Positions 1 to 40,409 of a DNA stretch of 40,409 nucleotides are shown here, in pieces. Location: positions 1 through 40,409 of the forward strand of contig JANWHY010000007.1 in NCBI GenBank assembly GCA_025450175.1. The letters run 5' to 3'. The position numbers were made by a program, and so were the translations under genes. The notes under the pieces are model-generated. The model saw only the letters and a program-made list of their open reading frames with translations, did not search any database and had not been told where the DNA came from. The stretch's first letter is position 1. The number at the start of each line of letters is the position of its first letter. Origin of the DNA: Minisyncoccota bacterium (GTDB taxonomy: Bacteria > Patescibacteriota > Minisyncoccia > Phycocordibacterales > Zambryskibacteraceae).

Positions 1-2
1 CC

Positions 3-221
3 AACGCCTTCGCCTACGCTCGCTCTGGAGCGAGTACAGTGGTGGAAGAGCACAATCTCCCTCCGAAGCCATTCGCCTCAGAGATCTCTCGTCTCACTAC
101 CAATATGGAAGAAGCCAATAAGATGAAAGAGGCGGCCAAGAACTTCTTCAAACCCGGCGCCGCCCATCTGGTGGCAGAGGAAGTGTTGAAGATTGCGTTG
201 GAGCACGAGATAGAGAAATAA
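3..221 (+). CDS. murG: MurG (UDP-GlcNAc transferase) C-terminal fragment, truncated by window edge
   Basis: Frame 3 reads NAFAYARSGASTVVEEHNLPPKPFASEISRL...LVAEEVLKIALEHEIEK, matching a MurG C-terminus. Confidence 0.6.
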   Translation, partial: NAFAYARSGASTVVEEHNLPPKPFASEISRLTTNMEEANKMKEAAKNFFKPGAAHLVAEEVLKIALEHEIEK

Positions 222-240
222 TTTTTATAAATAAGAAAGG

Positions 241-272
241 CGCGGACCAATGGTCCGCGCCCTGCGCGTTAC
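241..272. terminator. Intrinsic terminator hairpin between convergent genes
   Basis: GGCGCGGACCaatGGTCCGCGCC with A-rich left flank (U-tract on -). Confidence 0.7.
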
Positions 273-380
273 TGAAAGACGGCTACGAGAACCGCTGCGA
301 TGATCGCCGCTATGACGATGTAGCACAGAGGTCGCGGCACCGGAGTGCTAAGAAAAGTCATGCACGATCTCCTCGAAGAA

Positions 381-668
381 CTACTCGTTGGAAATAGACT
401 TGATGGGTGACGTGTGCCACGGTTTGCCATCTTCGCATGGCACAGGCATGATTGACATACCTCGCCCCACAGCAAGAGGAATTCCTTCCTCGACCTCAAC
501 ACCGAGAAATGTTTCCCCGTCGTTCGGTCCGAGAAGAACGCCGACCTCGAACTTCAGATCCTGCCCTTCGCGGGTTATGGTTCTCAGTCCGCTCGCATCC
601 GCTTGGCCCAGATGGTAAACACTGTTCGAAGTTGCAATTCGCAACTTACCGGTTTGGTTAAAGTTCAT
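381..668 (-). CDS. Hypothetical protein
   Basis: ORF; start MNFNQTG chosen because of AGAGAGGTGCGAG SD-like sequence. Confidence 0.5.
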   Translation of the reverse strand: MNFNQTGKLRIATSNSVYHLGQADASGLRTITREGQDLKFEVGVLLGPNDGETFLGVEVEEGIPLAVGRGMSIMPVPCEDGKPWHTSPIKSISNE

Positions 669-803
669 CTCGCACCTCTCTATTTGTATCTTATCATACT
701 TAAGTCTATTTGTCAACTAGGAATAGAGTTTACTAAACCAGGTCTAGAAACCTGCCTGCCGGCAGGCAGGTAAGGGAGAATTGGGGTGTGTTAAAATAGC
801 TTT

Positions 804-1688
804 ATGTCTGATTCTGGAACAGTAGTAGTACGCATGGCCCCGTCGCCGACGGGGAAACTACATATAGGTACGGCGCGTACAGCTCTCTTCAACTACCTCT
901 ATGCGAAACAAAATGGGGGCAAGTTTATCTTACGTATTGACGATACAGACAAGGAGCGCTCGACCAAAGAGTTCGAGCAGAACATTTTAGACGACCTTAC
1001 ATGGCTCGGCTTCTCATGGGATGAGTTCTATCGCCAATCAGAGCGTACAGATATTTATCTCGATCACCTTAAGAAAATGATTGACTCTGGTCACGCCTAT
1101 GTCTCTAAGGAAGAGGTGAAGGAGGAGGGCGATCGTGCTGAAGTGATAAGGTTGAAGAATCCTAACAAGAAAATTGCTTTCGACGATCTTATCCGGGGGC
1201 AAGTAGAGTTCGATACTACCGAGCTTGGCGACATTGTGATTGCAAAGAGTCTCGAAGAGCCTCTCTACCATCTAACTTCTGTCATAGATGATGCTCTGAT
1301 GGGTATTACTCACGTGATCCGTGGAGAGGACCATATATCGAACACACCTAGGCAAATCTTGATCCAAGAAGCTATCGGTGCTTCCCGACCAATCTATGCG
1401 CACTTGCCACTCATCTTGGCGAGCGACCGCTCCAAACTCTCCAAGCGTAAGCACGGAGAATCTGTGGCTCTGAGTTACTATCGAGAGCAGGGGATACTGC
1501 CACAGTCGATCATCAACTATCTAGCACTACTTGGCTGGAATCCAGGTACGGATCAAGAGGTCTTTACTCTAGATGAGTTGATCAAGACCTTCGATATGAA
1601 AAGGGTTCATAAGGGTGGAGCTATCTTCGATGAGAAGAAACTAGCTTGGGTCAACAGAAAACATTATAATCTGAGTAAAGTTAAGTAA
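804..1688 (+). CDS. gltX: Glutamyl-tRNA synthetase-like catalytic domain, lacking C-terminal anticodon-binding domain
   Basis: APSPTGKLHIGTARTALFNYL (HIGH motif) and KLSKRKHG (KMSKS motif); only 294 aa. Confidence 0.85.
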   Translation: MSDSGTVVVRMAPSPTGKLHIGTARTALFNYLYAKQNGGKFILRIDDTDKERSTKEFEQNILDDLTWLGFSWDEFYRQSERTDIYLDHLKKMIDSGHAYVSKEEVKEEGDRAEVIRLKNPNKKIAFDDLIRGQVEFDTTELGDIVIAKSLEEPLYHLTSVIDDALMGITHVIRGEDHISNTPRQILIQEAIGASRPIYAHLPLILASDRSKLSKRKHGESVALSYYREQGILPQSIINYLALLGWNPGTDQEVFTLDELIKTFDMKRVHKGGAIFDEKKLAWVNRKHYNLSKVK

Positions 1689-2971
1689 TGAAGTCGAGAC
1701 TCACCATAATCTTCATATGCTTTTTCCTTCTGCCCATGCTTCTTCGTGCCGCTAATCCGAGCGAGCTAGAACGAGAGATAGATAAGGTCCGGCGTGATCG
1801 CGAGGCTCTAGTAGAAGAGCAGAAGCGGTTGGAGAAGGAGCTCGAAGTCATAAATAGAGAAGGGCAGACCCTTGGTGCTGCGGTGAAGTCTCTTGATACC
1901 ACGAAGAAGAAGCTTGCGGCCGATATCGGCGTCACTCAATCCAGGATCACCTCGACTAGCCTCACTATACAGTCACTCGAGAACACTATGAGCGAGAAGG
2001 AGAAGGCCATCATCACACATCGCCAAGCTATCACAGAAGCTCTCCACAATATCTCGGACTTCGATACTCGGCCTTTTATACTAAATATTTTAGCAGCTAC
2101 CAATCTCTCAGAGATCTTCAAGGATAGGGGAGACCTAGAGGATCTCAATAATCACTTGCAAGATGAGATCGTGGCTCTGCGCGATACTCGTGAGAGGTTG
2201 GACCAAGAGAAGAGTGCCAAGGAGAAGGTGAAGAAGGAGCAAGTCTCTCTCCAAGCCGAGCTTAAGGGGCAGAAGTCGGTCGTGGAGGAGAACCAGAAGG
2301 CCAAGGCCGTGCTCCTCGCTGAGACGAAGAATAAGGAAGCCCAATATCAAAAGTTGATACAAGAGAACATCGCGAGGCAGAAGCAATCCGAGGCCGACCA
2401 GTACCGACTCGAGCAAGAACTGCGTATCACTCTAGATCCGAGCCTTTTCCCGGAAGCGAAGAAGGGTATTATCTCTTGGCCTGTAAGCTCGGTCTTTGTC
2501 ACCGGTCGCTTCGGTCGCTCGGATTGCAATATTTATGGTGGACCAGATTGCTTCCACAATGGAGTAGACTTCCGCGCTACCATGGGGACACCCGTTCTTT
2601 CTATGTACTCTGGTGTCGTTGAAGGTACCGGCAATACCGACGAGCAGAAGGGTTGTTACTCATACGGGCGCTGGATACTGGTAAAGCATACCAATGGCCT
2701 CTCAAGTATCTACGCGCACCTCTCTGGAGCTATGGTATCGAAGGGTCAGGCAGTGGAGACAGGGCAGGTGATTGGTTACTCGGGTGGGACACCGGGTGTG
2801 AACGGTTCTGGATACTCTAAGGGCCCGCACTTACACGTTGGCTTACTAGCTTCTCAAGGTGTAGAGGTAAGACAGTTTACTACTAGCATTGGCTGTAAGC
2901 TCGTCTCTGTGCCAATAGCCAAAGGTCGTGAGGCCTACCTCGACCCACTTACATATCTGCCCAGCATCTAA
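1688..2971 (+). CDS. M23 family peptidase / EnvC-like murein hydrolase activator with coiled coil
   Basis: Signal peptide, long coiled coil, FHNGVDFRATMGTPVLSMYSGVV...GPHLHVGL. Confidence 0.85.
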   Translation: MKSRLTIIFICFFLLPMLLRAANPSELEREIDKVRRDREALVEEQKRLEKELEVINREGQTLGAAVKSLDTTKKKLAADIGVTQSRITSTSLTIQSLENTMSEKEKAIITHRQAITEALHNISDFDTRPFILNILAATNLSEIFKDRGDLEDLNNHLQDEIVALRDTRERLDQEKSAKEKVKKEQVSLQAELKGQKSVVEENQKAKAVLLAETKNKEAQYQKLIQENIARQKQSEADQYRLEQELRITLDPSLFPEAKKGIISWPVSSVFVTGRFGRSDCNIYGGPDCFHNGVDFRATMGTPVLSMYSGVVEGTGNTDEQKGCYSYGRWILVKHTNGLSSIYAHLSGAMVSKGQAVETGQVIGYSGGTPGVNGSGYSKGPHLHVGLLASQGVEVRQFTTSIGCKLVSVPIAKGREAYLDPLTYLPSI

Positions 2972-3007
2972 CTTGCCTCAAGTCTCGTCGAGAGGTAAAA
3001 TCTTTAT

Positions 3008-3205
3008 ATGAATAAAGGCTTTATAGGTTTCCTAATACTCATTATCATCGCTTTGGCGCTTGCAAAGTATTTCTTAGATTGGTCGATCTTCGATGCTCTA
3101 AGTACGGAGAAGGGGATGGCTACTGTCCAATATGTGAAGCAGGTGGTAAGCACTATATGGGAGTATGTGAAGATCGGTTTCGCGAAGCTACATGAAATTT
3201 TTTAA
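3008..3205 (+). CDS. Small membrane protein, hypothetical
   Basis: 65 aa ORF with N-terminal TM helix. Confidence 0.45.
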   Translation: MNKGFIGFLILIIIALALAKYFLDWSIFDALSTEKGMATVQYVKQVVSTIWEYVKIGFAKLHEIF

Positions 3206-3302
3206 AATTTTACTTTTCTTCATCTTGGCACCGATCTACGTCCCGGCTTATATCCTGATGAACTTTAGCTTCAAGTGGTGGACTGGACTACTGGGGGATT
3301 AA
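3192..3302 (+). CDS. Very small membrane peptide, hypothetical
   Basis: MKFFKILLFFILAPIYVPAYILMNFSFKWWTGLLGD*, overlaps preceding ORF. Confidence 0.35.
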   Translation: MKFFKILLFFILAPIYVPAYILMNFSFKWWTGLLGD

Positions 3303-3308
3303 CTATAT

Positions 3309-3345
3309 AAGAAAGGCCCGCCATCTTATAGCGGGCCCGTAATTC
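3309..3345 (-). terminator. Intrinsic terminator of the pyrE-like gene
   Basis: GGCCCGCcatcttataGCGGGCC with U-rich tail on -. Confidence 0.7.
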
Positions 3346-3347
3346 TT

Positions 3348-3998
3348 CTAGTTCTTGCGTTGAGCAAGGAACTCGCGTCCGTGACCCACATCGGTGTTGA
3401 TGGGTGTACCTATCGCACAAAGGAGACACTCGTCCTCTTGGTAGGTCTCGAGCTCCATCTCTACCACAGCTTCGAACCGAGGAACTTCTTCGAGGTATGG
3501 GCGATCAAGACCACTTCGGTTGCAGATTACTCCAACCCCGATAGCTTGACCATCTCTCGTTCGATTAAGTGCCAGCATCTTTCGCAGTGTGCCACCGGTA
3601 GTAAGTACATCGTCTACCAGCAACACCTTCTGGTCTCGGATGAGGTGTTGCCTCGGATCGTCGATGATAAAGTCATTATCATCAGAAACTCTCCTGGCAT
3701 CACGCATAGCACAGAAACTCAAGACCTTGTTACCTTGGAACTTGCTCAAGTGCCTGGCCACTCGCTCGTGGAGTTGTAGTTTGCCAGTGTTTGCACCAAT
3801 GACCACACCTACAGGGTACTCGAGTACAGAGAATGGACGAGCTAATTCTCTCGCAAAGAACTCAGCCTCCTTCTCATGGTCGCCGAGTATCTCCATGTTA
3901 AGAAAGGTGTCACCATGTCTCCAAGACTGGTAGACAAAGTGTCCAAGACGAACTACTCCAATGTCGACCAGAAGCCTGAAGGGGTTCGGCTCGTCCAT
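3348..3998 (-). CDS. pyrE: Orotate phosphoribosyltransferase-like protein
   Basis: PRPP motif VLLVDDVLTTGGTLRK; adjacent to pyrF. Confidence 0.7.
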   Translation of the reverse strand: MDEPNPFRLLVDIGVVRLGHFVYQSWRHGDTFLNMEILGDHEKEAEFFARELARPFSVLEYPVGVVIGANTGKLQLHERVARHLSKFQGNKVLSFCAMRDARRVSDDNDFIIDDPRQHLIRDQKVLLVDDVLTTGGTLRKMLALNRTRDGQAIGVGVICNRSGLDRPYLEEVPRFEAVVEMELETYQEDECLLCAIGTPINTDVGHGREFLAQRKN

Positions 3999-4101
3999 GT
4001 GTTCCTCCTAATTCTTATCTTAAGCTACGCTATCACATAAGTAGGGTAGGGGAAAGGGTGTGTTATTATTCGGACAGAACTGGATATAGAAAGGAAAATG
4101 G

Positions 4102-4872
4102 ATGAATTACACGACATTGTCACCGGCGGAGCGTCTCGTGGTGGCGGCCGACTTTAGGCCGGAGCCTAACCTAGGTAAGAGGAGGGAATGGGTAAGAGGG
4201 CAAGTCCTCGAGCTTGCTAATGAGTTGAAGGGTCTCGGCGTCTATCTCAAGCTCAATTCGATCCTCAGAGCTTGTGGGTATGATCTTCCCATGAGGATTT
4301 ATGAGGTGTTCGGTCTCAAGGTTTTCTGGGATCTAAAGCTTTTTGAGACCAAGGGCACGCTCTCTGCTGATGCCCTCTTGCTGGCTGAATTCGTGCCAGA
4401 GATTCTCACCGTATCGTGCTCCTCGAGTGTAAGCTCTCTTAAAGCTCTGAAAGAATGTCTGCCACATACTGAGGTTCTGGGGGTGACAGTCCCAACGAAT
4501 TTCGACGCGCAAGATGTCTCAGAGCTGTACGCCTGTACTATCGTAGAAGCAGTAGCGCGCGCTGCAGAGATCGCACGAAGGGCAAAGCTTGATGGCTTGG
4601 TGTGTGCGCCAGCCGAGATCAGATCTCTTCGATTCAAGTTTCGACCTCCCGCCACCCTCAATGCCGCAAATGTGAGGTATAAAGGTGTAAACATTGAGGA
4701 TGATGATCAAAACCCCGGGCGTTCAATGCCACCAGGGGATGTCATCAAACTGGGAGCCACTCGAATCATCGTAGGTCGCCCCATCCTCAGTGCACCCAAT
4801 CGTCGCGAGGAGGCGAAGCGGATTATCGAAGAGATTCGAGTCGCGAGCGTTTCGTCAGTCATGTCCGTGTAA
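4102..4872 (+). CDS. pyrF: Orotidine 5'-phosphate decarboxylase
   Basis: VYLKLNS, VFWDLKLFETKGT, GATRIIVGRPI motifs. Confidence 0.8.
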   Translation: MNYTTLSPAERLVVAADFRPEPNLGKRREWVRGQVLELANELKGLGVYLKLNSILRACGYDLPMRIYEVFGLKVFWDLKLFETKGTLSADALLLAEFVPEILTVSCSSSVSSLKALKECLPHTEVLGVTVPTNFDAQDVSELYACTIVEAVARAAEIARRAKLDGLVCAPAEIRSLRFKFRPPATLNAANVRYKGVNIEDDDQNPGRSMPPGDVIKLGATRIIVGRPILSAPNRREEAKRIIEEIRVASVSSVMSV

Positions 4873-4879
4873 TACAACA

Positions 4880-4914
4880 CCCCACGAGTTGAAATCTCGT
4901 GGGGTAGTTTTTTT
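4880..4914 (+). terminator. Intrinsic terminator
   Basis: CCCCACGAGttgaaatCTCGTGGGGtagTTTTTTT. Confidence 0.85.
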
Positions 4915-5154
4915 ACGAAACTCCCCTACTGGCCAAGAGGGGAGAGGGGTGGTAATTAATTATCTATTTTCCATTTAAAATTTTCAGACAGACGATAGGG
5001 GAGAAAAGTGATAGATATTTTGATACCCGTAATTTATTAAATTTAATTAATTATTAAAGATATAGAATAAGACTTAAGAAGCTTCAAAAGGCCAGTTCTT
5101 ATCCACAGCAACTACGTTTTACGTACATTGTGCGAAGGTGTTATAATCTTAAAT

Positions 5155-6123
5155 ATGACCACTGCCCTGCCTATAACTGAGTACCTCCTACCCTTTCTTG
5201 ATTATTGCGAAATAGAGAAAGGTTTAGCGAACAATACTCAGAAGAACTACAAGCAGTATCTCCTACTCTTCACTAGATGGCTCAAAATTTCAGGTCAACA
5301 AAATCTAAAACCGGACGAATTAACAGCCAAACATATCTGGGACTATCGCTTATATATTGCACGTGTCTACAAGACCCCTAGGGGTCAATATTTGAGTAAG
5401 AAGAGTCAGAACTACTATCTTATAGCCATAAGATCACTTTTGGTCTACTTTGCGGAACATGATATAGAATCACTTCCCTCTTCGAAAATAAAATTAGCGA
5501 AGGAGAAGTCAGACAAAACAATTTCTTTCCTCGACACGCGCGATATAGAAAAAATTTTACAAGTCCCAGATCTGAAAACCCAAAATGGTTTGCGTGACCG
5601 GGCTATTATGGAACTCCTTTTTTCCTCAGGAATGCGTATTTCGGAGCTTGTGGCCTTAAACACCGACCAACTCTCCTTCCTCGCTGATAAGAAGAAGGAT
5701 AAGACCTATGAACTCTCTATTGTGGGTAAGGGCAAGTATGTGCGGACTATCTTCATCTCCCCTCGCGCCGCAGAATGGCTAAGGAAGTACCTAGATTCGA
5801 GAAAAGATGTGTATCGCCCGCTCTTCACCAACCTGCGTTCTAAGGAAGAGGATGACTCTCGCCTGTCTCCTCGTTATATCCAGTCCATGATCTCCAAGTT
5901 TGCCATGCTTGCCGGCCTTTCGAAGAAAGTGACACCCCACACCCTGCGCCACAGTTATGCGACTGACCTCCTCTCTCATGGTGCGGATCTCAGGAGTGTC
6001 CAAGAGCTCTTGGGCCACAAGAATGTTGCTACTACTCAGATCTATACTCATGTAACCAATAAGCGTCTCCGTGATATCCATGAGAAGTTCCATGGGGGTT
6101 CAGATTTGAAAGAAAAAGAATAA
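5155..6123 (+). CDS. xerD: Tyrosine recombinase XerC/XerD family
   Basis: Catalytic motifs [49 protein letters not shown]. Confidence 0.9.
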
Positions 6124-6152
6124 AAATATACAATCTCGAAGGAGGCTCTTGT

Positions 6153-6314
6153 ATGGCCAAAAAAGTGACGCCTATCGAAAAGGTTTCTGAACTCCGGGAG
6201 AAGTTGAATCGCAAGATCACTCCCGAAGAAGTTCAGAGACTTCATCTCTTGCGAAAGAGGCTTGCACAACGGAAGGCTGATCAGAATACTATGAAAGAAG
6301 CTGGCCGCCCATGA
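6153..6314 (+). CDS. Small hypothetical protein
   Basis: ORF MAKKVTPIEKVSELREKLNRKITPEEVQRLHLLRKRLAQRKADQNTMKEAGRP with upstream GAAGGAGG SD. Confidence 0.5.
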   Translation: MAKKVTPIEKVSELREKLNRKITPEEVQRLHLLRKRLAQRKADQNTMKEAGRP

Positions 6315-6367
6315 ATTCCCCACCAAGCAAAGCCCACGAGCACTTGGTGGGTTTTGCGTTTAATAAC

Positions 6368-6404
6368 AACAAACCCCCGCCATAGGGCGGGGGTTTGTTT
6401 AAGA
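6368..6404. terminator. Bidirectional intrinsic terminator
   Basis: AACAAACCCCCGCCatagGGCGGGGGTTTGTTT. Confidence 0.85.
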
Positions 6405-6405
6405 T

Positions 6406-6837
6406 TTATTTCTTTGCGATTTGCTCACTTGGGAAGCGGGCCCAACAGGCCGAGGATGACATCCAAGGCTTGGCACCATACTTCTCATAGAGATAGCGGG
6501 CATATTGCACGTTATCGTCTAGATCGTGGGCATCGAGGCCCATCTTAGCCATGGTCTTGGCATGGTAGCCAAGGTTAATCTGCATCACACCACGGTCGAG
6601 ATAGTTTTCCTCTCCCATCAACACTTCACCACTTGAGTTGAGTTGTCGGAAGCGCGATTCGCACTTGGCGATACGCACCATGATCGGAATGTCGGCGAAG
6701 TAGTCGTTGATGAATCGCTCGACGTTCTTAGGATCGGAGATCGGCTGATAGTCTGTTGACCTAACCTCCTTAGGTGCTGACGCTACCGTTACTTCGCGAT
6801 CTCCTGTAGGTAATACCATAGAGGGAATTGCGGGCAA
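6406..6837 (-). CDS. Secreted lytic transglycosylase-like (SLT/lysozyme fold) protein
   Basis: IAKCESRFRQLNSSGEVLMGEENYLDRGVMQINLGYH...NVQYARYLYEKYG; signal-peptide-like codons extend upstream of the listed ATG. Confidence 0.7.
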   Translation of the reverse strand: MPAIPSMVLPTGDREVTVASAPKEVRSTDYQPISDPKNVERFINDYFADIPIMVRIAKCESRFRQLNSSGEVLMGEENYLDRGVMQINLGYHAKTMAKMGLDAHDLDDNVQYARYLYEKYGAKPWMSSSACWARFPSEQIAKK

Positions 6838-7091
6838 GACGGCCGTCGCTGCCGAAGAAAGGCTGATGAGCAGGCTCAGAGTCGTTAGCTGTAAAATAAC
6901 AGTAAGTTAGATAGTAATCGGGAGTGTCGTAGCTGAAGTTCTCTCTCCCAAACGAAAAGCCAGCACCTGCTGACTTATCTATATACTAGCACATCTAGGA
7001 CTTGCTGTCAAGATATTTGTGTGGTCAAATAATATAAAAAGGGCTTAGTTAAGCCGTATTTTTGTGAAAACTTAGTGAAGAAATATAAGCT

Positions 7092-7520
7092 CTAGCGGGA
7101 CTGGCAGTTGGAGGCGAGGGTGTAGCCCGCTCCTCGAGCCGCTTCTGGGGAGGCAAAAGTGATCTTATTGGCTTCCTTTATCTGCTTAGCTCCTGGGCAG
7201 TCTGGAAAGTGGTACTTGTTACTATTTTTCGACGCGATAACCGTATTATTACTTTGAGTGGCTGTTACAACTGAGGCTGTGAGAACCTTCCCCCCATTAG
7301 AGCTTGGAGCTTGTTTAGAAATTAGAAATTGGTCATTAGAAATTGACGTATCATATTCGATGCGTATGGGCTCCCTCTTCCCTACTACTGAGAGCCTACC
7401 TACGCCGTACCCAAGGCTTGCCACCAGGATGATGATGAGGGCGAGGCTGAGCTTCTTAAAAAGAGGATACTTCTCTATGTGGCCGGTATTGTCAAAGGAG
7501 ACTTCTTCGGATATACTCAT
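7092..7520 (-). CDS. Membrane-anchored protein with C-terminal YHxPxCxxxK Ada-like metal-binding domain
   Basis: [40 protein letters not shown]. Confidence 0.55.
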
Positions 7521-7531
7521 TTAGCTTAATT

Positions 7532-7816
7532 ATGGCACATAAAAAGTCTGCAGGAACAACAAGAAACGGTCGAGATTCCAATCCAAAATACCTTGGGATC
7601 AAGATCACTCCCGGAGCCTTCGCTAGGACAGGCTCAGTACTCGTGCGTCAGCGTGGTACAGATGTTCTTCCAGGCAAGAATGTCTCTCTAGGTCGTGACC
7701 ACACTCTATTCGCAGCCAAAGACGGTATAGTAAAAATCGGTTACAAGCGCAAGGTCCACTTCGACAACACCCTACTCACCAAGAAGGTTGTGAGTGTCGT
7801 GCCAAAAACCGTCTAG
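7532..7816 (+). CDS. rpmA: 50S ribosomal protein L27
   Basis: [24 protein letters not shown]. Confidence 0.97.
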
Positions 7817-7818
7817 TA

Positions 7819-8244
7819 CTACTTAGTCGAGGGGATTATCTCAAGCGTAAGCTTCTTCTCCTTCCCTCCTATATTTATAATTACTTGGTGCTCCCCTATC
7901 TCCTTTAAAGCCTCATCTAATACAATAAGATCTTCTGGGATACCAGTCGTCTTTGAAATCTCTTTTTTGCCAACTCCCTTGAAGAGGTGACCCTTGTCGT
8001 TCGCTGGCATCTCCATCTTCACCCCATGTAAGTTTTTGAGGAGCTCTTCGATCTTCTCTTGAGTTTGAGCTTCGTTCTTGTCCTTCTGGGCCCTCATCTG
8101 TTCCACTTCCTTAAGTGCTTGAGGCGAGGAGTACTTGGCCATTTGGCGAGGGATAAGGAAGTTAGCTGCATAGCCATTGGCTACCTCCTTCTCCTCGAAT
8201 CTTCTTCCAACGCCCTTAATATCTTTGAGTAAAATTACTTTCAT
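7819..8244 (-). CDS. rplI: 50S ribosomal protein L9
   Basis: MKVILLKDIKGVGRRFEEKEVANGYAANFLIPR. Confidence 0.95.
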   Translation of the reverse strand: MKVILLKDIKGVGRRFEEKEVANGYAANFLIPRQMAKYSSPQALKEVEQMRAQKDKNEAQTQEKIEELLKNLHGVKMEMPANDKGHLFKGVGKKEISKTTGIPEDLIVLDEALKEIGEHQVIINIGGKEKKLTLEIIPSTK

Positions 8245-8328
8245 CCCGTACGAAGTTATTGCTTATTAGGCGCTAGATAATAATATTTTTTCACGGCTTG
8301 TACAAGGTTACTTCGTACGGGACGAGCA

Positions 8329-9552
8329 TTAGTTGGTCAATATCTCTATAGCCTTCTTAAGTTGTGGGTCACGCTTTGCTTCTATATCCTTCTCGGTAAT
8401 TGGTACAACATGGTCTGGAGTGATTCCGCCATCGGAGATGGAGAGTCCGTTAGGTGTGAGCCAGCGAGCGATAGTGACCTTGAGAGAGGTATCGCGAGTG
8501 ATGTTGATGAGCTCTTGGACGGAACCCTTGCCGAAGGTCTTCTCCCCTACTAGGGTGGCTTTGTTGTTCTCACGAAGCGCTCCGGCCATAATCTCGGAGG
8601 CGGAGGCGGAGCCTCGGTCGACGAGGATGACAAATTCTAGATTCTCGTTGAAGACGTTGTAACCCTTGCTCCTGTAGACCTTCTCCTCACTATTCTTGCC
8701 GAAGTCTTCTCGCACTACCACATCGCTTGAAGGGAGGAACCAGCTAGCCATGTCGATAGAAGCTTCTAGGTAACCACCAGGGTTGCCGCGGAGGTCAAGA
8801 ATAAGTTTATTGGAACCAGATTGGATGAACTCGCGCAGAGCGCCGCGGAAGAGGTTGGGAGCTTGAGCGGAGAAGCTGTAGAGCTCGATCACAAAGACTC
8901 CCTCGGGAGTGAGACGTGTGGCAATAGTCGGGATGTTGATCACATCGCGGATTACGCTTATGTCGAAAGGAGTTTTCTTAGACGCGCGGAAGACCTTGAG
9001 GGTCACCTTAGTCCCTCGCTCACCGCGAATAAGCTTGACGGCATCTTCGGTTGCGAGGTTTGCAGTCGATCTTCCGTTGATCTCGATGATCCTGTCTCCC
9101 GGGACAAGCCCGGCTCGCTCGGCTGGTGAGCCCTTTAGAGGAGCGATGACCGTGATAGCTCCTTCTTGAGCAAGGATCTCGGCACCAATACCCTCGAAGT
9201 TGCCTCGCACCTCAGTGGCAAAGATTTCTGATTCTACCGGAGGGAAGAAGACGGTATACGGATCACCAAGAGAGCTCGTCAGACCCTTGATAGCGCCCCA
9301 GAGCTTCTCCTCATTCCCCACTTGCTTGGCGGTAGTGCTGGCTGAGACATACTTCTCGTTGATGATGTTCCAAGCCTTCCAGAAGGCAGAGAAGTCTACG
9401 TTGACTGGCTCGTTGCCAGTCGTGGTGCTATCTATGCCTGTGATCTCGCTCGAGATATCTTGCAGACCAGCGTGGAAGCCAATGTTATAAAAACCAACGG
9501 CAATAATCGCTCCGAGGATAATGAGCGCGGCGTGTTTTCTTAAGAATTCCAT
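8329..9552 (-). CDS. ctpA: S41 family C-terminal processing peptidase (CtpA-like) with PDZ domain
   Basis: PDZ GSPAERAGLVPGDRIIEING; catalytic RGSASASEIMAGAL and GEKTFGKGSVQ. Confidence 0.92.
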   Translation of the reverse strand: MEFLRKHAALIILGAIIAVGFYNIGFHAGLQDISSEITGIDSTTTGNEPVNVDFSAFWKAWNIINEKYVSASTTAKQVGNEEKLWGAIKGLTSSLGDPYTVFFPPVESEIFATEVRGNFEGIGAEILAQEGAITVIAPLKGSPAERAGLVPGDRIIEINGRSTANLATEDAVKLIRGERGTKVTLKVFRASKKTPFDISVIRDVINIPTIATRLTPEGVFVIELYSFSAQAPNLFRGALREFIQSGSNKLILDLRGNPGGYLEASIDMASWFLPSSDVVVREDFGKNSEEKVYRSKGYNVFNENLEFVILVDRGSASASEIMAGALRENNKATLVGEKTFGKGSVQELINITRDTSLKVTIARWLTPNGLSISDGGITPDHVVPITEKDIEAKRDPQLKKAIEILTN

Positions 9553-9580
9553 TCGCAGTATTTTAACATATAATGGGTGA

Positions 9581-10960
9581 ATGTCTTTAAAGCTACATAA
9601 TACCCTCTCTGGCAAGATAGAAGACTTCGAGCCCTATAATCCTAAGGAGGTGCGGATGTACCACTGCGGGCCGACCGTATATGGGGTACAGCATATTGGG
9701 AACCTCTCGATGTTCGTCTTTACCGACATCTTGCGTAGGACTATCGAGTATGCCGGCTTCAAGCCTAAGCAGGTGATCAACTTCACCGACTTCGGCCACC
9801 TATCTTCTGATAGCGATGAGGGGGAAGATAAGATGGCCATGGGTCTCAAGCGCGAAGGCTTAGCCCCAACTCTTGAGAATATGAAAGAGATGGGCAGGAA
9901 GTATGCCGAGATCTTCCTCGGTGATATTAAGAGTTTGAATGTAAAGACGGAAGGTACTATCTTCCCCTATGCCAGTGAGTATGTGCCCGATCAGATTGAG
10001 CTTATTCGAAAGTTGGAAGAGAAGAGCTTTGCCTACCGAACTTCTGATGGAGTCTACTTCGATACTCTCAAATTTCCTGAGTACGGGAAGTTGGGTGGAC
10101 TTAGTGATACTAATAATGAGGCGAGAGTAGTAGAGAATAGTGAGAAGAAGAATCCTCGCGACTTCGCTCTCTGGAAGTTTAATAAGGAGATTGGGTGGGA
10201 GTCTCCGTGGGGGCAAGGGTTCCCTGGGTGGCATATAGAATGCTCGGCAATGATTATAAAGATCTTGGGAGAAAACATTGCCATCCATACAGGTGGAGTG
10301 GAGCACATCCCAGTACACCACAACAACGAGATTGCTCAGTCTGAGGCGGCTACTGGAAGAGCTCCATTCGCTAAGTATTGGCTCCATAGAGCACATTTGC
10401 AGATTGAAGGTGAGAAGATCGCCAAGTCTACTGGTAACACTGTATATCTCGAAGACATTGTAAAAAAGGGTATAAGTCCCCTAGCCTTCCGATATTTGCT
10501 TCTACAATCCCATTACAGAACCCCGACTAATTTTACCTGGGAGGCGCTTGAAGGAGCTAATAACGCATACGTAAAACTTAGACGTCATATAAGCACGATG
10601 CCAGATGGTGGAGAAGTGAATAAAGATTATAAAGAACTCTTTATAAAGGCTATTGAAAATGATCTTAATACTCCAACTGCAGTTGCTGTAATTTGGACTC
10701 TTCTTTCAGACACGTTGATCCCGCTACAAAATAGTAAGGCTACAATATTAGATTTTGATAAAATATTAGGATTAAAATTAGACCAGTCTACCCCCACTCC
10801 TCAATTAATTGTAGATCTTTTTGCTAAATATAAATTAGCTAGAAGTAATAAAGAATTTGATATATCAGATAAGCTTAGAGAAGAAATTAAGCAAAATGGT
10901 TACGAGGTAATGGATAATGTTGACGGATCATCTTACCTGTCCGGATCTTTTGAGTTGTAA
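9581..10960 (+). CDS. cysS: Cysteinyl-tRNA synthetase
   Basis: MYHCGPTVYGVQHIGNL, WHIECSAM, KIAKSTGN motifs. Confidence 0.95.
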   Translation: MSLKLHNTLSGKIEDFEPYNPKEVRMYHCGPTVYGVQHIGNLSMFVFTDILRRTIEYAGFKPKQVINFTDFGHLSSDSDEGEDKMAMGLKREGLAPTLENMKEMGRKYAEIFLGDIKSLNVKTEGTIFPYASEYVPDQIELIRKLEEKSFAYRTSDGVYFDTLKFPEYGKLGGLSDTNNEARVVENSEKKNPRDFALWKFNKEIGWESPWGQGFPGWHIECSAMIIKILGENIAIHTGGVEHIPVHHNNEIAQSEAATGRAPFAKYWLHRAHLQIEGEKIAKSTGNTVYLEDIVKKGISPLAFRYLLLQSHYRTPTNFTWEALEGANNAYVKLRRHISTMPDGGEVNKDYKELFIKAIENDLNTPTAVAVIWTLLSDTLIPLQNSKATILDFDKILGLKLDQSTPTPQLIVDLFAKYKLARSNKEFDISDKLREEIKQNGYEVMDNVDGSSYLSGSFEL

Positions 10961-10971
10961 GATATTAAAAT

Positions 10972-11012
10972 AAGAAATCGCGCGGTGCTCTGGGCACCGC
11001 GCGATGTGGCTG
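10972..11012 (-). terminator. Intrinsic terminator
   Basis: CGCGCGGTGCtctgGGCACCGCGCG, U-rich tail on -. Confidence 0.8.
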
Positions 11013-11018
11013 TATGAG

Positions 11019-11516
11019 CTATGGAACTATGTACCTCTGCCTTCGGCACCGTTCCAGAATATGTCTTGCTGCCGACTCGATCTCATCAAATCTGTCGAGT
11101 TGGTTTTGTGACAGAGACCATCCTCTAGGGCCGTTAAGACCTCTCGCGAGTTGGTCAATCAGCGTAACTTTCTCTTTGATTATGTCTGCTTCTTCTGCAA
11201 TGCGTGCAAATTCAGCGTGAAGGAACTCGTAAGCGCCCTCATTTAGAGGAGCTTTTACTTGCGGGAAAAGTTCAACGAGATTCCAGAGTGGATCAAGTAT
11301 TTCTCGAGTGACTGTGAGATGCTGCGTGTAGCCATCATCTGCAGCCGCGTGGTAACTTGCCACCTTTAGATCTACCTGTCGGACACCTTCCCCATCAAAC
11401 TGTCCAACACTGGTGAGTTCAACGAACTTTGCCAGCGGCTGTCTGGGCCTCGTTGCCTCTTCCAATTTCCGAAAGATCTCTCGCGAAAGCGTAGGAAAAC
11501 GGATGGAAATCTTCAT
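11019..11516 (-). CDS. Hypothetical protein
   Basis: ORF; start MKISIRF chosen for GGAAGG SD. Confidence 0.5.
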   Translation of the reverse strand: MKISIRFPTLSREIFRKLEEATRPRQPLAKFVELTSVGQFDGEGVRQVDLKVASYHAAADDGYTQHLTVTREILDPLWNLVELFPQVKAPLNEGAYEFLHAEFARIAEEADIIKEKVTLIDQLARGLNGPRGWSLSQNQLDRFDEIESAARHILERCRRQRYIVP

Positions 11517-11669
11517 GTTATCCTTCCGGGAGTCTAGCTCCTCAGATTTTCGGGGCCCCATTGCCCTCGAATGGACCAAAAAACTATACATTCTTAATTA
11601 ATATAAGTAAATATATACAAGCTTAACGATCGTGAGAAATGTATATACGAGTAAAATTTAGATAGTTTA

Positions 11670-11706
11670 AATAAGAAACTGCGCGGCGTCTCTTCAGACG
11701 CCGCGC
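11670..11706 (-). terminator. Intrinsic terminator
   Basis: GCGCGGCGTCTcttcAGACGCCGCGC, U-rich tail on -. Confidence 0.8.
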
Positions 11707-11716
11707 TATACTTCCC

Positions 11717-11872
11717 CTATTCCCCCAATCGTCCTCGTATGTTGCTGTAATTCTTTACGGCCTCTACGGTATGGAAAAATTCTTTTCCCCACTTCCATAA
11801 CCGCCGTGCCCAGATCACGAGGAGAACACAAAGGGGTACAGCAAGTAGGACAGTGAGTCCGTACAATGTCAT
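11717..11872 (-). CDS. Small membrane protein, hypothetical
   Basis: MTLYGLTVLLAVPLCVLLVIWARRLWKWGKEFFHTVEAVKNYSNIRGRLGE with AGGAGG SD and terminator. Confidence 0.55.
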   Translation of the reverse strand: MTLYGLTVLLAVPLCVLLVIWARRLWKWGKEFFHTVEAVKNYSNIRGRLGE

Positions 11873-12006
11873 AACATCCTCCTTAAATTTTATACATCTT
11901 TAAAATAATATAGTCAATAGACCTCTCCCCATCTTAAACACGTTACTCTCCCCTACTTCAAGTAGTGTCATTTGATTTAGTTGTTATAATTCTTGTAACA
12001 AAAAAG

Positions 12007-13425
12007 ATGCAGTTCATATCTCTAGAGAATAAGTCTGGTGTCAGGATCCCGCCTCACTCCCTTGAGGCCGAGATGGCACTCCTAGGCTCCGTAATGCTCC
12101 GTCCCGATGCGATCTATGAGGTGATGGATATGGTGGCTCCCAACTCCTTCTACTTCGAGAAGCATCGCACAATATTTGAGACTATGCTTGAGCTCTTCGG
12201 TAAGCATCAGCCTATCGACATCTTATCTCTATCTTCGCGCCTTAAGGAGAAGGACTTACTAGAGCGAGTGGGTGGGGCCACCTTCCTCACGGAGCTCTCG
12301 GCCGCTGTCCCCTCCTCGGCCAATGCCAAGCACTACGCGGAGATTGTGATGAAGAAGTATATGATGAGGCAATTGATCGAGGCTTCCGAGCATCTCTCCA
12401 ATCTCGGCTTCAACGAAGCAGGCGACTTGGAAGAAATATTGGACCAAGCAGAGAAAAAGATTTTCGACATTACGGAGCACTTCTCGGGCGGTGCACGCTT
12501 CCAAGATCTTGTGCCTCTTCTCCACGAAGCCTTTGAGCGCTTCGAGAAGCTCTCTTCTGCTGAACATGAGCTTCGCGGTGTACGAACCGGCTTCAAGGCC
12601 TTAGACGATATCTTGGGTGGTTTCCAAAACTCTGATCTCATCATCATCGCCGCTCGTCCCTCCGTCGGTAAGACAGCTCTCGCTCTCGACATCGCGCGCC
12701 GTACGGCACTGGATCACAAAACTCCGGTAGGCATCTTCTCACTCGAAATGAGCTCCGACCAGCTCGTCGACCGCCTTGTAGCCGCTCAGTCTCGTACCGA
12801 CGCATCTATCATCCGTAAGGGTGTGCGTACCCAGAGTGGTTCCTGGCGTGAAGATGTGTTTAAAAATGTTCGTGATGCTCTCGATGAACTCTCGCGTACC
12901 CCCATATTTATAGACGACCAGCCAGGTAACACTATTATGAAGATGCGTTCGGCCGCGAGGAAACTTAAGATCGAGAAAGGTCTGAAGCTTCTCGTAGTCG
13001 ACTACCTCCAACTCATGGCCCCATCTACCGCTCGCTCCAACGACTCCATGGTCCAGCAAGTGACAGAGATCTCGCGCTCGCTCAAGCATCTTGCTCGCGA
13101 GCTCAATATCCCGGTCATTGCCCTCTCTCAGCTCTCGCGCGCAGTCGAAACTAGGGGTGGCAAGCCTAAGCTCTCCGACCTCAGGGACTCCGGCTCCATC
13201 GAGCAGGATGCGGACCTGGTCATGTTCATCCACTCAGACGAGAACGATATTAAGGATGAGTCTGGTAAGGTGCGTGATATCCAGCGTAAGGAGCTCATCA
13301 TAGCCAAGCATAGGAATGGCCCATTGGGCAACGCCATCCTCGACTATCACACCCGCTTCAACACCTTCGTAGAGATCGACTACTCCAACTATGGCAAAGC
13401 CGACGAAGAGTTTAATAAGTTGTAA
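12007..13425 (+). CDS. dnaB: Replicative DNA helicase DnaB
   Basis: PPHSLEAEMALLGSVML, ARPSVGKTALALDIAR, VVDYLQLM, SDLRDSGSIEQDADLVMF. Confidence 0.96.
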   Translation: MQFISLENKSGVRIPPHSLEAEMALLGSVMLRPDAIYEVMDMVAPNSFYFEKHRTIFETMLELFGKHQPIDILSLSSRLKEKDLLERVGGATFLTELSAAVPSSANAKHYAEIVMKKYMMRQLIEASEHLSNLGFNEAGDLEEILDQAEKKIFDITEHFSGGARFQDLVPLLHEAFERFEKLSSAEHELRGVRTGFKALDDILGGFQNSDLIIIAARPSVGKTALALDIARRTALDHKTPVGIFSLEMSSDQLVDRLVAAQSRTDASIIRKGVRTQSGSWREDVFKNVRDALDELSRTPIFIDDQPGNTIMKMRSAARKLKIEKGLKLLVVDYLQLMAPSTARSNDSMVQQVTEISRSLKHLARELNIPVIALSQLSRAVETRGGKPKLSDLRDSGSIEQDADLVMFIHSDENDIKDESGKVRDIQRKELIIAKHRNGPLGNAILDYHTRFNTFVEIDYSNYGKADEEFNKL

Positions 13426-13444
13426 TCTTTGCTAGAATAGCCCA

Positions 13445-14056
13445 GTGAATTCTATAGAAAAACTCGCTGAGCTTTTCGGCAAATTCCCTGGAATTGGCCC
13501 AAGACAAGCCAAGAGGTTTGTTTATTTTCTTCTTACGCGTCAGGGCACATATAACGAAGAGTTAATAAGGGCCATCGAGAACTTGAAGCAAGAGATAGTC
13601 CAGTGTGAAGAGTGTTTGAGATTTTACCCTTCGACAAGCTCAGGGCAAGTGCTCTGCTCTATCTGTAGTAACGATACTCGCGACTCTTCCCTACTCATGG
13701 TGGTGCCGAAGGATATAGATATGGAGTCGGTGGAGAAGAGTGGGAGTTACAACGGCTACTACTTTATCTTGGGAGGTGTGGTACCAATTTTAGAAAAAGA
13801 ACCAGAGAAGAGAGTCAGAATCACGAATCTAGAATCACGAATCAAGAAGGATAAAAATATAAAAGAAATAATTCTTGCTATGAATGCAAACCAAGAGGGA
13901 GAGAATACTATCGAATATTTGAAAACTAAACTTAGCAACTTAGCAACTTCCAAACTTACTATAACTATACTTGGCCGAGGTCTCTCTACCGGTGCCGAGC
14001 TCGAGTACGCTGATCCCGAGACTCTCAAGAATGCTTTGAAGAATAGGAGTAAGTGA
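13445..14056 (+). CDS. recR: Recombination protein RecR, with a repeat-derived insertion in the Cys4 zinc finger
   Basis: FGKFPGIGPRQAKRFVYFLL; CEECLRFYPSTSSGQVLCSIC; GRGLSTGAELEYADPETL. Confidence 0.92.
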   Translation: MNSIEKLAELFGKFPGIGPRQAKRFVYFLLTRQGTYNEELIRAIENLKQEIVQCEECLRFYPSTSSGQVLCSICSNDTRDSSLLMVVPKDIDMESVEKSGSYNGYYFILGGVVPILEKEPEKRVRITNLESRIKKDKNIKEIILAMNANQEGENTIEYLKTKLSNLATSKLTITILGRGLSTGAELEYADPETLKNALKNRSK

Positions 14057-14075
14057 CCTCTTTAATTATAGAAAA

Positions 14076-14156
14076 AGCGAATACATACTTCGTACTCGCT
14101 CCATACCGAACTGTAGCCCACGCTGCGCTAGCACACCATGCTGAACCCGACCGCAA
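14076..14156 (-). ncRNA. Array unit 1: pentamer-periodic guide-like RNA with 3' hairpin
   Basis: Hairpin 14076-14100 AGCGAATAC-atacttc-GTACTCGCT; then c + 11 pentamers CATAC CGAAC TGTAG CCCAC GCTGC... Confidence 0.8.
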
Positions 14157-14203
14157 CTAACCACAGATTTTATATCATACTTTCCAAGTAATCACAATAA
14201 AAA

Positions 14204-14289
14204 AGTGAGTACATATTTCGTACTCACTCCGAACCATAGCGCACGGTACGCTAGTTTACCACACCGCTCAGTACTGCACGGTGGACCAC
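14204..14289 (-). ncRNA. Array unit 2
   Basis: Hairpin 14204-14228 AGTGAGTAC-atatttc-GTACTCACT; CGAAC CATAG CGCAC GGTAC GCTAG TTTAC CACAC... Confidence 0.8.
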
Positions 14290-14324
14290 TTCTATCTATC
14301 TATAAATGCTTTTCAGAATGATGT

Positions 14325-14405
14325 GGTAGAAACATATTACGCCTCTACCCAATGCCGAACCGCGCTATACCTAACCTGAGGATGCGGAGCCCCAGGGTAC
14401 CGTAG
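14325..14405 (-). ncRNA. Array unit 3 (hairpin without U-tract)
   Basis: Hairpin 14325-14349 GGTAGAAAC-atattac-GCCTCTACC (two G.U on -); AATGC CGAAC CGCGC TATAC CTAAC CTGAG... Confidence 0.8.
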
Positions 14406-14459
14406 GACAAATTTTCCAATTAAATTTTTAACATAAATATCCACGTATTACAAACAAAA

Positions 14460-14545
14460 AGCGACCACATATTACGTGATCGCTCCACACCGGACCCTGC
14501 AATGGCGGAGCACGCTCTACCCAGCGCTACTTTGCGCCACCTAGC
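14460..14545 (-). ncRNA. Array unit 4
   Basis: Hairpin 14460-14484 AGCGACCAC-atattac-GTGATCGCT; CACAC CGGAC CCTGC AATGG CGGAG CACGC TCTAC... Confidence 0.8.
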
Positions 14546-14586
14546 CAGGATAATATAAGAATTCCGAAACAAAGAACTAATTAATT

Positions 14587-14667
14587 GGTGGACACATATT
14601 GCGTGCCCACCCCTTGCAGAACTGGACTCTGCGGTACGCAACCAGGCCGAAGCAAACCGAACAGTAC
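14587..14667 (-). ncRNA. Array unit 5, abutting the helicase stop codon
   Basis: Hairpin 14587-14611 GGTGGACAC-atattgc-GTGCCCACC; CTTGC AGAAC TGGAC TCTGC GGTAC GCAAC... Confidence 0.8.
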
Positions 14668-16524
14668 TTACTTCAGCATCTTCAAGGCATCATCGATGCA
14701 CTGCTCGAAGGTCAAGTCACCTCGGAAGGCTTTCCTCAACCATGCGGGCAACACATTCGGGATGAAGCGTCGATACTGCTGTGAGATGAAGATTGTCACC
14801 CCAACGCACTCGGCAGAACGAATGTTCCGACCGCGCACTTGAAGTGTCTTCAACATCTCGCGCCAGTTCCAGAGTGGCCAACGCCGATTGCCGAAGCGCC
14901 GCTCTTCGAATACTGTTGCTGGATCGTTCGGACTCGGATATCCAGGCCGCAAAGAGAAGATAACTGGAGCCATACCGTTAGGCAGGTCCAATCCTTCTCC
15001 GTAGTTGGCATCCGTACCGACCAGCACCATGCCTTCGCCAGCTTTGAACCTGGCAAGAGCATCTTTGGGTCGCACGCCATTCCCGTAGCTGATGACATCG
15101 ACGTTTTCTTCGTCTTTGCCACACAACCACACGAATTTCTCCTTCTCCTTGTTGGAGACCACCACGAAGAGGCAGTGGATTCCAGCTTGATTGAAGGTTC
15201 GGCATGCTTTCGCAACCATTCGCAGGGTTCGAGTTGGTTCTCGATGACTCCGTTCCTTCACTGCCAGATTCGGGGTGTCTAGTGGAAGATACACGCGAGT
15301 GTTCTTCACTGGAAACTCCGAGGACAATGCATAGAACGGAGACTTGATACCCGTCTCGAATCCGAACACGGTCGAGTCGCCGATCGTAGCCGAGTAGGCC
15401 AGAGTGTTTGGCGAAATGATCCGTTGAATGATCGGAGCGACGTAGTACGCCTTGATGGTGAGCGTGTGTTGCACTCGCTCATTCTCACCAAGGTCTTCTC
15501 TGTAGTACGCGTAGGTGTAGTTCAGCGCATGGCGCTTCTTGTCTGGGAGCGAATATTCGAGTGACAGGTAATACCTCACGAGGTTATAGGTCAGTGTCTC
15601 AACCTTTTTGAGCACTTCCCGTTTCTCTTTGGTATTGATCCGTCCATCCTTGATCGCTTCCTGGACCTTGGCGCGTAGCGACTTATACTCCAAACGCGTT
15701 GGCGTGAGCAGGTACATCAATTCCTCGACTTCGTGATCCTCGAGAAGCACTGCCATACGAGACGGCCGACGCTTCACGATCTTGATCATGGTGGCAAGAA
15801 ACTTCTCGAGCTGAAGAGCCGCTTCGGGAGCGATGTCCCTGAGGAATTCAATCGCTTTCTCGAGATGCCAGTCCGAGATGTCGTAGCTCAAGCAGTTGCG
15901 GATTGTCTCCGCAATGCCATGCGCTTCGTCAACTACAAGACCAGCCGGCTTGTCGAACTCTTTTGAGAAGAGTTGAGTGAAGAGGTAGAAGGCCGTGGTG
16001 CAAACCACAATCTTCCCGCCCTTTTTCGCCTCGTACTTCTGCCGCAGATACGGACAGGGTACCGCGCCTTCTGTGTGAGTTGTACCGGTTTCTTGATCCA
16101 CCCGATGTGGGCAATCAACCAGCATAGAACAAGGAATCTCATTGGCCTTGAGGTTATCGCGACTCTGTGCGAGCGAGACTAACTTCGTGGGCGTCAGATC
16201 CTTCTTCTCCTCGTAGTAGAGACACGGATGTTCTCCGCGCCCGTACGCGACTTGCGTATCCGGATGTAGAGAGTGAACTTGCTCAACAAGTGCCTTGGTA
16301 GGCGCAATGTAGAACAGGGGTCCTGCCGCACCTTGCCTCTCGATATCCTTGAGGAAGGTGTAACCGATAGCGGTTTTGCCCGTACCAGTTGGAAGCTCGA
16401 GGGTTACCCCAGAGCCTCCATTGCGCTCGATGATCTCGAACGCCGCATGCTGGTTTCCCTTAACCTCGTTGTAACGATCGTAAGGGAAGCTATCCAGCAA
16501 GCGCAGATGCTTCAGATGATTCAT
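14668..16524 (-). CDS. DinG/XPD-family SF2 helicase with predicted Fe-S cluster, embedded between RNA arrays
   Basis: Walker A LELPTGTGKTAIGYTF, VVDEAH box, Cys residues (HPC, IPC, VDC, VPC) between motifs I and II, QVRGRNIRS motif VI; SD AGGAGCGGAAAATG. Confidence 0.85.
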   Translation of the reverse strand: MNHLKHLRLLDSFPYDRYNEVKGNQHAAFEIIERNGGSGVTLELPTGTGKTAIGYTFLKDIERQGAAGPLFYIAPTKALVEQVHSLHPDTQVAYGRGEHPCLYYEEKKDLTPTKLVSLAQSRDNLKANEIPCSMLVDCPHRVDQETGTTHTEGAVPCPYLRQKYEAKKGGKIVVCTTAFYLFTQLFSKEFDKPAGLVVDEAHGIAETIRNCLSYDISDWHLEKAIEFLRDIAPEAALQLEKFLATMIKIVKRRPSRMAVLLEDHEVEELMYLLTPTRLEYKSLRAKVQEAIKDGRINTKEKREVLKKVETLTYNLVRYYLSLEYSLPDKKRHALNYTYAYYREDLGENERVQHTLTIKAYYVAPIIQRIISPNTLAYSATIGDSTVFGFETGIKSPFYALSSEFPVKNTRVYLPLDTPNLAVKERSHREPTRTLRMVAKACRTFNQAGIHCLFVVVSNKEKEKFVWLCGKDEENVDVISYGNGVRPKDALARFKAGEGMVLVGTDANYGEGLDLPNGMAPVIFSLRPGYPSPNDPATVFEERRFGNRRWPLWNWREMLKTLQVRGRNIRSAECVGVTIFISQQYRRFIPNVLPAWLRKAFRGDLTFEQCIDDALKMLK

Positions 16525-16566
16525 TTTCCGCTCCTATTGGGTCAGGTCGTTTCAAAGAGCCCGCCA

Positions 16567-16596
16567 ATCTATATCACATTTTTTAGACTTACGCAA
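16567..16596 (-). promoter_or_regulatory. Putative promoter of the helicase gene
   Basis: On -: TTGCGT-N17-TATAGA. Confidence 0.5.
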
Positions 16597-16606
16597 GGTA
16601 TATAAA

Positions 16607-16686
16607 AGCGGAGACATAATACGTCCCCGCTCAGCACCCGACATTACTGAAGTTTGCCAACATCACGGGTCATTACTCTACGTTAC
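16607..16686 (-). ncRNA. Array unit 6
   Basis: Hairpin 16607-16631 AGCGGAGAC-ataatac-GTCCCCGCT; AGCAC CCGAC ATTAC TGAAG TTTGC, one phase slip, then ATCAC GGGTC ATTAC TCTAC GTTAC. Confidence 0.75.
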
Positions 16687-16720
16687 TTAGAAAACCCTAT
16701 CATAAATAAAGTAAATTAAA

Positions 16721-16801
16721 AACGGACGCATATTGCGCGTCCGTTCCATGCGGAACCATAGAGAACCCTACGATACCCAACCAAGGCGAACCGGACCTTT
16801 G
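16721..16801 (-). ncRNA. Array unit 7
   Basis: Hairpin 16721-16745 AACGGACGC-atattgc-GCGTCCGTT; CATGC GGAAC CATAG AGAAC CCTAC GATAC CCAAC CAAGG CGAAC CGGAC CTTTG. Confidence 0.85.
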
Positions 16802-16837
16802 TCAGTTAGATTTTGATTACTAGGTGCGATAATACTC

Positions 16838-16923
16838 GGCGAAAATAAATTGCATTCTCGCCCCGTACTGAAGTCTGCATTAGCGTGCTGGACCGTGGCA
16901 TACGTTTCATAGCCCCGCTGCGT
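16838..16923 (-). ncRNA. Array unit 8 (hairpin without U-tract)
   Basis: Hairpin 16838-16862 GGCGAAAAT-aaattgc-ATTCTCGCC; CGTAC TGAAG TCTGC ATTAG CGTGC TGGAC CGTGG CATAC... Confidence 0.8.
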
Positions 16924-16969
16924 TTCCAAGAAAAGATTACTTTATCTTCTTAGTTTTTACAAATTAAAA

Positions 16970-17055
16970 AGCGAGAACATATTACGTTCTCGCTCCGCAC
17001 AATACTGTACCGTACCCTACCTGTGCCCACTTCACCGAACCAAACCTGACCGGAT
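16970..17055 (-). ncRNA. Array unit 9
   Basis: Hairpin 16970-16994 AGCGAGAAC-atattac-GTTCTCGCT; CGCAC AATAC TGTAC CGTAC CCTAC CTGTG CCCAC TTCAC CGAAC CAAAC CTGAC. Confidence 0.85.
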
Positions 17056-17088
17056 CGGTATCTCACATAATAGCGAGTAATAACTATT

Positions 17089-17164
17089 GGTGAATATATA
17101 GATCATATTCACCCCGTACCGGGCTCTGCCCTACGCTGCCCTAGCAAGGTGTACCTAAGCACGC
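17089..17164 (-). ncRNA. Array unit 10 (hairpin without U-tract)
   Basis: Hairpin 17089-17113 GGTGAATAT-atagatc-ATATTCACC; CGTAC CGGGC TCTGC CCTAC GCTGC CCTAG CAAGG TGTAC CTAAG CACGC. Confidence 0.85.
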
Positions 17165-17212
17165 AAAATCTTTTTCGATCCTATAACACAAATTAAAATA
17201 AAACAATTAAAA

Positions 17213-17298
17213 AGCGATCACATATTACGTGATCGCTCCGAAGGACAGCGTACCCTACCCAGCGGAACAGCTGGAAACCGGACTTCAGTAAACCGGAT
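17213..17298 (-). ncRNA. Array unit 11
   Basis: Hairpin 17213-17237 AGCGATCAC-atattac-GTGATCGCT; CGAAG GACAG CGTAC CCTAC CCAGC GGAAC AGCTG GAAAC CGGAC TTCAG TAAAC. Confidence 0.85.
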
Positions 17299-17327
17299 AT
17301 AAATATTATAACACAAGATATAGAAAA

Positions 17328-17418
17328 AGCTAGGATATAGTTCATCCTCGCTCATCGCACCACGTCACTCTACGCGACCATACGTCACCCGGCCATAGTC
17401 TACGAGACGAAACCGTGC
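17328..17418 (-). ncRNA. Array unit 12
   Basis: Hairpin 17328-17352 AGCTAGGAT-atagttc-ATCCTCGCT (one true mismatch); ATCGC ACCAC GTCAC TCTAC GCGAC CATAC GTCAC CCGGC CATAG TCTAC GAGAC GAAAC CGTGC. Confidence 0.85.
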
Positions 17419-17461
17419 AATATATATAATACAATAAATTTAAATGATTTGTAAATTAAAA

Positions 17462-17547
17462 AGCAGGAACATATTGCGTCCCTGCTCATCACTCCACATA
17501 GCCTTACCCGACCTTAGCGGACCTTACCAAGCGTTGCACTACCGGAA
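17462..17547 (-). ncRNA. Array unit 13
   Basis: Hairpin 17462-17486 AGCAGGAAC-atattgc-GTCCCTGCT; ATCAC TCCAC ATAGC CTTAC CCGAC CTTAG CGGAC CTTAC CAAGC GTTGC ACTAC. Confidence 0.85.
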
Positions 17548-17585
17548 CCTTTATACACCACAAACCTAACCTTTACAAATTAAAA

Positions 17586-17666
17586 AGCAGGGACATAATG
17601 CGTCCCTGCTCCGAAGATCACAACACGGCACCATAGCGAACAGTGGAAAACCCCACGTAGCCAAGG
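17586..17666 (-). ncRNA. Array unit 14
   Basis: Hairpin 17586-17610 AGCAGGGAC-ataatgc-GTCCCTGCT; CGAAG ATCAC AACAC GGCAC CATAG CGAAC AGTGG AAAAC CCCAC GTAGC CAAGG. Confidence 0.85.
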
Positions 17667-17700
17667 ATCAATGAATTAATGAGAGCCGCTTATATGAATT

Positions 17701-17796
17701 GGTAGAGATATATTCCATCTCTACCCCAAACCTAGCCCCAGCGCACAGAACCTGACGTGTCGCAGCCTTGCTCCACTTTACAGGACAGAACTCCAG
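17701..17796 (-). ncRNA. Array unit 15 (hairpin without U-tract)
   Basis: Hairpin 17701-17725 GGTAGAGAT-atattcc-ATCTCTACC; CAAAC CTAGC CCCAG CGCAC AGAAC CTGAC GTGTC GCAGC CTTGC TCCAC TTTAC AGGAC AGAAC TCCAG. Confidence 0.85.
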
Positions 17797-17834
17797 AAAG
17801 ATTAGAATAAATAGTAGTAATTTACAAATTAAAA

Positions 17835-17935
17835 AGCGAGAGCATAATGCGCTCTCGCTCCACACTCTGCGCCACGGCACTGGACCATAGCATAACGTAC
17901 TTTGCTCCGCACTGAGACGGCTAAGCATGCCCTAC
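17835..17935 (-). ncRNA. Array unit 16
   Basis: Hairpin 17835-17859 AGCGAGAGC-ataatgc-GCTCTCGCT; CACAC TCTGC GCCAC GGCAC TGGAC CATAG CATAA CGTAC TTTGC TCCGC... Confidence 0.85.
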
Positions 17936-17981
17936 CGCTTGGTTGAAGTTAGCACAAGTCTCAATAATTTACAAAATGAAA

Positions 17982-18062
17982 AACGAGCGCATATTACGCG
18001 CTCGTTCCATGCTCTACCTTAGCCTGCAGGACCATGGCACAGAGAACCCCGCTATGCAGGAT
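17982..18062 (-). ncRNA. Array unit 17
   Basis: Hairpin 17982-18006 AACGAGCGC-atattac-GCGCTCGTT; CATGC TCTAC CTTAG CCTGC AGGAC CATGG CACAG AGAAC CCCGC TATGC. Confidence 0.85.
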
Positions 18063-18094
18063 AGAATTAGTTATAAATACTTAGATTTTAATGT

Positions 18095-18175
18095 GGTAAG
18101 CATATAAATCATGCCCACCCCATGCAGGACCATACTTTGCTATGGCATGCCAAAGTGTGCTCCGCGACACCTAGC
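18095..18175 (-). ncRNA. Array unit 18 (hairpin without U-tract)
   Basis: Hairpin 18095-18119 GGTAAGCAT-ataaatc-ATGCCCACC; CATGC AGGAC CATAC TTTGC TATGG CATGC CAAAG TGTGC TCCGC GACAC CTAGC. Confidence 0.85.
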
Positions 18176-18186
18176 TATCCTTTATA

Positions 18187-18215
18187 ATTATACAATATAA
18201 AGGTATTTATTGCAA
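18187..18215 (-). promoter_or_regulatory. Putative promoter of array unit 18 (example of the recurrent inter-unit promoter)
   Basis: On -: TTGCAA-N17-TATAAT directly after the TTTTTAA tail of unit 19. Confidence 0.7.
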
Positions 18216-18221
18216 ATTAAA

Positions 18222-18302
18222 AACGGAGGCATATTACGCCTCCGCTCCGCACCCGACCCAACGTTACTGGGCAAAGCCTGACCACGCCGGTGAGGACGGC
18301 GC
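18222..18302 (-). ncRNA. Array unit 19
   Basis: Hairpin 18222-18246 AACGGAGGC-atattac-GCCTCCGCT; CGCAC CCGAC CCAAC GTTAC TGGGC AAAGC CTGAC CACGC... Confidence 0.8.
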
Positions 18303-18362
18303 CTGGTTTATATAGTTCCATTATTTATAATACAATAGATTTAAATAATTTGCAAATTAAAA

Positions 18363-18438
18363 AGCGAGTACATATTACGTACCCGCTCCGTACGATGCTA
18401 CACAGTACAGTGGAATACCTGACGTTGCCAGGCCGCGT
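18363..18438 (-). ncRNA. Array unit 20
   Basis: Hairpin 18363-18387 AGCGAGTAC-atattac-GTACCCGCT; CGTAC GATGC TACAC AGTAC AGTGG AATAC CTGAC GTTGC CAGGC. Confidence 0.8.
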
Positions 18439-18469
18439 GCGGAATTTTATGAGAGCATTTTAGTTAAAT

Positions 18470-18535
18470 GGCAGAAATATATAACATCTCTGCCCCAAAC
18501 GGTAGCGAACTGCACCTGACCCAGCCATGCCCTAC
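18470..18535 (-). ncRNA. Array unit 21 (hairpin without U-tract)
   Basis: Hairpin 18470-18494 GGCAGAAAT-atataac-ATCTCTGCC; CAAAC GGTAG CGAAC TGCAC CTGAC CCAGC CATGC CCTAC. Confidence 0.8.
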
Positions 18536-18583
18536 GCTTCTTTAAATATTATACAATGAATATTATTCAATTACAAATTAAAA

Positions 18584-18659
18584 AGCGGCCACATATTTCG
18601 TGGCCGCCCAGCACGACACTCTACTGCACCCGACGAGACCGAACAGCTCGGAACGCCGC
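18584..18659 (-). ncRNA. Array unit 22
   Basis: Hairpin 18584-18608 AGCGGCCAC-atatttc-GTGGCCGCC; AGCAC GACAC TCTAC TGCAC CCGAC GAGAC CGAAC AGCTC GGAAC. Confidence 0.8.
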
Positions 18660-18686
18660 CGCCAATCAAATTTCTCCATAAAGAAA

Positions 18687-18777
18687 GGCGGGGACAGATT
18701 TCGTCCCCGCCCCGTTCTGTACTCTGCAACACTGAAGCGCGCGGTAGGGAGCCGTAGCTCACTGGACCTCACGCTAC
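18687..18777 (-). ncRNA. Array unit 23, in the 3' UTR of the Cas7-like gene
   Basis: Hairpin 18687-18711 GGCGGGGAC-agatttc-GTCCCCGCC; CGTTC TGTAC TCTGC AACAC TGAAG CGCGC GGTAG GGAGC CGTAG CTCAC TGGAC CTCAC GCTAC. Confidence 0.8.
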
Positions 18778-18781
18778 TGCA

Positions 18782-19474
18782 TTACATGCGCTGTGCCGGC
18801 TCCTCGATCTGCGGAGCTTCGATATCGTCGTCCTCGGTTGCCTCGACGATCTGCCACTCCGCCACCCTGAACTGGCCAAATGGGCCGTTGGTGGATGGAC
18901 GGAAGTCGCCGATACCAGAGGTGCGACCGGACTTCTCGAAGACACGCTTGATCTTGTCTTCGGGAATCTCCGCCTTGTCGATGTCGACGGTGACCCACAA
19001 GGACCACTTGTCGAACCGCGGACGGATGACGGGCACCATTGCCTTCTTCGCCGAGTTGGATGCCTGGCCGCGGCGCCGATCGGGCACCCAGCACTTAGCT
19101 TCCTTGTAATGGGTTCCCGCCGGATCCTGCTGTTCGAAGGGCAGGAAGTCTTCGAGGATGGTCAACGCGCCAGTGAGGAGCGTCGAGTCCTTCGACGAGA
19201 TGCGCGTCATGCCCTCGAGCTTGACGCGGCGACCGCCGCCACGAAGCGATGCGAACAGGTTCTGCGCTGGGACACCGTACTCGCCGTTCGGGCCGCGGTA
19301 AATGCAGTACTCGTGACAGTACTGCCGATACCCCTTTCCCTTGTTGGACTTCGCGGTGAGTTCTCCCTCGTCCAGGATACCACCCTGGTTGACCCAGAGT
19401 GAGTCGAGCACCTCATCACCAGCCCTGTTTTGGAGCATGGGTGTGATGCCCTCGAGACGAATGCGAACGATCAT
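18782..19474 (-). CDS. Putative RAMP/Cas7-like RNA-binding protein
   Basis: MIVRIRLEGITPMLQNR N-terminal strand, Gly-rich SGRTSGIGDFRPSTNGPFGQFRVAEWQI near the C-terminus, adjacent to periodic RNA array; SD AAGGAG. Family call is by eye. Confidence 0.55.
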   Translation of the reverse strand: MIVRIRLEGITPMLQNRAGDEVLDSLWVNQGGILDEGELTAKSNKGKGYRQYCHEYCIYRGPNGEYGVPAQNLFASLRGGGRRVKLEGMTRISSKDSTLLTGALTILEDFLPFEQQDPAGTHYKEAKCWVPDRRRGQASNSAKKAMVPVIRPRFDKWSLWVTVDIDKAEIPEDKIKRVFEKSGRTSGIGDFRPSTNGPFGQFRVAEWQIVEATEDDDIEAPQIEEPAQRM

Positions 19475-19546
19475 GAGCTTCTCCTTGTAAAGACGTTTCG
19501 GATGCTTCTGTAGCCCTGTAGAAGAGTCAAAGAACGACCGGCCGAA

Positions 19547-19575
19547 ATAGTAAACTATATTAAATAACCTGTCAA
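19547..19575 (-). promoter_or_regulatory. Putative promoter of the Cas7-like gene
   Basis: On -: TTGACA-N17-TACTAT. Confidence 0.65.
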
Positions 19576-19603
19576 GTATTTACGGAGTCTAAAGAAGATG
19601 TGC

Positions 19604-19632
19604 TTGACAGATTAGGTATAATATGATAGGAT
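19604..19632 (+). promoter_or_regulatory. Putative promoter of the divergent small ORF
   Basis: TTGACA-N17-TAGGAT. Confidence 0.6.
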
Positions 19633-19690
19633 ATAGTTAGATAGGGTTCGGATTGCCACAGAGGTACATCCCCGAATCCGGAAGGACACA

Positions 19691-19981
19691 ATGATCTCGA
19701 GATCAGCTCGTCGGAGGAATCGTCGGCGGAAGATGGGTGAAGGCAAGTTCCAGGCGTATCAGAAGATGTGCCATCTGGCCAAGAAGCGCGGCTCCATCAT
19801 CGCTCAGACTAACGTTATCGACGATATGCGCGAGCGGGGTGTCTACTTTGTCCACTTCGCACAAGGCGCGCTCGTCGATCTCCGATCGATTCGTCAGAAT
19901 ATCGTCATGCAATACGATGCGCTTGTTGCCAAGATCGCCGCCCGGCGTCAGGTCGCGAACCTTCGTCCCGCCCAGGCCTAG
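19691..19981 (+). CDS. Small basic hypothetical protein
   Basis: MISRSARRRNRRRKMGEGKFQAYQKMCHLAKKRGS...; GGAAGGAC SD-like sequence, own promoter and terminator. Confidence 0.6.
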   Translation: MISRSARRRNRRRKMGEGKFQAYQKMCHLAKKRGSIIAQTNVIDDMRERGVYFVHFAQGALVDLRSIRQNIVMQYDALVAKIAARRQVANLRPAQA

Positions 19982-20007
19982 CACTTCCCTTCCTCAGGAA
20001 TTACCAA

Positions 20008-20037
20008 AGAGCGTCTCACCAAGTGAGACGCTCTTTC
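20008..20037. terminator. Intrinsic terminator between convergent genes
   Basis: AAAGAGCGTCTCAccaagTGAGACGCTCTTT. Confidence 0.85.
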
Positions 20038-20460
20038 TTATTTTATCGACTCGATCTTAACTTCGAAATAGGGTTGGCGGTGTCCGTACTTCTTAAAATA
20101 TCGTGACTTCTGCTTGTATTTGATAACGTCGACAGTCTTGTAACGACTAATTTTATTTAAAGTAGCTTTGACTTCCCCACCTTTGATATAAGGAGTGCCG
20201 AGAGTGATATCAGTAGCACCATCGTCCGTAAGAAGCACTTGGTCGAAAGTAATTTTATCCCCTTCCTTGTGGTCATCTCCTGCCAATTTCTCAATCTTGA
20301 CCTTATCCCCTACCTTCACGCGGTATTGCTTGCCTCCAGTAGTAAAGACGGCGAAAGTGGCCGAGCTTTTAGCTACGGACTTAGTGCTTTTAACTTCTGG
20401 CTCGGGAGCCTTGCTAATAGCCTTTTTTGGGCCTTTTTCTAATGTATTAGCTTCAACCAT
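20038..20460 (-). CDS. rplU: 50S ribosomal protein L21 with N-terminal extension
   Basis: FAVFTTGGKQYRVKVGDKVKIEKLAGD...KQKSRYFKKYGHRQPYFEVKI. Confidence 0.92.
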   Translation of the reverse strand: MVEANTLEKGPKKAISKAPEPEVKSTKSVAKSSATFAVFTTGGKQYRVKVGDKVKIEKLAGDDHKEGDKITFDQVLLTDDGATDITLGTPYIKGGEVKATLNKISRYKTVDVIKYKQKSRYFKKYGHRQPYFEVKIESIK

Positions 20461-20467
20461 AGGGGTC

Positions 20468-21523
20468 TTATTCTACTGAAGGACGCTCCAAAGTCAATGG
20501 TTCCATGCCTACGCCCGTGCCTGTAATCCTTAGCACATCCTTGTCTACCTTGCCGAGCTCTTTGTAGCCAGCATTATAGTGGTTCACTGTGGTAGAAAGG
20601 GCATTACCGAGCTTGGAGTAATACTCCTCATAAGTCTTGAGATGCCGACCGAGCTCCTCTACCCTCTTCGTAATCTCGACCGCCTTCTCCTCAATATGCA
20701 AGGCATTGAGACCTTGGAGGACTGTCTGGAGGTATGCGAGGAAGGATGTGGGTGAGACTATAAGCACATGATACTTCGAGGCGGCACGCTGGATGAGAGT
20801 CTCTGAATCTTCTTTGAGCGCGCCAATCTTGTTTACGATGAGATCGTAGTAAATAGCTTCGTGAGGGATGAACATGAAGGCGAAGTCCATAGTTCCCTCC
20901 CCGGGCTGAATATATTTAGAAGTCTCGGTGATACGGTTCTTGAGGTCATTGATGAAAGACTTTTCTAAACGTTCTTTTTCTAGAGGGTCCTTCTCTTCGA
21001 CTAGGCGATTGTAGTTCTCGAGAGAGAACTTGGAGTCTATTGGTATGACTTTATCCTTCACGAAGACGGCCGCATCGACGATTGTCCCGTCTGGGAAGGG
21101 GTACTGCATCTGGTAAGAGCCAGGGGGTAAAACATTTTTCAAAAGAGTTTCGAGATAGTACTCGCCGAGGACCCCACGCTGTTTAGGATTCTTCAAGATG
21201 TCTTGAAGAGATTGGAGTTGGTCGGCGAAGGAGACTACTTGCCTGTTGGTCTCGTCGAGTTTGGTAAGACCCTGAGTAACTTCCTTAATAAGCTTGGCTG
21301 ACTCGCCGAACTGGGCTCGTACAGACTCGTTCATCATCTTGTTAGACTCGCTCATCTTCTGATCCACTGTGCGAGAGAACTCGTGGAGTTGAGTAAGAAG
21401 GAGTTTGATCCCCTCTTCGCCCTTCTCATCCTTCTTGTCCCCCATCTTCTTAGAGAGGATAAAAAGTGTCACTGCATTTCCAATAACTAAGAGTATTATC
21501 GCAACTAGAATTAGGGTACTCAT
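20468..21523 (-). CDS. rmuC: DNA recombination protein RmuC
   Basis: KQRGVLGEYYLETLLKNVLPPGSYQMQYPFPDGTIVDAAVFVKDKVIPIDSKF. Confidence 0.9.
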   Translation of the reverse strand: MSTLILVAIILLVIGNAVTLFILSKKMGDKKDEKGEEGIKLLLTQLHEFSRTVDQKMSESNKMMNESVRAQFGESAKLIKEVTQGLTKLDETNRQVVSFADQLQSLQDILKNPKQRGVLGEYYLETLLKNVLPPGSYQMQYPFPDGTIVDAAVFVKDKVIPIDSKFSLENYNRLVEEKDPLEKERLEKSFINDLKNRITETSKYIQPGEGTMDFAFMFIPHEAIYYDLIVNKIGALKEDSETLIQRAASKYHVLIVSPTSFLAYLQTVLQGLNALHIEEKAVEITKRVEELGRHLKTYEEYYSKLGNALSTTVNHYNAGYKELGKVDKDVLRITGTGVGMEPLTLERPSVE

Positions 21524-21543
21524 TGCTGTATTATAGTGGATCT

Positions 21544-21999
21544 ATGAGTCTTCACCAAGATATTAAAGCTCAGATGATCGAGGCTATGAAAGCTAAGGAG
21601 GCCACTCGCCTCTCCGTCATCCGGGGACTTCTCGCCGCCTTTACCAACGAAGCTGTATCCAAAGGTAAGAAGCCTGACGAGCCACTCTCAGACGAAGAAG
21701 TGCTCGCGGTCATCTCTCGTGCAGTTAAACAGCGCAAGGACTCTATCGAGCAATTCGAGAAGGGTGGTCGCAAGGACCTAGCCGATGCCGAGCGCACTGA
21801 GCTCATTATCCTCGAAGCCTACCTACCAGCCCAGATGTCACGAGATGAGATCGTCGCCTATGTGAAGGCCAAACAAGTGCAACTTTCTATGATCGACCCC
21901 GCTAATAAGAATCAGTTTATGGGGACAATTATGAAAGAGCTAAAAGGCAAAGCGGATGGTAATATAGTGAGAGAAGCTGTGGATGAGTTGTTTGCCTAA
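21544..21999 (+). CDS. GatB/YqeY domain protein
   Basis: MSLHQDIKAQMIEAMKAKEATRLSVIRGLLAAFTNEAVSKGK; RKDSIEQFEKGGRKDLADAERTELIILEAYLPAQ. Confidence 0.9.
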   Translation: MSLHQDIKAQMIEAMKAKEATRLSVIRGLLAAFTNEAVSKGKKPDEPLSDEEVLAVISRAVKQRKDSIEQFEKGGRKDLADAERTELIILEAYLPAQMSRDEIVAYVKAKQVQLSMIDPANKNQFMGTIMKELKGKADGNIVREAVDELFA

Positions 22000-22004
22000 A
22001 TAAC

Positions 22005-22033
22005 TTGACATAGATGCCATCCTATGGTAGGAT
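22005..22033 (+). promoter_or_regulatory. Putative promoter
   Basis: TTGACA-N17-TAGGAT. Confidence 0.55.
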
Positions 22034-22049
22034 GGGTAGAGGAGGGTGT

Positions 22050-22271
22050 ATGGCACATTTCGGCGTTAGGAAGTGGCGTGGTCAACCGCGACGCTTGGAT
22101 CGAAAGCCTACCAGGGAGGATATGCAGAGTGGACGCAAGCCCCTCGGCCCACCCATTGGGGACTCTCGTTCGAAGCGTCGAAACGGGATTATCCCGTTTG
22201 ATGAATTGCCTGTACATGTGCAGGCAGCACAGGCGGCCGCACGGCGCAGTGCCGGCGACTACGACGAATAG
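22050..22271 (+). CDS. Small basic hypothetical protein
   Basis: MAHFGVRKWRGQPRRLDRKPTRED...; GAGGAGGGTGT SD, terminator follows. Confidence 0.5.
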   Translation: MAHFGVRKWRGQPRRLDRKPTREDMQSGRKPLGPPIGDSRSKRRNGIIPFDELPVHVQAAQAAARRSAGDYDE

Positions 22272-22278
22272 GACTTTC

Positions 22279-22304
22279 GAGGGGCGGACGTATGTCCGCC
22301 CCTT
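22279..22304 (+). terminator. Intrinsic terminator
   Basis: AGGGGCGGACgtatGTCCGCCCCTTTC. Confidence 0.75.
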
Positions 22305-22307
22305 TCA

Positions 22308-22559
22308 CTATTTAATATATCCCTCTTTCTTCAAAAGTTTTATTTTATTACTTCGGCCTCTATTGTACTCCCCTGCTATGCCATCAGATCTGATGACCCG
22401 GTGACAGGGAATCTTGGGATCAAAGTTTTTCTTCAAAATACTTCCGACTGCGCGTGAGGCATTTGGGCTACCTGCTCTCTTAGCAACCTCTTGATATGTA
22501 AGTACCTTTCCCTTCGGAATCTTCTTTACTATAGCTAGAACTTGGTCTTTGAAAGTCAT
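22308..22559 (-). CDS. MGMT-family DNA-binding/alkyltransferase domain protein
   Basis: VLTYQEVAKRAGSPNASRAVGSILKKNFDPKIPCHRVIRSDG (PCHRVI motif). Confidence 0.85.
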   Translation of the reverse strand: MTFKDQVLAIVKKIPKGKVLTYQEVAKRAGSPNASRAVGSILKKNFDPKIPCHRVIRSDGIAGEYNRGRSNKIKLLKKEGYIK

Positions 22560-22594
22560 TATGCTAATTTTACGACAGAAAGAAAGGAGTTCCA

Positions 22595-23098
22595 ATGAGC
22601 GAGACAGTTACAAGACCTATGCCTGAGGTTGAGATTAACCTCCCATGCTTCGTTGATATCGCCTGGGGTGTTCTACACCAATTTCTGGATGTCATAGGTT
22701 CAGGATTGGCTACAGTGAGGAAGATTCGCTTTAGTCCCAGCGAGTGGGACAATCCTCTCACAGACCCACCAGAAGGAGAGGTGACCTTTGAGCTTCGAGG
22801 TAATACCTCGGTGACCTTCTACTTCCGTATCCGGAAGACGGGTGAAGGACCAATCCCAAACAAGTTCCTGGATCGCCTCGAGGGCATTGTCCATCGAGTC
22901 GGCTTCGGTGGTACGCGGGAGGATATTGTTACTGAGTTCACTTACATCGAGCATCGGTGTAAGTGTAAGGAGTGTCGAGGGGTGCGCTACCCATTTCTTC
23001 CCAAGGGTATCGAGGAGTCCTGGTTTTTGCACACTACCGAGCACGCTCAACTTCAAGCAATCAGAGGCCACATGGGTGGAGGTCGCACGGCGTGGTAA
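22595..23098 (+). CDS. Hypothetical protein, possible metal-binding CxCxxC
   Basis: ORF with GAAAGGAG SD; EHRCKCKECRG. Confidence 0.55.
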   Translation: MSETVTRPMPEVEINLPCFVDIAWGVLHQFLDVIGSGLATVRKIRFSPSEWDNPLTDPPEGEVTFELRGNTSVTFYFRIRKTGEGPIPNKFLDRLEGIVHRVGFGGTREDIVTEFTYIEHRCKCKECRGVRYPFLPKGIEESWFLHTTEHAQLQAIRGHMGGGRTAW

Positions 23099-23129
23099 TA
23101 GGACCGTAGTCATTTCCAGAATCGACCAA

Positions 23130-23164
23130 CGTAGTCCCGATCCAGTCGACACTGGCTCGGGACT
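23130..23164 (+). terminator. Intrinsic terminator
   Basis: AGTCCCGAtccagtcgacactggcTCGGGACTTTTAATTTT. Confidence 0.65.
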
Positions 23165-23189
23165 TTTAATTTTGATATTCTTTTCTTGC

Positions 23190-23261
23190 GGCCCTATCGT
23201 CTATCGGCTAGGACACAGCCTTCTCAAGGCTGGAAGCGGAGTTCGATTCTCCGTAGTGTCA
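23190..23261 (+). tRNA. tRNA-Glu (CUC anticodon)
   Basis: Cloverleaf: anticodon stem-loop CAGCC-TTCTCAA-GGCTG, T-arm GGAGTTCGATTCTCC; one acceptor-stem mismatch. Confidence 0.85.
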
Positions 23262-23361
23262 CAAAAACGTGGGGCGTTTTTGTGAAGCCGGAGCGCGACG
23301 GCGCGAGGCCGGGGCTGGAAAATTTTCAGCAGAAAATTATTGTGGCTCACAAATCGAAACT

Positions 23362-25110
23362 TCAGCGGGGCGCAGGTGGAGCGACCTCCCTATCCGGTGG
23401 GATGTTGTAATAATTTATAAGAAATTTTGTGGTGTTTATAAATGTATCTGTAAGAGTCTCGGAGGCGAAGCTGACTCCCTTCGGGTAATAGGTGTAGAGG
23501 AAGATGAGGAACCGCGGTTCGTAGCTCGGGAAGTAGCCGAAGAAGGAGTGGAGGTAGCGGTCATCGTAATAACCCGCACCACCGGGCTTGGCAATCTGTG
23601 CTGTACCAGTCTTCGCGGCCACACTATAGTGCTCGAGGCGCACCGTACCATCGCGGAGCGAGCGATCTACTACCTCGGTAAGCATACGAGAAATCTCGGT
23701 AGAAGCCTCGGCACTCAATACTCGCTTACGATCTTCCGGAGGGTCGAAGTCCAAGGCCTTCGAGGTGCCGATCTTATACTTAATATCCTTCACCAGGTGT
23801 GGAGTGATGAGTGTACCACCATTGGCCAGAGCCGAGAGGGCCCTCACTGTATTGATAGGAGTGAGAGCAATACCTTGGCCGAAGGAGGCTTGAGCCGCCT
23901 CAAGCTCGCGCGTGGTCTTGAGGTTAGAGACGAGTGACTTACCCTCACTCGGTAAGTCGATGTCGGTGAGAGTGTCGAGACCGAAGCCAAGCATCCGGTC
24001 ATTGAACTTCTTACTACCCACCTTGAGTGCCACGTATGCGGCGCCGGTGTTTAATGATTTGTTAAGAGCGGTCTGCATGGAGACGTGTGTCCCATGCGAT
24101 TGTGCGTCGTAGTTACAAAACTTTTTGGTATTTAGAGTTTGGCACCCTGGGTCGTTGTAGGTGGTGCGCGAGGTGATAACCTTCTCATCGAGACCAATAG
24201 CGTAAGTAAGAGCCTTCACTATCGAGCCCATCTCGTAGCGATCCTCCACGAAGCGGTTGCGGAAGACATCTGAGGACTTCTCGCTTTGCGGACTATTAGG
24301 ATCGAAGGTGGGATAGAGAGCCATCGATACGATCTCTCCGGTCACTGGGTCTATGATGATCCCGCCGGTGAAGTCGGAGGAGTACTTCTGGTTTACCTTC
24401 CTTATCTCACCTTCCAGATAGGTCTCGACGGTAGGCTCTATGGTGGTCACGATGTTACCCTCTAAGCCATCACCCGCCTTCACTGCCGAGCGGATGTTCG
24501 AGAAAATCTCGGCAAAGAAGTTTACAAATACTTCCCCACTCGTCCTCTCAAGTACTGGTTCGTAGAAGCGCTCGAGTCCATAGCGACCGGCCAGAGTATC
24601 TCCTTGGAAGCCGATAAGACCGAGAGTGTGCGCCGCAATACTCTCTCCGGGGTAGAAGCGCCATTGATTCTTAGTGATTTGGACCCCATCCATCTTCTTG
24701 GCTTTAATCCTCGTCGCTACTTCTTCTGGTAGGCGTTTGGCTAGCTCCTCGTAAGGATCTTTCTCCTTCGATGCTTTAGCTATGAATTCCTCCTTATCTA
24801 TAGGGGTGATAGCGTTGATCTCTTTATAAATATTTTCGAGATTAGCACTCTTAGAGAGAATGGTCGGGTTTATATATAGAGTGTAGCCGGACTTGATGCT
24901 TGCTCCAGGTACGAGTTTACCTTCCTTAGAGGTGAAGTAGATATAGCCGCGGTCGAAGAAGCTCTCATTCTCGACGTATTGGTTCTCGGCTAAACGCTTG
25001 AGGTCATCTCCAGAGACAATCTGGACTAGGTAGAGTCGTGAGGCAAGCAAAAGGGCGAGGATCACGACTACAAAAGATAAAAAGCGTAATCGAAATGCTG
25101 GAGATCGCAT
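23362..25110 (-). CDS. ftsI: Penicillin-binding protein (FtsI/PBP2 class B)
   Basis: YEMGSIVKALTYAIGLDEK (SxxK region), AAKTGTAQIAKPGG (KTG). Confidence 0.9.
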   Translation of the reverse strand: MRSPAFRLRFLSFVVVILALLLASRLYLVQIVSGDDLKRLAENQYVENESFFDRGYIYFTSKEGKLVPGASIKSGYTLYINPTILSKSANLENIYKEINAITPIDKEEFIAKASKEKDPYEELAKRLPEEVATRIKAKKMDGVQITKNQWRFYPGESIAAHTLGLIGFQGDTLAGRYGLERFYEPVLERTSGEVFVNFFAEIFSNIRSAVKAGDGLEGNIVTTIEPTVETYLEGEIRKVNQKYSSDFTGGIIIDPVTGEIVSMALYPTFDPNSPQSEKSSDVFRNRFVEDRYEMGSIVKALTYAIGLDEKVITSRTTYNDPGCQTLNTKKFCNYDAQSHGTHVSMQTALNKSLNTGAAYVALKVGSKKFNDRMLGFGLDTLTDIDLPSEGKSLVSNLKTTRELEAAQASFGQGIALTPINTVRALSALANGGTLITPHLVKDIKYKIGTSKALDFDPPEDRKRVLSAEASTEISRMLTEVVDRSLRDGTVRLEHYSVAAKTGTAQIAKPGGAGYYDDRYLHSFFGYFPSYEPRFLIFLYTYYPKGVSFASETLTDTFINTTKFLINYYNIPPDREVAPPAPR

Positions 25111-25126
25111 CTCTTTATTTTATCAT

Positions 25127-25513
25127 CTACCTCTTGTTATATGAGAGGCCTCCTGCTTGGCGAGATATATATAGTGGCGCCTTGGTCTCACTGAAGCCGT
25201 ACTCGTGTGCAAGCTCTAGGGTGATCTTGTTCTCGAGTTCGATATGTTTGAATTCTAAAGTATTTAAATCAGCGGTAATACGCGCTACCTCATTCTCTAG
25301 GGCTTGCCTCTCCCCCACATTTTTCGCGGTGAAGGTAATGGCGTATATATAAGTAGCTAGAGACATGATAGCGACCCCGACTAGGAGCCAGAAGAAGCGG
25401 ACTCGGGTGTCGTAGTTGGCCAAGGTCTTGTCGCGCAAGAGCTTAAATATGAAAGGCCTACTCACCGAGGTGAAGGGTAGGGGCAGGGTTTTGTTAATGT
25501 TCAAGGTTCTCAT
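25127..25513 (-). CDS. ftsL: FtsL-like small membrane cell-division protein
   Basis: Single TM plus coiled coil; position between rsmH and ftsI. Confidence 0.6.
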   Translation of the reverse strand: MRTLNINKTLPLPFTSVSRPFIFKLLRDKTLANYDTRVRFFWLLVGVAIMSLATYIYAITFTAKNVGERQALENEVARITADLNTLEFKHIELENKITLELAHEYGFSETKAPLYISRQAGGLSYNKR

Positions 25514-26331
25514 TTTTTCTCTATGACACGGAGTTTGGCACTGCGGGAGCGGGGGTTCACATCTATCTCTTCCTCGGTTGGGGTAAGGGGTTTTTTATAA
25601 ACTAGAGTTCCCTCTTCTTGACGGGCTAGTTCTCTAAAGAACTTCTTGACGATTCTATCCTCGAGACTGTGGAAGGAGATCACGGCGAGTCTTCCACCCG
25701 GCTTCAAGATCTGGAAGCTCTTAGTGAGACCTTCCTCGAGTGCTACGAGCTCTTCATTGACGGCGATGCGGATAGCCTGAAAGGTTTTCGTTGCGGGATG
25801 GATCTTACTCTTGCCTCTCGACTTCACACTCTCAACTGCTCGTACCAGATCGAAGGTGGTCTTAAGAGGTTTTGTCTCTCTGATGTCGACTATGGCTCTG
25901 GCGATCTTTCGAGAGAACTTCTCATCTGCGAATCCTCGGAGGACTAGCTCAATGGCGTGCTCGTCCCAGGAGTTGAGGATGTCGCTTGCTGACGGCCCAC
26001 TCTCCGACATTCTCATATCGAGCGGCTCATCGCGGAGGAAGGAGAATCCCCTTCCTGAAGTCTCTATCTGATCACTTGAGATACCTAGATCTAAGAGTAT
26101 GGCGTCTGGTCTCGAACCTTCTACCAGAGTGTCGACATCACGGAAGTTGCCTACAATGCTTGCGCCGGTGTTAGGGTCTTGGTCGAGAGTCGTAACCTCT
26201 ACGTTCTCACCAAAGCGCCTTCTGACCTCGGCCGTGTGGCCTCCTGCCCCATAGGTGAGGTCTAAGAAGACTTCGCCCGGTGTTAGATCCAATGCGTCAA
26301 TACTTTCTTTTAAAAGAACAGACTTATGCAT
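25510..26331 (-). CDS. rsmH: 16S rRNA (cytosine1402-N4)-methyltransferase RsmH/MraW
   Basis: MHKSVLLKESIDAL, LDLTYGAGGHT, AVISFHSLEDRIVKKFF. Confidence 0.96.
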   Translation of the reverse strand: MHKSVLLKESIDALDLTPGEVFLDLTYGAGGHTAEVRRRFGENVEVTTLDQDPNTGASIVGNFRDVDTLVEGSRPDAILLDLGISSDQIETSGRGFSFLRDEPLDMRMSESGPSASDILNSWDEHAIELVLRGFADEKFSRKIARAIVDIRETKPLKTTFDLVRAVESVKSRGKSKIHPATKTFQAIRIAVNEELVALEEGLTKSFQILKPGGRLAVISFHSLEDRIVKKFFRELARQEEGTLVYKKPLTPTEEEIDVNPRSRSAKLRVIEKK

Positions 26332-26719
26332 ACTCTGATTCGAGCTTCTTCCTATAGGCATCCCACTTCTTCTCGTTCCAGATCTCTACTCTGTCGTGGA
26401 CTCCGGTAATGACTAGTGAGTCTCCGAGTTCTGCAAACTTCCTTAAGAATTCTGGTACAAGGATGCGGCCTATAGAATCAATTTCGATTTCAGATGCTCC
26501 GGCGAAGGTGAACCGCTCAAAGCGCTGGTCACTCTCGACATGGCCTCGGGCCTCAACCTCCTTCGAGATCTGGCTCCAGGTTCGGGTGGGATAGAGGAAG
26601 AGACACTTGTCCTTACCGCGAGTAACTACGACCTTCCTGCCAAGTTCTTTCCTAAACTTGGCAGGTAGAGAGAAGCGACCCTTCTCGTCTCTGGTATGTG
26701 TATACTCGCCGATAAACAT
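26324..26719 (-). CDS. mraZ: Transcriptional regulator MraZ
   Basis: MFIGEYTHTRDEKGRFSLPAKFRKEL; dcw cluster position. Confidence 0.93.
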   Translation of the reverse strand: MFIGEYTHTRDEKGRFSLPAKFRKELGRKVVVTRGKDKCLFLYPTRTWSQISKEVEARGHVESDQRFERFTFAGASEIEIDSIGRILVPEFLRKFAELGDSLVITGVHDRVEIWNEKKWDAYRKKLESEYA

Positions 26720-26875
26720 TTTTTCATGATACCACTATTTCCCACCTAATACTATTCTATCCCACCACTCGCCACAATTCTACCCGTCAATACCCTATTT
26801 GCCCTGAATCTGTGGATAAGTCACTGTGCTCTTATTCTCCTATTCGCACGAATTAGACCATAGAGGAAAAAAGAA

Positions 26876-26902
26876 CAGCCCCGACCGAAGTCGGGGCTGG
26901 CA
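26876..26902 (-). terminator. Intrinsic terminator
   Basis: CAGCCCCGACcgaaGTCGGGGCTG; U-rich on -. Confidence 0.75.
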
Positions 26903-26910
26903 CTGAAGAA

Positions 26911-27480
26911 CTAGGCCGCTGATTCTTTTGATGGGACTGTGGTGACATAGACTTTCCAGTCCCGAGCTCGAAGTTTGCCCTTGGTGTATACAGACTCATG
27001 GAACAGAGCGATTTGATCCCACGTCTTGTAGAAAAGTCTTATCTCTTGAGCAAGCCCGGATTCGAGGGTTTCCCTGCTTCTGTCGAACTCTGTCTGTGCT
27101 TGCGCGTCAGGGATCTCATTTCCATCGTAGCTATTGAGCCCTTTCCTGAGTAAGGTTAGAAGTTGCTCAGAAGCAATGGATACCCGGTCTGCTCGTGCCT
27201 CTAAGGCCTGGTCCATCATCTTCTGGAAATCACTCGTTTCCAGATATCCGAAGAAGAAGTTCTGCATAGCGTGGTACTTGCGAAGTTCCCGATGGAATCT
27301 GATGGCAGTGACAGAGAGTGCCACCAACAATGCCACCAGTATGGATACGAGAATGACGAATTTGTCATCAGCTTTGGTATAGCCCACAACTGACAGGCCG
27401 GCTGCCGTGAGTAAACCACTAAAGATAAACGAGGCAATGAATTCCTGCACCGCACTCTCCTCTAGTGCTCGACAGAGCAT
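26911..27480 (-). CDS. Hypothetical membrane protein
   Basis: Two N-terminal TM helices, long ORF, downstream terminator. Confidence 0.55.
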   Translation of the reverse strand: MLCRALEESAVQEFIASFIFSGLLTAAGLSVVGYTKADDKFVILVSILVALLVALSVTAIRFHRELRKYHAMQNFFFGYLETSDFQKMMDQALEARADRVSIASEQLLTLLRKGLNSYDGNEIPDAQAQTEFDRSRETLESGLAQEIRLFYKTWDQIALFHESVYTKGKLRARDWKVYVTTVPSKESAA

Positions 27481-27531
27481 CTAATTTCTACCTGTGTTAT
27501 AAGCTAAAATAGTCTTCCTGTCAAAATTAAA

Positions 27532-27562
27532 ACAGCGCGGGGTCCGTAGACCACGCGCTGGT
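27532..27562 (-). terminator. Intrinsic terminator
   Basis: CAGCGCGgggtccgtagaccaCGCGCTG; U-rich on -. Confidence 0.6.
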
Positions 27563-27583
27563 GTTATAAGGTATGTATGAGGT

Positions 27584-27913
27584 TTACTCGCTGTCCTGGA
27601 GCATGGCCACACAATCTGCCTCGGTGGGGCCATCGGGCACCTCCTCATCAGAGGTATAGTTCCCGAACTGCTTCCAACTTGGATCTCCTCGGAATTGCTC
27701 AAAGGTAGTCGGAAGAGCGTCGTCTTCAAGATGGCAGTACGCGATAATCATCGGGCTCGCTGTCGATATCTCGATCTGGTTCACCACAACGGACCAGACA
27801 TCCTTCTCTACGTGTGCCATGATGACCAGGTCAAAGAAGGGCTCTATGGGGAGATTACACGCTTTCGCGAAGCGTAAGTCGCCACGTAGTTCTACGCATA
27901 CAATTACCTTCAT
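27584..27913 (-). CDS. Hypothetical protein
   Basis: 109 aa ORF with SD (AAGGAGACAG) and terminator. Confidence 0.5.
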   Translation of the reverse strand: MKVIVCVELRGDLRFAKACNLPIEPFFDLVIMAHVEKDVWSVVVNQIEISTASPMIIAYCHLEDDALPTTFEQFRGDPSWKQFGNYTSDEEVPDGPTEADCVAMLQDSE

Positions 27914-27979
27914 AACTTCTGTCTCCTTGGCCGCCAGTAGGCAGCCCTAATCTCTATCTATATTATAGCAAAAGTCTTA

Positions 27980-29938
27980 TTAAATGTCAATAGTGGCTTT
28001 CTTCGCGTTCGATTGTATGAAAGATTTGCGAGAAGGCACATCAGAGCCCATTAGGACGTCGAAGATGCGATCTGCTTCGCGAGCGTCCTCGATATTGACC
28101 TGTTTCAAGATTCTTGCCTTAGGATCCATGGTAGTCTCCCAGAGTTCATCCGAGTTCATCTCTCCAAGACCTTTGTATCTCTGGATATCAGAATTATCGG
28201 TAGCAATCTGCCTCTTCTCTTCGTCAGAGTAGACATAGAAAACTTCTTTGCCCTTCTTAATTTTATATAGTGGTGGTTGAGCGATGTAGACATGACCAGC
28301 ATCGATAAGTGGACGGAAGAATCTATAGAGTAAGGTGAGAAGAAGGGTGCGAATGTGTGCTCCGTCGACATCGGCATCGGTCGCAATGATGATCTTGTGG
28401 TAGCGTAGTTTGGTGATATCGAAGGTATCCCCTATGGCCGTACCTAGAGCCACGACCAAATTTTTGATCTGCTCAGATGCGAGCATACGGTCGAGGCGTG
28501 CTCTCTCGATGTTTAAGATCTTGCCTCGGAGTGGCAAGATAGCTTGGATCCTTCTATCACGGCCCATCTTGGCTGTACCACCTGCCGAGTCTCCCTCGAC
28601 GATGAAGAGTTCTGACTCCTCTGCTGAGCGGGATTGGCAGTCAGCAAGCTTACCAGGCAAGGTCATACCTTCGAGAGCTCCCTTTCTTAGGACACTGTCC
28701 TTCGCTGCCTTGGCTGCCTTACGAGCCTTAAGAGCAAGGACCACCTTCTGGATGATGGAACGAGCATCATCAGGATTCTCTTCCAAAAAGACGGAGAAAG
28801 CGTCGCCAAAGACGGTGGTAACCATGCTCTGGGCCTCGACACTTCCTAGCTTCGATTTGGTCTGACCTTCGAACTGGATCTCCTGAAGCTTCACAGAAAC
28901 GACTGCGGTGAGTCCCTCAAGCACATCATCGCCAGTGAAGTTGTCTTCCTTCTCACTCACTAGGTTGTTCTTCCGAGCATAAGTATTGAGGCTTCTCGTC
29001 AGAGCAGTTTTAAATCCTGTGATATGGGTACCGCCTTCACTGGTATAAATATTATTGGCGAAAGGGAGTATACGCGAAGAGATATCGTCGACATATTGGA
29101 GAGATACTTCTACAGTCTCGTACTCATTGCCATTGGCCTTCTTCTCTACATAGAAAATATTGCGGTGTATCGGTTTGGCATGCTCGTTCTCAAATCTTAC
29201 TAGAGAGACAAGCCCTCCCTCGAAGTAGAAGCTGGTGCGGGGCACATCAAGCTCGAGATCTCGGAGCCAGAAAACTTTCTCACCATCAAGCTTCTCTTCT
29301 TGGCGGGCATCGATGACGGTAATCCTAAGACCTTTTACTAGATAGGCTTGCTGGCGGAGGTGAGAGCTAATCTTGTCGAAGCTGAAGTTGGTGTCGGGGA
29401 AGATCTCGGGGTCGGGTTGGAAGGTGATGATAGTGCCATTTTCCTTGGAGGAACCAATCTTCTTCACTGCACCCTTCTTCTTGCCCTTACTATACTCTTG
29501 AGCATAGACTCCCCCGTCTCGATGCACCTCTGCGCGGCAGTAGACTGATAGAGCGTTGACCACCGAGCCACCCACACCGTGGAGACCTCCAGAGACTTTA
29601 TATCCTTCCCCGCCAAACTTACCTCCGGCATGGAGGGTGGTCATGATGGTCTCGAGAGCGGAAACTTTTGTTTGTTTATGAATATCTACCGGGATACCGC
29701 GACCGTTATCTCCTACTCGCACGCGATTGCCGGGCAAGAGAGCAACCTCAATATCGGAGGCGAAGCCGCCCATAGCCTCGTCGCGGGAATTGTCGAAGAT
29801 CTCCCAGACTAGGTGGTGGAGACCGTCGGGACCGGTGGTCCCGATGTACATGCCGGGGCGCTTTCTAACCGGTTCTAGGCCCTCGAGGACCGTGATGGAT
29901 TCGGCGCTGTAATTGGATGTTTTTGCCATTTTGGACAT
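27980..29938 (-). CDS. gyrB: DNA gyrase subunit B
   Basis: LEGLEPVRKRPGMYIGTTGPDGLHHLVWEIFDNSRDEA; EGDSAGGTAKMGRDRRIQAILPLRGKILNIE. Confidence 0.96.
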   Translation of the reverse strand: MSKMAKTSNYSAESITVLEGLEPVRKRPGMYIGTTGPDGLHHLVWEIFDNSRDEAMGGFASDIEVALLPGNRVRVGDNGRGIPVDIHKQTKVSALETIMTTLHAGGKFGGEGYKVSGGLHGVGGSVVNALSVYCRAEVHRDGGVYAQEYSKGKKKGAVKKIGSSKENGTIITFQPDPEIFPDTNFSFDKISSHLRQQAYLVKGLRITVIDARQEEKLDGEKVFWLRDLELDVPRTSFYFEGGLVSLVRFENEHAKPIHRNIFYVEKKANGNEYETVEVSLQYVDDISSRILPFANNIYTSEGGTHITGFKTALTRSLNTYARKNNLVSEKEDNFTGDDVLEGLTAVVSVKLQEIQFEGQTKSKLGSVEAQSMVTTVFGDAFSVFLEENPDDARSIIQKVVLALKARKAAKAAKDSVLRKGALEGMTLPGKLADCQSRSAEESELFIVEGDSAGGTAKMGRDRRIQAILPLRGKILNIERARLDRMLASEQIKNLVVALGTAIGDTFDITKLRYHKIIIATDADVDGAHIRTLLLTLLYRFFRPLIDAGHVYIAQPPLYKIKKGKEVFYVYSDEEKRQIATDNSDIQRYKGLGEMNSDELWETTMDPKARILKQVNIEDAREADRIFDVLMGSDVPSRKSFIQSNAKKATIDI

Positions 29939-29984
29939 CTAATTATATCAAAAAAGCGGCCCAAAAGAAAGCCTTTTTACCTAC

Positions 29985-31121
29985 TTAAACCCTCCTTATC
30001 TCGCCCTTAAATTCTTCTTCGGTGCGAGCCTCGATCTCAGCGTGGAGCTTATTGACCTCCTCGTTAGTAAGAGTTTTATCGAGGCTGCGATATGTTATAC
30101 GGAAGGTGTATGAGAGCTTGCCTTCCCCAAACTTCTCCTTGTTCTCATATTTATCTGAGAGCTCCACTTGCTCGATGAGTTCCCTACCTAGGTCACGAAT
30201 AGTGTCGAAATAGTCGTTTACTACGAAGTCCTCGGAGACGACGAAGGAGATGTCACGCACGACTGGGGGAAACTTGGAAACTTCTTTGAACTTGCTACCC
30301 AAGACGAGCTGTTTCTTAACCCTCTCATCCTCAGACCAGAGGAGTCGGATGTCCGGGAGCTCCATCGAGGCGATAGCCAGTCTCTCTAGTCCGAAGCCGA
30401 AGGCCCAGCCGTTGTAATCTGGGAGCCCCATATTGCTGAGTACGCTCTTCCTCACTATCCCTGAACCAAGCATCTCGATCCACTTACCATTGATCTCTGC
30501 CTCCATCTCATAAGAAGGGTCAGTGTATGGGAACTGGTGATCGTAGAAGCGGAAGTTTGCTTTGAAGACGTTAGTCGCAATGTCGGAGAGAGCGGCCTTG
30601 AGGTCATCGGGAGTAATAATCTTCTTCTCGTCTGGGGCAATGAGCCATGCGCCGAATTGGTGGAAGACATTCATATGAGTGCGATCAATCTCGTCTTTCC
30701 TATAAACCTTGCCGTAGCAGATCGCACCAAGTGTCTCTCGCTTCTTGATCCGCTCTTTGATCTCTGGGCTATTGAGGTAGTAGTACCAGAAGACGGTATC
30801 GTGAGTGCGGAGCACATGAGTCTCGTCTACGTAGTAAGTGTCAGAGGTCGAGCGCGCAGGATGACCCGGCGGCATGTTGAAGAGATCGAAGAGTATATCT
30901 GTGGGCACGATCTCGGGGATCTTGATCACATCAAAGTCTTCTAGACTCTTCACGGAGGAGGCGCGGCGGACAATCTCGTGGAGCGGGCTACCCGGGGTCC
31001 TCGCTAGGTCGGGCAAGGAGAGGAAGCGCTTAAGCCGAGTAGCTTCTTGGTCAGTGCGACTTTCTAAGGCTTCTTTGAGCTTTACTTCGTCCGTACTTTT
31101 GATCACGATATTTTCATCCAT
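29985..31121 (-). CDS. pheS: Phenylalanyl-tRNA synthetase, PheS-like catalytic domain fused to C-terminal FDX-ACB-like domain
   Basis: HPARSTSDTYYVDE, GLPDYNGWAFGFGLERLAI (class II motif 3), then PPVVRDISFVVSEDF...FRITYRSLDKTLTNEEVNKLHAEI (FDX-ACB pattern). Confidence 0.88.
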   Translation of the reverse strand: MDENIVIKSTDEVKLKEALESRTDQEATRLKRFLSLPDLARTPGSPLHEIVRRASSVKSLEDFDVIKIPEIVPTDILFDLFNMPPGHPARSTSDTYYVDETHVLRTHDTVFWYYYLNSPEIKERIKKRETLGAICYGKVYRKDEIDRTHMNVFHQFGAWLIAPDEKKIITPDDLKAALSDIATNVFKANFRFYDHQFPYTDPSYEMEAEINGKWIEMLGSGIVRKSVLSNMGLPDYNGWAFGFGLERLAIASMELPDIRLLWSEDERVKKQLVLGSKFKEVSKFPPVVRDISFVVSEDFVVNDYFDTIRDLGRELIEQVELSDKYENKEKFGEGKLSYTFRITYRSLDKTLTNEEVNKLHAEIEARTEEEFKGEIRRV

Positions 31122-31158
31122 GATTTATTATGGTATGGTATAGGAGATTTTATAGCAA

Positions 31159-32406
31159 ATGTTAGTGGTCCAAACCTATCTATTATACGGTTCTCTTTTT
31201 GTCTCCCTCTTCTTTGAGGTGTTTCTTCTCATTACTTATCTTGAGGTGCGGGGTGAGATAAGGCGTGAAGACGAGATGCTTAAAAAGGATTTGACTCACT
31301 TCCCCACTGTCTCTGTCATCGTACCAGTCTTAAACGAAGAGAAGACGCTCTTGGGCACAGTTGACTCTCTCCTCGCTCTCGATTATCCCAAGGACAAACT
31401 CCGTTTTATCCTCGTAGATGATGGGTCCCGCGACAACACTTGGGAGGTTATGAATAAGTTCAAGGACCATCCACAATTTAGTATTTATAAAAAAGAGAAC
31501 GGTGGCAAACACACAGCGGTCAACTTCGCTCTCGAGAGAGTTTATACAGACTTGGTGGGCTGCCTCGATGCTGACTCCTTCGTCACAGAAAGTGCTCTTA
31601 AGAAAATCATCCCCTACTTCGATGACGCTACAGTTATGGCCGTCACCCCTTCTATAAAGGTGCATAAGCCAGACAACTTCCTCCAATATATCCAGAAGAC
31701 GGAGTACAGCTGGTCCATCTTCCTTCGTCGCATGCTCTCTTCTCTCGGTGCACTCTATGTGACACCTGGTCCATTCTCCATCTTCCGCACACGAGTCTTC
31801 CGCGAGTTGGGTAATTATAGAGAGGCTCATATGACGGAAGACATGGAGATGGCAATGCGTATGCAGAAGCACCATTATAAGATCGTCAACGCTCATGGCG
31901 CTCACGTATATACTGTAACTCCTAATACTCTCAAGGGTTTGGTCAAGCAGCGCGCTCGTTGGTCGTACGGCTTTCTCAACAACGCCTTCGACTATCGTAG
32001 CCTCTTCTTCAATAGGAAGTACGGACACTTCGGAATGTTCATCATGCCTATTGCCACTCTCTCGACCTTCACCTCCTTTATCTTAGTAAGTAATGTTTTG
32101 AGAAACGGAGTGACTCGGATGCTCGAGGCCTTCACTCGCTATCGGGCTATTGGCTTCAGTGGAGACTTCTCCTTACCTTCCTTTGATTGGTACTTCCTCA
32201 ATACTGGCACGCTCTCTATCATTGTGCTCACTGCTATGGGACTTACCCTCTTCATCCTCTACCTTTCTATGAAGCTCGCTGAAGGCAAATTTAAAATATC
32301 TAAGGCTCTCTTCTATTACCTCTTCCTCTACGCCTTCCTCACCCCACTCTGGCTCTCCAAAGCCCTCTTTGACATGGCCTTCCGAAGAAAGGTATCCTGG
32401 CGCTAA
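31159..32406 (+). CDS. Family 2 glycosyltransferase, membrane
   Basis: VSVIVPVLNEEKTLLGTVDSLL, VDDGSRDNT, DADS, QRARWSYG (QxxRW-type). Confidence 0.92.
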   Translation: MLVVQTYLLYGSLFVSLFFEVFLLITYLEVRGEIRREDEMLKKDLTHFPTVSVIVPVLNEEKTLLGTVDSLLALDYPKDKLRFILVDDGSRDNTWEVMNKFKDHPQFSIYKKENGGKHTAVNFALERVYTDLVGCLDADSFVTESALKKIIPYFDDATVMAVTPSIKVHKPDNFLQYIQKTEYSWSIFLRRMLSSLGALYVTPGPFSIFRTRVFRELGNYREAHMTEDMEMAMRMQKHHYKIVNAHGAHVYTVTPNTLKGLVKQRARWSYGFLNNAFDYRSLFFNRKYGHFGMFIMPIATLSTFTSFILVSNVLRNGVTRMLEAFTRYRAIGFSGDFSLPSFDWYFLNTGTLSIIVLTAMGLTLFILYLSMKLAEGKFKISKALFYYLFLYAFLTPLWLSKALFDMAFRRKVSWR

Positions 32407-32411
32407 CCTCT

Positions 32412-33104
32412 ATGATAGATTCGAAGAAATACTTGGTGGCCTTCCTTATAACTGCGGCAATCTTTATCACCGCTATTTTGGCCAGCAACAACCTCAATAA
32501 TAAGAAGCTCGACAGCTTCCGCGCTATTGAGAACAGAGTGGCTCTCGATATTCTATCTTCCGAAACTCAGTTTGCTCTGCTCGAGGAAACTTCTTGTAAG
32601 GAGATTGGTCCGGGCTTCCTCTCTAAGGAGCTTGGTTCCTTGGGCGAACGTCTCTCATATGCAGAGAGTCAGACTGGATTTAATGATGCTGATATCGAAC
32701 ACTTGAAGCAGTCTTACTTCTTACTTGAGATTAAGGACTATCTTCTGATGAAGAGGCTTACGGAGAAGTGCGGCTTCAAACCTATATTCATACTCTACTT
32801 CTATGCCAATGAGAAAGATGCCTGCGAAGAGTGCGACAAGATGGGCTACGTACTTACTGCCCTTCGTGACAAGTATCCCGACCTGCGCGTGTACTCCTTC
32901 GACTACAACTTGTCCCAGCTTGAGGCGCTCAAAACCCTTGTCTCTATATATAAAATTAAGCCCAACCTCCCTGCTCTCGTGATCAATGGCGAGACTATGT
33001 ATGGCTTCCGCTCTGTCGAAGAGTTAGAGAAGGCTGTACCAGCCCTTACTAAGTTGAAGACTCGCGTTGAACTTCTCAACGCCACTACCTCCACTTCTAA
33101 CTAA
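32412..33104 (+). CDS. Membrane-anchored thioredoxin-like hypothetical protein
   Basis: N-terminal TM; CEECDKMGYVLTALRDKYPDLRVYSFDYNLS...KPNLPALVINGETMYG. Confidence 0.6.
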   Translation: MIDSKKYLVAFLITAAIFITAILASNNLNNKKLDSFRAIENRVALDILSSETQFALLEETSCKEIGPGFLSKELGSLGERLSYAESQTGFNDADIEHLKQSYFLLEIKDYLLMKRLTEKCGFKPIFILYFYANEKDACEECDKMGYVLTALRDKYPDLRVYSFDYNLSQLEALKTLVSIYKIKPNLPALVINGETMYGFRSVEELEKAVPALTKLKTRVELLNATTSTSN

Positions 33105-33113
33105 TAATTTTGG

Positions 33114-33186
33114 AGCCGGGAAGAGGGCTCGAACCTCCGACCTGCTGTTTACAAAACAGCTGCTCTACCAACTGAGCTATCCCGGC
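33114..33186 (-). tRNA. tRNA-Thr (UGU anticodon)
   Basis: On -: GCCGGGATAGCTCAGTTGGTAGAGCAGCTGTTTTGTAAACAGCAGGTCGGAGGTTCGAGCCCTCTTCCCGGCT. Confidence 0.92.
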
Positions 33187-33416
33187 AATTTATCTTTAAG
33201 AAATCTTCTTCCAGCAGCAGATTTCAAATATAACTCTCTTTTTCTAGCTGTCTGGAAATCTTGATGTTCCTCCTTATACACTAGAGAAATCTCAGACATT
33301 TTACTAGTGGTTTTTGTGTGGCCTCTCTGGTGTTCTTTTAGACGCCTTTCAAGATTATTTGTTAAGCCCTTGTACAATTTCCCAGTATAATCTCTCAACA
33401 CATATACTGTATACAT
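33177..33416 (-). CDS. Single-domain GIY-YIG nuclease, C-terminus overlapping tRNA-Thr 5' end
   Basis: MYTVYVLRDYTGKLYKGLTNNLERRLKEHQRG; last codons TTG CCG GGA TAG are tRNA sequence. Confidence 0.9.
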   Translation of the reverse strand: MYTVYVLRDYTGKLYKGLTNNLERRLKEHQRGHTKTTSKMSEISLVYKEEHQDFQTARKRELYLKSAAGRRFLKDKLPG

Positions 33417-33421
33417 ATATC

Positions 33422-33486
33422 AAGCTGCTCTGCCAACGAGCCCCGCCCGTACCGAACGGTACGTTCGGGCGGGTATCCCGGCAATC
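33422..33486 (-). pseudogene. Remnant of a tRNA-Thr 5' half interrupted by a palindromic insertion
   Basis: On -: GCCGGGATA + CCCGCCCGAACGTACCGTTCGGTACGGGCGG + GGCTCGTTGGCAGAGCAGCT. Confidence 0.7.
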
Positions 33487-33498
33487 GCACTAGTCTAC

Positions 33499-33915
33499 CT
33501 AATTTTCTTCTGTTTGAGAACTGTCATCAATACCATCATGGATAGTGCCCCCCTTCTCAATATTAGAAATTTTCTGGAAGAATTCGGACATACCGTCGGA
33601 CTTCTTCAGAATCTTGGAATCACGAATAGTATTCAAATATTCGAACTGGCGCTCCTTAAGGTAGCTTACGAGCTTGTTCTTGAAGTTCCTTGTCTGGAGA
33701 GGCATCTGCTTCTCCCAGAAAAAGAAGAGGTCTTCCCTGCCATCAGAATATAGGTGCACTGTCTTGTGATAGAGCTCTCTAGTATAGGTGTCGCCCTTGG
33801 AGATGAGGTTTAAGACGAAGACTTGTCGCCTCTTCTTCTCTTCTAACCTCTTCGCTACAAGTAGGAGTGCAAGAAAAACGCCCGATAAAGCGAACAACGA
33901 TATGAGTGGGGTCAT
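33499..33915 (-). CDS. Hypothetical membrane protein
   Basis: N-terminal TM; ORF in operon-like position upstream of the tRNA. Confidence 0.55.
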   Translation of the reverse strand: MTPLISLFALSGVFLALLLVAKRLEEKKRRQVFVLNLISKGDTYTRELYHKTVHLYSDGREDLFFFWEKQMPLQTRNFKNKLVSYLKERQFEYLNTIRDSKILKKSDGMSEFFQKISNIEKGGTIHDGIDDSSQTEEN

Positions 33916-33922
33916 GAACTAA

Positions 33923-34375
33923 TTAGTTTATGGACAATCGCACAAATTGGCCAAGCTCAATCCTCTCTCCAAACTTCTGTACAGTATTGGTAATGAGATC
34001 GGCAATAGTGAGGCTCGAATCTTTGATAAAAGGTTGAGCGAGGAGCTCGGTTGTATCCGCAGGAGACATAGCGGCTACATGCATGGCGATATCTCGGGCC
34101 ACAGACTTGAACTCTGAGTTCTTGGCTACGAAGTCGGTCTCAGACATGAGTTCTAGAAGGACTCCTGTCGTCTCGCCAGCATGGATATATGATACTACAA
34201 CTCCAGCACCCAGGGTTCTACCACTTTTCTTAGCAGCTATCTCGGCACCTCTTTTCTTCAATAGTTCTAAGGCTTTTGCCTTATCCCCACCTGCCTCCTC
34301 GAGGGCCTTCTGACACTCCATGACGGAGAGTCCCGTCTCATCACGTAAAGCTTTGATCTCCTCTATGGTAACCAT
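33923..34375 (-). CDS. tsf: Elongation factor Ts (short form)
   Basis: IKALRDETGLSVMECQKALEEAGGDKAKALELLKKRG; LMSETDFVAKNSEF. Confidence 0.95.
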   Translation of the reverse strand: MVTIEEIKALRDETGLSVMECQKALEEAGGDKAKALELLKKRGAEIAAKKSGRTLGAGVVVSYIHAGETTGVLLELMSETDFVAKNSEFKSVARDIAMHVAAMSPADTTELLAQPFIKDSSLTIADLITNTVQKFGERIELGQFVRLSIN

Positions 34376-34377
34376 AT

Positions 34378-35106
34378 CTAAATTTGCTCTACTTTCTTAT
34401 TTGCCAACCCTTTCTTATAAGCTTCTACCATTAACTCAGTAATAAACTTAATACTCCCTCGTGAGGCATCGTTAGCTGGGATGGCATAATCCACTTTATA
34501 AAGATCAGCATCAGAGCCCGCAATAGCGACAATAGGAATCTTGATAGTACGAGCCTCAGCTACGGCGATTTCTTCCTTCTTAGGATCTATGATTACCATA
34601 AACTTGGGTAGACTCTTGAGCTTGGAGAGGCCGCCGAAGTATAGAGCGAGCCTGTCGATCTCGCGATCGATAAGTAGGCGCTCCTTCTTGGTGTACTTGG
34701 CAAGTTCACCCCGCTCTCGCTCGCCAGTAAGCTCTTCGAGTCTAGCAATGCGCTTCTTAATCTCGGAGAAGTTCGAGAGAGTACCTCCAATCCAGCGTCC
34801 CGGAACAAAAGGCATCTCAAGTGTCTGGCCCGCGGCTCTGGTAGCCTCGCGAGCCTCACTCTTACCTCCTACCCAGAGACCCAGCGCCCCTTCCTCACCC
34901 TTCTTAGTGATAAATTCTAGTGCGCGGTTGAGCTCTACACTCGTCTTCTCAAGATCGAAGATCTCGATCTTGTTCTTAGAGCCGAAGATGAAGGGTTTGG
35001 CCGATGGGTGGCGACGACTCTTTACAAAGCCAAAGTGTGCTCCGACAGAAAAAAGCGCATCAACTAATGAGCCTTCAGACTTCTTATTTTCCTTGGTTTT
35101 TTCCAC
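34378..35106 (-). CDS. rpsB: 30S ribosomal protein S2
   Basis: GAHFGFVKSRRHPSAKPFIFG; PFVPGRWIGGTLSNF; IPIVAIAGSDADLYKVDYAIPAND. Confidence 0.95.
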   Translation of the reverse strand: MEKTKENKKSEGSLVDALFSVGAHFGFVKSRRHPSAKPFIFGSKNKIEIFDLEKTSVELNRALEFITKKGEEGALGLWVGGKSEAREATRAAGQTLEMPFVPGRWIGGTLSNFSEIKKRIARLEELTGERERGELAKYTKKERLLIDREIDRLALYFGGLSKLKSLPKFMVIIDPKKEEIAVAEARTIKIPIVAIAGSDADLYKVDYAIPANDASRGSIKFITELMVEAYKKGLANKKVEQI

Positions 35107-35151
35107 AGCTTCAGTAGTTTAGCAAAATGACCTTATTTAGACAAGATAAAG

Positions 35152-35186
35152 CCCAACGGCCGAGTTAAGTCGATCGTTGGGTCTTT
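35152..35186 (-). terminator. Intrinsic terminator
   Basis: GCCCAACGgccgagttaagtcgatCGTTGGG; U-rich on -. Confidence 0.5.
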
Positions 35187-35187
35187 A

Positions 35188-36174
35188 TTAAGACATGTAC
35201 TTACGGAGCGTCTTTGATGACATTCCGATTAGTCTGGTAGCTCCAGAGACGTTGCCATTGGTCCTTTTAAGCGCTTCTCTAACAAGATCCTTCGCGGCCC
35301 GTTCGCTCACCTCTAGGAAAGTGGGAAGTGTATCGCCTGGGTACTCTTGCTTTGGAGGATTCCAATTCTCTTCCCCTCTCCTTTCCAAGTACTTTTTGAC
35401 TCGGTAAGGCTGAATTCTCAGCTCGCCGCTTGGGTGAAGAAGGAGATCAATCCCCACTTTCTTGATCACGTTGCTAAGTTCTCGAATATTTCCTGGCCAG
35501 TGATAGTTCTCCATCACTTCGAGAGCTTCCCCAGAAAATGGTTTGGGGAGATTCTCCACCTTGCTGAAGTGATTGATGAGGTCGAGGATTTCGTCGCGAC
35601 GTTCGCGTAGAGGCGGTATCCTGAAAGTGATCTGGTCAAGCCGATCGTAGAGGTCTCGGCGGAACCTTCCTTCAGCTATCGCCTTTTTGGTATCAATATT
35701 TGTGGCTGCGATGATCCGAGCTTTCAGATGGCACTCTTCATGGCCACCAACAATTCTGTATGTCCGCTCCTCAATGAGACGAAGGTAGGTTCCTTGGTGT
35801 TGGATTGGAACCTCTCCGATCTCATTGAGGAACAAGGTTCCATCGTTTGCGAGTTGGGCCAGCCCAATCTGGCGTTCAATAGCACCTGTGAAGGCCCCCC
35901 TCATGTGGCCAAAAAGGGTTGAAGCGAAAAGGTTTTCTGGTATAGATACGCAGTCTACGACCACAAAACTTCCCCGGTTCATCTTGGAGTGGATCATTTT
36001 CGCCAGATAGTCCTTGCCCGCACCCCATTCTCCTAGAAGTAGAACATGGTGGTTGGTGTCAGCGACAACGGAGGCGAATTTCTCCATCTCCATTGCCACT
36101 AGGCCAGGTAGTCTGGTTGTGACTGGATCAGAACATTCTGCCGTGGTTGTATCAAGGCTCAAGATTTGAGTCAT
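35188..36174 (-). CDS. NtrC-type AAA+ transcriptional activator (no receiver domain) with Fis-like HTH
   Basis: GEWGAGKDYLAKMIH Walker A variant, LFGHMRGAFTGAIERQ (GAFTGA loop), RRDLYDRL, HWPGNIREL, C-terminal HTH. Confidence 0.9.
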   Translation of the reverse strand: MTQILSLDTTTAECSDPVTTRLPGLVAMEMEKFASVVADTNHHVLLLGEWGAGKDYLAKMIHSKMNRGSFVVVDCVSIPENLFASTLFGHMRGAFTGAIERQIGLAQLANDGTLFLNEIGEVPIQHQGTYLRLIEERTYRIVGGHEECHLKARIIAATNIDTKKAIAEGRFRRDLYDRLDQITFRIPPLRERRDEILDLINHFSKVENLPKPFSGEALEVMENYHWPGNIRELSNVIKKVGIDLLLHPSGELRIQPYRVKKYLERRGEENWNPPKQEYPGDTLPTFLEVSERAAKDLVREALKRTNGNVSGATRLIGMSSKTLRKYMS

Positions 36175-36264
36175 GGCGACTCCTCCAAAGTTCCAAGCTT
36201 ATGAGGCTTGTACAGTTCTATTCCTACCTTACACCCAAAAGGATTTAGGAAGCAATCTTACTAT

Positions 36265-36915
36265 CTACTTTACAAATCTAGAAAAACGGTTTACACCGTA
36301 CTGGTCTGGAGATGTGTTGAGGTAGAGAGGATTCTTAGATAGAGCCTCTACTTGTTCGGGCTCATGTTCAAGATATAGCACTCCCCCATTCTTGAGATAT
36401 TTGTGGGTTTCCAAAAGTATTCTATTAATAATCTCTAGACCCTCCCCCCCTCCATCAAGAGCTTCTCTCGGCTCGTATTGAGTGACGGAATCTTCTACTC
36501 TTGACCATAACTTTGGATCTATATAAGGAGGGTTAGTGAGGATAAAGTTATATGTATCAGAAATATTTTCAAATAAGTCTCCGCCAAAGATCCGTGCGCG
36601 ACTCATATCTATCTCGTTTGTCCTAAGATTCTTCTCTATTGTAGAGTGGTGACTCTTATCTATTTCGGCAAAATCCACCAGAGCATCTGGAATCTCTTTC
36701 AATATAGCCACTCCAATACAGCCAGAGCCTGCACAAAGGTCCAATATTTTTACTCTCTCAATCCTCTTCTCTCTAATCTCTTTTATTGCAAGGTCAACCC
36801 AATACTCAGTTTCTGTTCTCGGTATAAGAGGCCGAGAATCAAGAAAAATCTCAGTATGTATAAAAGGTATAGACCCAAGCTTATAAGCTATAGGTTCGCC
36901 CACCTCCTTACTCAT
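36265..36915 (-). CDS. prmC: Release factor glutamine methyltransferase
   Basis: [38 protein letters not shown]. Confidence 0.93.
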
Positions 36916-37774
36916 CGTCGGTACCTACTTCTTCTGGATGTTGGAGAGCTTCAAGCATCTTATCGAGGTCGCCATTCATAATCTTCTCGATATTGTGCCA
37001 ACTCTTCTTTATGCGGTGGTCAGTCACTCGGTCTTGAAGAATATTATATGTACGAATCTTCTCGGAGCGATCGGCAGTACCGATCTGATTCTTCCTATCT
37101 TGAGAATACTTCGCCATTTCCTCCTCCTCCTTCTTAGCTTCGAGCTTGGCGATGAGGATGGACATAGCTCTCTCGCGGTTCTTGAGCTGGCTTCTCTCCG
37201 CAGTGGAGCGCACGTCTATACCACTCGGCTTATGGATGATGCGCACAGCAGTCTCAACCTTGTTCACATTCTGCCCTCCGGCTCCTCCAGCGCGAGAAGT
37301 CTCGATCTCGAGGTCGCTCGGTTTTATCTCTATAGTGGTCTTCTTCCTCACCGGTAGAATGGCCACAGATGCTGTCGAGGTATGAATCCGGCCAGACTTC
37401 TCAGTGCTTGGCACTCTCTGGACTCTGTGTACCCCTGTCTCAAGCTTGAGCTTCTTATAACAATCCCGACCTCGGATCTCGTAGACCAGGTCGTCGATCT
37501 TGAAGACTTGCCAGCCGCTATTGGTAGCATAAGTCGTATACATATAAGCAAGATCATTGGCAAAAAGGGTGGCCTCATCTCCACCTGCCCCGGCCCGCAC
37601 TTCGAGAATAATCTCGTTCGGAGAATCATCATCCCCACCTCCTACAGTGTCACTAGATAGAATTCTATCCATCTCCTCAAGCATCATCTGCTTGGACTCT
37701 TCGTCTGTTAGTTGTTCGTAGGTTTTTGCGAGATAAACAGTCTTGGGATTATTTTTGTACTTCTCAAGATCCAT
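36908..37774 (-). CDS. prfA: Peptide chain release factor 1
   Basis: [23 protein letters not shown] (GGQ motif). Confidence 0.95.
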
Positions 37775-38032
37775 TTACTTTTTAGCTTTTGCTCTCTTGG
37801 CTTTGAAGCGCTCTATTCTTCCCGCAGTGTCGATAGTCTTCTCTTGTCCGGTATAGAAAGGATGGGTAGCAGAAGAGATTTCGAGTCGGTAGACAGGATA
37901 CTCCTTGTGATCTGTCTTACTCTTTGCGGTCTCAGTAGTCTTAACAGTAGAGGAAATAATAAACTCCGTTCCACTTGAGTTGTCGATAAAAAGCACGGGT
38001 CTATAGTCGGCGGGATGTATCTCCTTTTTCAT
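37775..38032 (-). CDS. rpmE: 50S ribosomal protein L31
   Basis: [32 protein letters not shown]...[24 protein letters not shown]. Confidence 0.93.
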
Positions 38033-38056
38033 ATTGGCAAGACTATACCACGAAAA

Positions 38057-39424
38057 TTAGAGTCCGTGCAAGAAGTCGATATCGCGTTGGATAGCGGTGG
38101 CGCGCTCCATCACTCTATTACCATAACTTAAGCCGACGTTGGCTCTGCCGCCGGAGTAACATTGTTTGCCAGAGTAATATCGGCAGGCGGCGGTGCGCTC
38201 GTTGGTATAGTCCTGACTATTGGCACCAAGCTCGGAGAGGAAGATGGCAGAGGCCATAATGGCATGAGCAGGATTCCAGGGATCGGCCGTAGCCGCTCCA
38301 GTAGCACTCTCAATCTTTGACTCAAAGAGCTTCCAAGTGGAAGGGATGAACTGCGCTGGCCCCATGGCTCCCCCGTATCCGGCTACGCCAGCTACTGGAC
38401 ACGAGACTTTGGTCTGGAAGGGGTCTCTGCCTAAGCTTTGTAAAATGTTCTGGAGTACGGGGAGGTCTCGAGTGGGATGGATGCCGTTAGAGAAGACATT
38501 GCCCGATTTTAAGCTCTTGGTCTCTCCAGAATTTATATTGGTGATAACACACGAACCCACGTTGGCACCCAAGTTGGACTCCTGTTGCAATATGGCAAGG
38601 ATGAAGGCCGCTCGCACGCCAGTCTTGGTACTTGCATTCTCGGCATACTGAAGAGCGGTACCGAAGGGGATCTCGCCGGCATCGCGCAATGGGAAGAGTA
38701 CGGCCTTAATCTGATTGGCTTTGGCCTGGCGGTCCTTGAGCACCTGCTCATATGTCTTCTCCTTGGTTTGGTTGATAGCTAAGAGAGTCTTCTTCTCCGC
38801 CTGAGAAATCTCGACCTCCTTCTTAGCAGCTTCTATAGCGGCGCGAGCGGCCGACTCTTCTTGGCGCTTCTTATCCAAGGTTGACTTCTCCGTCTCTCTT
38901 ACGGTGCGGATGCCTCTAAGTTCATCAAAAAGCTCTTTGAGGGCCACTTCGGTAGAGTTATAAGTGTCCATGTCCACGAAAAATTCTGAAAGATCTTTAT
39001 TAGAAAGTACTGTCTCTACCAGAGAGTACGAGTCTATGTCATTGGTGCGGCGCAAGATATCGGCTACTGCCCTCTTGCCTTCGACAAGTCGCGTGTCGAG
39101 GACCTTAATCTCAGTTTGCTTAACGGCGATGTCCTTGGTTAAGTTCGAGATCGCTATGTTCTTGCCCTTGATATTGGCTTGAGCGGCATTGATCTTGGCA
39201 GTAAGTGCTGCAATATCGCGGGAGAAGGATGCACTGTCCTTCCTGGTATCGTTTAAAGTCTTGGTCCACTGCTCGATCTCCTTGTTACAAGCATCGAGCT
39301 CGGCCTCGAGTTGTACCCTGCTCTTCCCTGCCACTTGGTCGGTACACACAACTTCTGCCGTGGTTACTCGCCACGGTGTCGCCACAAACAATATTAAAAA
39401 GAATATTAAGAACTTTTTCACCAC
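38057..39424 (-). CDS. Coiled-coil protein with C-terminal lytic transglycosylase domain
   Basis: Signal peptide, coiled coil, ILAILQQESNLGANVGSC...YGGAMGPAQFIPSTWKLF. Confidence 0.85.
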   Translation of the reverse strand: MVKKFLIFFLILFVATPWRVTTAEVVCTDQVAGKSRVQLEAELDACNKEIEQWTKTLNDTRKDSASFSRDIAALTAKINAAQANIKGKNIAISNLTKDIAVKQTEIKVLDTRLVEGKRAVADILRRTNDIDSYSLVETVLSNKDLSEFFVDMDTYNSTEVALKELFDELRGIRTVRETEKSTLDKKRQEESAARAAIEAAKKEVEISQAEKKTLLAINQTKEKTYEQVLKDRQAKANQIKAVLFPLRDAGEIPFGTALQYAENASTKTGVRAAFILAILQQESNLGANVGSCVITNINSGETKSLKSGNVFSNGIHPTRDLPVLQNILQSLGRDPFQTKVSCPVAGVAGYGGAMGPAQFIPSTWKLFESKIESATGAATADPWNPAHAIMASAIFLSELGANSQDYTNERTAACRYYSGKQCYSGGRANVGLSYGNRVMERATAIQRDIDFLHGL

Positions 39425-39437
39425 TGAGAATTGAGAA

Positions 39438-40094
39438 TTACTCTGCCTTGGGTTCTTCTGTCGGAGCTTCTTCTGTTGTCTCTTCCTTACCCTTCTTCTC
39501 TACCTCGATAGCTGAGAGGTCGATAGGCGCACTCTCTTCCTCCTTCTCTTCGCGAGGAGCGGCGACTAGAGCTATGACTTCTTCCAAGTGTTCCTTGAGA
39601 GTTACGCCGGCAGGCATACTGAGGGCTCGTGCGAGTATCTGGTCACCGAAGTTAGCAAGGCTACTAATATCTACCTCTATATTGTGAGGAAGATCCTTAG
39701 GCATAGCCTCGATCTTGATGGTATGCATGACTTTAACGAGAGAGCCACCGAGGTCCTTAATAGCGGGAGCTACTCCAGTGAACTCGAGAGGGAGATCGAT
39801 TTCTACCTTATGACCCTTTTCGAACACGTAAAAATCGGCATGGAGAGGTGCACCACTTACCGGGTCGATGGAGACGTCTTGGATGAGACTCTCCTTCTCT
39901 CCGTCTGGAGTCTCGAGGGTAACTACGGTCGACTCCCCTGCTTCGCGCCAAACTTTGAGGAAGTCGGTTTTAGGAATTGAGATGGGTGTGCTTGCCTCCT
40001 TTTTGCCATAAAAGACTGCGGGTACTTGGCCCGCTTTTCTGAGGTTGTCAGCTTTGGATGATTTATCCCGTTTTTCTGCCTTTAAGGTAAGCAT
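39438..40094 (-). CDS. rplY: 50S ribosomal protein L25/Ctc
   Basis: LTLKAEKRDKSSKADNLRKAGQVPAVFYGKKEASTPISI. Confidence 0.93.
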   Translation of the reverse strand: MLTLKAEKRDKSSKADNLRKAGQVPAVFYGKKEASTPISIPKTDFLKVWREAGESTVVTLETPDGEKESLIQDVSIDPVSGAPLHADFYVFEKGHKVEIDLPLEFTGVAPAIKDLGGSLVKVMHTIKIEAMPKDLPHNIEVDISSLANFGDQILARALSMPAGVTLKEHLEEVIALVAAPREEKEEESAPIDLSAIEVEKKGKEETTEEAPTEEPKAE

Positions 40095-40175
40095 AAAGCC
40101 ATTTTACCTGAATTTAGGCAAAAGAAAAGGGTGAGACAGGGAACCAATCGTCGTTAAGACAAGTGCCCATTCGTC

Positions 40176-40400
40176 TCACCCTCCACGGGACATTCCTTTC
40201 CTCGTTTTCTGACAGGTGGATGTTCGTCCCATGATTTTTAAAAAGAACAAAGTTCTACCGCACATTTGTTTTTTCGTCATTCGACATCCCGATTGTCGTA
40301 CGGCAGTGGCGGACAAGTCCTTATGCGTCTTCCGACTTACACATCTTCGTCCACCAAATTTTGAGGGTACATATTGAGGACCGTCCCCACGACTTAACAT
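40176..40400 (-). CDS. Uncharacterised ORF, doubtful
   Basis: Open frame of 74 aa only, no family resemblance. Confidence 0.2.
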   Translation of the reverse strand: MLSRGDGPQYVPSKFGGRRCVSRKTHKDLSATAVRQSGCRMTKKQMCGRTLFFLKIMGRTSTCQKTRKGMSRGG

Positions 40401-40409
40401 AGGGACAAA

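What the first reader, a model, noticed from the sequence alone, without database searches (positions are those of the whole stretch)
14076..18777. 23-unit array of RNAs with strict 5-nt periodicity: NNN[A/G][C/G] on +, 5'-[G/C][U/C]NNN in the minus-strand RNA
After each hairpin and exactly one nucleotide, the sequence parses into pentamers whose last two bases are nearly fixed (AC most often, also GC, AG, GG) and whose first three vary. Unit 7: CATGC GGAAC CATAG AGAAC CCTAC GATAC CCAAC CAAGG CGAAC CGGAC CTTTG. Unit 12: ATCGC ACCAC GTCAC TCTAC GCGAC CATAC GTCAC CCGGC CATAG TCTAC GAGAC GAAAC CGTGC. The same phase holds in all 23 units, with about 8-15 pentamers each; unit 6 shows one slip. It is not codon periodicity. 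The trinucleotides differ between units, so this looks like stored information read as 3-on/2-off. By analogy, Cas7-bound crRNA has a 6-nt repeat with one flipped base. I infer non-contiguous guide RNAs in which each protein subunit grips two fixed bases and presents three for pairing.
Basis: partly seen in the sequence, partly recalled or inferred. Interest (0 to 1): 0.98.

Follow-up and report, generated by a model that had tools for sequence, protein, structure and literature searches.

The report
VIPR-type gapped guide-RNA array with helicase
A tiny bacterium of the candidate phyla radiation (CPR) carries in its chromosome 23 short guide RNAs that store address information in pairs of letters between spacer letters, next to a small CRISPR-like protein and a helicase; it belongs to the VIPR systems first described in a 2026 preprint, and its letter code can be partly read from related genomes.

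Summary
In detail: 23 hairpin-anchored units with a strict 5-nt period (174 of 184 pentamers in phase; shuffles 65.8 ± 6.0). The RNA is the minus strand: a repeat tract followed by a covarying 3' hairpin, which at most units is followed by a U-run. These are non-contiguous guide RNAs beside a RAMP (Cas7-like) protein: the array lies around vipr (18782-19474) and a DinG-type helicase (14668-16524). All 27 aligned family members hit phrog_4652, and the family profile hits the solved SUSP1 Vipr protein at E = 2e-12. So this is a VIPR system (Doudna preprint, 2026). The "3-on/2-off" code is not supported. Across 28 homologous CPR loci the repeat is G-Y-N1-N2-N3, with N3 far freer than in phage VIPRs (G 34% versus 80% in SUSP1). 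But where guides from different loci share an address (0/100 shuffles as good), N1N2 agree at 57/62 bases and N3 at only 11/31. Thus two bases are read and three are not. Sequence statistics favour a 3-nt target step (VIPR's 1-nt skip) and reject the other periods that could be tested. No natural target was found. Most likely it is a host-encoded, helicase-armed VIPR used against mobile elements.

The parts
18782..19474 (-). vipr gene, 230 aa RAMP/Cas7-like protein with G-loop (GIGDFRPSTNGPFGQF)
   Evidence: 27-member profile hits PDB 36pp SUSP1 Vipr E 2.3e-12; all 27 members hit phrog_4652; AlphaFold model pLDDT 77.8, best Foldseek hits Csm3/Cas7 chains, E 2.7e-6, prob 1.0
14668..16524 (-). 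DinG/XPD-type helicase, 618 aa (putative vap); Walker A K50, DEAH 199-202, conserved C101/C138/C157
   Evidence: PADLOC typeIV_DinG E 5.2e-38; Pfam Helicase_C_2, DEAD, DEAD_2; motif residues kept in 28 of 29 homologues; a Vipr gene lies near the helicase in all 28 fetched relatives
14072..14166 (-). vrRNA unit 1 (tail hairpin 14072-14101, tract 14102-14166)
14200..14289 (-). vrRNA unit 2 (tract 14230-14289)
   Evidence: shares 14 of 16 N1N2 bases with a guide in L053, not significant alone (8/100 shuffles)
14321..14405 (-). vrRNA unit 3 (tract 14351-14405)
14456..14545 (-). vrRNA unit 4 (tract 14486-14545)
14583..14667 (-). vrRNA unit 5 (tract 14613-14667), begins at the 3' end of the helicase gene; no obvious promoter
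16603..16686 (-). vrRNA unit 6 (tract from 16633; 4-nt slip at 16658-16661)
16717..16796 (-). vrRNA unit 7 (tract 16747-16796)
16834..16918 (-). vrRNA unit 8 (tract 16864-16918)
16966..17050 (-). vrRNA unit 9 (tract 16996-17050)
17085..17164 (-). vrRNA unit 10 (tract 17115-17164)
17209..17293 (-). vrRNA unit 11 (tract 17239-17293); TATAAT 11 nt upstream
17324..17418 (-). vrRNA unit 12 (tract 17354-17418)
17458..17542 (-). vrRNA unit 13 (tract 17488-17542)
17582..17666 (-). vrRNA unit 14 (tract 17612-17666)
17697..17796 (-). vrRNA unit 15 (tract 17727-17796)
17831..17935 (-). vrRNA unit 16 (tract 17861-17935)
17978..18057 (-). vrRNA unit 17 (tract 18008-18057)
18091..18175 (-). vrRNA unit 18 (tract 18121-18175); promoter-like TTTGCA-18-TATAAT at 18216-18187
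18218..18302 (-). vrRNA unit 19 (tract 18248-18302)
18359..18433 (-). vrRNA unit 20 (tract 18389-18433)
18466..18535 (-). vrRNA unit 21 (tract 18496-18535); promoter-like TTGTAA-17-TATAAT at 18576-18548
18580..18659 (-). vrRNA unit 22 (tract 18610-18659)
18683..18777 (-). vrRNA unit 23 (tract 18713-18777), starts just after the vipr stop codon; possibly co-transcribed with vipr

Best explanation
A host-chromosomal VIPR system of a CPR (Patescibacteria) bacterium. Twenty-three minus-strand vrRNAs, each about 8-15 pentamers of (G)-G/C-Y-N1-N2 followed by a 3' hairpin, are coated by copies of one small RAMP protein (Vipr). The fixed GY (and often the preceding G) is the protein-held scaffold. The N1N2 pairs of successive repeats together form a gapped address that pairs with a target, most likely double-stranded DNA with a 1-nt skip (xNN). 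The DinG-type helicase is the accessory (vap) effector: recruited to the bound target, it would unwind DNA and silence or destabilise mobile elements, much as DinG does in type IV-A CRISPR. Shown here: the periodicity, the RNA strand and tail structure, Vipr homology, the conserved vipr-array-helicase association, and N1N2 as the conserved address with N3 outside it. Supported by statistics only: the 3-nt target step. Inferred: coating of the RNA by Vipr, DNA as target, anti-mobile-element function, helicase role.
For: Period and phase; covarying tail on the minus strand followed by U-runs. Vipr profile to SUSP1 Vipr E 2.3e-12 as the only PDB sequence hit, phrog_4652 in 27/27, Cas7/Csm3 fold. 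A helicase-alignment search gave 28 further loci, all with a Vipr gene nearby and 27 with detected pentamer arrays. The published SUSP1 VIPR locus, fetched and scanned with the same detector, shows the same kind of repeats. Guides from different loci share N1N2 runs but not N3. Two-base reading at period 3 is not rejected, while periods 2, 4 and 5 and all three-base readings at periods 3-5 are (period 6 has no power). N1N2 composition fits antisense codon positions 2,1 best, placing the skip at the wobble base. Literature: PMC13142463.
Against: The repeat consensus departs from GGY/NN: the first G is only 50% here and 34% across the clade. No natural target was found in the own genome, about 40 regions around phage-terminase hits from CPR genomes, four viral-contig seed scans of window guides, or about 370 genomes for two shared addresses. 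The codon-composition signal is modest and the period test assumes coding targets. The N3 result rests on three pairs of guides, none of them from the window.
Confidence: 0.92

Rival explanations
1. A three-base code (3-on/2-off): N1N2N3 of each pentamer all pair with the target.
For: N3 entropy is as high as N1 and N2 across the clade (1.96 bits). A weak codon-like association of N3 with the next N1N2 (z 3.3, about 30% of the effect expected if N3 were fully faithful).
Against: In guides sharing an address N3 matches 11/31 while N1N2 match 57/62. Order tests reject NNN at periods 3, 4, 5 (z -5.3, -6.7, -5.0). In SUSP1 the same position is G in 80%.
Confidence: 0.05
2. Same guide RNP, but the target is mRNA (antisense silencing), with the helicase acting on RNA or DNA during transcription.
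For: The N1N2 composition looks predominantly antisense to genes (antisense 2,1 weight 0.62-0.72, window 0.84-0.97); closest fold matches are RNA-targeting Csm3 chains.
Against: Published VIPR binds dsDNA and targets either strand (PMC13142463). The partner is an XPD/DinG-type DNA helicase. The fold similarity is shared by Cas7-like proteins in general. The composition signal is modest.
Confidence: 0.12
3. Ordinary structured regulatory RNAs or a decayed tandem repeat, not guides.
For: Every unit has a conserved, terminator-like hairpin; no target was found.
Against: The period is held by 2-3 positions while the others are near maximum entropy, and variable positions recur between loci with the register intact. 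Association with Vipr holds in all 28 relatives.
Confidence: 0.02
4. A derived type IV CRISPR-Cas locus (RAMP + DinG) whose array has degenerated.
For: The helicase is closest to the type IV DinG model (PADLOC typeIV_DinG E 5e-38).
Against: No csf1, csf3, csf5/cas6 or cas1/cas2 found among the neighbouring genes scanned; no identical direct repeats (tails vary by compensatory change); the only PDB sequence hit is Vipr, not Csf2/Cas7.
Confidence: 0.04

Closest known systems
VIPR systems (Viral Interference Programmable Repeat; Escherichia phage SUSP1, type II; PMC13142463)
   Same: Small single RAMP protein; vrRNAs of 9-16 tandem pentamers then a structured 3' tail; conserved GY/variable NN; a separate accessory gene (the preprint gives helicases or nucleases for types III-V); two bases read per repeat.
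   Different: Found here on a CPR chromosome rather than in a phage; 23 vrRNAs (about 40 in L051) instead of 4; the first G of GGY is largely lost (50% here, 34% in the clade, 80% in SUSP1); stem-variable hairpin tails, most followed by a U-run; DinG-type helicase partner. The preprint mentions 'a related consensus' for some types in a supplement that could not be read, so this may already be one of its seven types.
Type IV-A CRISPR-Cas (Csf proteins + DinG)
   Same: RAMP-coated guide RNA plus a DinG helicase; no nuclease evident.
   Different: One RAMP instead of Csf1-3/5, no CRISPR repeats, gapped instead of contiguous guide.
Class 1 Cas7 backbones (Csm3, Cmr4)
   Same: Fold (Foldseek E 2.7e-6, prob 1.0) and the principle of periodically flipped guide bases.
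   Different: Period 6 with one flipped base (general knowledge) against period 5 with two of five bases read.
TIGR-Tas (PMC12045711)
   Same: Compact RNA-guided system with tandem guide arrays in phages and parasitic bacteria (abstract).
   Different: Its protein family and array design are different; it was found from a Cas9 RNA-interaction domain, not a RAMP.

Membership tests
VIPR | Vipr-family RAMP protein | tested here: met
   Profile A4 vs 36pp SUSP1 Vipr E 2.3e-12 over positions 14-204; phrog_4652 in 27/27 members
VIPR | vrRNA made of about 9-16 tandem pentanucleotides | tested here: met
   8-15 per unit in the window; clade median 12
VIPR | Alternating GGY/NN or a related consensus | tested here: met
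   Related consensus: G 79% / Y 96% / N N, with the preceding G 49%; strict GGY is not kept in this clade
VIPR | Structured 3' tail after the repeat tract | tested here: met
   9-bp hairpin with double changes at all 9 pairs, 99.5% paired
VIPR | Minimal locus, typically vipr plus one accessory (vap) gene | tested here: met
   Helicase only; conserved in 28 relatives
VIPR | NN dinucleotides carry the target address | tested here: met
   Three inter-locus guide pairs of the same clade: NN 57/62 identical, N3 11/31; 0/100 shuffles reach their scores
VIPR | dsDNA recognition with a 1-nt skip | tested here: inconclusive
   Period 3 two-base reading not rejected, periods 2, 4, 5 rejected, period 6 without power; no target found; dsDNA binding not testable here
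Type IV CRISPR-Cas | csf genes and a CRISPR array of direct repeats | tested here: not met
   None found among the neighbouring ORFs scanned; tails are not identical repeats
Type IV CRISPR-Cas | DinG-family helicase | tested here: met
   typeIV_DinG E 5.2e-38
TIGR-Tas | Nop-domain Tas protein | tested here: not met
   No Nop-family match for either protein in Pfam

The most novel reading that the evidence does not exclude
A CPR-specific, host-immune VIPR lineage in which the repeat has relaxed to G-Y-N-N-N (one scaffold G no longer needed), large arrays of separately transcribed guides have accumulated, and a DinG helicase replaces nucleases: a living intermediate between phage-warfare VIPR and type IV-like CRISPR immunity. 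It could even still keep weak reading of the wobble base.
Probability: 0.35. Interest if true: 0.8.

Novelty: new member of a known kind. Interest (0 to 1): 0.64.

Why it matters
VIPR is proposed as the ancestor of CRISPR RAMP systems, yet the described cases are mostly viral. Here is a chromosomal version with 23 guides and the helicase used by type IV CRISPR, in bacteria that often lack CRISPR (general knowledge). Related loci carry guides with the same address but different scaffold bases, which allowed the code to be tested by evolution alone: two bases are read and the third variable base is not. That gives a direct, cheap experiment on the VIPR code and on how viral RAMPs became host immunity.

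Tried and rejected
Single-sequence AlphaFold of Vipr failed (pLDDT 33); it succeeded with 27 relatives (77.8). Pattern searches for close Vipr or helicase relatives in viral contigs gave none. Target search in the own genome, CPR chromosomal loci and regions around phage-terminase hits from CPR genomes under 8 reading rules: no score above shuffled guides. Four viral-contig scans with 16-base seeds from units 12, 4, 23 and 9: 45 hits, no extension beyond chance. Addresses shared by guide pairs: the L044/L058 core hit two viral contigs exactly, one of them (L160) antisense and in frame inside a capsid-like protein by eye, but about 1.5 hits are expected by chance and the flanks do not extend, so not claimed. 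Class-wide genome searches gave none and one probably chance hit. Codon-stop depletion under contiguous NNN reading: no clear signal. The window unit 2 / L053 shared address is not significant alone (8/100 shuffles).
Full report
What is there. The window is a whole contig (C7, 40,409 bases) of a 442-kb genome. Its genes (gyrB, pheS, rpsB, RF-1, PBP, mraZ/mraW, rplU, recR, dnaB) are cellular. Between recR (13445-14056) and rplU/rmuC (20041-21523) lie, on the minus strand: a 230-aa gene (18782-19474), 18 repeat units, a 618-aa helicase gene (14668-16524), and 5 more units.

Periodicity. Parsing from each hairpin gives 23 tracts. In the first 8 pentamers of every unit 174/184 fit NNN[AG][CG], against 65.8 ± 6.0 in dinucleotide shuffles, z = 18. 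Lag-5, -10, -15 and -20 autocorrelation is raised and lag-3 and lag-6 is not. In RNA (minus) orientation the pentamer is G/C 98%, Y 96%, N1, N2, then N3 with G 49%. Rotated, this is (G)GYNN: the VIPR repeat with a relaxed first G.

RNA strand and units. On the minus strand each tract is followed by a 9-bp hairpin with a 7-nt loop, and in most units by a U-run. All nine pairs show double changes, 99.5% of cells pair, and sliding the helix by 1-3 columns drops this to 33-52%. Terminator-like sites are four-fold over shuffles (20 against 5.0, mostly minus-strand unit tails) and promoter-like sites are more than two-fold over (17 against 7.2, on both strands). Some units (11, 18, 21) have a perfect TATAAT 11-12 nt before the tract. 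Units 23 and 5 follow directly on the vipr and helicase genes and may be co-transcribed. About seven units have tails without a U-run (3, 5, 8, 10, 15, 18, 21).

Proteins. The 230-aa protein has no significant Pfam or NCBIfam assignment and one credible PDB hit, 36pp 'SUSP1 Vipr protein' (E 0.002). With an alignment of 27 relatives this rises to E 2.3e-12 over nearly the whole protein, and all 27 match phrog_4652. The AlphaFold model from that alignment (pLDDT 77.8) matches Csm3/Cas7 chains best (E 2.7e-6, prob 1.0). The helicase is DinG/XPD-like with Walker A, DEAH and three conserved cysteines (28/29 for C101, C138 and C157), and is closest to the type IV CRISPR DinG model. No nuclease domain was found.

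Relatives. A helicase-alignment search of 85,462 species genomes gave 28 loci, nearly all titled as CPR phyla (one is labelled Aenigmatarchaeota, several only 'bacterium'). All 28 carry a Vipr gene near the helicase, and 27 have detected arrays; counting major-strand units of six or more pentamers, the loci including the window have 1 to 40 vrRNAs each, 273 in all. No relative was found in viral contigs with the pattern searches tried. No close homologue of this Vipr was found in 16 same-genus genomes; one (G012) has a distant Vipr elsewhere. In those genomes recR and rmuC lie roughly 0.3-2.6 kb apart where both fall on one contig, against 6.4 kb here, which suggests acquisition of the locus. 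Two more distant Vipr loci in this class (L016, L017) have nearly canonical GTNNG repeats (N3 = G in 90-95%).

What is read. Comparing guides does not. Three pairs from different loci share an address well beyond 100 shuffles (scores 7.33, 6.62, 6.53; shuffle maximum 6.18). In these N1N2 agree at 22/24, 17/18 and 18/20 bases and N3 at 4/12, 4/9 and 3/10; two of the pairs are offset by 2 or 3 whole pentamers. The L037/L055 pair comes from one genome bin and keeps S and Y as well (11/12, 12/12), as expected for common descent, yet N3 has drifted. A search for pairs sharing N2N3 or N3 gives nothing above control. N3 is therefore outside the address.

How far apart on the target. If guides copy coding DNA, the order of repeats should score better than shuffled order under the right step. 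For two-base (N1N2) reading the expected gain is absent at steps 2, 4 and 5 (z = -6.6, -3.5, -5.3 against expectation), while step 3 is not rejected (the test has little power there) and step 6 is untestable; three-base reading is rejected at steps 3, 4 and 5. N1N2 composition fits complement-of-codon positions 2,1 best (weight 0.62-0.72; window 0.84-0.97), which puts the skipped base at the wobble position, as reported for SUSP1 (PMC13142463). N3 shows a faint association with the codon it would complete (z 3.3, about 30% of full), perhaps a trace of how guides were copied. These are statistical hints, not proof.

Mechanism, with status. Shown: minus-strand tract-plus-hairpin units, Vipr homology, conserved array-helicase linkage, two-base address. 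Inferred: Vipr subunits coat the RNA, one per pentamer, holding GY and presenting N1N2; the complex binds DNA at xNN targets; the helicase then acts on the bound DNA, silencing or destabilising a mobile element. The host chromosomal setting and large variable arrays suggest host defence, but no target was found, so the enemy is unknown. How guides are gained is also unknown: no cas1-like gene was found in the scanned neighbourhood.

Verdict. The strange array is real and its general idea (gapped guide) is right. It is a member of the VIPR systems described in April 2026, with a relaxed repeat and a helicase partner in CPR bacteria. It may fall within one of the seven published types; the relevant supplement could not be read.

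Noticed in passing
L044:834-1300: Two neighbouring vrRNAs in one array share 10 pentamers almost completely (offset 2), a recent in-array duplication with shift.
   Followed up: partly
L043, L045, L047, L051: Four loci carry two Vipr genes each; L051 also has the largest array seen (about 40 vrRNAs).
   Followed up: no
L016:10131-10255 and L017:1422-2762: Other CPR genomes of this class carry Vipr genes with nearly canonical GTNNG repeats, and no helicase of this family was found beside them: a second VIPR type in CPR.
   Followed up: partly
L048:7033 and L053:3575: Two guides look like reverse complements in register (16/20 bases, score 5.5 vs one control at 4.5), as if both strands of one target were hit.
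   Followed up: no
L160:6425-6450: Shared address of L044/L058 guides matches a viral contig exactly, antisense and in frame, in a gene that looks like a capsid protein by eye; could be chance.
   Followed up: partly
window units 3, 5, 8, 10, 15, 18, 21: These tails lack the U-run after the hairpin; possibly processed rather than terminated.
   Followed up: no
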